A DNA stretch of 64,000 bases from Dysgonamonadaceae bacterium (GTDB lineage: Bacteria > Bacteroidota > Bacteroidia > Bacteroidales > Azobacteroidaceae). The stretch lies in the NCBI GenBank assembly GCA_031272075.1, contig JAISUK010000047.1, forward strand, positions 1 through 64,000, written 5' to 3'. The notes beneath the pieces were generated by a model. That model saw nothing but the letters and a program-made list of their open reading frames with translations. It did no database searches and was not told the DNA's origin. Below, in pieces: positions 1-64,000 of the stretch (position 1 is the first letter of the stretch; every line of letters starts with the position of its first letter). The translations under genes were made by a program, and so were the position numbers.

Positions 1-315
1 CTGTTTGAACAGGTAATGTTTTCGACTGACATCATAAATCTCATTCGGGTCAGGTTCAATATGCAATAGGGATTTTTCATTGCAAAAGTGGGTGACGGTT
101 ACGGCCGAGTCGCCTTTCTGAAGATACATCACCCCGCTTAATGTTCCTGAAAAATCACCCTTGATGGCTTTGTTAAAAACGGAATGAAATCCCATTCCAT
201 CCTTATGATTAGCGGATTCATATTTTATTTGTTGCGCGTTTACTTGAAAGCATGACGCAAGAAACAATATACAAACGAGTACAATTTTCTGTACTTTTAC
301 CAATATAGACTTCAT
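1..315 (-). CDS. Secreted protein of unknown function, truncated by the window edge
   Basis: This gene is not in the ORF track because its stop codon lies outside the window. Reading the minus strand from the ATG at 313-315 gives an open frame of 105 codons running to base 1. It begins with a typical Sec signal peptide: Lys near the start, a hydrophobic run (IVLVCILFLASC) and a likely cleavage site after NAQ. The Cys in FLASCF could also be read as a lipobox, so it may be a lipoprotein. The mature part includes SGTLSGVMYLQKGDSAV, which I do not recognise. It starts 11 nt after the GG-leader L,D-transpeptidase-like gene and is on the same strand, so it is probably the next gene of that operon. 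A periplasmic immunity, inhibitor or accessory role is conceivable, but nothing in the sequence proves it. Confidence 0.6.
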   Translation of the reverse strand, partial: MKSILVKVQKIVLVCILFLASCFQVNAQQIKYESANHKDGMGFHSVFNKAIKGDFSGTLSGVMYLQKGDSAVTVTHFCNEKSLLHIEPDPNEIYDVSRKHYLFKQ

Positions 316-326
316 GACAATAAATT

Positions 327-1130
327 TTAATCCTGAACGGTAATACTGGTAAATGTATGTCCGTAATTTAGCAATTCGGTAAGTTTTGACATGGCTTCAT
401 CCGTAGTGCGTATGCAACCATACGTTGGATGTTCAGGATTATTGCATCTTCCTGAATGAATTCCCATGTACTCTCGAGTAACATTGCTATATACAAAAGT
501 ATTAGCTCTAAATATTCCATATATCCCAAATGAACCTTCGAAAGTATCCTCCGAGTTATTATGTTTTAAAGCAGAATGTTGATCCAGCATCGAATAAGTA
601 CCATTCGGCCATATTCCTTTACTGCGTGAATCAACATTGTTATACGCACTATAAGTACCCAGACAACAGTCTCGTACATAAATACGTATTTGGTGGTCAC
701 TGCGATCGAAAGTGACAGTAAGTTCACCGATATTACTCGGAACTCTATTGCCACAGGCATCGACGTATCCCCAATCCTCTACATAACCTCCTTGCCATTG
801 GGATCTTGAACAAAACAGGTAATATTCATCCCTTGTATAAGGACGGCCGCACGCATAATCAAAAGGATCATATCTACTTCCAAGACTGGAGGCGCTATCA
901 AAAGCGTAGTAACTTCCTGATTCGTAGTATATTCCGTTATCATCATAGTAATAGCCGCAGCCTTCCGAGGTTCTTACCCATATTATATTCATGCCGGAAC
1001 CGGTGGTATAATATCCGTAATCATCCCAATAGTCGCCACCTTTGATGGCGCGTTGTTCACGCTCGTTCAGCGGTATGAAATTCTCCCTCAATGCGCTGAA
1101 ACTCTCTCCAGTTAATTTTTTCTTGTTCAT
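327..1130 (-). CDS. GG-leader exported protein with C-terminal L,D-transpeptidase-like motif
   Basis: The 267-aa protein starts with a charged, amphipathic segment ending in LNEREQRAIKGG (about residues 21-32). That matches the double-glycine leaders of Bacteroidetes peptides cut and exported by C39-peptidase ABC transporters. A Tyr/Asp/Ser/Gly-rich stretch follows (about 33-100), with several Cys. The C-terminal half (about 135-267) looks like a folded domain. It ends with GIHSG...PTYGCIRTTDEAM, which resembles the His...(S/T)xGC(I/V)R signature of YkuD-type L,D-transpeptidases and of DUF2778/Tlde1-type peptidoglycan-targeting effectors; the Cys in YGCIRT would be the nucleophile. Downstream of a LanC-like gene (44 nt gap) and upstream of a secreted protein. 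The combination suggests an exported peptidoglycan-active protein, possibly modified in its Tyr/Ser-rich linker. No C39 transporter is visible in the window. Leader and motif are read directly; enzymatic activity is inferred. Confidence 0.7.
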   Translation of the reverse strand: MNKKKLTGESFSALRENFIPLNEREQRAIKGGDYWDDYGYYTTGSGMNIIWVRTSEGCGYYYDDNGIYYESGSYYAFDSASSLGSRYDPFDYACGRPYTRDEYYLFCSRSQWQGGYVEDWGYVDACGNRVPSNIGELTVTFDRSDHQIRIYVRDCCLGTYSAYNNVDSRSKGIWPNGTYSMLDQHSALKHNNSEDTFEGSFGIYGIFRANTFVYSNVTREYMGIHSGRCNNPEHPTYGCIRTTDEAMSKLTELLNYGHTFTSITVQD

Positions 1131-1173
1131 AATGGTAAAATTTGGTTTAATAAAAAAGTTAAGTTAATTATTA

Positions 1174-2109
1174 TCATTTGCAATTAGCATTTTCATTCAT
1201 GAACAGGAGCATATTCCCGAAACCCGCCAAACCTCTGGAAAAAATGAAATCGCGTTTTGTCAGGCTTTCCTGCTTTAGGTTTATGAAACGTGAAATTGCT
1301 CCCAATGCGATCGCTTCCAGACTGCTATTGCCGAAATAGAGCTCCTCCTGCCAGGATATTTTTATCAAAGTTTCGATATCAAACCCATTTTCCGGTTTCG
1401 TGCGATTCATTAGAAACTTCTTCCAGACTTTATTTTTCTCGAGTTCAAATTCTTTAAGCACGCGTTCAAATATATACAGGTCGGCTTTGTCGAATGTCTG
1501 ATTGGTTTTGTGATTTAATATTTTTTCCAACAGGACTAAAAGATTCTTTTTTATTGAAACAGCTTTCTCCTTGTTGTGCTTGTATTTTTTAATTCGCATG
1601 AGAAAAATCAAAACAGAATTGATATGATAAAGAGAAACCGCATCTTGAAAGATACTCAATCCCTTATCGCATGAGTCCAGACATTCGTCGATGTGTTGAA
1701 TATAATCTACATTGGTCTTGTTATCCTTCAATCGTTCAAGCAGATAAATCCCTTTTCCCAACAAGGATGTATGCGGATTACACTTGTAATCGGAAAAGAT
1801 TTTCTTATCCACGTCCTGTAAGACTTCATTGGAATCTCCATCTACATAACCTTTTCTTATCAAGCAATTTACAACCAAACCTATTCCTGCAAGTCCGTTT
1901 TCAAAACAGGGAGATGTTGTCGCAATAGACCTCAGCACTTTGTCTAACATATCGTCGGCAATCTCGCTGTAATATTTACAATTGGAATAATCGGCATATC
2001 GATACAGAAATAGTATGATCCCCATTTTCCCGTCGTGCAATCCATTGCCGGTTATATGGTAACTGTATAAAACCAGTGTGTTTGCTATTTTTTGTAATTC
2101 ATTTTTCAT
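1174..2109 (-). CDS. LanC-like protein lacking recognisable zinc ligands
   Basis: The 311-aa protein has the spaced Gly-rich helices of the lanthionine synthetase C-like toroid: HDGKMGIILFL (about residues 25-35), ENGLAGIGLVV (about 90), SLLGKGIYLL (about 140), ELYFGNSSLEAIALG (about 258) and SRGLAGFGNML (about 292). In catalytic LanC proteins the last two positions carry the zinc ligands in WCYGxPG and CHGxAG. Here the matching places read LYFGNSS and SRGLAG, so the Cys, Cys and His all appear replaced. The protein is also shorter than typical LanC enzymes (about 400 aa) and stops soon after the last repeat. It is therefore probably not a zinc-dependent cyclase; a scaffold or leader-binding role is more likely. 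It sits 16 nt downstream of the glycosyltransferase gene and 43 nt upstream of the GG-leader gene, so it is part of a maturation operon. Confidence 0.72.
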   Translation of the reverse strand: MKNELQKIANTLVLYSYHITGNGLHDGKMGIILFLYRYADYSNCKYYSEIADDMLDKVLRSIATTSPCFENGLAGIGLVVNCLIRKGYVDGDSNEVLQDVDKKIFSDYKCNPHTSLLGKGIYLLERLKDNKTNVDYIQHIDECLDSCDKGLSIFQDAVSLYHINSVLIFLMRIKKYKHNKEKAVSIKKNLLVLLEKILNHKTNQTFDKADLYIFERVLKEFELEKNKVWKKFLMNRTKPENGFDIETLIKISWQEELYFGNSSLEAIALGAISRFINLKQESLTKRDFIFSRGLAGFGNMLLFMNENANCK

Positions 2110-2125
2110 ACGTCAGTATTTTATT

Positions 2126-4000
2126 TTATTTTATTTTATTGTTTTGTTTTGTCGAGTTGATTACTTGCTTGAAAAAATCAATAATATCCGGTACATGATA
2201 ATCAAAAGTAAATTTCATACGATTCGCTCGTACATTCCGTTCCGTTTCAGCCAGAAGTCCTTTATCTTTCAATTGAGTGACCAATTCCTTCATTGAGTCG
2301 TACAATATACACATTCCGTATTTTTCGACACCGTTGCGCATCGCAACAATATGACCCGTATTCCTTTTCTGTATGATTGGAATTCCGGCAGCCGCCAACG
2401 TGTTGATTCGAGCCGGAATATTCAAATCAAACCATCCGGCGCGCATCAACGAATTTTCATTCAAGCTTTCAAAACAATGCAACCAGCCTGCATCGTATTT
2501 AGAAAATTCTTTGACCCAATCCATTTGAGAGCAATGCGGCTCTACATGAAAATGTCTCGGGGCAAGGTCTCTGAATTGGGAGATGCCCTTTTCTTCATGG
2601 ATGTAAGTTTCATTGTATACATGTAAATGGATATTATTATCTGCCATGATGCGCATATCTTGCGGTCTGATTCCTATGATCCTTCCAATGACTACCGTAT
2701 GCACTGCTCCATCCGATGCCGAAAGTTTTTCGGAAAAATCTCCTTTAAAACAGTCGGCTTTCGGCAAGTCCCCATCCATGATAAAGGTCAAGGCATTATT
2801 GGGGTCGTATGATGTAAATAATTCAAACCATTCTTTTGTTTCTTTATTCAGGTATATTTTACCATCGGAGCGGGAGTATAAATCGATCAGTTTTTCCCAC
2901 AAACCCTGTTTCATCGCACCGTGTGGACTTTCTTTGAAATGCCATACAAAGGGAATCCCCGTATTCGCATTCATTACTTCATGCGCAAAATAAATCGCGC
3001 CTGTATTCAATTGAGCATAAATGATATCCGGTTTAATCTCTTTGAGCCTTTGTCGCCAATTATCGTACGGTACATCTTCCACATTTCCGAATGGGAGCGG
3101 GCCGACGGTACAAAAGCAATATTCCGGTTTCCCCCAAAGACCGTACAACTTGTGACCGGCCTCTTCAAAAGCATACACGCGCTCAGGATTGTAGGCCAGC
3201 TCTCCAACCAACAAAATTTTCAAACTTTCATCTGATAGCGGTCTTTTCAATTTGTAATGACTGTATGCCTTGTATTCATCGATTGTATTATAGTTGGTAG
3301 TTCTCATCCGGACAGGATCTTGGATTTTATAGTAATGTCTGTATTTATTCAATCCTCCCCCCATCTTTTCTCCCATAATTTTATGTCGCTGGCGGGGTTG
3401 ATTGGTCCATTCACAGGTGATTTTGTTTGTTGGAACGAAGAGACCTTTGTCAGTCAATTTTCTCCAGAAGGAATAAAACAAATCATCCGAAACACATTCT
3501 TCGCGCTCTATCCAGCGGTCATCCGTCTTTCTGTGCGCTGTCTGGACTAATTGCAGACAATAATCCGCCTGAACTCCCAGTGCTTTTTTATACATGATAA
3601 GACTGGCTTCGGGAACAACATCTAAACAAAAACCGCTAAAAGCCAACACAATATCTTTTGACTCTTCAAATTTTGATTTTAACGTTTCTAGATGATTGTT
3701 ATAATAAAAGTCGTCGGACGGCAAATATGCAATATATTCGTATTGAGCCATATCGATTCCTTGATTTAGTGCCGCACCCAAGCCTTTGTTGTTCGCGTTT
3801 TTGATATAACGTACAGGATAGTCACATGTGTCAGACAAATATTCAGACAAATATTCTTCTGTTTTATCTGTTGAACCATCATTGATAATGATTAATTCCC
3901 AATTCTTACAGGTTTGTTTGCACAAACTTAAGATAGCTCTTCGAATAAAGCACGCCTGATTAAATACAGGCATAATAACCGAAAAATGTATATTATTCAC
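2126..4000 (-). CDS. Two-domain glycosyltransferase (GT2 plus GT-B fold)
   Basis: The 624-aa protein joins two glycosyltransferase modules. Residues about 5-230 are family GT2 (GT-A fold), with SVIMPVFNQ, the nucleotide-binding NDGSTDKT and the metal-binding SDDFYYN. From about residue 262 (LKILLVGELAYNPERV) to the end the sequence resembles GT-B enzymes (GT4 or CgeB-like), with IKPDIIYAQLN and AAAGIPIIQKRNTGH in the donor half. There is no signal peptide or membrane segment, so it is cytoplasmic. The start is GTG at 3998-4000; the next ATG would cut into the GT2 core, so GTG is preferred. It is the first gene of a run with a LanC-like protein and a GG-leader protein. This context suggests it glycosylates the exported protein or a peptide rather than a polysaccharide, as in glycocin-type maturation. 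That role is inference; the fold assignment is firmer for GT2 than for GT-B. Confidence 0.72.
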   Translation of the reverse strand: MNNIHFSVIMPVFNQACFIRRAILSLCKQTCKNWELIIINDGSTDKTEEYLSEYLSDTCDYPVRYIKNANNKGLGAALNQGIDMAQYEYIAYLPSDDFYYNNHLETLKSKFEESKDIVLAFSGFCLDVVPEASLIMYKKALGVQADYCLQLVQTAHRKTDDRWIEREECVSDDLFYSFWRKLTDKGLFVPTNKITCEWTNQPRQRHKIMGEKMGGGLNKYRHYYKIQDPVRMRTTNYNTIDEYKAYSHYKLKRPLSDESLKILLVGELAYNPERVYAFEEAGHKLYGLWGKPEYCFCTVGPLPFGNVEDVPYDNWRQRLKEIKPDIIYAQLNTGAIYFAHEVMNANTGIPFVWHFKESPHGAMKQGLWEKLIDLYSRSDGKIYLNKETKEWFELFTSYDPNNALTFIMDGDLPKADCFKGDFSEKLSASDGAVHTVVIGRIIGIRPQDMRIMADNNIHLHVYNETYIHEEKGISQFRDLAPRHFHVEPHCSQMDWVKEFSKYDAGWLHCFESLNENSLMRAGWFDLNIPARINTLAAAGIPIIQKRNTGHIVAMRNGVEKYGMCILYDSMKELVTQLKDKGLLAETERNVRANRMKFTFDYHVPDIIDFFKQVINSTKQNNKIK

Positions 4001-4303
4001 AACTTTAAGATTTTGTTAATTTATAAAAAAGTTTTGGCAATCAGTATCATTCATAGGAACGGCTTTGATTACACCGCAAATTAAAATCGCACTTTTCAAT
4101 TTCCCAAATATTTTTCCTATTATTTTGAATTTATTATCATAACATCGACTTTCGAGGACGAAAGTAGATGTTTTGAAGTACGAAAAGGCGAAATTAGTGG
4201 CTAGTGGGTAGTGGCTGGTGGGTTACAGGATTTCAATTATGCGGGTTTTTACGTGTTTCGACGATTCAGAGAGGCTTGTTAAAAAATAAGTAACATGTAT
4301 TTC
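4001..4303. other. Intergenic region between divergent genes
   Basis: About 300 bases without a gene separate the glycosyltransferase (minus) from the AAA ATPase (plus). The part next to the glycosyltransferase is AT-rich and should hold its promoter, but I find no clean TAnnTTTG box there. Around 4196-4236 there is an imperfect GTGG-rich direct repeat (ctagtgggtagtggctggtg). No ORF or RNA signature was seen. Confidence 0.4.
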
Positions 4304-4334
4304 TTTGAATTTTCGATTTTATTTGCTATTTTTG
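4304..4334 (+). promoter_or_regulatory. Consensus Bacteroidetes promoter of the AAA ATPase gene
   Basis: TTTG at 4304-4307, a 19-base spacer and TATTTTTG at 4327-4334 fit the Bacteroidetes primary sigma factor consensus TTTG-N19-21-TAnnTTTG exactly. Transcription would start near 4341, leaving a leader of about 20 nt before the ATG at 4362. The gene is therefore probably transcribed on its own. Confidence 0.75.
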
Positions 4335-4361
4335 CAAAATTAATTCAAATATAGCATTTAA

Positions 4362-5606
4362 ATGGTACTCGAAATCAGGTTAAGGAATATTTATTCTATC
4401 AAGGACGAGGTCGTTTTGGATTTGCGGGCAGGTGGCAGCAAGTCTCAACAAACCCAACGATTGCAGGCAAATACATTCACCTGCAAAGACGGACAGATAT
4501 TGAAATCTGTAGCGATTTATGGAGCAAACGCCTCCGGTAAAAGCAATATTATCAAGGCAATACACCAATCTGTCCGGATGATTCTACAGTCGCATTTACA
4601 CAATGAAAATGCCGTTTTCGACATGAGGCCTTTCAAGTTTGACGGTTATCCTCAAAAACCAAGTTCATTTTCAATACGTTTCATGATTCAAGAAACAGAA
4701 TACGAATATGCGTTCTCATTCAATCACAATGGGATCATGACGGAGAATTTGTACCACAGCCCTAACGGGAGGCGCGCTAAAATATTTACCCGCAACGAAG
4801 CACCAGGAAAAGAAAAATCTAAAATTTACAGTTTCACTGCCGCCATCCGCAAACCGCTCGATGTCGCCGAAAATACCTCTCGTAAAACACTGTATCTCTC
4901 GCGCGCCAGTCAAATGGACAGGGAAATCGCCAAAACTGTTTACAAGTTTTTTGCGCAAAAAATCGCATTCAATCATCTGTCGGGGAATTTATTCGTGTAT
5001 CTGGAATTTGAAAAAAGTAAAGAATTATTATTGCATGCCTTGAAAATTGCAGACACCGATATTGTTGACTTCAAAATTAATTTTTTGAATAAAATGATCG
5101 ATTCGTCATACAACAATAACCCGACATCGGGCATTGCACAGGAAAGCGCAGAATTGCTGCCAATCATCACATTCCATCAAAACAATCCGAAGATTCCGTT
5201 CGATTTTGCAAAAGAAGAATCTGCAGGAACACAAATTTTATTCCGTTTGATGATGGTCATATTAGACAGTGTGAGAAACAACAAACTTTTACTGATTGAA
5301 GAAATCGGCAGCAACTTGCACAGCAAAATAGTGGAATACATCATTGAACTTTTTCATGCAAGCAATTCCGCACAAATTGTTTATACAACCCACAACACCA
5401 ATTTGCTCAATCTTCATAAACTGCGGAAAGATCAAATATATTTTGTTAATAAACGCATCGACGGTTCAAGTGATTTGTATTCACTTTTCAATTACAAGGA
5501 TTTCCGCGACACGATGGACGTAGAAAAAGCCTATTTACAGGGGCGTTTCGATGCGATCCCCAATATCGACGATCGACCTGAAATACTGAGGACGTTGACC
5601 AAATGA
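4362..5606 (+). CDS. AAA family ATPase, COG1106/AAA15 type
   Basis: The 414-aa protein begins with the Rad50/SMC-like N-terminus seen in this family (MVLEIRLRNIYSIKDEV). It has Walker A GANASGKSN (residues 54-62), a signature-like segment EESAGTQILFRL, Walker B LLLIEEIG and the H-loop VYTTHNTNLLN. The OLD/RecF-like ABC ATPases of this group (AAA_15/AAA_21) are frequent in phage-defence loci, where a nuclease or RloB-like protein often follows. Here nothing follows on the same strand: the next element is a tRNA on the opposite strand. The ATPase has no fused TOPRIM or nuclease domain that I can see. A consensus promoter lies just upstream. It could act alone, be a remnant of a two-gene defence module, or serve DNA maintenance. 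The family call is secure, the role is not. Confidence 0.8.
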   Translation: MVLEIRLRNIYSIKDEVVLDLRAGGSKSQQTQRLQANTFTCKDGQILKSVAIYGANASGKSNIIKAIHQSVRMILQSHLHNENAVFDMRPFKFDGYPQKPSSFSIRFMIQETEYEYAFSFNHNGIMTENLYHSPNGRRAKIFTRNEAPGKEKSKIYSFTAAIRKPLDVAENTSRKTLYLSRASQMDREIAKTVYKFFAQKIAFNHLSGNLFVYLEFEKSKELLLHALKIADTDIVDFKINFLNKMIDSSYNNNPTSGIAQESAELLPIITFHQNNPKIPFDFAKEESAGTQILFRLMMVILDSVRNNKLLLIEEIGSNLHSKIVEYIIELFHASNSAQIVYTTHNTNLLNLHKLRKDQIYFVNKRIDGSSDLYSLFNYKDFRDTMDVEKAYLQGRFDAIPNIDDRPEILRTLTK

Positions 5607-5658
5607 TTTCGAATATAATAGCTTACCGGTGAGCCGTAGTTTTGTTGTGATAAAGCAA

Positions 5659-5687
5659 AAGGAGTCAGAAAATTTTCCTAACTCCTT
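5659..5687 (-). terminator. Hairpin between convergent AAA ATPase and tRNA-Pro
   Basis: aaggagt at 5659-5665 and actcctt at 5681-5687 form a 7-bp stem around an AT-rich loop. On the minus strand the stem is followed by TTTTGCTTT, so it would terminate the tRNA-Pro transcript; the plus-strand tail is weaker. Confidence 0.5.
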
Positions 5688-5699
5688 CTCTTTCAGCCG

Positions 5700-5774
5700 T
5701 CGGGGTGAGACGATTCGAACGTCCGACCACACGCCCCCCAGACGCGTACTCTAACCGGGCTGAGCTACACCCCG
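5700..5774 (-). tRNA. tRNA-Pro(GGG)
   Basis: The minus strand folds into a full cloverleaf. The acceptor stem is CGGGGTG with CACCCCG, the D arm GCTC/GAGT, the anticodon stem CGCGT/GCGTG (with G-U pairs) around loop CTGGGGG, and the T arm GGACG-TTCGAAT-CGTCT with one G-U pair. Loop positions 34-36 are GGG, which reads proline codons CCC and CCU. The discriminator base is A at 5700. The 3' CCA is not encoded and would be added after transcription. Confidence 0.95.
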
Positions 5775-5826
5775 AAAACGCTGCAAAGATAAGAAAAATT
5801 CCTCGGAATAAATCTTAATTTTGAAA

Positions 5827-6306
5827 TTATTCTTCATCAGACCGTTCAAAAGAGATCGGAATCTGTCGGCGGAAAGCTTCTTTGAACGAAATCAAGGTTT
5901 CCGAACGAGCCAATCCCAAGGGTTGTAATTTTTGATGAATGATCTCCAATAAATGCTGGTTGTTTCGCGCATAGAGTTTGATGAACAAGTCATATTTCCC
6001 TGTGATATAATGACATTCTACCACTTCAGGAATTTTATCCAAAGCTGCCAGGACTTCTTCAAAATTTTCCGGATTCTTTAAAAACAATCCGATATACGCG
6101 GAAGTCTCATACCCAACCTTCGAGTAATCAACGACATATTCCGATCCTTTGATTACGCCCAGATTGACTAGTTTTTGAATCCGCTGGTGGATAGCTGCGC
6201 CCGAAACATCACATTCTCGCGCAATTTCCAAAAAAGGGATTTTCGCATTGCAGACGATCATGTTGAGGATTTTTTCATCCAATTGATCAAGTTGATGATG
6301 ACCCAT
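5827..6306 (-). CDS. Lrp/AsnC family transcriptional regulator
   Basis: The 159-aa protein has the two-part Lrp layout. An N-terminal winged helix-turn-helix (about residues 5-65) reads LDQLDEKILNMIVCNAKIPFLEIA with CDVSGAAIHQRIQKL as recognition region. A C-terminal RAM/ACT-like ligand domain (about 75-145) includes GYETSAYIGLFL, VVECHYITGKYDLFIKLYA and TLISFKEAFRRQIPI. Such proteins sense amino acids or related metabolites and act as dimers or octamers on DNA. It lies 16 nt downstream of the GtrB-like glycosyltransferase gene on the same strand, and its own promoter is not obvious. Aspartokinase and lysA are further upstream on the same strand, so lysine is a possible effector, but that is only a guess from location. 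Confidence 0.9.
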   Translation of the reverse strand: MGHHQLDQLDEKILNMIVCNAKIPFLEIARECDVSGAAIHQRIQKLVNLGVIKGSEYVVDYSKVGYETSAYIGLFLKNPENFEEVLAALDKIPEVVECHYITGKYDLFIKLYARNNQHLLEIIHQKLQPLGLARSETLISFKEAFRRQIPISFERSDEE

Positions 6307-6322
6307 AATTTATATTGTTATA

Positions 6323-7264
6323 TTATTGTTCTATATTTATCGTATTTTCGATGATGTATTCAGGCCGGTTTTTCACTTCATCGAATAAAATCCCGATGTA
6401 TTGGCCCAAAACGCCTATCGTCAACAGCTGTACGCCTCCGAAAAAGATCACAATGATCATGATTGAGGTAAAGCCGCTCTCTGCATTGGTATATCCGAAT
6501 ATTTTCCCTAGCGCATACCATATCGCCAGGATGATCCCGCCGATCACAGCGATAAATCCCAAACTTACCGATAAAAGCAATGGTTTTTTTGAGAAGTACG
6601 ACAATGCTGTGGAAGCAAAGGAGATCATTTTCCGAAACGGATATTTGGTTTTTCCGGAATGACGCGCATTTCTTTCGTAATAATAAGGCACTTGCTTGAA
6701 TCCGACCCAGGAAATGAGTCCGCGGATGTATTTTCCACGTTCCCGCAATCTGTTAAATTCTTTGATAATCGTGGAATCAATCAACCGGAAATCGCCCGTA
6801 TCCAGCGGGAATTTCACTTCCGACAGGCTATTCAGAAATCTGTAAAACAATTTAGACGACCACAATTTGAATCGGCTCTCCCCTTCCCTTGATTTACGCA
6901 CACAATAAACCACATTCGCCTGTTCTTTTTCCATCGTTTGCAACAAATCAGGGATAATTTCGGGAGGATCCTGCAAATCGGCATCAATAATCACCGCCAA
7001 ATCTGTTTTACAATAATTGATTCCGGCTGTCACCGCCGCCTGATGTCCAAAATTGCGTGAGAAATTGAGGATGAAAACGTCAGTGTCGACAGACGCGATT
7101 TCTGTCATGATCTCCAACGTCCGGTCTGTGCTCCCGTCATTGATAAAAGTGATATACGATTTGATACCGGTCAATTGATTCAATACAGATTTGACACGTT
7201 CGTAAGTGATCTGAATCACAGTCTCTTCATTATAACAAGGAATAATTATACTTAATGTTTTCAT
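6323..7264 (-). CDS. Polyprenyl-phosphate glycosyltransferase, GtrB/DPM1-like
   Basis: The 313-aa protein has an N-terminal GT2 domain, with SIIIPCYNEE near the start, NDGSTDRT, the metal-binding IIDADLQDPPE, and RERGKYIRGLISWVGFKQ. Two C-terminal membrane helices follow at about 230-255 and 270-295. This is the arrangement of GtrB, ArnC and bacterial dolichol-phosphate-mannose synthase-like enzymes. They transfer a sugar from a nucleotide donor to undecaprenyl phosphate on the inner face of the cytoplasmic membrane. A GtrA-like putative flippase lies immediately upstream (73 nt) and another membrane GT2 before that, so the three probably work together to modify a surface glycan. The sugar cannot be deduced. 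Confidence 0.88.
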   Translation of the reverse strand: MKTLSIIIPCYNEETVIQITYERVKSVLNQLTGIKSYITFINDGSTDRTLEIMTEIASVDTDVFILNFSRNFGHQAAVTAGINYCKTDLAVIIDADLQDPPEIIPDLLQTMEKEQANVVYCVRKSREGESRFKLWSSKLFYRFLNSLSEVKFPLDTGDFRLIDSTIIKEFNRLRERGKYIRGLISWVGFKQVPYYYERNARHSGKTKYPFRKMISFASTALSYFSKKPLLLSVSLGFIAVIGGIILAIWYALGKIFGYTNAESGFTSIMIIVIFFGGVQLLTIGVLGQYIGILFDEVKNRPEYIIENTINIEQ

Positions 7265-7336
7265 ACTTCAATAATTTGCCATATTTAATAAAAACAACCA
7301 AGCGTGCATTATTAAATATCTTTGTCCATAAAAAGG

Positions 7337-7831
7337 TTAACTCGCCTCTTTGACAACATCGTTTTTAAATGTATAATATTTATTACATAAAAAATTAAGG
7401 ATTGTATAACATACATTCCCGATTAATTGACAAATATAAGAAGAAGTTAGGAAATATTCCTTATTTTGGAAAGAAAATTTAAAAGAAGCAATAACTGCAG
7501 ACTTGTTTAATATCAAAACGACACCAAGCTGAACGATATAACAGACGGCAAATACTGCAACAAACTTGATAAAACCTTTTTTCCAGTCGCCTTTGCTCTT
7601 GAAAGTCCAATTCCGGTTAAAAATAAAACTGCTGATTATCCCGGCGCCGTATCCGACGAGATTGGATACCAGCATGGCATGGTTGGGCGTGCGTTGTTCG
7701 CCATACATGCCATATCCCCATTTCATGATAATCCAAATGACGGTCAAGGTCAACAAGGTATTCACAACCCCTACAATTCCGTATTTCAGAAACTGGGTGA
7801 AAAAATTTTTATTGAGCGTAAAAGCAGTCAT
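7337..7831 (-). CDS. GtrA family membrane protein
   Basis: The 164-aa protein has four predicted membrane helices: FLKYGIVGVVNTLLTLTVIWII, LVSNLVGYGAGIISSFIFNR, FVAVFAVCYIVQLGVVLIL and YICQLIGNVCYTILNFL. The motif FIFNRNWTFKS is typical of GtrA. Family members are proposed to flip polyprenyl-phosphate-linked sugars across the inner membrane. Its neighbours are a GtrB-like transferase downstream and a membrane GT2 upstream (24 nt), the usual partners. Length matches the family (120-170 aa). Confidence 0.88.
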   Translation of the reverse strand: MTAFTLNKNFFTQFLKYGIVGVVNTLLTLTVIWIIMKWGYGMYGEQRTPNHAMLVSNLVGYGAGIISSFIFNRNWTFKSKGDWKKGFIKFVAVFAVCYIVQLGVVLILNKSAVIASFKFSFQNKEYFLTSSYICQLIGNVCYTILNFLCNKYYTFKNDVVKEAS

Positions 7832-7854
7832 ATTCGCGAAATCTTACATTTCTG

Positions 7855-9030
7855 TCAGCTATAAATACCGATATAATCTTTTTTTCCACGTTTTAATCGC
7901 GAAATATAGATATAAAAATCAAACAACAACTGAAAGAAGTCAAATAGCGGAAGCAAATAATAAAAACGACCGGTATTCAGCTTTTTAGCCGATTTATTGA
8001 TGACCAATAATTGCGTGGTTAATCGCGCCAAAAATGCAAAAACAGCAATCGTCGGCAACAACAATCCCCAAAATCCATAAACAATGGCGGCAATGGCAAA
8101 AATTCCGAAGAAAAGGCGGGAAATGGACTCGCAACGCCAGAATGCCACCGGTCCGGGTTTGTAATGATGTTGCGTTGTAGCCCTGCACAATTTGATTTCT
8201 TTCCACAATTTGAAATCTTCCAGTTGCATGAGCTGCATCGATTCCGGAGCAAGCTCCACTGCCGTATTTTCGGAAGTCGCAATCTGATTAATGAACAGAT
8301 CGTCCTCGCCCGATTGCAGATACATATATTTAGAAAAACCTTTATTCTCGAAGAAAAGGGACTTTTTATAGGCCATATTTCTTCCGTTGCCGCTATATGG
8401 TCGATTCATGATGGCAAAGGAAAGATAGCGCAGGCCATCGATCAAATTATCGTATGCTGCAAACCGATCTTTCAGCGAATTGCCTTTCTTCAAAGGACTG
8501 AATCCCAGCACGATTGATTTAGTATCGGAAAAATTGCGCATCATGCACGAAATCCAGTCTTTGCCTACCGGACTGCAACAGGCTTCAGTAAATAACAAAT
8601 AGTCGTATTTGGCCGCCTTGATTCCGACCATCATCGCCAATTTCTTACGACTCAGGTATTTTGAATCTTCAGGTATATACGTAGTATATAAATGTTTGTA
8701 CTTTTCTTCCAAATCACTCAACACCTGGTCGCTTTCATCGGTCGATCCGTCATTCACGACAATCACTTCATAGAGCGGATAATCCTGTTCCAAGATCAAA
8801 GGTAAATATTGCGCCAGGTTCTGAGACTCATTTCTGGAACAAATCACGATAGAAACGGGCGATTTTGCATTTTCCGAAGCCGAAATCTGCTCATTGCCCG
8901 CTTTCTTTGGAAAACGTAACGGCTTGGAATAGAATACGAGATAATAGATCATCTGAATCAGAAACGACAACCCCAGTCCCGAAAGTAAAATGATTTCAAC
9001 GATATCCAACTGAAAATTCATTAGAAACAA
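7855..9030 (-). CDS. Membrane-anchored GT2 family glycosyltransferase
   Basis: The 391-aa protein starts with one membrane helix (about residues 10-32), followed by a GT2 catalytic domain (about 55-280). Motifs are SIVICSRNES, VNDGSTDES, the acceptor-side SGEDDLFI, and LCRATTQHHYKPG, which sits where processive GT2 enzymes carry Q/RxxRW. Two or three C-terminal helices follow (about 300-370), giving a layout like IcaA-type or ceramide-glucosyltransferase-like enzymes. It is 30 nt downstream of lysA and 24 nt upstream of the gtrA-like gene. It probably builds or extends a lipid-linked glycan, substrate unknown. Confidence 0.82.
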   Translation of the reverse strand: MFLMNFQLDIVEIILLSGLGLSFLIQMIYYLVFYSKPLRFPKKAGNEQISASENAKSPVSIVICSRNESQNLAQYLPLILEQDYPLYEVIVVNDGSTDESDQVLSDLEEKYKHLYTTYIPEDSKYLSRKKLAMMVGIKAAKYDYLLFTEACCSPVGKDWISCMMRNFSDTKSIVLGFSPLKKGNSLKDRFAAYDNLIDGLRYLSFAIMNRPYSGNGRNMAYKKSLFFENKGFSKYMYLQSGEDDLFINQIATSENTAVELAPESMQLMQLEDFKLWKEIKLCRATTQHHYKPGPVAFWRCESISRLFFGIFAIAAIVYGFWGLLLPTIAVFAFLARLTTQLLVINKSAKKLNTGRFYYLLPLFDFFQLLFDFYIYISRLKRGKKDYIGIYS

Positions 9031-9060
9031 CTAGCAATTAAAAGATTCAACTTCATCCAT

Positions 9061-10215
9061 CTATATCAAATCCGAAAAATACGCTTTGGGCAATTTTCGG
9101 CAGTTATACTGCATCGCCATCACTTCACCGTAGGCGCCTGCAGAACGAATCGCGATGAAATCACCCCGATTGACTTGATTCAAAGAAACGTCTTTCCCAA
9201 AACAATCCGAAGATTCGCATATCGGCCCAACGACGTCGTATTTTTCCTGCGAGGCATCCGAAGTGATATTTTCTATTTTATGCGAAGCCTCGTACAATGC
9301 GGGACGAATCAATTCCGTAAAACCCGCATCCAAAATCGCGAATTTTTTGGATGATCCCTCCTTCATATACAACACTTTCGATATCAACGAACCGCACTGA
9401 CCGACTACAGACCTCCCAGGCTCAAAATGCACCTGTTGATTCGGCTGCGGGTGGAAATGTCGATGAAACACCTCGAAATACGAACCGAAATCAGGAACGG
9501 GATGTTGTTCGGGATGATCGTAATCAATCCCCAATCCACCGCCAAAATTGATGTTTTCAACCACGATTTTCCGATCGCCTAAGAAATGCAGGATATCGCC
9601 CAACCGTTTACAAAGCTGTTGGAAAACCTCCATGTCCAGGATTTGCGAACCGATATGGAAATGAATCCCTATCAGGCGAACCGCAGTGCATCTTTGCAAA
9701 TGAAGCAACACTTCATCCAACTGACTGAGATTGATACCGAATTTATTTTCTTTCATTCCGGTAGTAATGTGGTGATGCGTATGCGCATCAATTTCCGGAT
9801 TGATACGCAAAGCGACGGAAGCGATCTTATTTTTCTTTTTCGCAAGTTCGTCAATCACAGACAATTCAGGGATCGACTCAACATTAAAACAAAAAATATC
9901 CTGATCCAATCCCAGATTGATTTCCCAATCGGCTTTTCCCACTCCAGCAAAAACAATGGACGAGGCAGGGAAACCCGCATCCAATGCTGCTTGTATTTCT
10001 CCGCCGCTCACGCAATCGGCACCCAATCCATATTCATGGATGATGGAAAGGATACGTGGGTTGGAATTGGCTTTTACCGCATAATGAATATGGTAACCAA
10101 ATTTCTTCGATTCTTCCGAAAGATTTGTCAATGTCTGTCGCAACAGGGCGACGTCATAATAATAAAACGGTGTTTCCAGCTGCTTGATTTTTTCTATTGG
10201 AAATGCTCCTGTCAT
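9061..10215 (-). CDS. lysA: Diaminopimelate decarboxylase
   Basis: The 384-aa enzyme catalyses the last step of lysine synthesis, meso-diaminopimelate to lysine, with PLP. The PLP lysine lies in HYAVKANSNPRIL (about residue 48). Further family motifs are FGINLSQLD, GIHFHIGSQ, NFGGGLGIDY, FEPGRSVVGQCG and the catalytic-cysteine segment GPICESSDCFG, followed by AGAYGEVMAMQYN near the C-terminus. Length is slightly short compared with typical 400-420 aa enzymes, but all motifs are present. It follows aspartokinase by 50 nt on the same strand, forming a lysine-pathway pair. Confidence 0.95.
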   Translation of the reverse strand: MTGAFPIEKIKQLETPFYYYDVALLRQTLTNLSEESKKFGYHIHYAVKANSNPRILSIIHEYGLGADCVSGGEIQAALDAGFPASSIVFAGVGKADWEINLGLDQDIFCFNVESIPELSVIDELAKKKNKIASVALRINPEIDAHTHHHITTGMKENKFGINLSQLDEVLLHLQRCTAVRLIGIHFHIGSQILDMEVFQQLCKRLGDILHFLGDRKIVVENINFGGGLGIDYDHPEQHPVPDFGSYFEVFHRHFHPQPNQQVHFEPGRSVVGQCGSLISKVLYMKEGSSKKFAILDAGFTELIRPALYEASHKIENITSDASQEKYDVVGPICESSDCFGKDVSLNQVNRGDFIAIRSAGAYGEVMAMQYNCRKLPKAYFSDLI

Positions 10216-10265
10216 TATTTATGTGTTATTTATTAAATAAATTAAGATGAATTAATATTTCGATG

Positions 10266-11573
10266 CTAAAACAAAGCATCGCTCAAGGCTTGTAAAGCAT
10301 CCTTTTTATCGATGGATTTAATTAAAAACGAAACATTATAATCGCTTCCGCCATAAGAAATGATATGCACGGGAATATTTTTGAACGCATTGATTATCTG
10401 CGATTCAAATCCCACATTGTTCCACTTCAGATCCCCAACCACACAAACGATGGTCATTTCATTGTCGATGGTCACGGTTCCATATTTCTTCAATTCATCG
10501 ACAATTTCAGTCAACCGTTTTTGATTGTCGATGGTCACCGAAACGGTCACTTCGGACGTAACGATCAGGTCAATCGCAGTCCGGTATCGTTCGAAAATCT
10601 CGAACACCTTGCGTAGAAAACCATACGCCAACAACATGCGTCCCGATTTTATCCGGATCATCGTGATATTGTCCTTCGCCGCGATCGCCTTGATAGATCC
10701 CTTGTCCATCTGACCGGAAATTACAGTCCCCAAAGCATCTTGCCGGTTGATATTCAACAATCTGACAGGGATATGATTCAACCGAGCAGGCAAAATACAG
10801 ACCGGATGCAATATTTTCGCACCAAAATACGCGAGTTCTGCGGCTTCCTCATAATGCAGATTCCGTACGGGCGATGTCTGTTTCACATACATCGGATCGT
10901 TGTTGAGCATCGTGTCGACATCCGACCAGATTTGAATCTCCTCTGCACGGAGGGCCACCCCAATAAGCGATGCGCTGTAATCGCCGCCAAGTTCCAGGTT
11001 GTCGACTTCGCCATAGGCATTCCGGCAAATACTTCCTTGTGTGACGAAAACGGCAACTTCGGGATAAGTCTCGATCAATTGGGTCAATTTTTCCTTGATA
11101 TACTGCGGATCGGGTTCTGCATTCTTATCGGTACGCATAAATTCCAATGCCGGAAGCAATACAGAATTGATGTTTTGTTCTTCCAGATACAGTTGAATCA
11201 ATTGTGTAGAAATCAATACACCTTGTGCCGTCAATGCCCGTTCTTCGAATAATGTAAACAAGTCGTTCGTATACGAACGGATTTCACCGAATTGCCGTTC
11301 CAACAACGCAGACGCCTTGCTGCGGAACGAATCTGCCTCGTAAAGTGAAGAAATATGATTGGCAATTTGTTGCTCCAATTGATTGATCAGTTCATTGGCC
11401 CCATCGGGATTTTTCTTATACAGGTATTCCGAAATGTCCTTCAGGGCATCAGCGACGCCCGGCATCGCAGGAAAAACCACAACGATCTTTGCCTGATTCC
11501 GGATCAGCTGCACCATCTCTTTGATCCGTTCAACCGAACCAATGGATGTTTCTCCAAATTTTAATACTTTCAT
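10266..11573 (-). CDS. Aspartate kinase
   Basis: The ORF track extends to 11726, but the enzyme starts at the ATG at 11571-11573 (MKVLKFGETSIGS). The extra 51 codons have no family resemblance and would overlap ftsE. That gives 435 aa, normal for monofunctional aspartokinase. It phosphorylates aspartate, the first step to lysine, threonine and methionine. Motifs include VFVTQGSICRNAYGEVDNLELGGDYSASLIG and the substrate segment WSDVDTMLNNDP; two ACT-type regulatory units occupy about 290-435. The near-universal N-terminal KFGGTS reads KFGETS here, and FxGxxxxG-type motif residues around SICRNA also look diverged, so catalysis or feedback control may differ. Neighbours are ftsE (16 nt upstream) and lysA downstream. 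Confidence 0.9.
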   Translation of the reverse strand: MKVLKFGETSIGSVERIKEMVQLIRNQAKIVVVFPAMPGVADALKDISEYLYKKNPDGANELINQLEQQIANHISSLYEADSFRSKASALLERQFGEIRSYTNDLFTLFEERALTAQGVLISTQLIQLYLEEQNINSVLLPALEFMRTDKNAEPDPQYIKEKLTQLIETYPEVAVFVTQGSICRNAYGEVDNLELGGDYSASLIGVALRAEEIQIWSDVDTMLNNDPMYVKQTSPVRNLHYEEAAELAYFGAKILHPVCILPARLNHIPVRLLNINRQDALGTVISGQMDKGSIKAIAAKDNITMIRIKSGRMLLAYGFLRKVFEIFERYRTAIDLIVTSEVTVSVTIDNQKRLTEIVDELKKYGTVTIDNEMTIVCVVGDLKWNNVGFESQIINAFKNIPVHIISYGGSDYNVSFLIKSIDKKDALQALSDALF

Positions 11574-11589
11574 TATCAATAATTTAATG

Positions 11590-12267
11590 TTAAATAACAC
11601 AATCTTCCAGCCTGCCGTCGCGACATTGTCTGACCGCAGCCGGAAAACTTTGCACCAGATTATAGTTGTGCGTCGACATGATGACGGAAGTTCCCGTTTC
11701 GCGAATATCGTGCAGCAACCTGACAATCTGGCTGCTGGTTTCAGGATCCAGGTTGCCCGTCGGTTCGTCCGCCAGAATCAGTTTGGGAGAATTAAGCAAA
11801 GCGCGGGCAATCACAATACGCTGCTGTTCGCCTCCCGACAGTTCATGCGGTAGTTTGTAACTCTTATTCAACATCCCCACCTGCATCAATACTGCTTCTA
11901 TTCGGGAGCGGATTGCGTTTTTTTCTTTCCAGCCGGTGGCTTTCAATACAAATTCCAGGTTTTTCATCACAGACCTGTCGGTGAGTAATTGAAAATCCTG
12001 AAAAACGATTCCGAGTTGCCGACGTAATTTGGGTATTTCCCGATTCTTTATCCGGTTCAAATCGTAGTTGAACACGAATGCCGATCCTTTGTTTACAGGC
12101 ATTTCACAATAAATTGTTTTAAGCAATGTACTTTTCCCGGATCCGACTTTCCCGATGATGTATAAGAATTCACTTTTCCGCAATTCCAAATCCACCCCTC
12201 GGAAAATCACGTTTTCATCGCGGCAAATTTCTACATCCTTATATTTGATCAATAAATCGTCTTCCAT
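11590..12267 (-). CDS. ftsE: ABC transporter ATP-binding protein, FtsE-like
   Basis: The 225-aa ATPase has Walker [13 protein letters not shown]-loop VFQDFQLL, signature LSGGEQQRI, Walker [13 protein letters not shown] and H-loop MSTHNYNL. Close similarity to FtsE comes from the ATPTGNLD-type segment and [15 protein letters not shown]. FtsE works with the permease FtsX at the division septum, where the pair controls peptidoglycan hydrolases. No ftsX lies in the window. It sits between hisIE (8 nt upstream) and aspartokinase (16 nt downstream), so it is cotranscribed with amino-acid genes. Confidence 0.88.
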
Positions 12268-12275
12268 GTTGCCGA

Positions 12276-12875
12276 TTACTTTTTGTGCCTGGATTTCAAT
12301 TCTCTTGCAATATTTTCCATGCGATAACCCTTATCAGTCAGCAGTACTATCAGATGGTAGATCAAATCGGAAGCTTCATAGATCAGCCGTTCATCGTTTC
12401 CATTCATCGCTTCGATGATGGTTTCCACCGCTTCTTCCCCTACCTTCTGTGCAATCCTGCTCAATCCTTTATTGAACAAAGAAGTGGTATACGATCCTTC
12501 CGGCATTTCTCGGCGCCGCAAGTCGATAAAATCTTGCAAATATTTCAAAAACAGGATGTCTTCTTCATTTTTTTCATTGAAACAAGTATCCGCACCTGTA
12601 TGACAGACCGGACCGACCGGATTGACCTTGATCAACAGCGTGTCATGGTCGCAATCTTCCGTCACGGACACCACTTTCAGGAAATTGCCGCTCTGTTCAC
12701 CTTTCACCCACAGCCGATTTTTTGACCGGCTGAAAAAAGTAACCAAGCCCGTCTCCATCGTTTGCCGGAGCGATTCAGGACTCATATATCCGAGCATCAG
12801 GACTTTATTCGTCTGATCATCCTGTATTACCGCCGGGATTAACCCGTTCATCTTTTCAAAATCTAATTGCATCAT
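12276..12875 (-). CDS. hisIE: Bifunctional phosphoribosyl-AMP cyclohydrolase / phosphoribosyl-ATP pyrophosphatase
   Basis: The 199-aa protein fuses HisI and HisE, steps two and three of histidine synthesis. The HisI part (about 1-110) has SRSKNRLWVKGEQSGN, DCDHDTLL and the Cys-rich metal-binding VCHTGADTCF. The HisE part (about 115-199) has SYTTSLFNKGLSRIAQKVGEEA and EASDLIYHLIVLL. The start has two Met codons (MMQLDFEKM); either is possible. It is the last of four his genes (hisH, hisA, hisF, hisIE) on this strand, 21 nt after hisF. Confidence 0.96.
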   Translation of the reverse strand: MMQLDFEKMNGLIPAVIQDDQTNKVLMLGYMSPESLRQTMETGLVTFFSRSKNRLWVKGEQSGNFLKVVSVTEDCDHDTLLIKVNPVGPVCHTGADTCFNEKNEEDILFLKYLQDFIDLRRREMPEGSYTTSLFNKGLSRIAQKVGEEAVETIIEAMNGNDERLIYEASDLIYHLIVLLTDKGYRMENIARELKSRHKK

Positions 12876-12896
12876 CCAATTTCTATTAGTTTTACA

Positions 12897-13655
12897 TCAC
12901 GTTTCCCGAACTGCGATGCCTTTTTCACTCAAATAACGCTTCAATTCCGGGATGCGGATCTCTCCGAAATGGAAAACGCTGGCTGCCAGGGCGGCATCCG
13001 CTTTCCCGATCGCAAACACATCCAGGAAATGTTCCATGCAACCGGCGCCTCCGGAAGCAATGACGGGAATATTCAGATTATCGGAAAGCATCGCCAAGGC
13101 CTCGTTGGCATATCCTGCCTTCACTCCGTCGTGCGTCATACTCGTGAATAATATCTCACCGGCACCGCGATTTTCCGCTTCTTTGGTCCAGGCAAACAAC
13201 TCCTTGTCGGTCGGAATCCTCCCGCCATTGAGATAGCAGCGCCATTGGCCATTTTCTATATTGGCGTCCACCGCCACGACGCATACTTGCGTTCCGTAAT
13301 GCATCGCTATTTCCTCGATCAAATGGGGATTTTTTATCGCTGCAGAATTGACGGAGACTTTATCGGCTCCGGCGTTCAACAAGCGATCCACATCCTGCAG
13401 TTCATAAATTCCACCGCCTACCGTAAACGGGATGCTGATGGTCGCCGCCACACGTTTCACCAATTCCGTGAAGGTTTTGCGACCTTCGTGCGAAGCGGTA
13501 ATATCCAGATACACGAGTTCGTCGGCGCCTTGTTCGCTATATACACAGCCCAACTCCACCGGATCGCCGGCATCGCGAAAATTGATGAAATTGACTCCTT
13601 TCACCGTTTTCCCGTTTTTTATATCCAAACATGGAATGATTCTTTTTGCTAACAT
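12897..13655 (-). CDS. hisF: Imidazole glycerol phosphate synthase subunit HisF
   Basis: The 252-aa (beta/alpha)8 barrel is the cyclase subunit that uses ammonia from HisH to form imidazole glycerol phosphate and AICAR. It starts [15 protein letters not shown], where the Asp of CLDI is a catalytic acid. It carries [29 protein letters not shown] (second catalytic Asp), [13 protein letters not shown] and [12 protein letters not shown]. Length matches the family. It is 19 nt downstream of hisA. Confidence 0.97.
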
Positions 13656-13674
13656 GAACTACACTTCCAACTGT

Positions 13675-14394
13675 TTATAAAAATGAAATCAAGTCTTTTA
13701 ATCGAATTTTTCCTTCATACAACGCTTTACCAATAATCACACCCGGCACACCGGCTTCATGGAGCGCCACCAGGTCTTCGAGGCAAGAGACGCCGCCGCT
13801 GGCAATGAGGTGAATATCCCACTGCGTTTGAAGGATATTTTTGTACAATTCCATGGCCGGCCCATTAAGCATGCCGTCTTTGGAAATATCGGTACAGATC
13901 ACTTTTTTAATGCCTTTTGCCCGCCATTTATGGATAAACGGGATGACTTCTTCTTCGGTCGCTTCTGTCCATCCGGCGACGGCGATTTTTTGGTGGAGGC
14001 AATCGGCTCCCAAGATGATATGTGAAGCTCCGAATTTGGAAATCCAAGACTCGAAAAGCGCCGGTTCTTTCACGGCGACACTGCTTCCGGTCACCATCGA
14101 CGCACCGTTATCGAACGCAATTTCCAGATCGGTATCCGATTTGATGCCGCCTCCGAAATCGATTACCAGCGAAGTGCGAGAGGCAACCTTATTAAGTATG
14201 GAGTAATTGATCACCCGTCCCTGTTTCGCCCCATCCAGATCCACGAGATGCAGGCGGTGGATTCCGTAATCTTCAAACTGTTTCGCTACTTCCAAAGGAT
14301 CATCGTTGTATACAATCTTCTGATTGTAGTCTCCTTGTGAAAGCCTGACACATTTGCCTTCAAGAATATCTATCGCCGGAATAATCTCAATCAT
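13675..14394 (-). CDS. hisA: ProFAR isomerase HisA
   Basis: The 239-aa enzyme isomerises ProFAR to PRFAR, step four of histidine synthesis. The catalytic Asp lies in [20 protein letters not shown] and the second acid in [15 protein letters not shown]. The phosphate-binding segments are [11 protein letters not shown] and [12 protein letters not shown]. It is a barrel homologous to HisF. Position: 19 nt after hisH. Confidence 0.96.
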
Positions 14395-14413
14395 ACCTGA
14401 TAAGGAATAATAT

Positions 14414-15004
14414 TTATAGATTTATAAAATTTTGCAAAATCCGTTCGCCCACTTTTCCACTCTTTTCAGGATGGAATTGTGTCGCATAGAAATTATTTTT
14501 TTGTATGGCAGCGCTGAACGGCAGGATATAATCTGCCTCCGCGATGGTATAGTCATTCAGCGGGACATAATAACTATGCACAAAATACACATAATCGCCC
14601 AACGTCAATCCCGTGAACAATGCAGATTGAAATTTCCAAATGTTATTCCATCCCATGTGTGGAATTTTATCTTCGTGTTTGTGAGGAATAAAACGTTTAA
14701 CCTCGACATCGAAGATGTTCAAACAATTGGCATTTCCTTCTTCCGAAGCACGGCACAGCAACTGCATTCCCAAACAAATCCCCAACACCGGTTGCTTCAA
14801 ATCGACAATCAAGCGGTCGAGACCGGTCGCTTTCAGGTGCTGCATGGTGGTACCCGCCTCGCCTACTCCGGGAAAGATCACCTTGTCGGAAGCCAAAATC
14901 GTTTCTTTGTCCGAAGTAATCAAGGCCTCCACGCCCAATCGTTTCAAGGCATATTCCACCGAATAGATATTTCCGGCATTGTATTTGATTATCGTAACGG
15001 TCAT
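14414..15004 (-). CDS. hisH: Imidazole glycerol phosphate synthase glutamine amidotransferase HisH
   Basis: The 196-aa class I glutamine amidotransferase delivers ammonia to HisF. The nucleophilic Cys lies in [12 protein letters not shown], and the His and Glu of the triad in [11 protein letters not shown]. The start [16 protein letters not shown] and [11 protein letters not shown] are typical. It is the first gene of the his run, 27 nt after RNase Y. The remaining his genes (hisG, D, C, B) are not in the window. Confidence 0.96.
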
Positions 15005-15031
15005 CTCTTTTTGTTTGATTTTATGCTTTCG

Positions 15032-16579
15032 CTATTTGGCAAAAGCAACCGACCGCGTTTCGCGAATAACCGTTATTTTCACTTGTCCGGGATAGGTCAT
15101 CTCGTCCTGGATTTTCTTTGCGATCTCGTTCGACAAGTTTTCCGTTTGTAAATCATCAATCTTGTCCGCTCCAACGATGACGCGCAATTCACGCCCTGCC
15201 TGGATTGCATAAGTCTTCACCACGCCGGGATAGGACAAAGCCAACTGTTCGAGGTCGTTCAAGCGTTTGATGTAGGCTTCCACGATTTCGCGGCGTGCAC
15301 CGGGGCGTGCGCCCGATATGGCGTCGCACACCTGCACGATCGGCGCCAACAGGCTGGTCATTTCTATCTCGTCATGATGCGCACCGATGGCGTTGCAGAT
15401 ATCCGGTTTCTCTTTGTATTTTTCGCCGAGTTTCATTCCCAGGATGGCATGTGGCAGTTCCGGTTCGTCGTCGGGCACTTTGCCGATGTCGTGCAGCAAT
15501 CCGGCGCGTTTGGCTTTCTTGGGGTTCAAGCCCAATTCAGCCGCCATGATTGCACACAAGTTTGCGGTTTCACGAGAATGTTGCAATAAATTCTGTCCGT
15601 ACGAAGAACGGTATTTCATCCTGCCGATCATGCGAATCAATTCCGGATGCAAGCCATGGATTCCCAAATCGATGGTCGTCCGTTTGCCGGTTTCGATGAT
15701 TTCTTCTTCGACTTGTTTCTTGACTTTGTTCACGATTTCTTCGATGCGTGCCGGATGAATGCGACCATCCTGCACCAATTGGTGAAGTGCCAAACGAGCG
15801 ACTTCGCGGCGTACCGGATCGAATCCGGACAAGATGATCGCTTCGGGGGTGTCGTCGACAATGATTTCAATGCCGGTGGCAGCTTCCAGCGCTCGAATGT
15901 TACGCCCTTCACGTCCGATAATCCGGCCTTTGATTTCGTCAGAATCGATGTGGAAGACGGTGATGGCATTTTCGATCGCTGTTTCGGTAGCCACACGTTG
16001 AATCGACTGTACCACAATCTTTTTTGCTTCTTTATTGGCCGTCATTTTCGCTTCTTCCATGATTTCGTTGATGTAGGCCAGCGCCTGACTTTTCGCTTCT
16101 TCCTTCATCAATTCTGCCATCCGTTCTTTCGCCTCGTCTGCCGACAATCCCGAAAGCGCTTCCAATCGTTCGATCTCCAATTTGTGGACTTTATTCAGTT
16201 CCTGTTTTTTCTTGTCTACCAATTCCAGTTGGACATCCAGATTTTCGCGAACCAGATCCGTCTCATTTTTCTTTTTCTGCAGATCTTCCTGTTTTTGATT
16301 CAGGATCAATTCTCGTTGTTTGAGCTTGGCTTCTTGCGATTGGATTTTCGCATATCTGGCGCTCACCTGTTTCTCTAAATCCGCCTTTAATCCGATAAAT
16401 TTCTCTTTTACTTCCAGTAGTTTGTCCTTTTTTATCGCTTCGGCTTCTTTTTGGGCATCCTCGATGACTTTACGGCTTCTTGATTTCATGATCACCCTCG
16501 TGATGATAAACATGAGGATCATCCCCACGATCAAAGCAACCACTCCTATTATTATATCCGTAATCTTTATTATTTCCAT
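15032..16579 (-). CDS. rny: Ribonuclease Y
   Basis: The 515-aa endoribonuclease starts mRNA decay from the membrane. Residues about 8-30 form one N-terminal membrane helix. A long coiled coil, rich in Lys, Glu and Gln, follows (about 30-195). The KH domain has [15 protein letters not shown] (about 210-225) and the HD domain has [14 protein letters not shown] with the metal-binding His-Asp. The C-terminal segment [14 protein letters not shown] is characteristic. Length is normal. It lies between zapA (terminator in the gap) and hisH. Confidence 0.97.
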
Positions 16580-16638
16580 AATCCGTAATCTATTTAATTA
16601 ATATCTATTTATTTTTATTTATTTATTTTGTATCACAA

Positions 16639-16690
16639 TAAAAAAACACCACTCTACTTTCCGAAAAACACTATTTTTAGGAAAGCGTAG
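16639..16690 (-). terminator. Rho-independent terminator after zapA
   Basis: On the minus strand CTAC-gc-TTTCC (16690-16680) pairs with GGAAA-GTAG (16662-16654) around an AT-rich loop. The stem is followed within a few bases by a run of seven T (16646-16640). It separates the zapA transcript from RNase Y. The rest of the 139-base gap is AT-rich and probably holds the rny promoter, which I could not define. Confidence 0.7.
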
Positions 16691-16718
16691 CAGTGCGTAT
16701 TAAAGTCGCATAGAAAGT

Positions 16719-17018
16719 CTATTTGTTTGACTTGATAAATTCGTCTAAATGAAGATCCAATTCTCCCAATTGTTCAAATAACGGTGATACATCTTCATTC
16801 ACTTTCATCGTCACATCACCTAATGAAAGTTGTAAAGCCACCATAGCTAGAAAATCTTTTTCTTCTAATCCGGCGTTCGGGTATGTGACTCGATACTGGA
16901 GTATCTTGTCACGTATCTGTTTTGCCGCTTTTCGATATAATAATTCTTCGCTCCTGAGGCAACGAACATTGTAATCTTTACCGGCGATATTCACTTTTAT
17001 TCCGAACTCATCATTCAT
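16719..17018 (-). CDS. zapA: Cell division protein ZapA
   Basis: The 99-aa protein matches ZapA: an N-terminal beta-rich globular head (IKVNIAGKDYNVRCL, then EELLYRKAAKQIRDKILQYR) and a C-terminal helix for dimer and tetramer formation (DFLAMVALQLSLGDVTMKV). ZapA binds and bundles FtsZ at midcell. It is 11 nt downstream of a small coiled-coil gene, the same order seen for division accessory pairs in related bacteria. Confidence 0.9.
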   Translation of the reverse strand: MNDEFGIKVNIAGKDYNVRCLRSEELLYRKAAKQIRDKILQYRVTYPNAGLEEKDFLAMVALQLSLGDVTMKVNEDVSPLFEQLGELDLHLDEFIKSNK

Positions 17019-17029
17019 TGCAAGGTCAA

Positions 17030-17323
17030 TTATTCATTCAATAAAGCGATGCACTTTTCGACTTCTCGCACTAGCTTCGATAATTGTTGTTTCGCATTCT
17101 TGCTGTCACCGGCTTTTGCCACGACAACACGGGCGGTCAGCAAATTATCGTATTTGGTTTTTAACAACTTCAACTCTTGCAATGTAGATTCCATTTGCTG
17201 TTCTTTTTCGGACATTTGTTTCAACAGCTCGGCTTTTTCCTGTTTAAGATCGTTATACATAAACATCAGCAGCCGAACCTTGGTATCAAATTCTATCCAC
17301 ATTTTTTTTTGAGCTTCAGTCAT
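17030..17323 (-). CDS. Small coiled-coil protein upstream of zapA
   Basis: The ORF track begins at 17380, but the first 19 codons (FFCFQLTNYYF...) look like untranslated AT-rich sequence. The ATG at 17321-17323 (MTEAQKKMWIEFDTKV) gives a 97-aa soluble protein. Nearly all of it is helical heptad-like sequence, including LKQEKAELLKQMSEKEQQM and LQELKLLKTKYDNLLTARVV, ending with LSKLVREVEKCIALLNE. It is immediately upstream of zapA (11 nt), so it is probably a ZapB-like division accessory protein. There is no enzymatic motif. The role is inferred from neighbour and fold only. Confidence 0.75.
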   Translation of the reverse strand: MTEAQKKMWIEFDTKVRLLMFMYNDLKQEKAELLKQMSEKEQQMESTLQELKLLKTKYDNLLTARVVVAKAGDSKNAKQQLSKLVREVEKCIALLNE

Positions 17324-17447
17324 AATCCGCCAAAATTCCACACAAAAATAGTAATTAGTCAATTGGAAACAAAAAAACAACCTTTTTTTCTTAACAAATC
17401 GAAGAATTTTATTGAATCACTGCAAGAAAAGGCGGTTTTTTACAAAA

Positions 17448-18761
17448 TTATTTCCCGATGGCATAATAATCAAATCCGTATTCCGACAAATCCGCTTTTT
17501 CATAAATATTCCGTCCGTCGAACACCACCGGCGTGCGCATCCGACTTTTGATGACGTCCCATGATGGCAAACGAAATTGTTTCCATTCGGTAACAACAAT
17601 CAAAGCGTCGGCTTCCTCCACAGCCCGGTAAATATTTTCCGCATATTCTACGGCATCGTTCAACCGGCGTCGGGCTTCCGTCATCGCCACCGGATCGTAA
17701 GCGATCACCTTCCCGCCCGCGGCAAGGATCTGATCGATCAACACCAGCGACGGCGCTTCACGGATATCGTCCGTCTCCGGTTTGAAAGTCAAGCCCCAGA
17801 TGGCGATACGTTTTCCTTGGATATGGCCATTGAAATAGCGCATTAATTTACCGAACAGCACTTTCTTTTGGTCGTCGTTCACCTGTTCGACCGCTTTCAG
17901 CACGCGCATGGAATAGCCGTTATTTTCTGCCGTTTTAATCAGTGATTTGATGTCTTTCGGAAAGCAACTGCCTCCGTATCCGCATCCGGGATACAAAAAT
18001 TTTCCGCCAATCCGTGCATCCGTACCAATGCCTTTTCGCACCATATTCACATCCGCTCCGACCACTTCGCACAGGTTTGCGATGTCATTCATAAAACTGA
18101 TGCGCGTGGCCAGCATGGCATTCGCCGCATATTTCGTCATCTCTGCCGATGGGATATCCATAAAAATCACCCGAAAATTATTCAACAGGAACGGATGATA
18201 GAGCGTACTCATTATTTTTTTCGCATGTTCGGAGTCGACACCTACCACCACCCGATCGGGACTCATGAAATCTTTGATGGCAGCGCCTTCTTTCAGAAAT
18301 TCCGGATTGGATGCCACATCGAAAGGCAAATCCACGCCGCGTTTGTCGAGTTCCTTGCGAATCGCAGCCCTGATTAATTCGGAGGTGCCGACAGGAACCG
18401 TACTTTTCGTGACCACCAATACATAATGCTTCAGCAGACGGCCGATGGTCGCTGCCACTTGCATCACATACGACAGGTCGGTACTTCCATCGTCGGCGGC
18501 GGGTGTACCGACCGCACAAAAAATGATATCCAGACCGTCCATCACCGACTCCAGGTCAGTCGTAAACTGAAGTCTGTCGGCACTTTGGTTGCGTTTCACC
18601 ATCTCTTCCAACCCCGGTTCGTAAATCGGAATGATCCCCTGTTGCAATCCGCGGATTTTTTGAGCATCCGTATCTACACAGACCACATCGGTGCCCATCT
18701 CGGCGAAACAGGCTCCGCTGACCAGCCCGACATAGCCTGTTCCCACGATCGCTATCTTCAT
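17448..18761 (-). CDS. ugd: UDP-glucose 6-dehydrogenase
   Basis: The 437-aa enzyme oxidises UDP-glucose to UDP-glucuronate with two NAD+. It has the Rossmann motif MKIAIVGTGYVGLVSG, TKSTVPVGTSE, SNPEFLKEGAAIKDF and the catalytic Cys in YPGCGYGGSCFPKD. The C-terminal UDP-binding domain has IAIWGLTFKPETDDIREAPS. It could equally be a UDP-N-acetylhexosamine dehydrogenase family member, but the length and motifs favour UDP-glucose. UDP-glucuronate could feed a surface glycan such as the one encoded at 44-64 kb. It is followed by 67 nt and the coiled-coil/zapA pair. Confidence 0.93.
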   Translation of the reverse strand: MKIAIVGTGYVGLVSGACFAEMGTDVVCVDTDAQKIRGLQQGIIPIYEPGLEEMVKRNQSADRLQFTTDLESVMDGLDIIFCAVGTPAADDGSTDLSYVMQVAATIGRLLKHYVLVVTKSTVPVGTSELIRAAIRKELDKRGVDLPFDVASNPEFLKEGAAIKDFMSPDRVVVGVDSEHAKKIMSTLYHPFLLNNFRVIFMDIPSAEMTKYAANAMLATRISFMNDIANLCEVVGADVNMVRKGIGTDARIGGKFLYPGCGYGGSCFPKDIKSLIKTAENNGYSMRVLKAVEQVNDDQKKVLFGKLMRYFNGHIQGKRIAIWGLTFKPETDDIREAPSLVLIDQILAAGGKVIAYDPVAMTEARRRLNDAVEYAENIYRAVEEADALIVVTEWKQFRLPSWDVIKSRMRTPVVFDGRNIYEKADLSEYGFDYYAIGK

Positions 18762-18822
18762 ATTTTCAACAAATTATTTAGATTCTATTCACTCTTCGAC
18801 GATATGATTTCGGAAAAGATAT

Positions 18823-18848
18823 AAAAAAGGGCATCCCTAAGAATACCC
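18823..18848 (-). terminator. Terminator of the ncRNA gene
   Basis: On the minus strand GGGTAT (18848-18843) pairs with ATGCCC (18834-18829) around an 8-base loop and is followed by TTTTTT (18828-18823). Confidence 0.75.
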
Positions 18849-19065
18849 TTTTATAAAGCCGCATAGTAGATATGACAAAACTCCGTATGACAGGATTTGA
18901 GTGCTTTACCGTGTTTGTAATCCGCCGTGCGAAGCATACCCCTTAGGGCGCGGCCCGCCATTCCCGGTAAGAGCTTGTCTCGGAATATTGCATTATTTTG
19001 ATGAGTTTCCCAATCGACATAATGCGGCTATGTTTTCCAAAGACGTTTATTTCGTCGCTTTTATA
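18823..19065 (-). ncRNA. ssrS: Structured non-coding RNA, probable 6S RNA
   Basis: The 398-base gap between ugd and the beta-CASP gene has no ORF but has all parts of an RNA gene on the minus strand. A consensus promoter lies at 19072-19103. A perfect 8-bp closing stem is formed by AGCCGCAT (19029-19022) with ATGCGGCT (18864-18857). An inner stem TTACCG/CGGTAA and a G+C-rich apical hairpin follow. A Rho-independent terminator ends it: GGGTAT/ATGCCC with six T at 18828-18823. The long rod with a large internal loop and a length of about 200 nt between the closing stems fit 6S RNA, which binds RNA polymerase. It lacks tmRNA, SRP and RNase P signature sequences. That it is an RNA gene is well supported; the 6S identity is my inference from shape and size. 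Confidence 0.65.
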
Positions 19066-19071
19066 TTATTG

Positions 19072-19103
19072 CAAATATAAAATTGTTTTTCTGAACCACC
19101 AAA
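19072..19103 (-). promoter_or_regulatory. Consensus promoter of the ncRNA gene
   Basis: On the minus strand TTTG (19103-19100), a 20-base spacer and TATATTTG (19079-19072) match TTTG-N19-21-TAnnTTTG. Transcription would start near 19065. Confidence 0.75.
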
Positions 19104-19159
19104 CTTTTTAACATAATTTTATTTTCGGAATGGCCATTTCCCACTTTCTCAGGGTTTAA

Positions 19160-20563
19160 TCAAGTCAGTCCACACTCTTGAAACTGTTCTGGAATGAGGA
19201 TATCCTTGAATCCTTTTTTCATCAACCGGACTTTGAAATCCATCTGCACATCCGGCTCACCATGCACGATAAACAACTGTTTTACTTCGGCGTAATCCTG
19301 GCAGGCCAGGTATTGGCACAAATCGTTGTAATCGGCATGTGCGCTCATGGAATTGATCGTATGAATCGTCGCATTGACTTGATAACGATTGCCGAAAATT
19401 CCCACTTCTTCCGGATGTGTTTTCAAGCGTGCTCCCAAAGATTGTGGTTCGCAATAGCCGATCAACAAAATGGTATTGCGCCAGTTTTCGATGCTATTGG
19501 CAATATGGTGTTTGACCCGTCCGGCTTCTGCCATTCCCGAAGCGGAAATAATCACACAAGGTTTGGTATTGAAGTTTAATGCCTGCGAATCGCGCTTATC
19601 GGTGATGTAACGCAATCCCGGAAAATAAAACGGATCCGAATCCTTTTTCATCAATTTTTGCACCGATTTGTTAAAACATTCCGCATGACTTTTGACAATC
19701 TCGGTAATCGTGGTCGACAGCGGACTGTCGACATAGCAATCGATTGGACTCAATTCGCCGTTCAGGTGCAATTCGTTCAGCGCGTACAGCAATTCTTGTG
19801 TGCGTCCCACGCTGAAAGCCGGAATGATCAGCTTGCCCTTCTTGCCGATGCAAGTCTCTTGAATGTTGCGCTTGAGGTCTTCGGCGTAAGTCTCAATCGG
19901 ACCATGGATTTTATTGCCGTAGGTCGATTCGAGGATGATATAATCCGCCTGCGGAAATTGTTGCGGCGAACGAAGAATCGGATCTCTGTAACGACCCACA
20001 TCGCCGCTGAACGCAATCCTGAAAACACGTCCCGACTCTTTGATCTTCAAAAATACCGTGGCGCTCCCGATGATATGCCCGACATCAAAAAGCTGAATCT
20101 CAACATCTTCGTCGATCGCATACGGCAGATTGTAATCCACCGGATGAAAAAACTCAAATGTCTTCCGTACATCTTCTTCCGTATAAAACGGTTGCAGCAA
20201 AGGACGTCCCTCTTCCAATCGCTTCTTATTCAAGAAATGAATATCCTGCTTCTGTATGTAGGCCGAATCCAGCAACAACGCTTTCGTAATATCAATCGTC
20301 GCGGAAGTGGCATAAATCTTGCCCTTAAATCCTTCTTTCACCAACCGCGGCAACAGACCGCTGTGATCTACATGCGCATGGGATAAAACCACATAGTCGA
20401 TTTCGTACGGATTGAATCCAAAATTCCGGTTCAGGGAATCCGTGTCTTTTCCCATCCCCTGAAACATGCCGCAATCCAATAATACCTTCTTACCATTATT
20501 TAAAGTAATCAGATGCTTGCTCCCCGTTACGGTCTGAGCCGCTCCACAAAATGTTATCTTCAT
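19160..20563 (-). CDS. MBL-fold beta-CASP metallohydrolase, RNA-processing type
   Basis: The 467-aa protein has a metallo-beta-lactamase core with the zinc motif SHAHVDHSGLLP (about residue 62), later ligands in FSGDVG and SAHADYND, and a beta-CASP insertion with IIPAFSVGRTQELLYAL and ISASGMAEAGRVKHH. This architecture is that of CPSF-73-like bacterial RNases such as TTHA0252 or YsiH-type enzymes, which cut single-stranded RNA. A C-terminal RMMBL segment (VHGEPDVQMDFKVRLMKKG) is present, so the protein is complete. A heptamer repeat lies just upstream of the start. It follows the FecCD permease gene on the same strand. Confidence 0.88.
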   Translation of the reverse strand: MKITFCGAAQTVTGSKHLITLNNGKKVLLDCGMFQGMGKDTDSLNRNFGFNPYEIDYVVLSHAHVDHSGLLPRLVKEGFKGKIYATSATIDITKALLLDSAYIQKQDIHFLNKKRLEEGRPLLQPFYTEEDVRKTFEFFHPVDYNLPYAIDEDVEIQLFDVGHIIGSATVFLKIKESGRVFRIAFSGDVGRYRDPILRSPQQFPQADYIILESTYGNKIHGPIETYAEDLKRNIQETCIGKKGKLIIPAFSVGRTQELLYALNELHLNGELSPIDCYVDSPLSTTITEIVKSHAECFNKSVQKLMKKDSDPFYFPGLRYITDKRDSQALNFNTKPCVIISASGMAEAGRVKHHIANSIENWRNTILLIGYCEPQSLGARLKTHPEEVGIFGNRYQVNATIHTINSMSAHADYNDLCQYLACQDYAEVKQLFIVHGEPDVQMDFKVRLMKKGFKDILIPEQFQECGLT

Positions 20564-20578
20564 AATATCGAATATTAA

Positions 20579-20623
20579 ATTCCTAATTCCTAATTCCTAA
20601 TTCCTAATTCCTGACTCCTAATT
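20579..20623. repeat. Tandem heptamer repeat (TTAGGAA in gene direction)
   Basis: About six copies of a 7-base unit (plus strand attccta) lie between the fecCD stop and the beta-CASP start; the penultimate copy is degenerate. In the direction of transcription the unit reads TTAGGAA, a purine-rich string 20-60 nt upstream of the start codon. Copy number could vary by slippage. Confidence 0.7.
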
Positions 20624-21649
20624 AAACTGCGCCAGATTTTTCCTGTTCACTATCACGTAAATAATGACAGGCACCCCCAACATCGGCGTGACGGCATTCA
20701 GAGGCAACAAGCCGTTGCGGAAAGGAATCGCCGTCAATAAGTTACACAACAACGCAACTACCGCTCCCGACAAGATGACCGCAGGCAATAAAAATTGCTG
20801 ATCGGCGGTCTTCAATACCAGACGCGCCAGATGCGGCACTGCCAATCCGATGAAACCGATCGGTCCGCAATAGGCGGTCACAATTGCCGTCAACAATCCC
20901 GTACACAAAAGAATCAACACACGGGTGCGGTTGATATGAATCCCCAGATTGGAGGCATACCGTTCGCCGAGCGACAAGATATTGAGCGGCTTGATTAGCA
21001 AAAGCGACAACATCAATCCCAGCGTGACCGTGATGCTGAAGAAGGGTAATTGTTTGACAGAGACGCCAGAAAAACTCCCCAATCCCCACACGACAAACAG
21101 TTGGATGTTTTCCGCATTCGCTACGGAGTTCAGGATGGCGATGATGGACGAGACGAGATAGCCTACCATCATTCCGATGATCAACACCAGTACATTGTTT
21201 TTGACTTTTGTAGAGAAATAGACGATCACCGACAACACCGCCAAGGCACCGACGAAAGCGGCCACCACCACCGACAGACTGCCACCGGGAAGCCACCAGG
21301 CGTATTGATCCAATGTTCCGCCGAAACACATCATCACCAGCGCCGCGCCTAGCGTTGCACCATTGGTAATGCCGAGAATCGACGGTCCGGCCAACGGATT
21401 CTGAAACAAGATCTGAAGCATCAATCCGCTTACTGCCAGCGCGGCGCCCGACAACATGGCGGTTACCGCCTGGGGAACACGCGAATACAGGATGATATCG
21501 ATCCAGGCAGAGCGTTCTATCGACTTCCCCGTCAACACCGCCATAACCCGGTCGGCAGGTATATTCACCGATCCGATGATCAGGTTGGCATAAAACAAAA
21601 GCACTATCAACAACAACAGTAAGACACAAACCCACTTTTTGTTTTTCAT
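20618..21649 (-). CDS. FecCD-family ABC transporter permease
   Basis: The inner-membrane permease has about ten hydrophobic helices and FecCD/BtuC motifs: SRVPQAVTAMLSGAALAVSGLMLQ, NPLAGPSILGITNGATLGA, YCGPIGFIGLAVPHLARL and the C-terminal GVPVIIYVIVNR. Such permeases import Fe-siderophores, haem or cobalamin. I start it at the ATG at 21647-21649 (MKNKKWVC, 343 aa) because the track's 14 extra residues lie inside a leader conserved upstream of another gene. No substrate-binding protein or ATPase gene is adjacent: upstream is a divergent outer-membrane protein gene and downstream a beta-CASP nuclease. The ATPase and binding protein must be encoded elsewhere, and the substrate is unknown. Confidence 0.88.
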   Translation of the reverse strand: MKNKKWVCVLLLLLIVLLFYANLIIGSVNIPADRVMAVLTGKSIERSAWIDIILYSRVPQAVTAMLSGAALAVSGLMLQILFQNPLAGPSILGITNGATLGAALVMMCFGGTLDQYAWWLPGGSLSVVVAAFVGALAVLSVIVYFSTKVKNNVLVLIIGMMVGYLVSSIIAILNSVANAENIQLFVVWGLGSFSGVSVKQLPFFSITVTLGLMLSLLLIKPLNILSLGERYASNLGIHINRTRVLILLCTGLLTAIVTAYCGPIGFIGLAVPHLARLVLKTADQQFLLPAVILSGAVVALLCNLLTAIPFRNGLLPLNAVTPMLGVPVIIYVIVNRKNLAQFN

Positions 21650-21738
21650 ACGTCCAAAATTTGTTCTTAAAAGGTCGTATGGAACTCGCATGTCATTTTG
21701 TCATCAACTAGGATGTTTGAAAATCATGCTCGTTTCAT
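21647..21738 (-). promoter_or_regulatory. Conserved leader (copy B) upstream of fecCD permease
   Basis: This 92-nt segment is closely similar to 29156-29248 upstream of an unrelated membrane protein gene. Shared blocks in transcription order are ATGAAACGAGC, GATTTT, GATGACAA, then TGCGAGTTCCATACGACC, TTTTAA and ACGTATGAAAAA including the start codon. CATACG (21681-21676) is exactly complementary to CGTATG (21652-21647), which contains the ATG, so a hairpin can hide the start. In this copy the leader frame is open through to the permease (VPYDLL... then MKNKK). Interpretation as a cis-regulatory RNA is inference. Confidence 0.55.
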
Positions 21739-21834
21739 CTGATGTACATATCATTACTTAACAGGCAACCGAACCTGCCCGTTTCGTCATTACAAAATTA
21801 GAGAAAAAAAAGGAAAGTATCAAGAAAAAAAGAT

Positions 21835-21842
21835 TACCTTTG
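21835..21842 (+). promoter_or_regulatory. -7 box of the outer-membrane protein gene
   Basis: TACCTTTG fits TAnnTTTG. It ends one base before the track's ATG at 21844, so transcription would start near 21849. That makes the ATG at 21865 the likely start. The -33 element is not clear. Confidence 0.55.
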
Positions 21843-21864
21843 TATGTCATACCATATATTATAT

Positions 21865-22626
21865 ATGAAGCATTTTTCTGTTATATGCTGTATTTGCTGT
21901 TGTATGGCCGGTCACGTCCTGTCGGCGCAGGAATTGTCTATCGACACTACAATCGCCTTCAAAGCGATTCCGGAGTTTCATCCCCTGAATCATGATTCCA
22001 CGTTGTTCAGGCTCACCTCACTCACCGTTGCAGGCATGTCGGAAAAAATAACACCGGCTTTAGATCTGCGCAATTGGGATCACCTGAATTTCATCAAAAA
22101 ACCTTCTGAAGCGAAAAAGCCGATTCTCCCGATATTATTCACAGAGGATCTGCAGTTCAATATCAATCCTTCACGTTGGGAATTGCCGGTATTGGGGGCT
22201 ACCACGACGTTTTCCCCCACAATGACCTACCGACTGTCGGACCGTTTTTTCCTTTATGGAGGCGTCAGCTTTACACAATACCATAATTTATCGTACGTCC
22301 AAAATATCATCGCCCCGAATTGGCCGGCAAAATCAAACATCACCTCCCAAGTATTCGGAGGATTCGCTTACGAAGTGCACGACCGGATCAGGCTTCACGG
22401 AACATACAATCATTCGCTCTACAACCAGTTGCCTTCGAATATGATCCCGTTTTCTCCTGCATTTAACATGTTCTCGGTCGGCGCAGATATTGATGTATGG
22501 AACGGGCTGGGCGTCACCGTCGATCGGGTGTTTGAAATCGACAGAAGCGGTCGTATGCGTCAAGGCATGCGTTATTCGCCCTATATCAACTTCGACAAAT
22601 TTGTGAGGTTCCTGAGAGGGTATTGA
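21865..22626 (+). CDS. Outer-membrane beta-barrel-like protein of unknown function
   Basis: The start at 21865 (MKHFSVICCICCC) is chosen because the -7 promoter box overlaps the earlier ATG. The 253-aa protein has a signal peptide ending near HVLSAQ. A linker (about 25-85) is followed by alternating aromatic and polar strands typical of a small outer-membrane barrel: FSPTMTYRLSDRFFLYGGVSF, FGGFAYEVHDRIRLHGTY, FSVGADIDVWNGLGVTVDRVF. I recognise no named family. It is divergent from the FecCD permease and convergent with the radical SAM gene (10 nt apart). Confidence 0.7.
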   Translation: MKHFSVICCICCCMAGHVLSAQELSIDTTIAFKAIPEFHPLNHDSTLFRLTSLTVAGMSEKITPALDLRNWDHLNFIKKPSEAKKPILPILFTEDLQFNINPSRWELPVLGATTTFSPTMTYRLSDRFFLYGGVSFTQYHNLSYVQNIIAPNWPAKSNITSQVFGGFAYEVHDRIRLHGTYNHSLYNQLPSNMIPFSPAFNMFSVGADIDVWNGLGVTVDRVFEIDRSGRMRQGMRYSPYINFDKFVRFLRGY

Positions 22627-22636
22627 GAATTTGACA

Positions 22637-23662
22637 CTAACAGTTGCCTTGTGAATTTTCAACTTTCGACTCACTTTCTACCTGTAGCGCCGGAACGACT
22701 TTCTCGCCATTGGTTTCGGCCACATTATTGCAATAGTCGCAGGCATTGAAAAAATCATTTCCGAAGAGCGTAAATAGCTGTTGTTTCGTGACGGGACGCG
22801 ACAAGTCGATGTATTCTTTGTTCTCCTGAATTTCCGGAGCAGGCGGAAAGAACCGGCGATAAATATCGCGCAGAGCGAAAGTCCCGGCGCGCGGGCATAC
22901 AAAGAGTTTTCCGCCTCGCACATGATAACAATGGATCAGTTTCAGACATTCCATAAAATAGTGAATGTTGGATTCTTTTGTTCGATAATAGCGTTCCAGC
23001 GGCGCCGTCACCCCCCACCATAATTGCTTGTTGCAAACGACAGCGATGCCCTCGTTCTTCAACCGCTCCACAATCTTGTCCGTCTTCAAAAGGGGCGACA
23101 GCGATTTGTTGGCGGTATAATTCGATATGTAAACGGTAGCCTTTGCGGGAAACTGTTTCAGGATGGATACCAATTCGTCGGAAAAATGCAAAGTACCGTT
23201 GGTCACAATATTCACCCTTACGGTCTTTGGATGTTCGAGCGAATACAAAAGCATCTTCGACAAATCCTTATTAATCAACGGTTCGCCTCCGTACAATCGC
23301 AATTCATAAATCTTTTCCGCATCTGTCAATAAGTGGTCGAGATAGGTTTTATATTCCTCGAAACTGATCGTTTCATGGTATGGCTCTTCGATGAAAGGGA
23401 TATAGTGATCGCAATGTTTGCATTTCAGCGTACAGCGGGTCGTGACTGAAAAACCGACATTGGGAATATAAGCCTTCCTGAATGTCAATATATTAAAAAA
23501 CACCGGCATCCATTTGAAACAAAATAGCATCGCCCGCCACAAGTACACCCCAAGTCGCTTCCATTGTATTGTCGCCGTGGGGTCGCCTCCTTTGATATAC
23601 AATGCCAATTCAATCTTTGTCAGCCGGACAAGCGTCCTTTGGTAATATATTTTTTTATTCAT
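22637..23662 (-). CDS. Radical SAM protein with C-terminal cysteine cluster
   Basis: I start at the ATG at 23660-23662 (MNKKIYYQRTL, 341 aa), which overlaps the upstream flippase stop by 8 nt; the 39 extra residues in the track fall inside the flippase gene. The radical SAM cluster motif is CTLKCKHC (about residue 82), followed by LRLYGGEPLINKD and VTNGTL. Later Cys in ECLKLIHCY, FVCPRAG and NACDYCNN suggest an auxiliary SPASM-like cluster. The N-terminus contains ELALYIKGGDP, resembling a GG leader, although the downstream part is the enzyme itself. Translational coupling to a flippase suggests a role in surface glycan or peptide modification. Substrate unknown. Confidence 0.8.
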   Translation of the reverse strand: MNKKIYYQRTLVRLTKIELALYIKGGDPTATIQWKRLGVYLWRAMLFCFKWMPVFFNILTFRKAYIPNVGFSVTTRCTLKCKHCDHYIPFIEEPYHETISFEEYKTYLDHLLTDAEKIYELRLYGGEPLINKDLSKMLLYSLEHPKTVRVNIVTNGTLHFSDELVSILKQFPAKATVYISNYTANKSLSPLLKTDKIVERLKNEGIAVVCNKQLWWGVTAPLERYYRTKESNIHYFMECLKLIHCYHVRGGKLFVCPRAGTFALRDIYRRFFPPAPEIQENKEYIDLSRPVTKQQLFTLFGNDFFNACDYCNNVAETNGEKVVPALQVESESKVENSQGNC

Positions 23663-24944
23663 CCGCACGTGATTTGTTAATTTCGTTTCGCAAAATAATA
23701 CCGATGACTGTAATATATAAGCAGGAGAAAATAATCCCCGCGAGTGTAAAAAGCAGGACGCAAAGTCGGAAATCGCCATATTTCACTCCGACAAACAATG
23801 CAATAAAACGAACGAGTAAATATAAAATTTCTATCACAAGAAAAATATTTTGCTTCCTGAAAACGATGAACGCCGAATAAAAAGGACAGATAAACAGCAT
23901 CAGGAATCCCCATGGCAACATAGATGTGAAATAGGAGCCTGCCGTCAGCCATTGCGAACCGAAAACAATGGGAAACAACGGTCTGGCAATAAAAAATGCG
24001 AGTATAAATAATGGTAAAACATAGATAACCATCGCTTTCCAATACTTTTTCACCAAGGGCATGGCCGATACGCCCTGCTTTTGAGAAGCGGAAAAACGTT
24101 CAAAAAAGACGGAATACAACGAATTGACTACCAGATTGATTGGCGTCGTCAATACGATAAACGCCAACGAAAACAAGCCAATCCGATCGGTATCAAAAAA
24201 CCCGATCAGATACAGGAACGGAAGATTCATCGAAACTTGATTGATCACGGAACGCACACAATTATACATCGGGAAGTCCTTGTATTTCAATGCAGTATTG
24301 AGATTATCGATGCACTTGTCTTTCCAAAATAGACGTTTGCGAATCGGAAACAGCAGCGTTGTTGCAGCAACAAGCGACAGCACATTGGAAACGATCAGTC
24401 CGATTTGTGTCAGCGCCAAGTTCCCGAACGTCACACGCGAACCGGCATTGACGGTGTTTTGAAGCAATCCCGCGCTTGCGATGGTCTTGTATTGCTTTCG
24501 ACGGATAGCAAGATTCGTCAATAAGAAAATTGATCCGGTAAAAATCACAGACACTGGAATATAGTACCGGAAGTCCGCAATATCATCCAGCCGGAAAAAG
24601 GCAAAAAAGGATCTCCCGAAGCACCAGAAAACGACCAACAGCAACAATGAGAAACAAATCAGGAAACCGAAAGAAAAAGAAAAAAGACGACGCGTCTCCT
24701 GTTCGTCTTTGGCAATGACCAACGACTCTTCATACCGCAGCGTACCGATGGTGGCAAGCAGGGTATAGAAACTGGCATAAGTGGCGAATATCCCGAAATC
24801 CGATTCCGAGTACATTCGTGTCAATAGGGGATATACGGCAAACGCTATCGCTTGTCCGAGGAAATTCCCGCTTAGCAGTACCGAACTGTTGCGGACAATC
24901 TCGCGGCTCAAGATGTTTTTTATAAAGGGGTTCTTCATATTCAA
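23655..24944 (-). CDS. Oligosaccharide flippase family protein (Wzx-like)
   Basis: The 429-aa membrane protein has about 12 predicted helices and the N-terminal pattern of the MOP/PST exporters (VLLSGNFLGQAIAFAVYPLLTRMYSESDFGIFATY). Such proteins flip undecaprenyl-linked oligosaccharides to the periplasm. The start could be Met1 or Met3 (MNMKNPF). It is the first gene of a two-gene unit with the radical SAM protein and is distant from the main polysaccharide locus, which has its own Wzx, so it may serve a separate glycan. Confidence 0.85.
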   Translation of the reverse strand: MNMKNPFIKNILSREIVRNSSVLLSGNFLGQAIAFAVYPLLTRMYSESDFGIFATYASFYTLLATIGTLRYEESLVIAKDEQETRRLFSFSFGFLICFSLLLLVVFWCFGRSFFAFFRLDDIADFRYYIPVSVIFTGSIFLLTNLAIRRKQYKTIASAGLLQNTVNAGSRVTFGNLALTQIGLIVSNVLSLVAATTLLFPIRKRLFWKDKCIDNLNTALKYKDFPMYNCVRSVINQVSMNLPFLYLIGFFDTDRIGLFSLAFIVLTTPINLVVNSLYSVFFERFSASQKQGVSAMPLVKKYWKAMVIYVLPLFILAFFIARPLFPIVFGSQWLTAGSYFTSMLPWGFLMLFICPFYSAFIVFRKQNIFLVIEILYLLVRFIALFVGVKYGDFRLCVLLFTLAGIIFSCLYITVIGIILRNEINKSRADE

Positions 24945-25014
24945 CCCTGCGGATTACGGATTGCTACTTACAGTTGTCAATTTACAACCGAAATTGTCAA
25001 TCGTAAATTGCAAT

Positions 25015-25389
25015 TTACCGAAGTCGGTCGAGCGATTTCACCAGCCGGTCATCTTTCTCGATTCTTCGGATCGCCCACAGGTCGAAGACAAGCGCCACGA
25101 CTGCAAGCACAACGGGAATCCATCGATCTTTCGGATATAAATTGGATGCGATGGCAAACGCGAGCAAAGCAAGCAACAAGAGCAAAAGGACGTACCCGCA
25201 TTTGATTTGAAGTGAACGTTTTTTATAAAGAAAGATGGTCGTGACTGCCAGGATGACCGACAAAGCACACAGCGACAGGACCAGGTATCTATAGACGGGC
25301 AACTCGCCGGCGGAGTAAACAATATATGTCTGCAACGACATAACGACTGCCACAAGTATCAGATAGACGGTTTGGATGCGCTGAATCAT
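25015..25389 (-). CDS. DUF4293 family membrane protein
   Basis: The 124-aa protein has four predicted helices. It begins MIQRIQTVYLILVAVVMSL, the hallmark of the Bacteroidetes DUF4293 family, and ends with a charged tail. Function unknown. The start codon overlaps the rpoZ stop by 4 nt (ATGA), so it is translationally coupled to rpoZ, as in many relatives. Confidence 0.88.
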   Translation of the reverse strand: MIQRIQTVYLILVAVVMSLQTYIVYSAGELPVYRYLVLSLCALSVILAVTTIFLYKKRSLQIKCGYVLLLLLLALLAFAIASNLYPKDRWIPVVLAVVALVFDLWAIRRIEKDDRLVKSLDRLR

Positions 25390-25730
25390 ATTTCTTCGCC
25401 GAATTTATCCTTATCCTTGACGGGATTGCGGTAATAGATTTCGTTGTCGACATATTCCTGCGTAGCAACCAGCGTCGCTTTCGGCAGTCGTTCAAAATAG
25501 CGGGAGATCTCTATCTGTTCGCGGTTTTCAAACACTTCTTCCAGGCTGTCGTTATACGACGCAAACTCTTGGAGTTTCTTTTCGAGGTCGTGTTTGATTT
25601 CCACACTGATCTGGTTAGCGCGTTTACCGATGATGCGGACAGTTTCGTAAATATTTCCCGTGTTTTCCGACATTTCCATCATGTCACGGGTGATTGTATT
25701 GGCAGGCGCCGTTGATTTTTTGTAATCCAT
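25386..25730 (-). CDS. rpoZ: DNA-directed RNA polymerase subunit omega (Bacteroidetes RpoZ/Rpb6 type)
   Basis: The track begins at 25871, but the first 47 codons lie in the bamD gene. The ATG at 25728-25730 (MDYKKSTAPANTITRDM) gives 114 aa, the usual size. The omega core is NIYETVRIIGKRANQISVEIK, followed by the Bacteroidetes-specific extension LEEVFENREQIEISRYFERLPK and EYVDNEIYYRNP. Omega stabilises beta-prime in RNA polymerase. It lies 22 nt after bamD and overlaps DUF4293 by 4 nt. Confidence 0.92.
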   Translation of the reverse strand: MDYKKSTAPANTITRDMMEMSENTGNIYETVRIIGKRANQISVEIKHDLEKKLQEFASYNDSLEEVFENREQIEISRYFERLPKATLVATQEYVDNEIYYRNPVKDKDKFGEEI

Positions 25731-25752
25731 AATGATTATTATCGTTTCGTTT

Positions 25753-26586
25753 TTATAATTGTTGATTGTCTTTGATGTATTTGGAGGCTTCGTCAAACAT
25801 TTTCTGTACCTGTTTGAGGTATTTGCCCTCAGGATATTCGTTGATATAGGAATAATATTCGTCGACGACATCCCTGAAACGCAGGTTCTTTTTCTCGTCT
25901 ATGCTCAGCATGGCCATGTCGTAACGTGCACGAATGGAGTAATACATAAACTCTTCCCTGTATTTGGAATAGGGATAAGACTTGATGGCATTTTGAGCTG
26001 TAACGACACAGGAAGTGTAATTGCCTCCGGGAAAGGGATATGCGATCACATAATCGCCCAGGTTGTAATACAGCCGTACTGCCAGGAGCTCTTTCAGCGC
26101 CAGCTTTTCCTGTAATTCAAACAAGATTTGCTGGGCAGTTTCTTTCCGTTCACTCTGGGGATAATATTCCATGAAATCCTGGAATTGTTCGATGGCTTTG
26201 TAGGTATCCGCCTGATCTAAACGCGGATCCGGAGAATCGAGGTACAAGCCGTAGGCCGCATAATAACGCGCCAATTCCGTGTATTCTCCTTTGGGATAGC
26301 TGGTGTAATACGACTTGAAATATTCCGCTGCCGTCTGGTAGTCTTTCATACGGTAATAGCTCTGCGCAAGGAGGTAAAGCGATTCTTCCGCATTGCTGGT
26401 GCCCTTAAACATCGGCATGATGTCTTCCAGCAGGATAGCCGAGCGGCTGAATTTTCCCTCATTGAAATATTTCTTGGCATATTCATAACGCGCCATCATG
26501 TCGGGATTCTTCAATACTTTATTAAATTCCCCACATGCCGACGAAATCAACACCAATGTAATAAGAAACAGCAATTTTTGCTTCAT
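25753..26586 (-). CDS. bamD: Outer membrane protein assembly factor BamD
   Basis: The start at 26584-26586 (MKQKLLFLITLVLISSAC, 277 aa) creates a lipoprotein signal with the lipobox Cys at about residue 18; the ten earlier residues in the track would spoil it. The mature part is made of TPR-like repeats, for example YAKKYFNEGKFSRSAILLED, ESLYLLAQSYYRMKDYQTAAEYF and NEYPEGKYLKQVQKMFDEA. This matches BamD/YfiO, a lipoprotein of the BAM complex that inserts beta-barrels in the outer membrane. It heads the bamD-rpoZ-DUF4293 operon. Confidence 0.9.
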   Translation of the reverse strand: MKQKLLFLITLVLISSACGEFNKVLKNPDMMARYEYAKKYFNEGKFSRSAILLEDIMPMFKGTSNAEESLYLLAQSYYRMKDYQTAAEYFKSYYTSYPKGEYTELARYYAAYGLYLDSPDPRLDQADTYKAIEQFQDFMEYYPQSERKETAQQILFELQEKLALKELLAVRLYYNLGDYVIAYPFPGGNYTSCVVTAQNAIKSYPYSKYREEFMYYSIRARYDMAMLSIDEKKNLRFRDVVDEYYSYINEYPEGKYLKQVQKMFDEASKYIKDNQQL

Positions 26587-26673
26587 AGCATCCAAATTAG
26601 CGTGCAAAAATAGCAATTCCCTTTGACATGAAAAAAATTTTTATCCTTTATTAATACAAAAGTCGATTTTTTA

Positions 26674-27099
26674 TTACAATTTATAAAGTTCACTGGCGGC
26701 CAGCAGCTTCAGTTTATTGGCGTTCAAAACTTCCACGCATTTATCCAGGTTGTCGGGACGAATCACGACCACCGCCCCGTTTCCGGCAGTAAAAGCGTAC
26801 ATGTATTCGATGAAGACGCCCGCGTTGGTAATGATGTCCATTGCTTTGGCCAGCGAACCGGGTTGGTCGGGGCATTGCATGCAAACCACATCCGTCGCAG
26901 TGACCGCATAAAGATGTTCTTTCAGCACCTGTTTGCCTTTTTCGGGATCCGAGACGATGAGCCGCAGAATTCCAAATTCAGAATTTTCCGCTACGGTGAA
27001 TGCAGTCATATTGATACCTGCTTCGCCCAATATTTTCGCCACTTCGGTGAATCTTCCTTTCTTATTTTCTAGAAAGATAGACAATTGCTTGATGATCAT
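26674..27099 (-). CDS. Tandem ACT-domain protein
   Basis: The 141-aa protein consists of two ACT domains: IKQLSIFLENKKGRFTEVAKILGEAGINM (1-70) and VVCMQCPDQPGSLAKAMDIITNAGVFIEYMYAF (about 72-141). ACT domains bind amino acids. In Bacteroidales this gene typically accompanies phenylacetate-CoA ligase, as here (23 nt downstream of it), which suggests sensing of an aromatic or branched-chain amino acid. No catalytic domain is present. Confidence 0.88.
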   Translation of the reverse strand: MIIKQLSIFLENKKGRFTEVAKILGEAGINMTAFTVAENSEFGILRLIVSDPEKGKQVLKEHLYAVTATDVVCMQCPDQPGSLAKAMDIITNAGVFIEYMYAFTAGNGAVVVIRPDNLDKCVEVLNANKLKLLAASELYKL

Positions 27100-27122
27100 A
27101 ATTTATATTTTTATATTAACAA

Positions 27123-28424
27123 TTAAACCAGTTTCCTTTTATCTACCACACGTTTGGCTTTGCCCTGGCTGCGTTCGATGCTGCGGGGTTCTACCAGTCT
27201 GACTTCGGGCATGATTGTCAGCACGCTCTGCAAGCGGTGAGCGATATTTTTGCGCAATTCGAGCATTTTCGCCATTTCATCGGAGTAATATTTCTCATTC
27301 ACTTCCACTTCGACTTCAAAAGTATCGAGGTTATTCACCCTGTCGACAATGATTTTGTAATGCGGCTCCAGTTGCGGGATATCGCAGAGCACCGCTTCCA
27401 CTTGCGACGGGAACACGTTTACGCCCCGGATGATCAGCATATCGTCGCAACGTCCCAATATGCGTGACATGCGTACCGACGTGCGTCCGCAGGCGCATGG
27501 CTCATAATTGAGGCTCGTGAGATCGCGTGTACGGAAGCGCAACAGCGGCATCCCGTCTTTGGTGATGGTAGAGAAGACGAGTTCACCCATCTGCCCCGGA
27601 GGCAGCGGTTCGCCGGTTTCCGGATCCACAATTTCCGGGAGGAAATGATCTTCGCACAGGTGCGTGCCGTTTTGACATTCGCACTCATGTCCCACCCCCG
27701 GACCGATAATTTCCGTCAGTCCGTAGATGTCGTACGCCTTGATCCGCAGTTTTTCTTCCAGTTCCTTGCGCATGCCTTCCGTCCAGGGTTCTGCGCCGAA
27801 AGCGCCCACACGCAACTGAAATTCTTCGCGTGGGAAGCCGGAATCGAGCAGTGCGTCCGCCAGATAGAGCGCATACGAAGGAGTACAGGCCAATCCGGCA
27901 GTACCCAAGTCGTGCATCAGCAGGATTTGCTTTTCGGTATTGCCGCTTGAAGTCGGAAGCACCGTCCCGCCAATCCTTTCTGCCGCACCATGGGCGCCCA
28001 GCCCTCCGGTAAAAAGTCCGTAGCCGTAGGATACCTGAATCACATCGTTCTTGCCCAATCCATAAGCCGTGAAACAACGTGCGCCCACTTCGCTCCAGAT
28101 CCCCAGGTCGTTGCGGGTATATCCTATCACTATCGGTTTGCCGGTAGTGCCCGACGAAGCATGTATCCGGACGATTTCCGAAATTGGGACGCTCAATAAA
28201 CCGTAGGGATAAAAATCGCGCAAGTCTTTTTTCGACGTGAACGGCAGTTTCACGATGTCTTCCAGTTTTCGGATATCGTCGGGTGATACATCATGTTCCT
28301 GCATCCGTTTGCGATAGGGCTCACAGTTGTGATAGACGTGTTCGACCGTCTTTTTCAGGCGTATTTCCTGAAGCAAGCGCATATCCCCGCGGGACATACA
28401 CTCCATTGTCTCATTCCAAATCAT
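27123..28424 (-). CDS. paaK: Phenylacetate-CoA ligase
   Basis: The 433-aa adenylate-forming enzyme activates an aryl acid as its CoA thioester. Motifs are the ATP-binding SSGTTGKPIVIGYT (about residue 90), the adenylation segment YDIYGLTEIIGPGVG, the hinge GRCDDMLIIRGVNVFPSQVE, and C-terminal domain VEVEVNEKYY. A Cys pair (EPCACGR) is also typical of PaaK. In anaerobic Bacteroidales it acts on aryl acetates made from aromatic amino acids together with indolepyruvate oxidoreductase. It sits between the ACT gene and a membrane protein gene. Confidence 0.92.
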   Translation of the reverse strand: MIWNETMECMSRGDMRLLQEIRLKKTVEHVYHNCEPYRKRMQEHDVSPDDIRKLEDIVKLPFTSKKDLRDFYPYGLLSVPISEIVRIHASSGTTGKPIVIGYTRNDLGIWSEVGARCFTAYGLGKNDVIQVSYGYGLFTGGLGAHGAAERIGGTVLPTSSGNTEKQILLMHDLGTAGLACTPSYALYLADALLDSGFPREEFQLRVGAFGAEPWTEGMRKELEEKLRIKAYDIYGLTEIIGPGVGHECECQNGTHLCEDHFLPEIVDPETGEPLPPGQMGELVFSTITKDGMPLLRFRTRDLTSLNYEPCACGRTSVRMSRILGRCDDMLIIRGVNVFPSQVEAVLCDIPQLEPHYKIIVDRVNNLDTFEVEVEVNEKYYSDEMAKMLELRKNIAHRLQSVLTIMPEVRLVEPRSIERSQGKAKRVVDKRKLV

Positions 28425-28465
28425 ATAATCAAAGGTATTTATTTTAGTTGATAACTATTATTTTA

Positions 28466-29158
28466 TCAATTTCTTCCTTTCACGGCTGCGATGGCCAGCA
28501 GTACGCCCAGCACGATGCCCAAAAGCGCAGCGAACAACACCTGGAAGTCGGCAGGCAGGATAAACGTGACCGTATGTGCCGGAACCCAGAAATAGGGAAT
28601 GGTTTTCTTGAACACGAAGCCCCACTGCACATTCCAGTTGAGGTTGGCCAGGTACTTGCCGAACGGAATTTTTTGCAACAAGCAGGAAAGTTTTCCGCCA
28701 TTGTTCAGGATGTGGGTGTCCGTGACTTTATGGACGGTCATGAATACAGGCGCAAAACAGGTATTCATCATCAGGCTGATGCCGAATGCGCCAACCAGTT
28801 TTTGCCAGGTAAACGCGCCTGCCATAGCGGCTGCGACCCCTTTCACGCCGATGTAATCGATCACAGGAGGCACTCCGGCAGCAAACACTTTCATGGCGAG
28901 GGCGATCCAAACGCCGAGCAGCCCCCAGACCACTGCGCGCGGCCAGATGCCGAAACCGGCTTCATTGTAATGACCTGTCTTGATTCGAAGACCCAACATC
29001 TCTCCCATGGTAGACAGCACTCCGAATTTCAGGAATGCCATGATAAAACCGTGGGCGCCGTTGAACTGTTTGTACGCATCATACAATGATGGGAATAAAA
29101 AGAACGGCAGAAACAGCAACACAAAGCACAAAGCAAATACAAAATCTTGTTTTTTCAT
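28466..29158 (-). CDS. Multi-pass membrane protein, possibly Mpv17-like
   Basis: The 230-aa protein has an N-terminal hydrophobic segment (FVFALCFVLLFLPFFLF) and about four more predicted helices, including WGLLGVWIALAMKVFA and VLFAALLGIVLGVLLAIAAV. The part IPYFWVPAHTVTFILPADFQVLFAALLG loosely recalls the C-terminal WP...NF..VP..RV pattern of Mpv17/PMP22 proteins, but I hold this weakly. The function is unknown. Its start codon is part of a conserved leader shared with the FecCD permease gene, and a short ORF ends 3 nt before it. It is 41 nt upstream of paaK and may be cotranscribed with it. Confidence 0.7.
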   Translation of the reverse strand: MKKQDFVFALCFVLLFLPFFLFPSLYDAYKQFNGAHGFIMAFLKFGVLSTMGEMLGLRIKTGHYNEAGFGIWPRAVVWGLLGVWIALAMKVFAAGVPPVIDYIGVKGVAAAMAGAFTWQKLVGAFGISLMMNTCFAPVFMTVHKVTDTHILNNGGKLSCLLQKIPFGKYLANLNWNVQWGFVFKKTIPYFWVPAHTVTFILPADFQVLFAALLGIVLGVLLAIAAVKGRN

Positions 29159-29248
29159 ACGTCAATAATTTATTTTTAAAAGGTCGTATGGAACTCGCAC
29201 GGTATTATTGTCATCCTTCGGGTGATCGTAAAATCCGGCTCGTTTCAT
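29156..29248 (-). promoter_or_regulatory. Conserved leader (copy A) with short ORF upstream of membrane protein gene
   Basis: This 93-nt segment matches copy B at 21647-21738. The 6-base blocks CATACG (29190-29185) and CGTATG (29161-29156) are complementary, and the second holds the start ATG. In this copy an in-frame ORF of 28 codons (29162-29248; MKRAGFYDHPKDD... to ...PYDLLKINY) ends with TGA just 3 nt before the gene's ATG, so termination could couple to initiation. A TAnnTTTG box lies upstream at 29284-29291. Regulation by leader peptide or RNA ligand is inference. Confidence 0.55.
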
Positions 29249-29283
29249 GAACGATCGGTGTTATTCATTGATTAGAAATTCGA

Positions 29284-29291
29284 CAAATGTA
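29284..29291 (-). promoter_or_regulatory. -7 box upstream of leader copy A
   Basis: On the minus strand TACATTTG fits TAnnTTTG. The start of transcription would be near 29277, about 30 nt before the short leader ORF. No good -33 TTTG was found at the proper spacing. Confidence 0.45.
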
Positions 29292-29340
29292 TACAATTAT
29301 CGGGAAAAACCTATAAAATCGAACAAAAAAAAAAATGATT

Positions 29341-30360
29341 TTATACCACAACTCTGGCGAAAGGTTCGAGATCCATGGGGGCAAATTCGCGGTTCAGGAA
29401 CTTGAAATAGCCGTTCATGGCGACCATGGCGGCATTGTCGGTCGTGTAGGCGGGAGGGGGGATGTAGATATTCCATCCATACTGCTCGGCGTGTTCGCGA
29501 AACGCTTTCCGCAAGCCGGAATTGGCCGACACGCCACCTGCAAGCGCCACTTCGTTGATATGCAAGTCGGCGACCGCTTTCCGCAATTTCGTCATCAGCA
29601 CCGACACAATTGCCTCCTGAAGACAGGCGCAGAGGTCGTTTCTGTTTTTTGCTATAAATTCGGGATCTGTCTTCAATGCGTCGCGCAACAGGTAGAGGAA
29701 TGAGGTCTTCAAGCCGCTGAAGCTGTAATCGTACTCCGGCACATTCGGCCTGCTCAGCGGAAACGCCTGTGGATTGCCTTCGTTGGCCAGGCGATCTACC
29801 AACGGGCCTCCGGGATAGGGCAACCCCATCACCTTCGCACATTTGTCGAACGCTTCGCCCGCCGCATCGTCGATTGTTTGCCCGATGATTTCCATCTCGT
29901 TCCATTGCCGAACCAGGATGATCTGCGAGTTGCCTCCCGATACCAGCAGGCAGAGGAAAGGGAACTTCGGTTGACGGGTATCCGAGACATCGGTGCGGAT
30001 GAAATGCGCGAGGACATGCGCCTGCAAGTGATTCACTTCGATGAGTGGAATGTCGAGCGCGGCTGCAAGTCCTTTGGCAAACGACACGCCCACCAGCAAC
30101 GAGCCCAGCAATCCCGGTCCGCGGGTGAAAGCCACCGCATCGAGCGATGCTTTCCGGACGTCCGCCCGTTTCAATGCTTCGTGCACCACAGGCACAATAT
30201 TTTCCTGGTGCGCCCTTGAAGCCAATTCCGGCACCACGCCGCCATAAGCCTCATGCACTTTCTGGCCGGCAATAACATTCGACAGGACAATGCCGTCGCG
30301 TATCACCGCAGCCGAAGTGTCATCGCACGACGATTCGATGCCTAATAGTGTAATTCCCAT
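29341..30360 (-). CDS. tsaD: tRNA N6-adenosine threonylcarbamoyltransferase
   Basis: The track begins at 30471, but the ATG at 30358-30360 (MGITLLGIESSCDDTSAAVI) gives 339 aa, the usual length, and the canonical N-terminus. Further motifs are the metal-binding HLQAHVLAHF, LLVSGGNSQI, DDAAGEAFDKCAKVMGLPYPGGP and ALAGGVSANSGLR. TsaD with TsaB and TsaE makes t6A37 in tRNAs that read ANN codons. It is divergent from the SusC operon. Confidence 0.96.
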   Translation of the reverse strand: MGITLLGIESSCDDTSAAVIRDGIVLSNVIAGQKVHEAYGGVVPELASRAHQENIVPVVHEALKRADVRKASLDAVAFTRGPGLLGSLLVGVSFAKGLAAALDIPLIEVNHLQAHVLAHFIRTDVSDTRQPKFPFLCLLVSGGNSQIILVRQWNEMEIIGQTIDDAAGEAFDKCAKVMGLPYPGGPLVDRLANEGNPQAFPLSRPNVPEYDYSFSGLKTSFLYLLRDALKTDPEFIAKNRNDLCACLQEAIVSVLMTKLRKAVADLHINEVALAGGVSANSGLRKAFREHAEQYGWNIYIPPPAYTTDNAAMVAMNGYFKFLNREFAPMDLEPFARVVV

Positions 30361-30635
30361 TTTTTTGCCTTTTGAGCGACAAAAATAGTAAAAAAAATGC
30401 ATCGTAAGGTTTTTCCAAATTATCATTACGAATGGATAACCGTCACAACTCTTTACTTTATAGACAGACACTAATTATCTGCGAATTATCAATAAATCAA
30501 TATTATCAAAAATCTGCGTAAATCTGTATAATCTGCCTCATCTGTGTGTATTAGAAACAGCCTCTTTTCGTAAAAATTTTTAGATGAATTGCAAAAAAAA
30601 AAAAAGAACCTTAATAATAATTAAATAATTGTCCG
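30361..30635. other. Intergenic region between tsaD and the SusC operon
   Basis: This AT-rich stretch holds no ORF or RNA signature I can support. Around 30505-30555 a loosely repeated phrase of the type ATCTG(C)GTAAATCTG occurs. A poly-A run lies at about 30593-30605. Confidence 0.35.
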
Positions 30636-30643
30636 TATATTTG
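30636..30643 (+). promoter_or_regulatory. -7 box of the SusC/SusD operon
   Basis: TATATTTG matches TAnnTTTG. The predicted start near 30650 leaves a leader of about 77 nt before the SusC ATG at 30727. A -33 TTTG is not present at 19-21 bases; the region is AT-rich. No ECF sigma/anti-sigma pair is adjacent. Confidence 0.55.
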
Positions 30644-30726
30644 TGGCCTGACAATATGCTGTTTGCATTATACAATTTGCAATGCGCATATAATTGGAAT
30701 AATAAAATTAAATTAAGTAATTGATT

Positions 30727-33700
30727 ATGCGAAAATTGAAACCTATCTGGTGTTTGTTAGCCGTTTGCATGCTGTTTGTAACAGCAGCGGCCTTCGGCCA
30801 GGAAAGACAAACTACACTCAGCGGCGTAGTGAAGGACGCCGCCGGCGAGTCGCTGATTGGCGTTTCGGTCGCTGTGAAAGGTACAGCAATCGGAACCACC
30901 ACCAACATCGACGGCCTGTTCTCGCTCGCGGCACCCGTGTCGGCCAACTCCGTGCTGGTGTTCACATACGTCGGGATGATCACACAAGAAATCCCTGTGG
31001 GAAGCCAGCGAGTATTTAATGTGACAATGAAAGAAGACGCCACCCAACTCGAAGAAGTGGTGGTGACGGGCTTCCAGAATCTCGACAAACGCACGTTCAC
31101 GGGGTCTACCGTGAAAATCAAGGCCGACGACCTGATCAGTGAGGGCATGTCAGACATCAGTCGCATGCTCGAAGGCAAGGCTGCGGGCGTGTCGATTCAG
31201 AACGTCAGCGGCACTTTCGGCGCCGCACCCAAGCTGCGTATTCGCGGCGCAACTTCAATCTACGGTAACAACAAACCCTTGTGGGTCATCGACGGCGTGG
31301 TGCTCGAAGACATCGTCAACGTGTCGAACGACCAATTGGCCAGCGGCGACCCCACTACCCTACTCGGATCGGCTGTCGCAGGCCTCAATGCCAACGACAT
31401 TGAGAACATCGACATCTTGAAAGACGCCTCGGCCACCGCTCTCTACGGCGCACGCGCCATGAACGGCGTCATCGTTGTCACCACCAAAAAGGGGAAGGAA
31501 GGCAAACCGCAGATTGCTTACTCCGGCAATTTCTTCATCCGTCAGAAGCCGCTCTACAGCGATTACAGTATCATGGATTCCTGGTCGCAGATGGCTTTCT
31601 ACACCGAGCTTGAAAACCGCAAGGGATTCATCACCAGTTCTATCCTCAACAATAGCGATTCGGGAATCTACGGCAAAATGTACCAGATGATCTCTAATTT
31701 TCAACTGGACAATACTGTCGAAGCCAAACGCGACTTCCTCATGCGGTATGCCATGGCCAATACCAACTGGTTTGACGTCCTTTTCCGCAATACCATTGTG
31801 TCTGAACACTCACTGAGCGTCTCATCGGGTAGCGAAAACGCCCGGTCGTATGCCTCCGTCAGTTTCTACGACGATCCGGGATGGACATTGGGCGAAAGCG
31901 TTAAACGCTATACCGCCAAGTTGCGCAATGACTACAAAATGGGATCGCGACTCGACCTGGCGTTCGACATCTCTGCCAACTACCGCGAACAGAAAAATCC
32001 CGGCACACTGACCCGTAGCGATAATGTCGTGAGCGGCGAATACACCCGCGACTTCGACATCAACCCTTTCAGCTACGCGATAAACACTTCGCGTGCACTC
32101 ACTGCATACGACGAAAATGGCAACTTGGAATATTTCCAGCGCAACTATGCCCCGTTTAACATCATCAACGAGTTGGAAAACAACAACCTCAATGTCACCG
32201 TGATGGATATCAAGCTGCAGGGCGAAGCCACTGTGAAACTCACCAAAGCATTGAACTACTCGTTCATGGGCAACATTCGCTACGTAAAATCTGAGCGGGA
32301 ACATCTCGTGAAGGAGAACTCCAACATGCCCCAAGCCTACCGTGCCAACGGCAACAGTACCATCATTAGCGGGAATCGCTTCCTCTATGCAGACCCCGAC
32401 AACCCCAATTCGGAGAAGCTCGTGGTGCTGCCCGACGGCGGTTTCTATAACACCACCGACAACCTGTTGCGGTCGTACGATGTGCGCAACCAGCTGAACT
32501 ACAAAAACAGTTTCAACGACCTGCACGACCTGTCGTTCGTGACCGGGATTCAAATTCAGGGCAATGAACGTAAAAACCGTCAGAACACCGGCTATGGCTA
32601 CCAGTACGAATCGGGCGGATTGCCTTCGTATGACTACCATATCCTCAAAATGATGCTCGAATCCGGCATATATTATTATGGTATGGACGAGACGCGCTAC
32701 CGCTTTGCGGCAGCCTACGCCAATACCGAATACACCTACGACATGCGCTACGCCCTGTCGGGCACCGCACGCTACGAAGGCTCTAACCTCGCCGGCAGCA
32801 CTGCACGCTGGTTGCTCACCTGGAACGTAGGCTTCCGTTGGAACATGATGGAAGAAAAGTTCATGAAGCCGCTCTCGAAATGGGTCGACCACATGAATAT
32901 CCGCACCAGCTACGGCCTTTCGGCGCAAGCGCCCGAACGCGGCAACTCCAGCACCATCTATTACAACGAGAACGCCTACCGTCCGATGAGCAGCGGCGAC
33001 GCCGAATCGGTGATTGCCATCTCGAGCATCGGCAATACCGGCCTCACCTGGGAAAAATCGTACCAGTTCAATGTTGGATACAATGTCAGCCTCTTCAACA
33101 ACCGCATCGACTTTATGGTGGAATACTGGCGCAAGAACAACTACGACCTGCTCGACCGCATTCAGACCTCCTACATCAGTGGCGACTGGACGCGCTACGC
33201 CAACTATTCCGACCTTGAATCGCACGGCTGGGAGTTCACGCTCGGACTCGTGCCTGTCAACAACAAGAATTTCAGTTGGCGCATCAACCTGCCGTTCGGA
33301 TACAACACCAGCGAGATTACACGTATGGAATACAAGCCGCGTATCTACGACCTCACCCGTCCCGAAGGCGGCAACATCGTGGGATATCCGCTGCGCAGCC
33401 TCTTCTCGGTGCAGTTTATCGGCCTCGATGGAGAGAACGGCCTGCCGCGGTTTATCGACCACCTGGGTGGAGAATCGTATGGTATCTACATGCAGAACAC
33501 CGATGTAGACACCTACATGCAATACCTCAAGTATGAAGGTTCGGTAGACCCGACTTTCACGGGAGGATTCAACAATACCATCCGCTACAAAGACTTTACG
33601 CTGAACACCTTCATCACTTACCAGGGCGGCAACAAGATCCGGCTCTATTCTGCTTTCAAAGCGAGCTATTCCGATCTGGATGCGTTGCCCAACGAATTTA

Positions 33701-34092
33701 AAGACCGTTGGACGGTGCCCGGCGACGAACGCTACACCAATGTTCCCGCCCTTTGGACCAAGCAGTTGTCTCAGATGATGAGCGACAATTCCTTCACGGG
33801 CGTGAGCTACACCCCCTACCCCTATCAGGCCTACAATGCTTCTACAGTGCGTGTGGCCGATGGCGGCTTTGTTCGTCTGAAGACCGTATCGCTGACATGG
33901 GCATTGCCCAGAAACTGGCTGGCCAGGACAGGCGGGGTGAAGAACGCAAGCCTGTCGCTGTCGGGCAATAACATCCTGATGCTTTATGCCGACAAGAGGC
34001 TCGACGGGCAAGACCCCGAATTTTACAATGCCGGCGGTGTGGCTCAGCCTTTGCAGCGCCAGTACATTATTTCACTCAAAGTTGGATTTTAA
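30727..34092 (+). CDS. SusC/RagA family TonB-linked outer membrane protein
   Basis: The track uses TTG at 30721; the ATG at 30727 (MRKLKPIWCLLAVCML) gives a clean signal peptide ending near AAAFGQ and 1121 aa. Domains in order: carboxypeptidase-regulatory-like beta sandwich (about 28-110, TTLSGVVKDAAGESLIGVSV); TonB-box-like EEVVVTGFQ; plug domain (about 115-240, GKAAGVSIQNVSG, ILKDASATALYGARAMNGVIVVTTKKG); and a 22-strand barrel ending RQYIISLKVGF. It imports a ligand captured by the SusD partner 12 nt downstream. The substrate cannot be deduced: no glycoside hydrolase gene is adjacent, and the companion zinc metallohydrolase suggests a peptide or glycopeptide. Confidence 0.95.
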   Translation: MRKLKPIWCLLAVCMLFVTAAAFGQERQTTLSGVVKDAAGESLIGVSVAVKGTAIGTTTNIDGLFSLAAPVSANSVLVFTYVGMITQEIPVGSQRVFNVTMKEDATQLEEVVVTGFQNLDKRTFTGSTVKIKADDLISEGMSDISRMLEGKAAGVSIQNVSGTFGAAPKLRIRGATSIYGNNKPLWVIDGVVLEDIVNVSNDQLASGDPTTLLGSAVAGLNANDIENIDILKDASATALYGARAMNGVIVVTTKKGKEGKPQIAYSGNFFIRQKPLYSDYSIMDSWSQMAFYTELENRKGFITSSILNNSDSGIYGKMYQMISNFQLDNTVEAKRDFLMRYAMANTNWFDVLFRNTIVSEHSLSVSSGSENARSYASVSFYDDPGWTLGESVKRYTAKLRNDYKMGSRLDLAFDISANYREQKNPGTLTRSDNVVSGEYTRDFDINPFSYAINTSRALTAYDENGNLEYFQRNYAPFNIINELENNNLNVTVMDIKLQGEATVKLTKALNYSFMGNIRYVKSEREHLVKENSNMPQAYRANGNSTIISGNRFLYADPDNPNSEKLVVLPDGGFYNTTDNLLRSYDVRNQLNYKNSFNDLHDLSFVTGIQIQGNERKNRQNTGYGYQYESGGLPSYDYHILKMMLESGIYYYGMDETRYRFAAAYANTEYTYDMRYALSGTARYEGSNLAGSTARWLLTWNVGFRWNMMEEKFMKPLSKWVDHMNIRTSYGLSAQAPERGNSSTIYYNENAYRPMSSGDAESVIAISSIGNTGLTWEKSYQFNVGYNVSLFNNRIDFMVEYWRKNNYDLLDRIQTSYISGDWTRYANYSDLESHGWEFTLGLVPVNNKNFSWRINLPFGYNTSEITRMEYKPRIYDLTRPEGGNIVGYPLRSLFSVQFIGLDGENGLPRFIDHLGGESYGIYMQNTDVDTYMQYLKYEGSVDPTFTGGFNNTIRYKDFTLNTFITYQGGNKIRLYSAFKASYSDLDALPNEFKDRWTVPGDERYTNVPALWTKQLSQMMSDNSFTGVSYTPYPYQAYNASTVRVADGGFVRLKTVSLTWALPRNWLARTGGVKNASLSLSGNNILMLYADKRLDGQDPEFYNAGGVAQPLQRQYIISLKVGF

Positions 34093-34104
34093 ATAATCTG
34101 GAAT

Positions 34105-35736
34105 ATGAAAAAGTATCTATATATATTGATAATGGCGGGCGCAGCAATGATGCTGGCAGCCTGCAACGACTACCTCGATGTAGTGCCCGACAACCGCACT
34201 GAGATCGACAATGTGGATAAAGTGGGCATGTTGTTGGGCGGTTCTTACCCCTACTACAACTATGCCGAGATGTTGAACCCGCGCGTAGACAACGTCACCG
34301 ACAAGGGCGAAGGTACAAGCAGCGGTATCGATACCAACCGCGACAGTTTCTTCTGGCGAGATGTTCAAAACCAGACTACGCAATGCACGCCCACACAGTT
34401 TTGGGTAGGTAGCTGGGCTTCGATCGCAGGCGCCAATGGTGCGCTCGACGCAGTCGCCGAACTGGAAAAAGACCCTACCGCCGATCAGCAACTGCTCTCC
34501 TACTACAAAGGCGAGGGACTGACGCTGAGGGCGTATAATCACTTCCTCATGGCTTGTATCTTCTGTAAATTCTATGATCTGGACAATGCCGGAAACAACA
34601 GCACCAATGCCGGACTGCCCTACGTGAAAGAGCAGGAAACGGAAATTCACCGGCAATTTGATCGCGGCACCGTAGAGCAGTTGTGGGACAATATCCGCAC
34701 CGACCTCGAAGAAGGTTTGTCGCTGATTGGCCCCGACAATACCTATTCGGTTCCAAAATACCACTTCAACCAGTATGCCGCTAACACTTTCGCTTCGCGC
34801 TATTACCTGTATCACGGCGACTTTGCAAAAGTAGTGGAAACAGCTTCAAAAGTGGTGCCCCAACCCACAGTGATTCCCGGAGCCAACGTCCCTGCAAACG
34901 ACGTGGCGGCGGTGTTTGTGACCAACAATTTCCATCCGTGGACTACTACCTACAACACCATGACCAGCAGCACCGACATCAAGTTGGGCTACAACTCTAC
35001 ATCGGCTCCTTCTAATCTGCTGCTAGCTGACGGCGCTTCTTACATCGGGATGTACACCAATTCGTGGCGATATGCAACATCAAGTCCCGACTGTAACCGT
35101 ACCGTGTCGGCAGCTAACCCCACAGGCGCTGCATTTGCCTACAAGATTTTCCACTCTGGCGACTACAACTATTACGTGCCCAAATTTTATTACTACTTCA
35201 AGCGGACTACCATCAATGCTAGCACAGGTGTATATCACACCGAGTACATATATTTCCGTATGGAAGAAGCATTGATTAACCGTGCAGAAGCATACGCACG
35301 TATGGATAAGTATGACGAAGCCATCGCCGACCTCAACCTGTTTTGCCGCACGCGTATTGTCAACTACAACGAAACGACACATGCGCTCACGTTGGCAAAA
35401 ATCGCGAGCTTCTATGCTGCTACCGTCCGCGACGGCAATTTCTATATGAACAAGTACAACGCCTTCGGCTCGCAGGGCTGGAGCGACGAGAAGAAAGCGC
35501 TCGTGCACTTCATACTCTTCTGCCGCCAAGCCGAATACCTGCATGAATCGTTGCGCTATTGGGACATGGTACGTTACAAAATTGAGTGCACCCACGAGAC
35601 GCATCCGTCTGTTGGTTCACGCTCCAACACGCTTTACCCTGGGGACGACCGATGGGTATTGCAAATTCCCGAAACGGTGACGCTGGCAGGCATAGAACAA
35701 AACCCGCGCACTAATCTATTGTCACCCGAATGGTAA
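34105..35736 (+). CDS. SusD/RagB family nutrient-binding outer membrane lipoprotein
   Basis: The 543-aa lipoprotein has a signal peptide with lipobox LAACND (Cys about residue 20). The mature start YLDVVPDNRTEID is typical of SusD homologues. TPR-like helices follow, including GEGLTLRAYNHFLMACIFC and EEALINRAEAYARMDKYDEAIADLNLF, and the C-terminus contains SLRYWDMVRYKIE. It caps the SusC barrel at the cell surface and binds the ligand. It is cotranscribed with SusC and the three lipoprotein genes downstream. Confidence 0.94.
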   Translation: MKKYLYILIMAGAAMMLAACNDYLDVVPDNRTEIDNVDKVGMLLGGSYPYYNYAEMLNPRVDNVTDKGEGTSSGIDTNRDSFFWRDVQNQTTQCTPTQFWVGSWASIAGANGALDAVAELEKDPTADQQLLSYYKGEGLTLRAYNHFLMACIFCKFYDLDNAGNNSTNAGLPYVKEQETEIHRQFDRGTVEQLWDNIRTDLEEGLSLIGPDNTYSVPKYHFNQYAANTFASRYYLYHGDFAKVVETASKVVPQPTVIPGANVPANDVAAVFVTNNFHPWTTTYNTMTSSTDIKLGYNSTSAPSNLLLADGASYIGMYTNSWRYATSSPDCNRTVSAANPTGAAFAYKIFHSGDYNYYVPKFYYYFKRTTINASTGVYHTEYIYFRMEEALINRAEAYARMDKYDEAIADLNLFCRTRIVNYNETTHALTLAKIASFYAATVRDGNFYMNKYNAFGSQGWSDEKKALVHFILFCRQAEYLHESLRYWDMVRYKIECTHETHPSVGSRSNTLYPGDDRWVLQIPETVTLAGIEQNPRTNLLSPEW

Positions 35737-35759
35737 TCACTATTAAAATTTCACAGAAT

Positions 35760-36692
35760 ATGAAACGAATAATATATTACATGTTTGCTTTCGTCCTCTC
35801 GTTGGGAGTATTTTCCTCCTGCACGGACGATGACGCACTCGACACTTCCGAACCGATATTCGGGTTGGGAGGCGACGAATACGAAATGACTGAGCTTGAC
35901 CTGTGGATCCAGGAAGAATTTACCAAGCCCTACAACATCGCGGTAAAATACCGCTGGAATCCCTGGGAAGTAGACCTCACTTCCACCATTGTGCCCGTCA
36001 AGGAAGAGCTTGTACAGCCCGTCATGGAACTCATTCGCGATGTATGGATCGAGCCTTACAAGTCGCAAAAGGGCCTTGACTTCATCAAGCAGTATGCACC
36101 CAAAAACTATGTGTTGGTGGGCAGTCCGAGGTACAACACCAACGGCACCATCACTTTGGGTGAAGCCGAAGGCGGTAACCGGATCACCATTTACCGCGTG
36201 AACTGGTGGGATCCTACCAATCACACCAACACCGATTATGGCTTCGAGAACCTGGTGCCGCGTATCCTCAAAACCATCCACCACGAGTTTACGCATACCC
36301 TCAACCAGATCGTGCGCTATCCGGAGAGTTTCATGGGCATCGCTCCCTACGAATCGGCGTGGACAAACGTCTCCGATGCTGCTGCACGCGATAAGGGTTA
36401 CATCTCTCCCTACGCCAGCGACTCCCCCGGTGAAGACTTCGCCGAGATGGTGTCGATGATTTTGGTGTATGGCCGCGACTGGTTCAACGCCCGCGTAGCT
36501 GCCGCCGACAACACTGTGAAGTTGGCAGGCAAGGAAATCACTGCCCGTCAGGCGTTGCAACAAAAAGAAACCATTGTCATCAATTACCTGCACGACGTAT
36601 GGGACATCGACCTTTACACCGTATCGCCCGACAGGCCTGGAATGCACGAACTGGTGCAAACCGCCCTCAAGGAATATATGGATAACATCTAA
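35760..36692 (+). CDS. Substrate import-associated zinc metallohydrolase lipoprotein
   Basis: The start at 35760 (MKRIIYYMFAFVLSLGVFSSC, 310 aa) gives a lipoprotein signal with Cys about residue 21; the track's ten extra residues overlap SusD. The zinc-binding HExxH motif is HHEFTHTLNQ (about residue 179), and a downstream acidic segment EDFAEMVSMILVYG may give the third ligand. This matches the lipoprotein family (TIGR04549-type) found next to SusC/SusD pairs, thought to process the imported substrate at the cell surface. It is probably a peptidase-like hydrolase; the substrate is unknown. Confidence 0.9.
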   Translation: MKRIIYYMFAFVLSLGVFSSCTDDDALDTSEPIFGLGGDEYEMTELDLWIQEEFTKPYNIAVKYRWNPWEVDLTSTIVPVKEELVQPVMELIRDVWIEPYKSQKGLDFIKQYAPKNYVLVGSPRYNTNGTITLGEAEGGNRITIYRVNWWDPTNHTNTDYGFENLVPRILKTIHHEFTHTLNQIVRYPESFMGIAPYESAWTNVSDAAARDKGYISPYASDSPGEDFAEMVSMILVYGRDWFNARVAAADNTVKLAGKEITARQALQQKETIVINYLHDVWDIDLYTVSPDRPGMHELVQTALKEYMDNI

Positions 36693-36704
36693 ATTCACAA
36701 ACGT

Positions 36705-38117
36705 ATGAAAAAGATATTGTTTCTACTTATCATATTCGCGGGAATCATGAACACCTCCTGCGACTACAAGATGGACCGCGTGTTCGACGAATCGAGCGAC
36801 ACACGCCTCCAGCAATATGTGGATCACTACACCAACACCCTGTTAGGTTCACCTAACGGCTGGATAATGACCATTTATACCGGCGCCGGAGGCGTCTATC
36901 GCTTCTGGATGAACTTCTCGAATGACAACCGTGTGGTCATGGCCGCCGACTTCAACAGCACGCTCTACGAATCGAGCTATCAGATCAAAGTGATGCAGAT
37001 GGCCATGCTGCAATTCGATACCGGCAGTTACCTCTCCGATGTCTGCGACCCGCAACCGACAGTTTCGGGCGGCACAGCAGGGGCAGGCCAAATCTCCGAC
37101 TTCGAGTTTTACTTCATGGCTGAAGACTATGGCGAGATACTGCTCAGGGGGCGCTACAACCGCACGACGGCCATACTGAAGCCCGCCACGCCTGCTGAAG
37201 CGGCTGTCGCCTTGGAAGGAGCGCTCGAAAAGGCTCGTCAAAACCTCGAATCCTACGTGGGCGCCATGACTTTTCCGGTGATTGAGGGCTCGAACGGCCA
37301 AAAAATCCAAATCAACCTGGGATCACGTAGCCTCACCTATCAATATATTGAAGACGGCTCACTGGTGGAGGGTTCGCTGTACGGCTATGCCGACATCGAC
37401 GGACTGACCCAAAACTACCTCAACGGCACGTATTATTGCCTCGATCTCGAGTTTGATGGCAAGATTTTCACGCGCTTTGAGTGGGACGAATCACGCCAGC
37501 TTTATGTGGCCGTCTCTGAGGACGGCGATCGCTACGATCTATACGACAACCAGATACCGATCTACGAACTGGATGTCGTATTTGGAGCAAAGAAAGATTA
37601 CAACTACTTCCACGTAGAAAAAGTGTCGCTTGCCGGCAGCTTCTCCACAGAATTCCTCGCCATCTACGATGACATCAATACCAAGCTGAACGCTCTCAGC
37701 AGCCGCTCGTTGGGATACCTCGACTTCCGGCTTTACACCAACAATGAAAGCACGACGCAGGTAGTGAACGCCAGTACAGGGCTTCCGATGCCCGACGTGT
37801 TGGAAGTAACATTCCGCTACATCAACTCCACCGGCACAGGTTACGATGCACAGTGGTATTGGGGCATCACGATTGATGCGCAGGGCATTTACACGTTCAG
37901 CAACATGACGCAGCGCCAGCCTGACCGCACCAACGAGAACAACACCAAGTCGGCCTACCAGAAAGCTTTCGACTATATCAACAACAACCGGTTCAAGCTC
38001 GACTGGGTGGTGAATAACACGCCCGGATCTTCTGCCAGCCTCGGTGGATTCTATGTAGTGGATGCTTCAGGCAACGCGACGAACAGTTTTGTTGGCGGTA
38101 CGCTTGGTAAGAAATAA
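36705..38117 (+). CDS. DUF4302 family lipoprotein
   Basis: The 470-aa protein has a lipoprotein signal (MKKILFLLIIFAGIMNTSC). The mature start DYKMDRVFDESSDTRLQQYVDHYTNTL and NGWIMTIYTGAGGVYRFWM are typical of DUF4302 proteins. These occur with the SusC/SusD/zinc metallohydrolase set. No catalytic motif is seen; a surface substrate-binding role is probable. It is 12 nt downstream of the metallohydrolase gene. Confidence 0.85.
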   Translation: MKKILFLLIIFAGIMNTSCDYKMDRVFDESSDTRLQQYVDHYTNTLLGSPNGWIMTIYTGAGGVYRFWMNFSNDNRVVMAADFNSTLYESSYQIKVMQMAMLQFDTGSYLSDVCDPQPTVSGGTAGAGQISDFEFYFMAEDYGEILLRGRYNRTTAILKPATPAEAAVALEGALEKARQNLESYVGAMTFPVIEGSNGQKIQINLGSRSLTYQYIEDGSLVEGSLYGYADIDGLTQNYLNGTYYCLDLEFDGKIFTRFEWDESRQLYVAVSEDGDRYDLYDNQIPIYELDVVFGAKKDYNYFHVEKVSLAGSFSTEFLAIYDDINTKLNALSSRSLGYLDFRLYTNNESTTQVVNASTGLPMPDVLEVTFRYINSTGTGYDAQWYWGITIDAQGIYTFSNMTQRQPDRTNENNTKSAYQKAFDYINNNRFKLDWVVNNTPGSSASLGGFYVVDASGNATNSFVGGTLGKK

Positions 38118-38144
38118 GCAGTGAAAATATTAAATTATTGACGT

Positions 38145-39629
38145 ATGAAAAAGTTCTTATATATCCTTATAGCCCTGGGAGCGCTCACAATGGTGGGTCT
38201 CACAGCCTGCGACGACGAGAATGATGTCGAGGTCTCGGTGGTGACCACCAACCTCCAGGACATCTCTTACAACTCGGTCACGGTGAACGGCGAAGTCACA
38301 GGCAGCGGCACACGTGGCGTATGTTATGCCACCAATTCCAATCCCACGGTCAATGACGGCCGTGTGGACGCCGAGGCGCAATCAAGTCGCTTCAGCGTTG
38401 TGATCAACAACCTGCAAAAGGGTACCACTTACTGGTTCAGGGTATTCCTGATTCAGGGCGCGGAAGTCATCTATGGCGAAGCAAAAGATTGTACCACCTA
38501 CGACGAGGGCACGCCGGCCATCGCTGTGACCTCCACAGGCAAGCCCACAATGACGAGTGTCACCTGCTACGTGCGCGTAGTCATAGATGGTGGAAAAACC
38601 ATCACCGAGCGGGGCATCTGCTGGAGCGCCAGTCCCAACCCTACATCCAACCTGCCGACCTCGAAGAGCGAAGGCAGCGGGTCGGGCGCTTTCACCAGCG
38701 TCATCACGGGACTATCGCCCGAAACGACCTATTATGTGCGTCCTTATGTGATATCCGACGGACAGGTGATCTACGGTCCGGAAAGTACCGTGCGGACGGC
38801 GAATGTGATTGACAACATCAAGGTGACAGACACCGATCCGGGCGCTACCTCTGCCGAAGTGAGCATCCTCACCTCGTATAAACCAGAGAACGTTACAGCC
38901 ACTGAACAGGGCGTCGTCTTTGGTTCCGCCAACAACGTCACCTTAGCCAACGGCACCAAGATAGCCGCTTCGAGCATTGCTCCGGGCAGTTATAGTTTCA
39001 CGATAACGCCGCTCGGCATCAAGAGCACAAGCTATGTCCGCGCCTACATCGTGACAACCGACTACGGCACCTACTACTCCGACCCCGTTCCGGTTACGAC
39101 CACCGTGACGTACGAATGGTATCTGGGCAACTACACCCTGCTGTACTCGAGCAGTACCGGCACCACAACGCCCAACCGCACGCTGCCCATCACCCTCACG
39201 CGGGGCACGGCAGCCAACACATACGTCGTAACAGGTATCTTGACGGCGGAAAATGAAGCCACTGCCGACCTCATCTGGAAATACGACCCGGAAACTTCCG
39301 ACCTGACCATGGCCGGTCAGATAATGGGCACTACCCTCGTGTCGGGAACGTCCTACGACCACCGCTGGTTAGTCTACGGAAAGAACGCCGCCGGCTCGTG
39401 GTACACCACCACCGGCACCTACATCATGCGCAGCACCAACTTCCACGATGTAAACGGCAAGACCAACTTCGACTTTGTAGATCAGGGCACCCTCGGATAT
39501 ACCAACTGGACGGGATACACCCAGATCGGTTTTGTCACGCGTGCTTACAACGGCACCACCAACATGGGCAACGTGGTTGGCGCAGGTGGCTACTACGCCT
39601 ACTACTACATGTCGATACAAAAGGAATAG
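38145..39629 (+). CDS. Lipoprotein with tandem fibronectin type III-like repeats
   Basis: The 494-aa lipoprotein (signal MKKFLYILIALGALTMVGLTAC) carries about three FN3-like repeats between residues 25 and 320. They show recurring patterns such as SYNSVTVNGEVTGSGTRGVCYA, TSVTCYVRVVIDGGKTITERGICWS, ATSAEVSILTSYKPENVTATEQGVVF and PETTYYVRPYVIS. The C-terminal 170 residues form a different domain with GNYTLLYSSSTGTTTP and a Tyr/Gly-rich end. It is likely a surface-exposed glycan- or protein-binding lipoprotein serving the import system. It is the last gene of the operon. Confidence 0.82.
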   Translation: MKKFLYILIALGALTMVGLTACDDENDVEVSVVTTNLQDISYNSVTVNGEVTGSGTRGVCYATNSNPTVNDGRVDAEAQSSRFSVVINNLQKGTTYWFRVFLIQGAEVIYGEAKDCTTYDEGTPAIAVTSTGKPTMTSVTCYVRVVIDGGKTITERGICWSASPNPTSNLPTSKSEGSGSGAFTSVITGLSPETTYYVRPYVISDGQVIYGPESTVRTANVIDNIKVTDTDPGATSAEVSILTSYKPENVTATEQGVVFGSANNVTLANGTKIAASSIAPGSYSFTITPLGIKSTSYVRAYIVTTDYGTYYSDPVPVTTTVTYEWYLGNYTLLYSSSTGTTTPNRTLPITLTRGTAANTYVVTGILTAENEATADLIWKYDPETSDLTMAGQIMGTTLVSGTSYDHRWLVYGKNAAGSWYTTTGTYIMRSTNFHDVNGKTNFDFVDQGTLGYTNWTGYTQIGFVTRAYNGTTNMGNVVGAGGYYAYYYMSIQKE

Positions 39630-39684
39630 CGACACGCAGCTTCGGTGAAATCCGGCGTGGATCTCACTGATAGTGGATATGTAA

Positions 39685-39718
39685 ATGCCTGATTCCGCAT
39701 TCCGGAATCAGGCATTTT
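39685..39718 (+). terminator. Strong Rho-independent terminator of the SusC/SusD operon
   Basis: The 12-bp perfect stem tgcctgattccg / cggaatcaggca has a 5-base loop and is followed by TTTT. It lies 55 nt after the last lipoprotein gene and before the tamB promoter. Its symmetry would also allow action on the other strand. Confidence 0.85.
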
Positions 39719-39738
39719 GCATTTACATCCGAATCCGA

Positions 39739-39770
39739 TTTGCGGGATTCACAATTTATTTCTACTTTTG
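39739..39770 (+). promoter_or_regulatory. Consensus promoter of tamB
   Basis: TTTG at 39739-39742, a 20-base spacer and TACTTTTG at 39763-39770 match the Bacteroidetes consensus. The predicted start near 39777 rules out the track's ATG at 39717 and supports the ATG at 39792. Confidence 0.75.
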
Positions 39771-39791
39771 GAGCGTCGTGGAAGAAAAGAT

Positions 39792-42700
39792 ATGAAAATC
39801 CTAAAATACATCTTATTAGGCATAGTGCTTTTCCTGTGGTTTTTTTATGTAATTCCCGCAGGACTGCTTCAGGTTCCGTATATCCAAGGGAAACTCTCGG
39901 AGAAAGCGTCCGCGATACTGCGAAAGAAGTTGGGCGTCGAGGTCACCATCGGAAAAGTCAATTTTGATCTGCTCAATAAACTCACTTTGAAAGATGTCTA
40001 TCTCGAAGACCTGTCCGGCGACACGCTGTTTAGTGCAGGACGCCTGAGCGCCGGATTTGAATTTATCCCCTTGCTGAAAGGACATTTTCAATTCGACATC
40101 ATCCAACTGTTTGATTTCCGGATCCAGCTCAATAGAGCCACCCCCGACGCACCGCTCAACCTCCAGTTTCTGCTCGATGCTTTTGCAGGAAAAGACACCA
40201 CCGACCAACCGAAAGACATCTCACTCAGGATTCAAACCGTCAACCTGCGTCGCGGAGAATTGACTTACTGCGTGAAAAATGCAAAAGTAACTACGGAAAA
40301 ATTCAATCCAAACGACATTCATGTTCGAGAGCTTTCGGCGAACATCCACATTCATTCGTTCACAAACGACGAATTGAACGCGGATTTATCGCGTGTATCT
40401 TTTCTGGAAAAGTCGGGGTTAAACGTTCAACGAATCGCCTTCGATATCACTTCCACCAACCGCAAAACCACTGTTAAAAGCCTGGAATTGAAACTCCCGA
40501 ACTCGCTGTTGGCATTACAGGATGTGCTGATTCTTTATCCAAACACCATCGCCTCAACAAATCTCCTGAAAGAGGCCTATATTAACCTGAAAGTCGGCAC
40601 TTCTTACGTGCAATTAAACGATTTAGCAGTCTTTGCGCCTGCTTTCAAACCCTTCGGGAACCGGCTGACCTTCGACGGCGATTTGTCGGGCGATTCCGAT
40701 CATTTACAATTCACCAACTTCCACATCCGTGAGAAGGATCAGTTGATCATTCGTGCGACCGCCAGCCTGGAAAAAATTACCGATCCGACACGCTTTTTCA
40801 TTCGCGGGAACATTGAGCAGTCTTTTATCTCATCAGCCAATATTCAGCAATTGGTGGATAATTTCAGCAACAAATCGGTAAATCTCCCGTCGCAAATCAC
40901 CCACATGGGCGACATCGGATTTGAAGGAGAGCTTTCAGGCCTTTTGCAGAACCTCACTGCCTACGGAATCATCACGACCGACATCGGCACGCTCCGCACG
41001 GACATCAATATCGGACGCCGCAAACATTTGTATGTCAATGGTTCGATAACATCAAACGGCATGGACATTCGAAAACTGATGAACGATTCGGACTACGGGA
41101 ACGCCAGCTTCAATATCAATGTCGATGCCGAGCAAGACGACAGACAGCTTTTTTCGGGAAAGATTGATGCCACTGTGGGACGTTTTGAATACAAAAATTA
41201 TTCCTACGAAGACATTGCCCTCAACGGGGTGTTTACACCCTCAAGCTTTTCCGGCACGTTGAGCGTCGACAATCCCGACGGATACCTGGCAGCGCGGGGA
41301 TTGTTCGTCATGCAGGGAGAACGCTCGGAATTTGACTTCTCGGCCGAAGCACGTCGTGTGAAGCTCGACCGCTTGAACCTGAGTAAGAAATACAAAAATT
41401 CCAACCTGTCGTTCGACATCAATGCCAACTTCACGGGCAACAGCATCGACAACCTGGTTGGCGCCATTAACCTCACTGACATGACGTTCAATACCGAAAG
41501 AGGTAGTTATGCGCTCGACACTTTCAACCTGAATGTCAGTCAACTGGAGACAGAAAAATTACTTACCGTCCATTCCAATCTCCTCAACGGCGAAATCCGG
41601 GGAATCTATTCTTTGACAGGCATCAATACTTCCATCAATCAAACGCTTGCAGCCTACTTGCCGTCGGTATTCCCGACACCACAAAAACCAGTGGACGTCG
41701 CTCCGAACAGTTTTTCCATTCATTTCACCATCGAGGATTTGCAAAAATCTTCTTACATCCTCGATTTGCCGTTCACCACCTTCGGACAATCGACCATTTC
41801 GGGGCAATACAACAGTATTTACGATAAATTCTATATCAATATCCATTCCGACCGGTTTGCTTTTAAGAACGCTATTGTGGAGTCGGGAACGATACTGCTG
41901 GAAAATCCAAAAGACAGCATACGACTGAATATCAGCGGCATCAGTCTCCAGAAAAACGATATGCGTATGAAATTCAGATGTTTGGCAACCATCAACGAAG
42001 ATCTGGTATGCACCCGATTGGACTGGGATGACAACGATGACCGCCAATATGCCGGGGCGCTCGCTTTCAACACATTGTTTGAGAGGTCGGAACCCAATGG
42101 CGACCTCAGCACACGGATCAATATCCTGCCTACGGACATCACGGTGAATGATTCTGTCTGGTCAGTGCTGCCGGCATCGGTGACAATCGATTCGACAACA
42201 CTCCGGGTCAGGAAATTGCGGATTGAACACAAAGACCAATTTATCCAAGTTGAAGGCACGGTGGCGCCGAATCCCAGCGACAGCCTGATCGTCAGTCTCA
42301 ACAGAATGAACCTGGAATACATTTTCAATACATTGAATATTCCGGCATTGGAATTTAAGGGCAACGCTACCGGATATATCAAATTGCGGGATGTATACGA
42401 AACCAGGGAGATGTCTACGAACCTGGACGTCCGCGATTTTACTTTCAACAACACCGTATTCGGACGATTATCGCTCAACGGTCTGTGGGATGAACAACTG
42501 CAAGGCATCCTGATGCGCGGAAATATCTTCAAAAACGATACCACCACCGTCGGCGTCGACGGCGTGATTTATCCGGTCAAAGAGGAACTGTCGATCCTGT
42601 TTGACGCGAAAAATGCCGATGCTTCGTTCCTGCGTAAATACATGAATAAAGTTGCGAAAAATGTCTCCGGCGAACTCACCGGGAAAATGCGGTTATTTGG

Positions 42701-44228
42701 AGACCTGAATAATCCCACAATCGAAGGAGATGTCTTTGTCAGAAACGGACGATTCGGCATCGACTTCCTGAACACTTATTATACTTTTTCGGACACCGTC
42801 CGCTGCAGGCCAAACGAGATTACCGTCCAAGACATGAACCTGTATGACAAAAACGGCTTGGCGGCAACCGTCAAACAGGCTTATGTCAGGCATCAGCAGT
42901 TTGACGACTTTGCCTACAATGCGAATCTTGTCTTCGACAACTTTCATGTTTTCAATGCCACCGAAGCATTGAATCCTTTCTTCTACGGCACTGTGTACGG
43001 GACAGGCAATGCGACGATTTACGGGACGGAAAATTCCGTCAATATCGATGTCTCCATGCAAAACACCCGAAACACGCAGCTGACGCTCAATTTTATGCAG
43101 GAGAGCGATATCTCCAACCACGATTTCATCCGGTTTGTCGACAAGCGGAAAGATACCACTTCGCTGCTCGAAAAATACCATTCGCTGCTCGACGAAAAAC
43201 CCATCTACATCAATACGGGGGACGATACGGATGTCCGCTTCAAATTAAGCTTGGAGGCTACGCCCGACGCTCAGGTCGATCTGATCATGGATCCGACCTC
43301 CGGAGACAAGATTCGGATGTACGGCAACGGCCACCTGGAGATGGAATACGGGACGCGGGTGCCGCTGCGGATGACCGGCAACTATACGATTGAGCGTGGA
43401 AAATACAATTTTAGTTTCCAACAAGTCATTTTTAGGGATTTCGACATTCAGGAAGGGAGCACTGTTTCCTTTCACGGGGATCCTTACGCCGCTAACATTG
43501 CCATCAATGCCGTTTATACGACGACGACCAATCTGTCGGACCTGAATCCCGACCTGGTGAATTACGCCGGGAGAAGCAGCGTTCCGGTCAATTGTATTTT
43601 GAATATTACCGGCGCTTTGGAACATCCCAACATCAATTTCAATATCGAAGTGCCCGAATCCGACTACCTGGAGCGGCAGATAAAAAATTACATCAACACC
43701 GACGACATGATGAACCGGCAAATTGTATATCTGTTGGTATTGAATCGGTTTTACACTTCACCCGAATACACAACTACCGGATTTTCGCGCAGTATCAACG
43801 ACTTCTCCTCCATCGCTTCGTCTACTTTGTCGTCGTCGTTGTCGGGCATCATTGGTTCTTTTACCGACAATGTGCAATTGGGGACACGCATCCGGGCAAC
43901 CGACGAAGTGGCCATGACCGGAAATGAAGTGGAACTCATGCTGTCCAGCCAATTGTTGGATAATCGTCTGATCTTTAACGGCAATCTCGGCTATCGCGAT
44001 TACTCCCGTTTGACCGGCATCGAGACAGAACTCCCTCCTTTCATAGGCGATTTTGACCTGGAATATCGGCTGTCGCCGCGAGGAAATACCTGGCTCAAAT
44101 TCTACAGCCACTACAATTACCGCTACTATTATGAACATCAGGCAAAAACCACCCAGGGATTGGGCATCATTTACAGGAAAAATTTTGAACGGCTCGACGA
44201 ATTATTCGGGAAAAACAGGACACGATGA
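39792..44228 (+). CDS. tamB: Translocation/assembly module TamB
   Basis: The start at 39792 (MKILKYILLGIVLFLWFF) follows the promoter and gives 1478 aa with one N-terminal membrane anchor (about 5-25). The N-terminal AsmA-like segment reads LRKKLGVEVTIGKVNFDLLNKLTLKDVYLED. A very long beta-rich region follows. The C-terminal DUF490/TamB domain (about 1000-1478) includes GELTGKMRLFGDLNNPTIEGDVFVRNG, YTIERGKYNFSFQ and YRLSPRGNTWLKFYS. TamB-type bridge proteins span the periplasm and help outer-membrane assembly or lipid transport. Length and domains are normal for Bacteroidetes. It is convergent with the polysaccharide locus, 34 nt apart. Confidence 0.92.
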   Translation: MKILKYILLGIVLFLWFFYVIPAGLLQVPYIQGKLSEKASAILRKKLGVEVTIGKVNFDLLNKLTLKDVYLEDLSGDTLFSAGRLSAGFEFIPLLKGHFQFDIIQLFDFRIQLNRATPDAPLNLQFLLDAFAGKDTTDQPKDISLRIQTVNLRRGELTYCVKNAKVTTEKFNPNDIHVRELSANIHIHSFTNDELNADLSRVSFLEKSGLNVQRIAFDITSTNRKTTVKSLELKLPNSLLALQDVLILYPNTIASTNLLKEAYINLKVGTSYVQLNDLAVFAPAFKPFGNRLTFDGDLSGDSDHLQFTNFHIREKDQLIIRATASLEKITDPTRFFIRGNIEQSFISSANIQQLVDNFSNKSVNLPSQITHMGDIGFEGELSGLLQNLTAYGIITTDIGTLRTDINIGRRKHLYVNGSITSNGMDIRKLMNDSDYGNASFNINVDAEQDDRQLFSGKIDATVGRFEYKNYSYEDIALNGVFTPSSFSGTLSVDNPDGYLAARGLFVMQGERSEFDFSAEARRVKLDRLNLSKKYKNSNLSFDINANFTGNSIDNLVGAINLTDMTFNTERGSYALDTFNLNVSQLETEKLLTVHSNLLNGEIRGIYSLTGINTSINQTLAAYLPSVFPTPQKPVDVAPNSFSIHFTIEDLQKSSYILDLPFTTFGQSTISGQYNSIYDKFYINIHSDRFAFKNAIVESGTILLENPKDSIRLNISGISLQKNDMRMKFRCLATINEDLVCTRLDWDDNDDRQYAGALAFNTLFERSEPNGDLSTRINILPTDITVNDSVWSVLPASVTIDSTTLRVRKLRIEHKDQFIQVEGTVAPNPSDSLIVSLNRMNLEYIFNTLNIPALEFKGNATGYIKLRDVYETREMSTNLDVRDFTFNNTVFGRLSLNGLWDEQLQGILMRGNIFKNDTTTVGVDGVIYPVKEELSILFDAKNADASFLRKYMNKVAKNVSGELTGKMRLFGDLNNPTIEGDVFVRNGRFGIDFLNTYYTFSDTVRCRPNEITVQDMNLYDKNGLAATVKQAYVRHQQFDDFAYNANLVFDNFHVFNATEALNPFFYGTVYGTGNATIYGTENSVNIDVSMQNTRNTQLTLNFMQESDISNHDFIRFVDKRKDTTSLLEKYHSLLDEKPIYINTGDDTDVRFKLSLEATPDAQVDLIMDPTSGDKIRMYGNGHLEMEYGTRVPLRMTGNYTIERGKYNFSFQQVIFRDFDIQEGSTVSFHGDPYAANIAINAVYTTTTNLSDLNPDLVNYAGRSSVPVNCILNITGALEHPNINFNIEVPESDYLERQIKNYINTDDMMNRQIVYLLVLNRFYTSPEYTTTGFSRSINDFSSIASSTLSSSLSGIIGSFTDNVQLGTRIRATDEVAMTGNEVELMLSSQLLDNRLIFNGNLGYRDYSRLTGIETELPPFIGDFDLEYRLSPRGNTWLKFYSHYNYRYYYEHQAKTTQGLGIIYRKNFERLDELFGKNRTR

Positions 44229-44262
44229 AGTTGGAACCAAATATGTGTTGTTGCCGGCTCAA

Positions 44263-45201
44263 TTACTTCGTTTCCGAAAAGGGATCTTCGCATGTTCGAA
44301 TGAAATCATCGATCTTTCTTGTTAATTTAGCAGCCCCTTCCCGGTTCAGGTGATTATAGTTGTGGAAATCCGTTTTTTCGAAAGAGTCGTCGGAGAAATA
44401 ATTCAGATGCGTGATCCGGTATTTCTGCGTCAATTGGTCTGAAATTGAGTCATGCGACAAGAAGGGTTTTTCGTCAGTCAGGTACTGTCTGAATCCGCTA
44501 TAATTTGGAGGCGTGAGTAGCACAGGGACGATATTTCGTGACTTCAAAAACAGCAGCAACGACTCCAGGTCTTTCAGAACCGATTCTTTATGTTCTTCAA
44601 TCAGATGAACTTCAATACGATAATAATCATTTGCTTTCTCTTTCAACTCCATTTCCGATTCTGACATGACATCCGGCCAACCACCTTGCCATCCTTTTTG
44701 TCCGGTGGTCGTCGCAGGACTTCGCAGCTGTCGGTAAATTTGGAGCAGCAGGTATTTGGACGGATATACGAACAACGATTGCAACAACGACTCTTTGCAG
44801 AATTTCCGGCCTTCATAATCAATACCATAATAATAATGGTAAAAGAAATCCCTTTCGGGAGCATGTTCCGAGGCCAAAGATGAATAATTAAAATCGATCA
44901 GAACATATTTCAAGTTCTTCAGTGACGGCGCATATTTTTCCGTCAAACGTCTGTCGTAATAGATTGTTTGAGAGCCGAAAGCCAGATTGTGCGCATACAA
45001 AGAAATCTGGTTCGGATCCACGCCGTCCATTTCGCCCGAACTCCCCAGAATCAGTACTTGAATACTATCGGCATTTTCCAGCAATTGGTCGCGTTTCTGC
45101 TGATAGTCGCTAGGCATTTGACGCACACACAATTCCAGAAAGACGACAAACAAGCCGACCGGAATCAAAAAAACCACTAAGCGGAGAAAAAATCGTTTCA
45201 T
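44263..45201 (-). CDS. SGNH-like membrane-anchored protein, MBOAT partner
   Basis: The 312-aa protein has an N-terminal membrane helix (FLRLVVFLIPVGLFVVFLEL) and a periplasmic part with SGNH-like blocks: VLILGSSGEMDGVDPNQI (about residue 50) and HNYNHLNREGAAKLTRKI near the C-terminus (Asp/His block V region). Such proteins, similar to DltD or AlgJ/AlgX, usually finish acyl transfer with an MBOAT enzyme, which is encoded 6 nt upstream here. The likely job is O-acylation of the exopolysaccharide. It is the last gene of the locus. Confidence 0.75.
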   Translation of the reverse strand: MKRFFLRLVVFLIPVGLFVVFLELCVRQMPSDYQQKRDQLLENADSIQVLILGSSGEMDGVDPNQISLYAHNLAFGSQTIYYDRRLTEKYAPSLKNLKYVLIDFNYSSLASEHAPERDFFYHYYYGIDYEGRKFCKESLLQSLFVYPSKYLLLQIYRQLRSPATTTGQKGWQGGWPDVMSESEMELKEKANDYYRIEVHLIEEHKESVLKDLESLLLFLKSRNIVPVLLTPPNYSGFRQYLTDEKPFLSHDSISDQLTQKYRITHLNYFSDDSFEKTDFHNYNHLNREGAAKLTRKIDDFIRTCEDPFSETK

Positions 45202-45207
45202 ATCACA

Positions 45208-46656
45208 TTAAAACTGAAGATAGATGAATGCCTGTTGACCCACCTGATAGACATAAACCATCAGTATCAGGAAATAATAAAATATCCAACGCACCCAAAA
45301 GGGAACCTTGAACGCCAATTGCAGTGCATGTTCTTTTTCGCGATGAATCCATTCCATCACCACAAAGAATAGCGTAAAAGTCAGCACGGCGCATAAATCA
45401 TTCCGCTTTTCCAACAAGAAATAGGGAATTTCCGAACCGGAAAAAGTAAAAATAGAGCAGAAATAGTGATAAGCGTCTGCAATGGAATCCGATCGAAACA
45501 AAACCAACGAAAACATGATTAAAATAAACATTCCAGTCATCAGCCGAAATTCCTTGAAAGTAGGTATCAGTCCGGCGCTTAATTTCTTGTTTTTATTCAT
45601 CGACCCCTTGATTATCAACGGAATATAACAACACCCGTGCAACAATCCCCACAGCACAAATGTCCAATTGGCGCCATGCCATAAACCGGAAACCAGGAAG
45701 GTGATCAAAATAGAGAGGATCAAGCCGGTTTTACCCCAATCCCTGAACCGGATCGACAGCGGGGTAAAGATGAAATCCGTCAGCCAGTTGGTCAAAGAAA
45801 TATGCCAGCGTTTCCAAAAGTCTGCGATGTTTTGAGCAAAGAACGGGAAGCGGAAATTTCGCGTGATGCGAATCCCCATCATATTTGCCAAGCCGATGGC
45901 CATATCCGAATAGCCGGAAAAGTCGGCATACATCTGGATGGTAAACAGGAAAGCGCCCAACAACAGTACTGACGACGGCATTTGGTGATAATCTTCAAAA
46001 ATCCGGTTGACGAAAAGCGCCGCATTGTCGGCGACGACCACCTTTTTAAATAATCCCCACAGCACTTGTTTCAATCCGTCCGCGACTTGGCAGTAATCGA
46101 ACTTCCGGATCGTCTGCAATTGCGGAATCAACAACTTTGCCCGATCGATCGGTCCGCACACCATGCTGGGAAAGAAAGTGATGTAAGCAAAAAAAATCAG
46201 CCCGTCGGTTTCGGGTTCGATACGTTCATAATAGACATCGATCAGATAGCTGAGCGTCCGGAAGACATAAAAACTGATGCCCAGCGGGAGGATAATCTTC
46301 AGCGTATGCAGCCCTGTATGCAGTCCGAAAGAATGAAAACAATCAATCAACGAGGTGATAAAAAAATTGGTATATTTGAAATAGAAGAGCAGCGCAACTT
46401 CCACTATCACACCGAAAGTCAGCCAATATTTTCTTTTTTTCTCGTCATGCGCCGCCAGTCTCAATCCGACGAGGTACGCGAGCGAGGTGTTTGCGATCAA
46501 CAGCAACAAGAAACGCCAATCCCAACAGGCGTAAAACACGAAACTCGCCAACAGGATCAGTCCGTTACGAAGCTTGAGGTTTCGCTGAAACGCGAGCCAA
46601 TAGAGCACGAAGAAAATAGAAAAGAAGAGTAAAAAACTGAGGGAACCAAACAGCAT
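45208..46656 (-). CDS. MBOAT family O-acyltransferase
   Basis: The 482-aa protein has about ten membrane helices and the MBOAT active-site His in LWHGANWTFVLWGLLHG (about residue 320). Also typical are GISFYVFRTLSYLIDVY, ADFSGYSDMAIG and FWKRWHISLTNWL. It belongs to the AlgI/DltB branch, which moves an acyl group across the membrane onto polysaccharide or teichoic acid. It lies between the FkbH-like and SGNH-like genes (6-10 nt gaps), so the three form an acylation module of the locus. Confidence 0.9.
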   Translation of the reverse strand: MLFGSLSFLLFFSIFFVLYWLAFQRNLKLRNGLILLASFVFYACWDWRFLLLLIANTSLAYLVGLRLAAHDEKKRKYWLTFGVIVEVALLFYFKYTNFFITSLIDCFHSFGLHTGLHTLKIILPLGISFYVFRTLSYLIDVYYERIEPETDGLIFFAYITFFPSMVCGPIDRAKLLIPQLQTIRKFDYCQVADGLKQVLWGLFKKVVVADNAALFVNRIFEDYHQMPSSVLLLGAFLFTIQMYADFSGYSDMAIGLANMMGIRITRNFRFPFFAQNIADFWKRWHISLTNWLTDFIFTPLSIRFRDWGKTGLILSILITFLVSGLWHGANWTFVLWGLLHGCCYIPLIIKGSMNKNKKLSAGLIPTFKEFRLMTGMFILIMFSLVLFRSDSIADAYHYFCSIFTFSGSEIPYFLLEKRNDLCAVLTFTLFFVVMEWIHREKEHALQLAFKVPFWVRWIFYYFLILMVYVYQVGQQAFIYLQF

Positions 46657-46666
46657 GATATTGTAA

Positions 46667-48412
46667 TTATTGTTTTGCCTTTATGAAACAAGGATGTGTC
46701 TGATAGGAGGTTACGTCGAGTTCATAGCTGATCCGTCCCTGATCTTCGGCAGTCGGAGTAAATCCCAAACCGGCATAATGGTCTTTTACGATACCGTTTT
46801 TGGGTGTCGGGATATATTCGCTGCGTAACGTAGTGATGCCATCGGTTGCCTTCGCATATTCCACGAGTGTATTCAGGACAAAATCTTCCATGCCGCGTTT
46901 GAGCACACGGCAACTCATAAACCAATTTTCGACAAACAGCACACCGGGATCGGCTTTACGTAAAACGACGACGCAGATCAGGCCATGTTCTCCGAATCGG
47001 TCTTCCAAAGTGAAAGCAAAAGTAGCATAATCGTCTGCAAGCGCCAACTGTTCGATATCTGCTTCCGTATACCTGACGGTTCGCAGATTGAACTGGTTGG
47101 AACGTTGCGACAACTGTGCCACACGCGGGGTGTTGAATTTATTAAAACCTTCCACTTGGGAAACCATTTCCAAACCGCTCAGGAAATCCGCTTCGTCGGT
47201 ACATTGTCGGTGAAAAGTAAGGCGTTGCGATTCTACCCGGTATTGATTGGTGCGTTCTTTGTCTTCGCTGGAAAACGAGATCGTTTCAAACAGATTCAAT
47301 GAATACAAGTATTCCAGGTATTCGGTAGGATCTTCGGGCAATTCCGGCACGCAGATGCCTGGGATGTTGTCGCGTACCATATTGCGTTCAAACGGGTTAT
47401 CGTCGAGAAAAACCATGGAATCGAACCCGATATTCAAGACAGACTGAATCGTCCGGATATTATCGGCTTTATTTTCCCAGTTGGCAGTAAATACGGCGAT
47501 ATCTTCCAAGCGAAGCACCATATCGGGGTGCTTTTCAAACGGTTCTTTTGCGACATTTTCTTCATTTTTGCTGCAAACGGCGAGGATGATTCCCCTGTTT
47601 TTCAATTTTTTCAACCAATATTGAAATTCTGTAAATGCCTTGCCGATTCCGAGGCTTCCCAATTGGATTTTTTCTATGCCGTCGTCGCCGATGACGCCTC
47701 CCCACAGGGTATTGTCGAGATCTACAATCACACATTTCTTAAATCGTCCGTAGGCAGCCGCGATGATGTCGACCGTCCGTTGGGCAACCATTGGGATGGC
47801 ATCCAGGCTGAAGACAAATTCCGTATTCACATAGATTGCTGGCTGGAAAAGCGTTCTTTTTCCGATCAAATTTTGTACCGAAGCCACATCGCAGATAAAG
47901 AAGTTTGTACTCGCAGCGGCGAACGACATCAGTTCGTAATTCAGTTTCCGCAGTTGAAACAGGAAAGACGACTCCATCTTGTTGGCGAAACTGCCGTAAA
48001 CAGCATCGTCTATCTCCGGGTAATTCAGATAAATGATCTTCGCTTTCAGGTTGGAAGAAATCATGTCCGTCAATTGCCGCACTTCCTGCATGCGCTGTTC
48101 GCATAAACCGGACTGTTGTTCGGCGGTCAGTTTATTGTATTTTCCAAGCAATTTATGTGTGGAATGAAACAGGATGACGATATCCGGATCGAAGGCATAA
48201 AATTCTGATTGCAAGTCATACACTTGGCGGTCGATCTGGTTGAAATCCGCTTCAAATATCCGAAAATCAAAATCATAATCAAAGCCAAGGCCACGTAATG
48301 CCTGCACATAAAACTGCGTGGCGGAATCCCCCAATATTCCCAATTTCAATGGTGTTTTGCCAGAAAAGTCTGATTTCAGGTTTTTCTTTATTTCTTGAAA
48401 TGATTTCATCAT
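46667..48412 (-). CDS. HAD-IIIC/FkbH-like protein
   Basis: The 581-aa protein starts with an SGNH-like region (about 20-210, LKLGILGDSATQFYVQAL). The HAD domain follows with the nucleophile motif VIVDLDNTLWGGVIGDDG (about residue 225), CSKNEENV and VFLDDNPFERNMVRD. A C-terminal GNAT-like part comes last (about 420-575). FkbH-type enzymes load a three-carbon glyceryl unit on an acyl carrier protein, but no ACP gene is close. Next to an MBOAT enzyme, it may supply the acyl group used to decorate the glycan. Confidence 0.85.
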   Translation of the reverse strand: MMKSFQEIKKNLKSDFSGKTPLKLGILGDSATQFYVQALRGLGFDYDFDFRIFEADFNQIDRQVYDLQSEFYAFDPDIVILFHSTHKLLGKYNKLTAEQQSGLCEQRMQEVRQLTDMISSNLKAKIIYLNYPEIDDAVYGSFANKMESSFLFQLRKLNYELMSFAAASTNFFICDVASVQNLIGKRTLFQPAIYVNTEFVFSLDAIPMVAQRTVDIIAAAYGRFKKCVIVDLDNTLWGGVIGDDGIEKIQLGSLGIGKAFTEFQYWLKKLKNRGIILAVCSKNEENVAKEPFEKHPDMVLRLEDIAVFTANWENKADNIRTIQSVLNIGFDSMVFLDDNPFERNMVRDNIPGICVPELPEDPTEYLEYLYSLNLFETISFSSEDKERTNQYRVESQRLTFHRQCTDEADFLSGLEMVSQVEGFNKFNTPRVAQLSQRSNQFNLRTVRYTEADIEQLALADDYATFAFTLEDRFGEHGLICVVVLRKADPGVLFVENWFMSCRVLKRGMEDFVLNTLVEYAKATDGITTLRSEYIPTPKNGIVKDHYAGLGFTPTAEDQGRISYELDVTSYQTHPCFIKAKQ

Positions 48413-48448
48413 GATGCTATTGATTTAATTTGCCCATTTCTCCTGCGT

Positions 48449-49786
48449 CTATTTTGTTGTGGATTCTGTTTCAGAGCCATCCGAAGGATTGACAAGGCCT
48501 TGTGTACTTTCTTTGAGAAATAATATCTTGATTGTTTGCAGGCATATCAAAAAATCGCGGAGCAATGTATAATTATTGATATAGATCAAATCGTAACGTA
48601 ATTTTTCGTCGGAAGAAGTATTGTATTTGCCGTATACCTGCGCCAATCCCGTCAATCCCGCTTTCACTTTCATCCGGTAACGGTATTCCGGGGTATTTTT
48701 CTCAAACGATCGGACAAAATAGGGGCGTTCGGGACGAGGGCCGACGATACTCATGTCGCCTTTCAGGATATTGATGAGTTGCGGCAGTTCGTCCAGGCGT
48801 GTAGCACGAAGGAAATGGCCGATTTTCGTAATCCGGGGATCGTTTTCTCCGGCGAGCACCGGGCCTGACATACGTTCAGCATCAGGAATCATCGTGCGGA
48901 ATTTCAATACATTAAACAGGTTTCCGGAGATTGTACAGCGCTGTTGTTTATAAAACACCGGTCCGCCGTCGAGTTTGACCAGCAAAGCCACGATCACTCC
49001 GATAGGGAAAGAGACGATCACTGCAATCAGCGTAAAAAACAGATCATACACCCGTTTGATGAACTGTTCTTCCGGGCTAAGCCCCAGTTTGGGGATTCGG
49101 TAGGTGGGGATGTCGTTGGTTTTAAACATCACCGAATTCATGATTCCGATATCGGAATATTTCGGCACGAAAAATACCTGTTTTTCATTTTCGATGGCAT
49201 AAAAGAACAAGCGTTCACGGATCGTTTCATTCACTTCGGAAGTGATAAATATTTCGGAAATATTTTCCAGATGGAAGAACAAACCCGGATCATTTTCTTC
49301 ACAAACGATTTTCACCTGATAGATATCGCGGTATTTTAGTTGAATTTTCTGTGCCAAAATTGTTGCGTCTGCGTTCCCGATGATGGCCACAGGGCGTATT
49401 CCATGGCTTTTTTTATCAATCTTCCAAATCAGGCATCTCCAGATAGAAAGCAGCACGAAGTAGACGATCATACTGAGGAAAATGACACTTCGGGGATAGG
49501 AAAAAGCGATGTTTCTGACAAAGAAACACACCGCCATAATGCTCAATGTCAGACTTATAGATATGAGAAACACGATATAGATCACTTCCTGCAGGCTCAT
49601 CCGTTCCATATTGTAAAGTCCGTAGACATACATAAAGATGAGGTAGAGCAGTCCTATGAACGGGGCAATCGTGTAGAACGCTTCTACATTATGTTGTTCC
49701 AAGCGACCTTCGAGGAAATCGAAAGTCATGAGGATGCCGCCGTATACGGCGATCAAGTCAACCAATATGATGAAAAGTCGTTTCAT
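48449..49786 (-). CDS. Exopolysaccharide polyprenyl glycosylphosphotransferase (WcaJ-like)
   Basis: The 445-aa protein has four to five N-terminal helices (to about residue 120), a CoA-binding-like middle domain (about 125-245, [14 protein letters not shown]) and the C-terminal bacterial sugar transferase domain. The latter has [39 protein letters not shown]-like [11 protein letters not shown] and [24 protein letters not shown]. It transfers a hexose phosphate to undecaprenyl phosphate and so starts the repeat unit. The upstream GT4 gene overlaps its start by 29 nt. Confidence 0.92.
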
Positions 49787-50888
49787 AAATATCCGTTAAG
49801 TCATTTACAATCGAATCTACAGTAAAATTAGTTAAAACCCTTTTGGAAGCATTGGCTCCTAGGGATTCCCGCAATGTGGAATCTTCCAGCAATTTGTTTA
49901 CTGCTTCCGCATAGCTTTTAGAATCTTTGTTCGGTACTTCAATCCCGGTTTCTCCGTTGGGGCAAACCCAATTCACGCCCGAACAAGGAATCGTGAACGT
50001 CACTGCCGGCAGTCCGCAATACATGGCTTCCGCCAAAGCGATTCCGAACGCTTCGTTTCGGGTAATGGACGGGAACGCAAACACGTCGGAAGCGTATAAA
50101 TACTGTCGCAATTCCGTATCGCTCAATTTTCCCGGAAAATGTACGGCGGCAGCATTGGGCATTGTTTTCAGTTTTGCCGTCAACGGACCTGTTCCGGCAA
50201 CGACTACTGCCGTATTGTCATGGAAATACGGCACAGCTTCCAACAAATATTCCAATCCCTTGTAAGGGACATGCCGTCCGAAAGTGAAAACGATCTTTTT
50301 CCCCCCGTATTGCTTTTTCACTTGTTCAATCCCTTCGCTGTCGTCCGCTCCGGGTTTTAATTTAGTGATATTGACAGTGTTGGGAACCACACAAATTTTC
50401 TCCTTGAACGGCTGCAAGGGTTTCGATCCCAAGATGTAAGTAGGGCTTGTAATCAATATTTTATCTGCACGGCACAACATTTTCTTTTCGATCGAACGAT
50501 AAAAGATATATAACAAATCTTGTGCCACAATATCGGAATGCCAATGAATGATCAAGGTTGTGGTGGGAGGAATCAGCAGCATCAGGTAGACGCTTATCAA
50601 TGGGTTTGGCGTATGGAAATGAACAATATCGGGCTGAAACGACTTGAACAGTTTCCGCATTTCCGTGAAATAGGTGAACGACAATGCCTGGCTGAACAGC
50701 TTGGTATATATTCCGCAACGGATGATTTCCACTCCTTCATCGTAATCCCTGCAGGTGGTTTTCCCATCGTTAAAGCACAAGACTTTATGTTCATAGGAAG
50801 GAAGCGATTTTACAATGCTGTAACATACTTCTTCAATGCCACCGATATGCGGGGGATAATAATTCGGGATATGCAGAATTTTTTTCAT
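49758..50888 (-). CDS. GT4 family glycosyltransferase
   Basis: The 376-aa GT-B enzyme begins MKKILHIPNYYPPHIGGIEEV. Its C-terminal donor domain has TFGRHVPYKGLEYLLEAV and the EX7E motif region NEAFGIALAEAMYCGLPAV. It belongs to the retaining GT4 family and adds one sugar to the lipid-linked repeat unit. The start overlaps the upstream methyltransferase stop by 4 nt. Confidence 0.9.
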   Translation of the reverse strand: MKKILHIPNYYPPHIGGIEEVCYSIVKSLPSYEHKVLCFNDGKTTCRDYDEGVEIIRCGIYTKLFSQALSFTYFTEMRKLFKSFQPDIVHFHTPNPLISVYLMLLIPPTTTLIIHWHSDIVAQDLLYIFYRSIEKKMLCRADKILITSPTYILGSKPLQPFKEKICVVPNTVNITKLKPGADDSEGIEQVKKQYGGKKIVFTFGRHVPYKGLEYLLEAVPYFHDNTAVVVAGTGPLTAKLKTMPNAAAVHFPGKLSDTELRQYLYASDVFAFPSITRNEAFGIALAEAMYCGLPAVTFTIPCSGVNWVCPNGETGIEVPNKDSKSYAEAVNKLLEDSTLRESLGANASKRVLTNFTVDSIVNDLTDIYETTFHHIG

Positions 50889-51604
50889 GCCTCTCCTCCG
50901 AGAAAAAATTTCGTTTCCAGTTCCTGTTCAATCGGCCATTTGAGGTATCCGTCATTGGTATACGACCTGATTTTGACAAAATCGAAGAAGATGCCGACGC
51001 TCAAAGTCGGAAACATCTTCGACAATGGAAGCGCCAAAGCAGGAGGAAAGGGATACAAATTACTCCCCTTGAAGTTTTGTAATTGATACCCGTCGAAGCC
51101 CGAATTGACCAGATTTCGGAAATCGTTTTTCGTATACGCGCGCACGTGAGCCGAATTATTCTTGATCGTACTGGGTTGTTTGCCCATTGACAGCAGTATC
51201 CGGTTGTGGAACGCCGCGAGGTTCGGCACGCCGACGATAAAATGACCGCCGACTTTCAGTATCCGGGTTGTTTCGTGCAGTGTCCAGAACACATCCTTCA
51301 GATGTTCCATCACCTGATTGGTCAAGATGATGTCGACACTCTCGTCCTCAAAAGGAAACCGGTCTCTCTCCAAATCGCAATTAAACACTTCAATTCCCTG
51401 GCTTTTCAACAATTCGACATTGGGAGGAAAAGATTCTATCGCGCAGAGTCGCAGTTGACGGCCTCCGATTTCCCCCACCCTTTTGGCGATCATCAAATCA
51501 TCTCCTTTACCAGCGCCCAGATCCAATACCGTAGCATAAGGCATCGCATCTTTCAGATACCTTTCAATGTTGTGGCGTCCGTAGTTTAATCTTCTATCTA
51601 TCAT
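50885..51604 (-). CDS. Class I SAM-dependent methyltransferase
   Basis: The 239-aa protein has the SAM-binding motif ATVLDLGAGKGDDL (about residue 27), the acidic FNCDLERDRFPFEDESVDIILTNQVMEHL and VGGHFIVGVPNL, giving a Rossmann-like methyltransferase of type 11. In this locus it probably methylates a sugar of the repeat unit. It lies between two GT4 genes, with 4-nt overlap on one side. Confidence 0.87.
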   Translation of the reverse strand: MIDRRLNYGRHNIERYLKDAMPYATVLDLGAGKGDDLMIAKRVGEIGGRQLRLCAIESFPPNVELLKSQGIEVFNCDLERDRFPFEDESVDIILTNQVMEHLKDVFWTLHETTRILKVGGHFIVGVPNLAAFHNRILLSMGKQPSTIKNNSAHVRAYTKNDFRNLVNSGFDGYQLQNFKGSNLYPFPPALALPLSKMFPTLSVGIFFDFVKIRSYTNDGYLKWPIEQELETKFFLGGEA

Positions 51605-51667
51605 AATTTTTTATATCATTTCGTATCATAATGCTACATTTAGTTTGCTTTCGCCGTTTTTCTACCT

Positions 51668-52765
51668 TTATTTCAAGATTTGATCGAAAAGACTTTTCCA
51701 GTCCGCGGCGAAAGGTTCTTCGTATTTGATTTCCTCCGTCGGATCATAGACAATCCGGTCGGCAATGAAATCGCTCATTTGCTGCGCCAACTGAGGCGGA
51801 TTGTCCGGGTTGAAGAATTTGGCTTTGTCATACACGCCCACGGTCTCCTTGGCATACGGAAGATCTGAAATCAAGACAGGCTTCCCGTATTCTTTCGCTT
51901 CGGATACCGGCAGTCCCCAAGTCTCTATCTTCGACGGGAAAACAACACAATCACATTCCAAGAAATGCCGGTGCATGGCGTCCCTGTCCAGCAGGCCTAC
52001 AAATTGCAGACTTTTCAGCCTACCGTATTTTTTGTACAGGTGGCGCGTATAGCGGTTTTCCTTCCCGTCGATGGTGATGACGACTTTGAAATCGGCAACG
52101 CCTGCTTTTTCCAGCAATGCTGTCGCTTTGCAAAGGATTTCAAAGTTCTTATTGATCATCGGGCGTGCGGGAAACAGGAAAAGCGTCCGCTTATTCTTCG
52201 CTCCCGTAACTTCCGTTGCCGTTCTCGGAGTGGATTGCATCGGCAATGCCACCACAATTTTGTCGCGATCCAGACCGAACATTTTACCGAAAGCTTTGCG
52301 AAGCCATTCTTGCTGCACGACGACAAAATCATTTTTCTTTATATTGATGCGATACATCTGCTTGGAAAGCAAGCTAAACAAATAGATCCGCGGCTGTATC
52401 CAAAAATATTGTATTCCGGGACTGTAGAACGGATAAGAATTTTGGCAATACAAGATTCTTCTTTCAGCCGACACATTCGGAGAAATGTCGTGCAATGAAA
52501 TCCAGCAGTAGGGCTTCAGTTTTCGGGACAATCGACGAAAGCCCAGGTATTCATAGTACATTCGGAATAGCCAGGACTTACGCGAATTTTTAAAGGCGAG
52601 GTATTGAACATGCTCATAGTGCGGGAAAAGTTTTTCATCATGTACCAATGCGATAATTTCATACTCGTCTTTCGCATACTCCGACAACGATTCCAGGAAG
52701 GCCTGCATCACTTTGAGCGGGCCTCCTGCAAAGAAATTGATTCCCGATACGACTATTTTCCTCAT
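51668..52765 (-). CDS. GT4 family glycosyltransferase
   Basis: The 365-aa protein starts MRKIVVSGINFFAGGPLKVMQAFLES, the usual GT4 N-terminus. The donor domain contains TLFLFPARPMINKNFEILCKA, GLLDRDAMHRHFLECDCVVFPS and ETWGLPVSEAKEYGKPVLISD. It adds a sugar to the growing repeat unit. It overlaps the preceding methyltransferase stop by 4 nt. Confidence 0.9.
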   Translation of the reverse strand: MRKIVVSGINFFAGGPLKVMQAFLESLSEYAKDEYEIIALVHDEKLFPHYEHVQYLAFKNSRKSWLFRMYYEYLGFRRLSRKLKPYCWISLHDISPNVSAERRILYCQNSYPFYSPGIQYFWIQPRIYLFSLLSKQMYRINIKKNDFVVVQQEWLRKAFGKMFGLDRDKIVVALPMQSTPRTATEVTGAKNKRTLFLFPARPMINKNFEILCKATALLEKAGVADFKVVITIDGKENRYTRHLYKKYGRLKSLQFVGLLDRDAMHRHFLECDCVVFPSKIETWGLPVSEAKEYGKPVLISDLPYAKETVGVYDKAKFFNPDNPPQLAQQMSDFIADRIVYDPTEEIKYEEPFAADWKSLFDQILK

Positions 52766-53505
52766 TCCGGCGACGAATTATTGTTTATCCAAAACAAACT
52801 CATGTGAATTGTTTTGATATGTAAAAACAATTTGCGAATCAGTGGCACATTCCACAGTCCGAAATCCACCCGTTGATAGCTGCCGCGTCCAAAAAGGGCG
52901 TCGAATATGCTCATCCATTTTTTCATGGAGAGAAACGACACGCCCACCCCGGCAGTATTCGCTCCCATGCGCTTCATGAGCATCTTGGCGGGTTTGAACG
53001 AAGTGAGCTGAAAAATCAGTCTGCTGGGCAGGTTATCGAACCATATTCCATTGTACATATTCTCAAAAATCGCCAGGTAATGGACATCGCGATGGCTTCT
53101 TATCACCTTCAACGTATTCTCGATGTTTTGCCTCGTTTGTCGGTAAGTGTTGGAAACCAGGTGATGCAACACCCAGTTGATAAATACGATATCCACATGA
53201 TTCACGGACAAATATGTTTCCAGGTTTTCCACCGAATCCAATATGATTTTTTTTCGCGGATTTTCCTTGTTAATCTCAATCAGATTTTTGGCATTGTCCA
53301 GCAGAATCGCATGCGATTTGGGATAATGAGCTAAAATTCTATCCGTAAACATACCATTCCCCCCCCCTATATCCAGAAATGTAAACTCGCCGGTAATGAA
53401 ATCCCTGTCGATGAAATTGACGACAGCGTCCCACAATTCGCCGTTCACATATTCTGTGTTGAAAGACTCCAACTGATCCGAACTGAGTTGTTTTAATTTA
53501 TCCAT
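52762..53505 (-). CDS. Class I SAM-dependent methyltransferase
   Basis: The 247-aa protein has the SAM motif FTFLDIGGGNGMFTDRIL (about residue 42), LDNAKNLIE and VNHVDIVFINWVLHHLV. The C-terminal part MHMSLFW is shared with few families I know. It is embedded between GT4 genes and overlaps both (4 and 13 nt). It likely methylates a hexose or an acid group in the glycan. Confidence 0.83.
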   Translation of the reverse strand: MDKLKQLSSDQLESFNTEYVNGELWDAVVNFIDRDFITGEFTFLDIGGGNGMFTDRILAHYPKSHAILLDNAKNLIEINKENPRKKIILDSVENLETYLSVNHVDIVFINWVLHHLVSNTYRQTRQNIENTLKVIRSHRDVHYLAIFENMYNGIWFDNLPSRLIFQLTSFKPAKMLMKRMGANTAGVGVSFLSMKKWMSIFDALFGRGSYQRVDFGLWNVPLIRKLFLHIKTIHMSLFWINNNSSPE

Positions 53506-54680
53506 GATGATTGATTATTCATTAATTCTCGAAATAACTGCAGCCACAATGCCATGACTTTTTCTTCGGTATAATTGTACGAAGCAGTTCGTGCTGCTTT
53601 TCCCATCGATACGCGCAGTGTCTCCGATTCGATCATTGCAATGATTTTATCCGAAAGGGCAGCGATATCGCCGGCTTTGACCAGAAATCCGTTTTCCCCA
53701 TCGGTAATGATGTCTTTCGGTCCGCAGGGGGCATCGAATGCAACCAACGGCAGTCCGCACGACATGGCCTCGATCAGCACCATCGGAAGCGCATCCAGAC
53801 AACGGGAGGGAAACAGCATGACGGAATGTTTCAGAAATTCGGCATGAATATCTTTTACCGGATCAAAAATTGTGATCACCGGTTCCAATCCGTATTGCCG
53901 GATCAAGGCATTCAATTTTTCTTTTTGACTGCCGCCTCCGAAAATCGAGAGCGTCCAGTCGGGATGTGTCCGATGCACAATCCGCCAGGCTTCTATCAAC
54001 TGGTCGAATCCTTTCTCGTAGACGAGCCTGCCGACTGCGATCGCTTTCTTTGCAGTACAGTCGGAAACCTTGTCCGGGATAAACGACAACGGATTCGGGA
54101 TGATCTCCACATTCCGTTCGTTTTTCCAGCTCATGCGTTCTTCTTTGGTCAACACAACCAACCTGGAGAGTTTTTTGCAATCATTTCTGAGTTTACGGGT
54201 ACGGACTTGCTCTACAAAGATCGGAATCGGAGAATGATACATCTGGCGTGCCATGAGATAGCGGTAATTTCCCGGAAAATGGAGTTCTCCAATTTTGATA
54301 CTCCCGTCGTTCAATCGGTTGATAAACTCAATATCCAGTCCCAGGGTCGAGATTGTGATATCCGGACGAATGTCGTCCAGTAATTTTTTCAATGCATGCT
54401 TGTATTCTTTGATTTTTTTATAACGCGAAATCAGTTTTTCGACATAGGATTCCTTTCCAAAATTAACATAAATGCCGATTTCCAGATGATAAAGATGGAC
54501 TTGGGGGGACAGCGGGTAAAAAACAGGCGTCCCGATTTGTTCAGTAGTGACAATCGACACATCGTAATTCATTTTTTCAGCCAGGTAATTCGCCTTGATG
54601 GTAACGACACGTTCCATTCCGCCTGAGTTGGAAAGGCCTCCTGGAAGCAGATACACTATTTTTGGTTTCAGTTCTTCCAT
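53493..54680 (-). CDS. GT4 family glycosyltransferase
   Basis: The 395-aa GT-B protein begins KIVYLLPGGLSNSGGMERVV and has the donor-domain segments AIAVGRLVYEKGFDQLIEAW, SIFGGGSQKEKL and PSRCLDALPMVLIEAMSCGLPLVAF (EX7E region). This resembles the GalNAc or glucose alpha-transferases of capsule loci. It overlaps the downstream methyltransferase gene by 13 nt. Confidence 0.92.
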   Translation of the reverse strand: MEELKPKIVYLLPGGLSNSGGMERVVTIKANYLAEKMNYDVSIVTTEQIGTPVFYPLSPQVHLYHLEIGIYVNFGKESYVEKLISRYKKIKEYKHALKKLLDDIRPDITISTLGLDIEFINRLNDGSIKIGELHFPGNYRYLMARQMYHSPIPIFVEQVRTRKLRNDCKKLSRLVVLTKEERMSWKNERNVEIIPNPLSFIPDKVSDCTAKKAIAVGRLVYEKGFDQLIEAWRIVHRTHPDWTLSIFGGGSQKEKLNALIRQYGLEPVITIFDPVKDIHAEFLKHSVMLFPSRCLDALPMVLIEAMSCGLPLVAFDAPCGPKDIITDGENGFLVKAGDIAALSDKIIAMIESETLRVSMGKAARTASYNYTEEKVMALWLQLFRELMNNQSSWIN

Positions 54681-54683
54681 AGA

Positions 54684-55997
54684 TCATCCGGCCAAACCGG
54701 CAACTAAATTTCTGCGTTTTTCCACCCGATCGTAATGCCGTACCATGAATGAGGAACCGAGGAAAAGCAGGATTACCTCCGTGATATTTTGCGAAGCCAA
54801 AGCCTCTGCTTTTAATTCCAGGACAAACAGGTATAAAAATAGCGTCCCGATACACACAAAGTCCGCCCAACTTTGATGCGTCTTGTTGCGTTTGGAAATC
54901 AGTAGCGGCTCATAGAAATAGAGCGTTTGATAAAAGATCAGATACAGCAAGTAAAACACACCTCCATAGAGCACCGTCCGCATATAGCCCGCGTCGGTAT
55001 CGCCGTAGTATCCATCCGATTTCAGGTATCTTCCGGTACCTCTGAACATGACATCTTCCGGTATTTCATAATAGTGGTCATAAAGCATAATGTCTGTTGA
55101 ATGCGTCGAAAGTCGTCCGGTTTCTTCGTATTGATAAAACATTTCAAAGGCGAAAGGAAACACATGATTAACGAGTGCGGTTTGTCGCTGCGACGGCATA
55201 AACAAAAATACCACGAACAAAAACAAGAGAAACAGGATTGTCGTTTGTAGCAGGCTGATCAGGGTCTTGATTGGTTTTCGGAAAATGAACAAGCACATCA
55301 GTGCGCCCATGCCCAAGCCGACAAATGCCGTACGTCCGGTGAGGAGTGATCCGAACAACAGCAAGAAGAGGCAAATATATATTTTATAACCCGTAATGAG
55401 TTTTTGTCCGTCGATCAACAATATCCTGAAAAGCAAGACAAAAGCGATTCCGTACCCGGCGGGAAGTTCAAAAAACGGCTGACCGGCAAGCACATACCCC
55501 CTGAAATAAATATCAAACGGACCATTGAGCAAGAAATCCTGGATATATTCTTCTTTTATCGAAATCAACCAACTGCCGACAGCGGGTATCGTGAAACCCA
55601 GAAACTGAATCAATCCTTGCAATACGAATGCGTAAACCACAATTTTCATGGCTTCTTCAAAGGAGGAGGATTCTTTGCCTTCGATCAACACCGGCAGGCA
55701 GAAAACCAAACAACTCAGCATAAAAAGTTGCAATACAAACACTTTAACGAGCGTAATCTCGTAGGTGTTTCGGGTAATGGCAATGAAGGCGCAGATGAGA
55801 ATAGTGCATATCAGTCCGATAAAGATGATGAAATTGTACTTCTTGAAGAAAAAAGTGAAAGGAATCGTATTTTTGAAATAGACATAATAACATGCAGCCA
55901 GGATAACGGATAAGCTGGATGAATAATAGATATAGGGAAGTTTGAAATTGAAAATAATCAAAAACAAAAGTATCACCCTGAAAAAAGTCCGTAACAT
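54684..55997 (-). CDS. O-antigen polymerase-like protein (Wzy)
   Basis: The 437-aa protein is hydrophobic, with about 11 predicted helices and one large periplasmic loop (about 265-330, with YQYEETGRLSTHSTDIMLYDHYY). It has no enzyme motif, typical for Wzy, which joins repeat units en bloc in the periplasm. Position between the glycosyltransferases supports this; similarity to a named Wzy is not visible by eye. It is 3 nt upstream of the GT4 gene. Confidence 0.78.
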   Translation of the reverse strand: MLRTFFRVILLFLIIFNFKLPYIYYSSSLSVILAACYYVYFKNTIPFTFFFKKYNFIIFIGLICTILICAFIAITRNTYEITLVKVFVLQLFMLSCLVFCLPVLIEGKESSSFEEAMKIVVYAFVLQGLIQFLGFTIPAVGSWLISIKEEYIQDFLLNGPFDIYFRGYVLAGQPFFELPAGYGIAFVLLFRILLIDGQKLITGYKIYICLFLLLFGSLLTGRTAFVGLGMGALMCLFIFRKPIKTLISLLQTTILFLLFLFVVFLFMPSQRQTALVNHVFPFAFEMFYQYEETGRLSTHSTDIMLYDHYYEIPEDVMFRGTGRYLKSDGYYGDTDAGYMRTVLYGGVFYLLYLIFYQTLYFYEPLLISKRNKTHQSWADFVCIGTLFLYLFVLELKAEALASQNITEVILLFLGSSFMVRHYDRVEKRRNLVAGLAG

Positions 55998-56001
55998 ATA
56001 T

Positions 56002-56886
56002 TTATCTACAAAAAAGTAATTTAATAAATCCTTTAATAAAGTTTTTCACCATAAATCCATCCACGTATGTTACCGGGAAATGCAGGTAACGCAACGATTC
56101 TTTCTTATGGTTTCTCGCCAACACGCAGAAAGTCAGTGAATCCCTTCTTGAAAGCACTTTCCTGGCCAATTGGGGAGTCATTTTGTCTTTCCAGCTATTT
56201 ACAACTTTCCATGCCTCGACATACATTTTAAGTATGTTGTTCGACACGTTCGCTTCATGTCTCCGATAGTAACACAGATCTTCGTCCATGTAAGCTATCT
56301 TCTCGTTATATGCGATCTTAAGCCACATATCCCAATCTTCGATCGGGGTATTTTCATTGTATCCGCCCTGTTTTTCAATAACACTTCTTCGCATCATTGT
56401 AGCGCCGGCAGGAATACAATTATTCTCTATCAACGATTCGAACGACAGGTCGCTTTCCGGCTGCAATATCGGAGTAAAAATAGTAAAATTTTCCAAGATA
56501 TTACTATTTTCGTCGATATAACGCACTTTTCCGACCACAACGGCCACTTCCGGATGACTTTCCATGAATTTTACTTGCTTTTCGAGGCGGCCTTCCACCC
56601 ACACATCGTCGGATGCAACGCCGGTCAGATATTTGCCTTTGGCGTAGCCGATGATCTTATTCATGGTTTTCGGAACGCCCTGATTCGGTTGAAATTCCAG
56701 GAAGAAATTGTATTTCTGCCTCAGATTTTCAAGGATCTCGCGCGAACCGTCGGTAGATCCGTCGTCGATAACAATCAATTGTATATTCTTATACGACTGA
56801 TTCACGACACTCAAAATACTTTCTTCGATGTACTTCTCATGATTGTACGACGTCACATATACTGAAACTAACGGATCATTCATCAA
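56002..56886 (-). CDS. GT2 family glycosyltransferase
   Basis: The 294-aa GT-A enzyme carries LVSVYVTSYNHEKYIEESI, VIDDGSTDGSREIL and GVASDDVWVEGRLEKQ (DxD-like). A later GATMMRRSVIEKQGGYNE acceptor-side motif follows. It is a typical inverting GT2 that adds one sugar. It lies next to the GT14-type gene (7 nt) and the polymerase. Confidence 0.9.
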   Translation of the reverse strand: MMNDPLVSVYVTSYNHEKYIEESILSVVNQSYKNIQLIVIDDGSTDGSREILENLRQKYNFFLEFQPNQGVPKTMNKIIGYAKGKYLTGVASDDVWVEGRLEKQVKFMESHPEVAVVVGKVRYIDENSNILENFTIFTPILQPESDLSFESLIENNCIPAGATMMRRSVIEKQGGYNENTPIEDWDMWLKIAYNEKIAYMDEDLCYYRRHEANVSNNILKMYVEAWKVVNSWKDKMTPQLARKVLSRRDSLTFCVLARNHKKESLRYLHFPVTYVDGFMVKNFIKGFIKLLFCR

Positions 56887-56893
56887 TTTTATT

Positions 56894-57754
56894 TTAATTG
56901 TTTCGTCTTTCCGATGCGATTCTTTTCATGATTTCCGAATCGGACTTCATGTCGAATTTTCTTGCAAAAAAAGCATCAGAAGCCATTATTTTGTCGTAAT
57001 CGGAACTGTTCAATACCTTTGGAAAATCCGGTCCGGTAAGCCAATCGATATATCTTTTATCATTATTTACCGTTGTTGCGCGGTAAGGTGAATTGAGAAC
57101 GATGGTTTGCAACCAAATCTCATCAGATATGCGCGTATGGCGGAATGAATCCGTATATTCCGGATGCCGCTCTATGTAATCCAGAATATATTGCATCGTT
57201 TCTTGAGCGATGTTGACCCATTGTGCGCCCCCGTAATAAGTAAGCGGGAGCAATTTCCGTCGCAAGCCCAACAGTTTCTGAAACAAGCGGAAGATGCTGC
57301 ACAATCGGTTCCCCAGCGACGGCGATCGGGGATTTTTCAGGTGTTCCCAATATAGCTGAAGTCGGTCGAACCCACCACTCAGTTTCCAGTCGGGTCGCGG
57401 CAATTGTTGATATGAAATGAAATTCGTATCGCGGCATTGTTGGATTTCTTCGATGATTCGTTTGTTGCTTTTCAATGGGAAATCGCTGCCGCTGATCAAC
57501 ATATAATAATCGCAATGATGACTGTAAGCCAGTTTCATCAAATCCAGCGTAGCGAGTATCATCGTCTGACTGCCCCAATAGATGGTATGCTTCTTGATGA
57601 CATGCACCTGCGGCTCTCCATCGAAAAGCGAGGGAGAAATCGCACATTTCTTGTCGATGTGGATATAGATCTGAAAATCCGTTTTCAGTTCATTCACCAA
57701 CCACCGCAGTTGCTCGAAATTCGCATGTGCCAATATCAAAATGCCGACAGTCAT
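56894..57754 (-). CDS. GT14 / core-2-I-branching type glycosyltransferase
   Basis: The 286-aa protein shows the branching-enzyme pattern: VGILILAHANFEQLRWLVNEL, IYIHIDKKCA, YYMLISGSDFPLKS and YYGGAQWVNIAQETMQYIL. Bacterial members add beta-1,6-GlcNAc or xylose. Here it may place a side branch on the repeat unit. The sugar cannot be assigned from sequence alone. It follows the Wzx gene by 1 nt. Confidence 0.86.
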   Translation of the reverse strand: MTVGILILAHANFEQLRWLVNELKTDFQIYIHIDKKCAISPSLFDGEPQVHVIKKHTIYWGSQTMILATLDLMKLAYSHHCDYYMLISGSDFPLKSNKRIIEEIQQCRDTNFISYQQLPRPDWKLSGGFDRLQLYWEHLKNPRSPSLGNRLCSIFRLFQKLLGLRRKLLPLTYYGGAQWVNIAQETMQYILDYIERHPEYTDSFRHTRISDEIWLQTIVLNSPYRATTVNNDKRYIDWLTGPDFPKVLNSSDYDKIMASDAFFARKFDMKSDSEIMKRIASERRNN

Positions 57755-57755
57755 G

Positions 57756-59243
57756 TCAATGGTTTTTTTTGTTTTTCAAATAATTTCTAAACAACTCTTT
57801 TAAACCGATCCGTTCGTTCAAGCATCGCAATGAATATAGCAATGACAACAAGAACAGTCCGCTTCCAAGCGTATATATCCAAATCGCAGGCAGGCAACAA
57901 GTGATCACGAAAGCGACGACAAGCACCGCCAACTGAATCAGAAACACTTTTTGAAATTCTTTTGCGAAGAAAATCCGGTATTTCAACTTCACATAAATCG
58001 TAATCACGAGGTAATTGATCAGGAACCCCGAAACGATACCGATGCCGATGCCTTCCAGGTTCCCAAAATAATACCCAACGATTGATCCCGCTAAGATAAT
58101 AGCATTTCCGAAAATTTCCAAGAAAAAGAAGCGTTTTGTATCACCTTTTGCCAAAGTGACGTATCCCAATGCCCACGATGCTGTTTTGATTATCATCCCC
58201 ATCGTCAGCCATCTGGAATAGACCAAGATCGGCATAAATTCGGAGCTCAACAGCAGTTGAATGACAATCGGCATGAAAGTCATATACAAGATGATCAACG
58301 GGACAACAATCAGGATGGCGATCTCGCCCTGTTCGTTGACCGCATCTTTCATTTTACCGACATCGTCCTGGAGGGTGGCTAATTTTGGAAAATAATCCAC
58401 CGTCATGGCCGCAAATATCAACCCCAGATATTGGTTGGTGATCGACCATCCGGAGGAAAACAAACCGACCTGGTCTTCACCCGACTGACCGGCGATGAAA
58501 AGAAGGGTCATGTAGTAGGTCAACTGGCTGATCAGCGTCCCCATGTTGTACATGATTCCGAATTTAATCATCACTTTTCCTTTTTCAAACAGCTCTTTTT
58601 CGGTGACTGTAACCGGGAGCACCGGTATTTTACGGACGTAATACCACGAAAAGAAGGTTGTGACAATCGCCGAAAGAATCAACGCAGGCGCGATTCCGTC
58701 ATTGCCCCAGAAATAATAGAGCGGAACAACGATGATTAGTCCGACCAGCGAACTCAACATGATCGACTTGGCATATTCTTTATGTTTGCGCGCTCCCTGA
58801 AGGATAGCGACTTGTCCCCAGTTGAAAGTCATCAGCAACAACACCGCCGAGAGGCAGACGAACGTCCAGGTATGGCTATTGTCGTCAAATGACGATCGGC
58901 TCAGTATTGGTGCAAGCGCAATGGTGACGGCCACGCCGAGCAAGCCGGTAATCCACATCCATTTCTGTAACGTTTTGACGATGATGGAAAATGTATGCAT
59001 GTCTCCTTTTGCATAGACCGGAGCAATGTCTCTGGTGGCACTGAAGTTAAGCCCCATATTCGTGAGCGAGGTGATCAGATTGATGGGAGACTGATACAAA
59101 TTGTTGATTCCGTAGCCGGCCTTTCCTAGCAGGACAGCGATCATTTTCGACTTTATCAGACCGATGATGATTGAAAACAATTGAACGGATCCGAATAGAC
59201 TTATCGCCTTAAATATTTGTCTATATGAATGTTGATCTGACAT
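57756..59243 (-). CDS. O-antigen translocase / oligosaccharide flippase (Wzx)
   Basis: The 495-aa membrane protein has about 12-14 helices and the N-terminal RFE-like signature IIGLIKSKMIAVLLGKAGYGINNLYQ. It resembles O-antigen translocases that flip undecaprenyl-PP-oligosaccharides. It is next to the DegT aminotransferase gene (15 nt) and the GT14 gene (1 nt), within the main locus. Confidence 0.9.
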   Translation of the reverse strand: MSDQHSYRQIFKAISLFGSVQLFSIIIGLIKSKMIAVLLGKAGYGINNLYQSPINLITSLTNMGLNFSATRDIAPVYAKGDMHTFSIIVKTLQKWMWITGLLGVAVTIALAPILSRSSFDDNSHTWTFVCLSAVLLLMTFNWGQVAILQGARKHKEYAKSIMLSSLVGLIIVVPLYYFWGNDGIAPALILSAIVTTFFSWYYVRKIPVLPVTVTEKELFEKGKVMIKFGIMYNMGTLISQLTYYMTLLFIAGQSGEDQVGLFSSGWSITNQYLGLIFAAMTVDYFPKLATLQDDVGKMKDAVNEQGEIAILIVVPLIILYMTFMPIVIQLLLSSEFMPILVYSRWLTMGMIIKTASWALGYVTLAKGDTKRFFFLEIFGNAIILAGSIVGYYFGNLEGIGIGIVSGFLINYLVITIYVKLKYRIFFAKEFQKVFLIQLAVLVVAFVITCCLPAIWIYTLGSGLFLLSLLYSLRCLNERIGLKELFRNYLKNKKNH

Positions 59244-59258
59244 CTTCGCCCTGTGGTA

Positions 59259-60377
59259 CTACCATTTATTTAACACCTCGACGACTTTTCTTCGATCCGC
59301 ACTTTTCATCACCGGACTCATCGGCAGGCTCAGCACTTCATCGCTGATCTGTTCCGTCACCGGAAACGAGGGGAAGTTCCATTGTTGATACGCCTTTTGT
59401 TTGTGCGGCGGGATGGGATAATGAATCAGGGTTTCTATTTCGTTTTCTTTCAAATACGACTGCAAGGCGTCACGGTTTTTACTGCGCACCACAAAAACAT
59501 GCCATACATGCTCTTCCCAATCGGTTATCATCCGGTAGTCGCCGGCGCCAACCGGCAAAATGATCTTCTCATTGGAGATGTGTTTGCAATAGTATTTGGC
59601 GATTTCTCTGCGAAGGGCATTGTCGGAGTCGAGTTCCAGCAATTTCACATACAACACGGCAGCTTGAATCTCATCCAATCGACTATTGAATCCCAGATAA
59701 TCATTGACGTATTTCTTTTTGCTGCCGTAATTGGCCAAAGTCCTGATCACCTCGGCCAGGGCTTCGTCATTTGTCGTGACAGCGCCCGCATCGCCCAAAG
59801 CACCCAGATTCTTGCCGGGGTAGAAACTGTTGCCCGCGACATCGCCGATAGCGCCGCAACGTCGGTTGCCAAAAAAAGCGCCCGCCGCTTGTGCATTGTC
59901 TTCAATCAGTTTCAAGCGGTATTTGTTGCACAGCGCGATCACTTGATCATTGCACGCATTCCTGCCATATAAATGGACGATGACGATTGCTTTGGTTCGA
60001 GGCGTGATTACCGCTTCTATTTTTGTAGAATCGATATTGAAGGTATTGATATCAACATCCACCGGCACCGGCTTGAGTTTATTGTCGGTGACGGCGAGCC
60101 AGGTTGCTATAAACGTATGTGCCGGGACGATGATTTCATCGCCTTCGTGCATGACGCCCATTTCGATGTATGCTCTGAAAATCAACCGCAGGGCATCCAA
60201 TCCACTGGCTACACCTACGCACGAATGCACTCCGAGAAACGATGCGTATTTTTCTTCAAATATACTTAAATAATCGCCGAACAGATACCTTCCGGAATCA
60301 ATTACATTGTTCACTACCATTTTTATTCCCCCGGCTTTCCTTCTCGTAACCGCTCTCAAGTCGTAAAAACTTATCAT
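59259..60377 (-). CDS. DegT/DnrJ/EryC1/StrS sugar aminotransferase
   Basis: The 372-aa PLP enzyme has [43 protein letters not shown] and the PLP-lysine motif [17 protein letters not shown], then the C-terminal [13 protein letters not shown]. It is close to FdtB/QdtB-type enzymes that transaminate dTDP-3-keto-6-deoxyhexoses. FdtA-like and acyltransferase genes are nearby, so the product is probably a 3-amino-3,6-dideoxyhexose. The glucose-1-phosphate thymidylyltransferase and dehydratase are not in the window. Overlaps its upstream neighbour by 4 nt. Confidence 0.92.
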
Positions 60378-61315
60378 ATTTTGATGTCTATTTTATATAA
60401 ATCAAGCGCAACTCCGCGTCCGCCCATCCCTTCCTTTTGTTGTATCAGACCGGTATTCAGCACACGTCCGCCCTGTTCGGTCGAGATGCCCCAACTATAA
60501 TGGTTGCGATCGCGATACACTTCATTGATCAGGAAATCGTTGAGATAATCAAGCGCTCCCAATGTCCTGCCTTCCTGCGAATTGGCCATGTATTGGGTAT
60601 GGACAAGGCCATCGTAATCGTAAATGACGATTCCGGCCAATAATTTCGTATCTGACCGCAATTCATACAGTTTGATTTGTTGCGGGAAATGATTTTTCAG
60701 ATGGTGGATTTCCTCCAGGCTATGCACCGGTTTAGCCTGGAATTTCGACAAAACCGCCGTCAGCAGTTCCCAATATTCGGTAAAATCCGTCGCTTCGGCC
60801 AGCCGCAATGCGTCATTTCGTTTACATTTCTCGACTGCTTGACGTTTTCCTTCCGAAAACCGTATTTTGTGCGACTGTGACAATACAGAAGAAATGTCGC
60901 GTTTAATCAATTTTGCTTCATACCTGAACAAAGCGTACAAATCTTCTTCGGAAGGATATTTATGAAACACAGACGGGATCACTTTGTAAATGATGGCATT
61001 AAATCCTTTGTCTGCACAATAGTGATACAACAAATCAAAAATTTCCAACACCTCCGACATCCACAGGTCGTAATGCATCACCAAACCTCCAAATGTCAAT
61101 CCCGCATGAGAGATGAGTTCCTTACCGTTTTCATTGGCCGGTAACACCGCGACGATTTTATTTTTTTTCTCGAAAATAATGGAATGGTCTGTAAATCGAT
61201 CTTCATGATAATCCATGTAGTCGCGACAGAAAAGAAAAATCCCGTTCTTGGAAGATCTAACAAATTGATCCCAAGCAGGTTTATCTATTTTAGAGTATCT
61301 TTTTAGTGTAATCAT
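60374..61315 (-). CDS. FemAB-like GNAT family protein
   Basis: The 313-aa protein resembles the FemAB/BioF2-like acyltransferases: [24 protein letters not shown] at the start, and [14 protein letters not shown]. The GNAT core reads [36 protein letters not shown]. FemAB proteins transfer amino acids from tRNA to peptidoglycan; polysaccharide-locus homologues are thought to aminoacylate amino sugars. Both flanking genes overlap by 4 nt, which ties it to the amino-sugar pathway. Confidence 0.78.
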
Positions 61316-61788
61316 CGGGCGATTGTTTTAAGCAAACGAGCTGGAGTTCCGCCTATTACCGAATAAGGGGGAAAACTCCGATCTACATAAGCATTGGCCG
61401 CCACGACACAACATTCACCCAGTTCTACTCCCGGCATGATGATTGCATTGGCGCCGATCCAGCAGTGGTCGCCAATCTTAACAGGCATCGTGACAATCGG
61501 GTAGAATTGTTGCATGAATGTGCTGGCATTGGGTCCGGAATCCGCCATGATGTTCACCCGTTGTGCGATAGAGACCTGTTTTCCGATGCTCACTTTGGCG
61601 GCAAATCCGTTGATGATGGAAAACATGCCGACATACGAACCGCTTCCGATCTCCAGCAATGCATGTTCGCTTCCAAAGATACTGCAATATTTTGCAATTT
61701 TTACGCCGTCGCCGATAATGACATTATTGATGGCGCTGGTCGGATCTACAATCACCGCTTTCCCCAATTGAATATTACTGATAATCAT
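61312..61788 (-). CDS. Hexapeptide-repeat acyltransferase
   Basis: The 158-aa protein is made of left-handed beta-helix hexapeptide repeats (VIIGDGVKIAKYCSIFG, HCWIGANAIIMPGVELGECCVVAANAYV), ending YSVIGGTPARLLKTI. The family uses acetyl-CoA; near a DegT aminotransferase it most likely N-acetylates the amino sugar, like FdtC. The size is at the small end for FdtC. It overlaps the FemAB-like gene by 4 nt. Confidence 0.85.
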   Translation of the reverse strand: MIISNIQLGKAVIVDPTSAINNVIIGDGVKIAKYCSIFGSEHALLEIGSGSYVGMFSIINGFAAKVSIGKQVSIAQRVNIMADSGPNASTFMQQFYPIVTMPVKIGDHCWIGANAIIMPGVELGECCVVAANAYVDRSFPPYSVIGGTPARLLKTIAR

Positions 61789-61793
61789 CGCAT

Positions 61794-62231
61794 TTATGGT
61801 TGTTTTTCTGGCAGTTTGTTATTCAAAATATCCTTTCGATACGCAACAAAATCGTCGTATTTTCTGATATAATCCTTTTCATCGTATTCGGCTGAGGCCA
61901 GCACCAAGCATACCGCTCCTGAGGAAAAATTGCTCAGCTCCCGCCAGATGCCGGGCACGACATACAAGCCGTAATACGGGCGATTGAGGGAGCAAGTTTT
62001 TTGATCCGTGCCGTCATCCAACGTGACATCAAAACTGCCGCTTACCGCAACGATCAACTGCTGCAATGCTTTATGCGCATGCCCTCCCCTTGACTCTCCA
62101 CCCGGAATATCGTAGAGATAGTACACCCTCCGCACGTCGAAAGGGAGATCCACGCCATTGTTTAACGCCGTGATATTACCTGATCGATTGTGAATTTTAG
62201 GCAAGGTGATGATATTGCAGTTAGAAATCAT
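61794..62231 (-). CDS. FdtA/QdtA-type sugar 3,4-ketoisomerase
   Basis: The 145-aa cupin has ITLPKIHNRSGNITALNN, RRVYYLYDIPGGESRGGHAHKALQQLIVAVSGSFDV and YYGLYVVPGIWRELSNFSSGAVCLVLAS. The HAH pair in RGGHAHK corresponds to the two active-site His of FdtA. It isomerises dTDP-4-keto-6-deoxyglucose to the 3-keto sugar for the DegT aminotransferase. It overlaps the second cupin gene by 11 nt. Confidence 0.9.
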   Translation of the reverse strand: MISNCNIITLPKIHNRSGNITALNNGVDLPFDVRRVYYLYDIPGGESRGGHAHKALQQLIVAVSGSFDVTLDDGTDQKTCSLNRPYYGLYVVPGIWRELSNFSSGAVCLVLASAEYDEKDYIRKYDDFVAYRKDILNNKLPEKQP

Positions 62232-62631
62232 GTCGTTTTTCCGATAATTTCAGGTATTCATCCAAGTCGCGTATATAGTCGCTTTCCTGGAAAAGCGTAG
62301 ATGCCAATACCAGGCACACCGCATTGGTAGAAAAGTTTTCCATTCTTCTCCAGCACATACGCGGGATATAGAGGCCTTTATAAGATCGGTTCAACGAAAA
62401 TTTTGCTTCATTGAACCGGTCATTTACCACCACATCAAAACTGCCGGATAATGCGATGATAATTTCCTCCTGGGTTTTAAATGCATGTCCCCCGCGGATT
62501 TCTCCGCCAGGGACATCATAGATCCAATACGTACGCTTAATGATAAAGGGCAGGTATTTTCCGTTCTCGATGAAAGAGAGATTTCCGCGTTCATCGAGAA
62601 TTTTCGGTATATCTATTATGGATACACGCAC
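62221..62631 (-). CDS. Second FdtA-like cupin protein, altered active site
   Basis: The track ORF extends to 62892, but its first 80 residues lie inside the beta-barrel gene and show no family resemblance. GTG at 62629-62631 (VRVSIIDIPKILDERGNL) gives 136 aa, the family length, and follows the previous stop by 16 nt; no ATG suits. Motifs parallel the tandem neighbour: TYWIYDVPGGEIRGGHAFKTQEEIIIALSGSFDV and YKGLYIPRMCWRRMENFSTNAVCLVLAS. The second active-site His is Phe (HAF instead of HAH), so isomerase activity may be lost or changed. It could be a helper or a binding subunit. Confidence 0.78.
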   Translation of the reverse strand: MRVSIIDIPKILDERGNLSFIENGKYLPFIIKRTYWIYDVPGGEIRGGHAFKTQEEIIIALSGSFDVVVNDRFNEAKFSLNRSYKGLYIPRMCWRRMENFSTNAVCLVLASTLFQESDYIRDLDEYLKLSEKRHDF

Positions 62632-62647
62632 ATGTGGAATCGCTAAA

Positions 62648-63445
62648 TTAAAATTTGTATTGCAGTCCCAACATCGTGTTTGCATTCGTGTCAAATCCAC
62701 GGTCGCCGATATAGCCGTCAAACTCTTCGGGGAGGAAAATGCCGTTTCCTTCAAAGAAGAGCGACCAGGGGCTACCCTTGCTGAAGTCGTACCCGAGGCG
62801 ACCTCCGAAGCGGAAGCCTGCCACATTGGTCGTAGGATTTGTTTCACTTTTGACATTGTGCAGAAATCCCACGCCCAGGAAACCCATGACATTGAATGAA
62901 TGGTCTTCTCGATCCGATCCGTTGAACAGCCGGATCATATCCACTGTAATGTCAAGAAATACGGACGTAGAATTGAAATCTTGCCAAAATCCTTGGCCGT
63001 CGTCGGTAAATTTAAATTTTCCACTGTTGGCATTGATCACTTCAGCATCGGAACCTTCCAAATAGACCCAATTACGCGGGTAATATTCCGGGTTCGGAAA
63101 ACTGCCGCTAGCATGTTCCACAAAACTGCCTCGTTGTGGGCCTAAGTAATTAAATCCACGGTAGCTTCCGCTATGAAACTGTAACCGAGCACCATAGGTC
63201 GATCCGAACCATTTACCGATAGAAATCTCAGCGCCATAAGTCATTCTGTCAAAAACCGATTGTGCACCATCTTGATTCGCCATCAGCAAATTTGGTCCGG
63301 CGCCAACCGAAAAATACCAATTTTTCTCGGACGCACTCTTTGACTCTTTCGCATTATCCGTTTCAAACTTATTCTGCGCATACGTCGTTTGTAAACACAT
63401 TACAAAACAAAAAGCAATTCCCAATAATAACTTTATTTGTTTCAT
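62648..63445 (-). CDS. Outer-membrane beta-barrel protein at the head of the polysaccharide locus
   Basis: The start at 63443-63445 (MKQIKLLLGIAFCFVMCLQ) gives a signal peptide cut after TYAQ and 265 aa. The mature part alternates strands rich in aromatic residues: WYFSVGAGPNLLMAN, YGAEISIGKWFGSTYGARLQFHSG, FNVMGFLGVGFLHNV, RFGGRLGYDF and the terminal TMLGLQYKF with C-terminal Phe, all typical of an OmpA-like eight-strand barrel. No peptidoglycan-binding domain is seen. A -7 box lies 70 nt upstream. It is the first gene after the BY-kinase gene and is probably exported with the locus. Confidence 0.82.
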   Translation of the reverse strand: MKQIKLLLGIAFCFVMCLQTTYAQNKFETDNAKESKSASEKNWYFSVGAGPNLLMANQDGAQSVFDRMTYGAEISIGKWFGSTYGARLQFHSGSYRGFNYLGPQRGSFVEHASGSFPNPEYYPRNWVYLEGSDAEVINANSGKFKFTDDGQGFWQDFNSTSVFLDITVDMIRLFNGSDREDHSFNVMGFLGVGFLHNVKSETNPTTNVAGFRFGGRLGYDFSKGSPWSLFFEGNGIFLPEEFDGYIGDRGFDTNANTMLGLQYKF

Positions 63446-63514
63446 ACTAAAATTTATAATTTTATTGTTCATATTTCCTTACAAAATTCATTAAATCAAT
63501 CTGATAAAACCGTG

Positions 63515-63522
63515 CAAATGTA
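63515..63522 (-). promoter_or_regulatory. -7 box upstream of the outer-membrane barrel gene
   Basis: On the minus strand TACATTTG matches TAnnTTTG; transcription would start near 63508 and give a leader of about 60 nt. No clear -33 TTTG is seen. It may drive the whole locus down to 44263. Confidence 0.5.
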
Positions 63523-63615
63523 GCACTTTATTTAAAATCGTTATTTACATATTGTGATAAAAATATTGTATAACCCTTCCAAAAAGCAATTTAGTTGATT
63601 AATACTCAAGTTTGT

Positions 63616-64000
63616 TTATGTTTCCGTATCTTCTTCTTTCGAACTGTATCCATGTCCATAGCCGTAACCGTAGCCATAACCGTAACCGTAGCCATAACCG
63701 TAGCCGTAGCCATAACCGTAACCGTAGCCATATTTGCCTCGTTTGGTCTGTCCGGTACAATTATAGATCAACCGTATCCGTTTCAGACGTTGTTCGCGAC
63801 GAATACTTTCGATAAAATCAGAAACGCTCTTCGGCGTAAAGTTCTCTCTGACGACAAACAGCGAAGTGTCGGCAATACGATCCAGCAAGAAAGTATCGGA
63901 AACGCTTCCCACGGGCGAGGTGTCCAAAACGATGTAATCATATTCTTTCTTCAGTTTTTCGAACAGTTCATCCAAACGCGACTCCATCAGCAATTCATTG
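63616..64000 (-). CDS. C-terminal part of a Wzc-like tyrosine autokinase, truncated by the window edge
   Basis: The frame stays open from the stop at 63616 to the window end (codons up to 63999), so the gene continues outside; the track's ATG is internal. The visible 128 codons are the end of a BY-kinase: LFEKLKKEYDYIVLDTSPVGSVSDTFLL (Walker B-type DTSP) and FVVRENFTPKSVSDFI. A tyrosine-rich tail of thirteen YG units follows, then HGYSSKEEDTET. Tyrosine clusters in this position are autophosphorylated and control polymerisation and export with Wza and Wzb. The regular YG alternation is unusual. Confidence 0.9.
   Translation of the reverse strand, partial: NELLMESRLDELFEKLKKEYDYIVLDTSPVGSVSDTFLLDRIADTSLFVVRENFTPKSVSDFIESIRREQRLKRIRLIYNCTGQTKRGKYGYGYGYGYGYGYGYGYGYGYGYGYGHGYSSKEEDTET
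63646..63732. repeat. Hexanucleotide tandem repeat coding for (YG)13
   Basis: On the plus strand triplets ata/gta alternate with gcc/acc, giving TAT/TAC GGC/GGT codons on the minus strand. Copies vary at the third codon positions. The six-base period keeps the frame if copies are gained or lost. Confidence 0.9.

What the first reader, a model, noticed from the sequence alone, without database searches (positions are those of the whole stretch)
1..4000. Operon of glycosyltransferase, zinc-less LanC-like protein and GG-leader L,D-transpeptidase-like protein
Four minus-strand genes with gaps of 11-44 nt combine parts usually seen separately: a two-domain glycosyltransferase, a LanC-like fold, a double-glycine leader and a putative peptidoglycan-active domain, plus a secreted protein. 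A LanB-type dehydratase is not visible. This could be a new maturation and export system for a large glycosylated antibacterial protein, not a small lanthipeptide. The combination is seen in the sequence; the system is inferred.
Basis: partly seen in the sequence, partly recalled or inferred. Interest (0 to 1): 0.85.

Follow-up and report, generated by a model that had tools for sequence, protein, structure and literature searches.

The report
Exported cell-wall toxin with immunity gene
The four genes look like a bacterial weapon: a cell-wall-attacking enzyme carrying the double-glycine export tag normally found on small bacteriocins, with its immunity gene, a sugar-transferase and a degenerate LanC-like helper, and intact relatives show the missing export pump beside the same set of genes with other warheads.

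Summary
Confirmed: four minus-strand genes with 11-43 nt gaps: two-domain glycosyltransferase, zinc-less LanC-like protein, GG-leader protein with an L,D-transpeptidase domain, and a secreted protein cut by the contig end at base 1. The last two are best read as toxin and immunity. The same domain is an RHS warhead and a type VI cargo in other Bacteroidota; gene 4 homologues follow it in a Persicobacter RHS locus and flank a 47%-identical GG-leader homologue beside a C39-ABC/HlyD/TolC exporter. A 38-residue linker behind the leader recurs in GG-leader proteins with other C-termini, one CHAP-amidase-like in an intact operon HlyD-C39ABC-TolC-LanC-GT-toxin. Another intact operon has GTs, a GG cargo without the linker, LanC-like and C39ABC/HlyD. 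Probably a polymorphic-toxin class exported by a leader-cleaving type I pump, with a GT/LanC-like module. Toxin domain, zinc-less LanC/GT/GG cassettes and GG export are each known; the combination was not found in the open-access papers searched. The assembly holds no C39 peptidase, but the contig ends inside the immunity gene, and a 94%-identical immunity gene elsewhere lies 80 nt upstream of that pump. Export, toxicity and glycosylation are inferred.

The parts
2126..4000 (-). glycosyltransferase, 624 aa: GT2 domain (residues ~7-121 matched) plus C-terminal GT-B-like half
   Evidence: Pfam Glycos_transf_2 2.3e-33, Glyco_transf_4 0.027 in the C-terminal half
1174..2109 (-). LanC-like protein, 311 aa, without the zinc-ligand motifs
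   Evidence: LANC_like 4.1e-10; WCxG and CHG absent in alignment with LanB-associated LanC proteins
327..1130 (-). GG-leader L,D-transpeptidase-type toxin, 267 aa
1035..1130 (-). double-glycine leader, residues 1-32
   Evidence: G31-G32 conserved with L006; top hit of leave-window-out leader profile
846..1034 (-). tyrosine-rich spacer, residues 33-95 (13 Tyr in 63), absent in the L006 homologue; possible modification region (inference)
732..845 (-). conserved linker (pretoxin) motif, residues 96-133, PYTRDEYY...WQGGYVEDWGYVD
   Evidence: profile built from L006, L103 and L104 linkers without the window hits this protein at 6e-11; found in 4 GG-leader proteins with three kinds of C-terminus
330..728 (-). 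L,D-transpeptidase-fold warhead, residues 135-267
   Evidence: A6 alignment, Foldseek, RHS and type VI homologues
414..458 (-). catalytic motif H225-x(10)-T236-Y-G238-C239 (followed by I-R241)
   Evidence: H225, T236, G238, C239 and R241 invariant in five homologues
1..315 (-). 5' half of a secreted immunity protein gene, cut by the contig end
   Evidence: 42-43% identical to two proteins flanking the L006 toxin; homologue follows the Persicobacter RHS warhead; 93.6% nucleotide identity over 157 nt to the L075 copy upstream of a C39-ABC exporter

Best explanation
The locus encodes an interbacterial polymorphic-toxin system exported by a leader-cleaving type I secretion system. Gene 3 is made in the cytoplasm with a double-glycine leader. 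A C39-peptidase ABC exporter with HlyD and TolC partners (off the contig here, present in relatives) cuts the leader after GG and exports linker plus warhead. The warhead, an L,D-transpeptidase/carboxypeptidase-type cysteine enzyme, attacks peptidoglycan stem peptides of competitors. Gene 4 is exported to the periplasm and protects the producer. The glycosyltransferase and zinc-less LanC-like protein probably form a modification module acting on the toxin before export, with LanC-like as scaffold or leader reader rather than a cyclase. Shown: gene order, homologies, linker, toxin-immunity swaps, co-location with the exporter in relatives. Inferred: export, cleavage, toxicity, immunity, glycosylation, target entry.
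For: Toxin-immunity cassette: the warhead recurs as the C-terminus of a 2928-aa RHS-type Persicobacter protein followed at once by a gene 4 homologue (34%, 1e-15), as the C-terminus of a Prolixibacteraceae RHS protein, next to TssD in Tannerella, and after Hcp-like genes on IMG/VR contigs. Export: L006 has TolC, HlyD and C39-ABC divergent from two immunity homologues flanking a 47%-identical GG-leader toxin. L075: immunity homologue, 80 nt, then C39-ABC, HlyD, TolC, with the tail of a second near-identical copy at the contig start. Same genus: L074 C39-ABC divergent from a 171-aa GG-leader protein. Same gene set intact elsewhere: L108 HlyD-C39ABC-TolC-LanC-GT4-GG/linker/CHAP toxin-secreted protein; L092 GT-GT-GG cargo-esterase-like-LanC-C39ABC-HlyD. 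Modularity: the linker, trained without the window, finds this protein at 6e-11. GT and LanC-like belong together: GT-LanC fusions L013 and L044 and adjacency in many cassettes.
Against: The own assembly has no PF03412 peptidase and only one truncated orphan HlyD, so export in this organism is inferred by synteny. The leader is below the TIGR04149 cut-off and the L,D-transpeptidase Pfam scores of the window protein are below cut-off. The L006 copy lacks LanC-like and GT in the stretch seen, so the modification module is not obligatory. The L092 and L074 cargos lack the linker and their C-termini match no toxin family. No mechanism for crossing a target's outer membrane is visible. The fold model has low confidence (pLDDT 57).
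Confidence: 0.78

Rival explanations
1. Housekeeping or self-directed cell-wall enzyme: the GG-leader L,D-transpeptidase is exported to remodel the producer's own envelope, and gene 4 is an unrelated secreted protein.
For: L,D-transpeptidases are common cell-wall enzymes (established knowledge).
Against: The domain is the C-terminus of RHS proteins and a type VI cargo in relatives, with gene 4 homologues following or flanking it in independent contexts; tandem and orphan immunity copies exist; sporadic distribution, 2 of 45 family genomes and 1 of 395 phylum genomes, that one being the query genome itself.
Confidence: 0.06
2. RiPP cassette of the Bacteroidales rSAM/GT/LanC-like type in which gene 3 is just a long precursor and the L,D-transpeptidase-like part is an inert core or follower.
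For: LanC-like and TIGR04157 GT genes sit in rSAM/pseudo-rSAM/GG-peptide/C39-ABC cassettes in relatives; similar clusters with a long core are described in PMC10352776.
Against: No rSAM or pseudo-rSAM among the four genes; the catalytic H, T-x-G-C and R are invariant; the same domain is a warhead elsewhere; an immunity homologue is paired with it.
Confidence: 0.08
3. Ordinary class I lanthipeptide or lanthipeptide-like locus with LanC acting as a cyclase.
For: LANC_like match; LanB/LanC loci exist in the same family (L046, L049).
Against: No LanB adjacent; zinc-ligand motifs absent in the LanC-like protein while kept in the LanB-associated ones; the cargo is an enzyme domain.
Confidence: 0.02
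4. The toxin-immunity pair is real but inactive here: the exporter is lost and gene 4 is kept as defence, with GT and LanC-like as remnants of a decaying cassette.
For: No C39 peptidase in the assembly, a truncated HlyD on another contig, an orphan immunity gene on contig C21.
Against: All three complete genes are open without stops; the contig ends at a repeat-prone tandem immunity gene and the exporter follows that gene in L075.
Confidence: 0.14

Closest known systems
Tox-LD-peptidase polymorphic toxins (Zhang et al. 2012, PMC3482391) and the type VI effector Tlde1 (PMC9638812)
   Same: L,D-transpeptidase/carboxypeptidase fold with conserved H and GC motif, C-terminal position, immunity gene next door, peptidoglycan target
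   Different: The delivery routes listed for Tox-LD-peptidase are T2SS, T6SS and TcdB/TcaC; here the carrier is a short GG leader plus linker and a C39-ABC type I exporter. H-to-T spacing is 10 residues, against the 14-17 given for Tlde1
Bacteroidales GG-leader cassettes with zinc-less LanC-like protein, TIGR04157 glycosyltransferase, rSAM/pseudo-rSAM and PCAT (PMC10352776; NCBIfam TIGR04149/4150/4157)
   Same: zinc-less LanC-like next to GT, GG leader, PCAT/HlyD exporter
   Different: no rSAM or pseudo-rSAM here; the cargo is an enzyme toxin of about 20-30 kDa with an immunity protein instead of a short peptide
Bacteroidetocins and colicin-V-type class II bacteriocins exported by PCAT (PMC6671954; colicin V as reviewed in PMC10352776)
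   Same: GG leader and PCAT exporter, antagonistic function (inferred here)
   Different: those are small peptides; here a modular protein with an exchangeable catalytic domain

Membership tests
Polymorphic toxin of the Tox-LD-peptidase / Tlde1 kind | L,D-transpeptidase-type catalytic domain with H and T/S-x-G-C-h-R motif | tested here: met
   invariant H225, T236, G238, C239, R241 in five homologues; L,D-transpeptidases dominate the Foldseek list; Pfam below cut-off for the window protein but above for three homologues
Polymorphic toxin of the Tox-LD-peptidase / Tlde1 kind | same warhead found behind different trafficking modules | tested here: met
   GG leader (window, L006), RHS (L004, L008), type VI context (L007)
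Polymorphic toxin of the Tox-LD-peptidase / Tlde1 kind | cognate immunity gene immediately downstream | tested here: met
   gene 4 homologues follow or flank the warhead in L006 and L004
Polymorphic toxin of the Tox-LD-peptidase / Tlde1 kind | toxicity and neutralisation by the immunity protein | not testable with these tools
   needs expression assays
Type VI effector Tlde1 | Hcp, VgrG, PAAR or other type VI context | tested here: not met
   the window operon has GT and LanC-like neighbours and a GG leader, no type VI gene among the four
PCAT (C39-ABC) type I secretion substrate | double-glycine leader | tested here: met
   G31-G32; best hit of leave-window-out leader profile, E 0.014 against next best 2.8; TIGR04149 0.0048 is below its cut-off
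PCAT (C39-ABC) type I secretion substrate | C39-ABC exporter in the locus or genome | tested here: inconclusive
   none in the own assembly, contig ends at base 1; present beside the homologous genes in L006, L075, L108 and beside similar gene sets in L092, L050, L071
Class I lanthipeptide | LanB dehydratase next to LanC | tested here: not met
   none among the four genes; not searched genome-wide
Class I lanthipeptide | LanC zinc ligands (C, CH) | tested here: not met
   absent in the alignment where L046 and L049 keep AWCYG and CHG
Bacteroidales rSAM RiPP cassette (TIGR04149/4150/4157) | radical SAM maturase and pseudo-rSAM with short precursor | tested here: not met
   no rSAM or pseudo-rSAM among the four genes; precursor is 267 aa; compare L033 and L036
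Glycosylated bacteriocin (glycocin-like) | glycan attached to the exported protein | not testable with these tools
   only the GT gene is seen; needs mass spectrometry

The most novel reading that the evidence does not exclude
A distinct class of interbacterial weapon in Bacteroidales: modular protein bacteriocins made of a GG leader, a conserved ~38-residue linker (perhaps the part that engages the target surface) and exchangeable warheads, exported by a dedicated PCAT/HlyD/TolC system and glycosylated before export by a glycosyltransferase working with a LanC fold turned into a leader or substrate scaffold; in effect giant glycocins with swappable enzyme warheads.
Probability: 0.35. Interest if true: 0.85.

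Novelty: new variant of a known kind. Interest (0 to 1): 0.68.

Why it matters
It would add leader-cleaving type I secretion to the known trafficking routes of polymorphic toxins and join two fields, RiPP-type GG export cassettes and effector-immunity warfare. It suggests a test for an orphan part: zinc-less LanC-like proteins plus glycosyltransferases, found in many Bacteroidales GG cassettes without a function, may modify protein cargo. The linker gives a search handle for more such toxins.

Tried and rejected
Class I lanthipeptide: rejected, no adjacent LanB and no zinc ligands. Type VI cargo in the window: rejected, no type VI neighbour. Finding the missing exporter in the own assembly: PF03412 none, HlyD only as a truncated orphan of the other cassette type. 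The L092 cargo was not found in 305 class genomes; the L092, L074 and L104 cargos had no plasmid matches. Comparison of the L108 secreted protein with the neighbour of a Salmonella NlpC/P60 gene gave 43% over 21 residues, E 0.006, too weak to use. The AlphaFold model of the LanC-like protein from one sequence was poor (pLDDT 47) and was not searched. The linker scan of viral contigs found no relative. Literature searches in the open-access library found no description of GG-leader polymorphic toxins; most subscription-journal papers and bioRxiv preprints are not held.
Full report
Observation. The window is the first 64 kb of contig C52 of a 3.02 Mb, 94-contig assembly that is 93% complete. At its left end four minus-strand genes lie head to tail with gaps of 16, 43 and 11 nt: 2126-4000 (624 aa), 1174-2109 (311 aa), 327-1130 (267 aa) and 1-315 (105 aa, cut by the contig end). 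Pfam gives Glycos_transf_2 at 2e-33 in the first, with only weak GT-B-like matches in its C-terminal half, LANC_like at 4e-10 in the second, and sub-threshold Tlde1_dom (7e-4) and YkuD (0.013) in the third. NCBIfam finds the Bacteroidetes GG-leader domain TIGR04149 in the third at 0.0048, below its cut-off. A profile of 14 GG leaders from other loci ranks this protein first among ORFs of the window and two other stretches of the same genome (0.014, next 2.8).

Toxin and immunity. Nearest relatives show what genes 3 and 4 are. In L006 (Bacteroidia bacterium MS502-39, the same locus as G008:C89) a 214-aa GG-leader protein is 47% identical to gene 3 and is flanked by two proteins 42-43% identical to the available half of gene 4. 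In Persicobacter plasmid CP012866 the same domain is the C-terminus of a 2928-aa RHS-type protein, and the next gene is a homologue of gene 4 (34%, 1e-15 to the L006 protein). Further relatives are the C-terminus of a Prolixibacteraceae RHS protein (L008), a protein beside TssD in Tannerella (L007), a short protein in a Saprospiraceae contig (L009; its neighbours look type VI-like by eye only) and, on IMG/VR contigs, proteins after Hcp-like genes (by eye). H225, T236, G238, C239 and R241 are invariant. The AlphaFold model is of low confidence (pLDDT 57), but the Foldseek list is made up of L,D-transpeptidases and relatives. Zhang et al. (PMC3482391) list Tox-LD-peptidase as a polymorphic-toxin domain delivered by T2SS, T6SS and TcdB/TcaC; Tlde1 is a type VI example that trims tetrapeptides and exchanges the terminal D-alanine (PMC9638812). 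A polymorphic toxin with its immunity protein is therefore the best reading of genes 3 and 4. An orphan immunity homologue lies on contig C21 of the same genome.

Export. The L006 toxin stands beside TolC, HlyD and a C39-ABC transporter. HlyD of this type (53-74% identical) occurs in six further genomes of the family and in one of 393 genomes drawn from the order. In L075 (G031) a full immunity homologue is followed after 80 nt by C39-ABC, HlyD and TolC, and the contig begins with the tail of a second near-identical immunity gene. The window's immunity gene is 93.6% identical to the L075 gene over the last 157 nt before the contig end. Tandem immunity copies would explain why the assembly breaks there, and synteny predicts the exporter next; this is inference. 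The own assembly has no PF03412 match and one truncated HlyD of the other cassette type. In the same genus, L074 has C39-ABC divergent from a 171-aa GG-leader protein and an erythromycin-esterase-like gene.

The full gene set elsewhere. L092 (G1095, another family of the order) reads GT2, GT, 155-aa GG cargo, erythromycin-esterase-like, LanC-like, C39-ABC, HlyD on one strand. A 38-residue motif between leader and warhead, built from the window and L006 only, was searched in 80 genomes and found two more GG-leader proteins. One, L108 in G395 of a third family, is a 204-aa protein with a CHAP/NlpC-like C-terminus (CHAP 6e-5, just below cut-off) at the end of an operon HlyD, C39-ABC, TolC, LanC-like, TIGR04157-type GT (2.8e-60, below that family's cut-off), toxin, followed after 129 nt by a 171-aa protein with a signal-like N-terminus, a candidate immunity protein. 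The other, L109, lies between two erythromycin-esterase-like genes. A linker profile trained without the window hits the window protein at 6e-11. The linker is thus shared by four GG-leader proteins with three kinds of C-terminus. The L092 and L074 cargos lack it, so they support the gene set but not the linker.

LanC-like and glycosyltransferase. The LanC-like protein has relatives in 17 other genomes of the 45 searched in the family. Many sit in C39-ABC/HlyD cassettes with TIGR04157 glycosyltransferases, pseudo-rSAM and rSAM proteins and short GG peptides, or are fused to glycosyltransferase domains (L013; L044 by eye). Zinc ligands are absent in this group but kept in the LanC proteins of L046 (beside LanB) and L049. 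The 2023 survey PMC10352776 already reports such zinc-less LanC sequences, glycosyltransferases, pseudo-rSAM and PCATs in Bacteroidales. A shared modification role of GT and LanC-like is likely, its chemistry unknown. The window toxin has a tyrosine-rich spacer (13 Tyr in 63 residues) that could be the modified region; this is a guess. The L006 locus shows no GT or LanC-like gene in the stretch seen, so the module may be dispensable.

Verdict. Known parts in a combination not found in the papers searched: an L,D-transpeptidase polymorphic toxin with GG leader and conserved linker, immunity protein, and a GT/LanC-like module, exported in relatives by a PCAT type I system. Export and gene-set claims rest on comparative evidence; toxicity, immunity and glycosylation are inferred from families. 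How the toxin reaches the peptidoglycan of a target is open.

Noticed in passing
G000:C48, L076:8547-9389 (minus): Truncated orphan HlyD (280 aa), closest to the HlyD of the GG-peptide/TIGR04157 cassettes, without an ABC partner nearby: possibly a decayed export cassette.
   Followed up: partly
G000:C21, L099:12569-13237 (minus): Orphan homologue of the immunity protein without a toxin next to it, divergent from an alpha/beta-hydrolase-like gene.
   Followed up: partly
L074, L092, L109: Secreted erythromycin-esterase-like proteins (PF05139) sit directly beside GG-leader cargo genes in three loci; role unknown, perhaps modification or immunity.
   Followed up: no
L013:150-1775; L044:9564-11480: Proteins that appear to join a glycosyltransferase domain to a zinc-less LanC-like domain in one chain.
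   Followed up: partly
L046, L047, L049: L046: canonical LanC (415 aa, zinc motifs kept) close to a LanB dehydratase (Lant_dehydr_N 2.5e-152) and a GG-type peptide; L049 looks the same. Class I lanthipeptide loci in this family, although PMC10352776 reports no LanB in the Bacteroidales genomes it screened.
   Followed up: partly
L074:3486-4001: 171-aa GG-leader protein with a C...H arrangement suggesting a papain-like fold (by eye, no Pfam match), divergent from a C39-ABC gene.
   Followed up: no

Follow-up and report, generated by a model that had tools for sequence, protein, structure and literature searches.

The tyrosine-glycine run at the end of the 64,000-nucleotide stretch of DNA analysed here (the window) is very likely a C-terminal tail on which a Wzc-type polysaccharide co-polymerase from Bacteroidota autophosphorylates, with ratchet-like YxY spacing and a loosely constrained length. 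The window ends inside an 812-aa kinase gene, of which it holds the final 127 codons (minus-strand frame 63616-63999), and translation of this frame gave a C-terminus reading ...GQTKRGK(YG)13HGYSSKEEDTET. Fourteen Tyr fall within the last 38 residues of the kinase, forming a C-terminal tyrosine cluster. The original prediction, thirteen YG repeats in the tail of a Wzc-type BY-kinase, was confirmed on both points: the run has exactly 13 copies, and domain architecture and genomic context identify the kinase. An ORF that crosses the repeat on the plus strand (63595-63999, ...AVTVAITVTV...) was dismissed as an antisense shadow of the YG run.

Coordinates of the kinase gene and its tail (window positions unless a contig is named).
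Feature	Position	Strand	Basis or remark
BY-kinase gene (PCP-2a, wzc-like), 812 aa	C52:63616-66054 (= L002:1617-4055)	minus	runs past window end
BY-kinase gene 3' end	63616..64000	minus	ORF translation, Pfam, NCBIfam
Walker B motif YIVLDTSP	63913..63936	minus	Asp invariant in 139/139 relatives
(YG)13 tyrosine-glycine run	63655..63732	minus	translation and repeat analysis
Tail end HGYSSKEEDTET: one further Tyr and acidic terminus, like several relatives	63619..63654	minus	tail comparison

Domain searches of the 812-aa protein established its architecture. Pfam matches to Wzz (PF02706), GNVR (PF13807) and AAA_31 (PF13614) were all above cut-off on a single chain, with the N-terminal Wzz and GNVR regions joined to a P-loop kinase domain as in PCP-2a proteins. 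The NCBIfam model TIGR01007 (polysaccharide biosynthesis tyrosine autokinase) scored 117.2 bits against a cut-off of 108.05, and E. coli Wzc structures matched the kinase at E = 1e-32 in an alignment that reaches up to the tail. Upstream, a Wza-like Poly_export/SLBB gene (Pfam) precedes the kinase gene. Downstream and in the same direction are genes for a Wzx-type flippase, glycosyltransferases, a DegT aminotransferase, FdtA-like proteins and a hexapeptide acyltransferase. A 437-aa protein (54684-55997) had no Pfam match and may be Wzy-like, judged solely from its hydrophobic sequence. Taken together, the three domains, the TIGR01007 and Wzc matches and the Wza-like and Wzx-type neighbours indicate that the window kinase most likely serves a Wzx/Wzy-type locus as its PCP-2a co-polymerase/kinase. 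E. coli Wzc (PDB 7NHR, 3LA6) is similar in that this PCP-2a BY-kinase carries Wzz and GNVR regions, a Walker-type kinase and a Tyr tail with YxY spacing on one chain, and has Wza as its partner in a Wzx/Wzy locus.

Two adjoining FdtA (WxcM-like) genes (61794-62231 and 62221-62640), both strong Pfam matches, were located near the DegT aminotransferase and hexapeptide acyltransferase genes, a grouping that probably represents a dTDP-3-amino-sugar pathway. Directly downstream of the kinase gene, 62648-63472 encodes a protein of 274 aa without a Pfam match, whose start is signal-like and whose overall look suggests a barrel.

BY-kinase cycling is thought to need a phosphatase. Neither of the two phosphatase families searched, LMW-PTP (PF01451) and CpsB_CapC (PF19567), was found in the window's genome, which is 93% complete; this counts against an autophosphorylated tail. 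The S. pneumoniae system has a CpsB-type phosphatase, and in P. gingivalis the Php1 phosphatase gene is adjacent to ptk1. There were two PHP-domain matches: one is a frame of 1302 aa, which has the length of a DnaE, and the other a PHP protein of 407 aa.

Motif conservation was counted over 139 aligned relatives (Bacteroidota kinases). The window kinase carries Walker A as GEGKT, with the Lys kept in 139/139 relatives, and the oligomerisation motif EX2RX2R as EMFRLLR, with the Glu kept in 139/139, the first Arg in 138/139 and the second Arg in 131/139. Walker A', which lies in the part of the kinase domain beyond the window, reads VGLDIR: the second Asp and the Arg are present, and the first Asp of DxDxR is replaced by Gly, a departure from the strict form (a hydrophobic stretch and DxDxR) and a difference from E. 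coli Wzc. Across the 139 kinases this position was Gly in 106, Glu in 21 and Asp in 12, and the second Asp was invariant. The altered first Asp is a change to a catalytic motif that extends across the clade. Because of this Gly, the motifs alone do not assure catalysis; the window kinase is presumably active, judging from homology and its maintained tail. Its placement among BY-kinases rests on TIGR01007 together with the other features.

The strict YG alternation had been predicted to be unusual for such tails; it proved to be the prevailing type in the phylum. Two samples of tails were compared. The first (n=46) comprised family and order relatives and is slightly biased, since the query contained the YG tail. 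The second (n=69) was phylum-wide, was searched with the kinase domain only and consists of better-scoring matches, with the most distant kinases under-sampled. Uninterrupted runs of (YG)3 or longer were seen in 31/46 family/order tails and 50/69 phylum-wide tails, and runs of (YG)10 or longer in 4/46 and 2/69, respectively. The lowest-scoring kinases taken phylum-wide (L181-L184) had YY-rich tails in place of YG. In uninterrupted copies the window's (YG)13 marks the upper end of the range and is matched by one relative (L020), and YG units per tail spanned 0 to 17 among relatives with otherwise similar kinases, the maximum being the total in L007. Named genera with YG tails include Flavobacterium, Parabacteroides, Pontibacter and Sphingobacterium; the scan of named genomes used a YGYGY pattern and was left out of the prevalence counts. 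From its named matches the window's genome was placed in Bacteroidota. The claim of unusualness is also contradicted by pneumococcal CpsD, whose (YGX)4 repeat has long been known (Morona 2003, as cited in PMC4574921). The window tail is therefore a long example of an ordinary phylum-wide feature, and the YG run encodes a conserved tail type, not a chance string. YG-tailed kinases were also seen in MAG records titled Roseburia (L036) and Azovibrio (L085), probably wrongly binned Bacteroidota contigs.

Published work on E. coli Wzc suggests how such a tail may function. The extent of tail phosphorylation, and no individual Tyr, regulates capsule assembly; Tyr i-2 is held in a pocket during phosphorylation of Tyr i; and the octamer is already disassembled by only about four phosphorylations (PMC11986026). 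In Bacteroidota, P. gingivalis Ptk1 autophosphorylates six Tyr that lie within a 16-aa stretch (PMC8863745). By analogy with Wzc, the tail of one subunit would enter the active site of the neighbouring subunit in an octamer, the Tyr would be phosphorylated one after another, each with its i-2 Tyr in the holding pocket, and rising phosphorylation would loosen the octamer and so regulate Wzy polymerisation. In the window tail, where almost all Tyr have another Tyr at i-2, the YG run would then string YxY motifs together so that they overlap, with Gly as a small flexible spacer, which would make all registers equivalent. In the phylum-wide sample, 304 of 559 tail Tyr had a Tyr at i-2, compared with 197 ± 9 in shuffled tails, as a YxY ratchet expects. 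The positions aligned with the Wzc tyrosine-pocket residues P536, E675 and S679 lacked conservation among the 139 kinases and gave no support for the ratchet there. We infer a ratchet for the window kinase from the work on Wzc.

A literature search for such runs matched amyloid-forming peptides and no BY-kinase paper. The synthetic peptide GYGYGYG forms amyloid-like fibrils (PMC10510724), and the YG run could accordingly be a low-complexity sticker that clusters kinases through beta-type or condensate-like contacts, not mainly a phosphate acceptor. This is an analogy with a free peptide, however, and the kinase domain to which the window tail is joined has known relatives that phosphorylate such tails; we regard self-association as highly improbable.

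The DNA of the run had been described as a hexanucleotide microsatellite. Hexamers are present, but a clean 6-bp repeat is not: Tandem Repeats Finder gave 94% matches at period 18 (score 140, 4.3 copies) versus 79% at period 6 (score 81). The better-fitting 18-bp coding-strand unit, TACGGTTACGGTTATGGC, consists of three degenerate TAYGGN hexamers and occurs in about 4.3 copies. Codon identity was 0.80 between positions three YG units apart and 0.79 between those six apart, and ranged from 0.28 to 0.38 at lags 1, 2, 4 and 5. When synonymous codons were shuffled among Tyr positions and among Gly positions, the synonymous codon pattern was found to exceed chance (best lag three YG units, permutation p = 0.003). 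Since synonymous codons recur every three YG units, part of the window's array arose through in-frame duplication. Growth of the array would thus have proceeded partly by duplication of an 18-bp block, which a loose constraint on tail length may have allowed.

Relatives showed traces of the same process. Codon periodicity at p < 0.05 was detected in 10/61 runs of six or more YG, where about 3 are expected by chance, and most arrays among the 61 runs had mixed synonymous codons. In-frame block duplication occurs, yet most arrays look old. Copy number was compared among 31 close homologues of one well-sampled genus, with one genome per species. In this small set of non-independent pairs, YG number agreed in 3/3 pairs above 90% body identity and differed in 7/9 pairs at 85-90% and 73/87 pairs at 70-80%. 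Equal numbers in the three closest pairs give no sign of rapid switching among the pairs compared, and YG number drifts over species time. The prediction of in-frame copy changes therefore stood in part, in that 6-bp and 18-bp steps keep the frame and related species vary in YG number; frequent switching did not.

These results bear on whether the array acts as a contingency repeat, as the original prediction implied: 18-bp or 6-bp units would be gained or lost through slippage or recombination, phosphorylation sites would differ in number within a population, and glycan length would be tuned in this way. The in-frame nature of every copy change, the past block duplication seen in the window array and a minority of relatives, and the differences between related species are all consistent with such a role. 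The unchanged YG number in the closest pairs argues against it, as do the mixed synonymous codons of most arrays, which are unlike a fast-mutating microsatellite. Extra sites, moreover, need not matter if about four phosphorylations disassemble the octamer as in Wzc (PMC11986026). We consider a contingency role quite improbable.

Alternatively, a few Tyr may suffice, with replication errors adding and removing further YG units to no functional consequence. The 0 to 17 range of YG number fits neutral growth, as does the finding that phosphorylation extent counts in Wzc rather than any individual Tyr (PMC11986026), and neutral growth is compatible with an autophosphorylated tail. Long runs such as those of L020 and L073 nevertheless keep YG strictly despite mixed synonymous codons, which indicates that selection at the protein level preserves the YG pattern. 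Neutral growth is a real possibility that falls somewhat short of probable. The exact copy number could possibly have a tuning role and might conceivably set glycan length, an idea with weak support. A reading in which YG number is an evolved length dial seems improbable; here a uniform two-residue ratchet track would set the number of phosphorylation steps before octamer collapse, and so polymer length, and 18-bp or 6-bp gains or losses would shift the dial in frame.

The autophosphorylation tail favoured here has counterparts in known systems. Five phosphorylated tail Tyr are irregularly spaced in E. coli K30 Wzc, whereas 13 of the 14 tail Tyr of the window kinase are in strict YG. S. pneumoniae CpsD resembles it in having a tail of short tandem Tyr-Gly units, the (YGX)4 Tyr cluster being autophosphorylated, but there the period is three with four copies, and the kinase is a separate protein from the membrane part. 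Ptk1 of P. gingivalis and other BY-kinases of the phylum share the Walker-type kinase with a Tyr cluster; the window tail is longer than that of Ptk1. The Tyr cluster was YG-alternating in most Bacteroidota BY-kinase relatives examined. These kinases form a natural series in which YG number runs from 0 to 17 and every second residue is mostly Tyr. Such variants could serve to test the YxY ratchet proposed for Wzc and a possible effect of tail length on polymer length.
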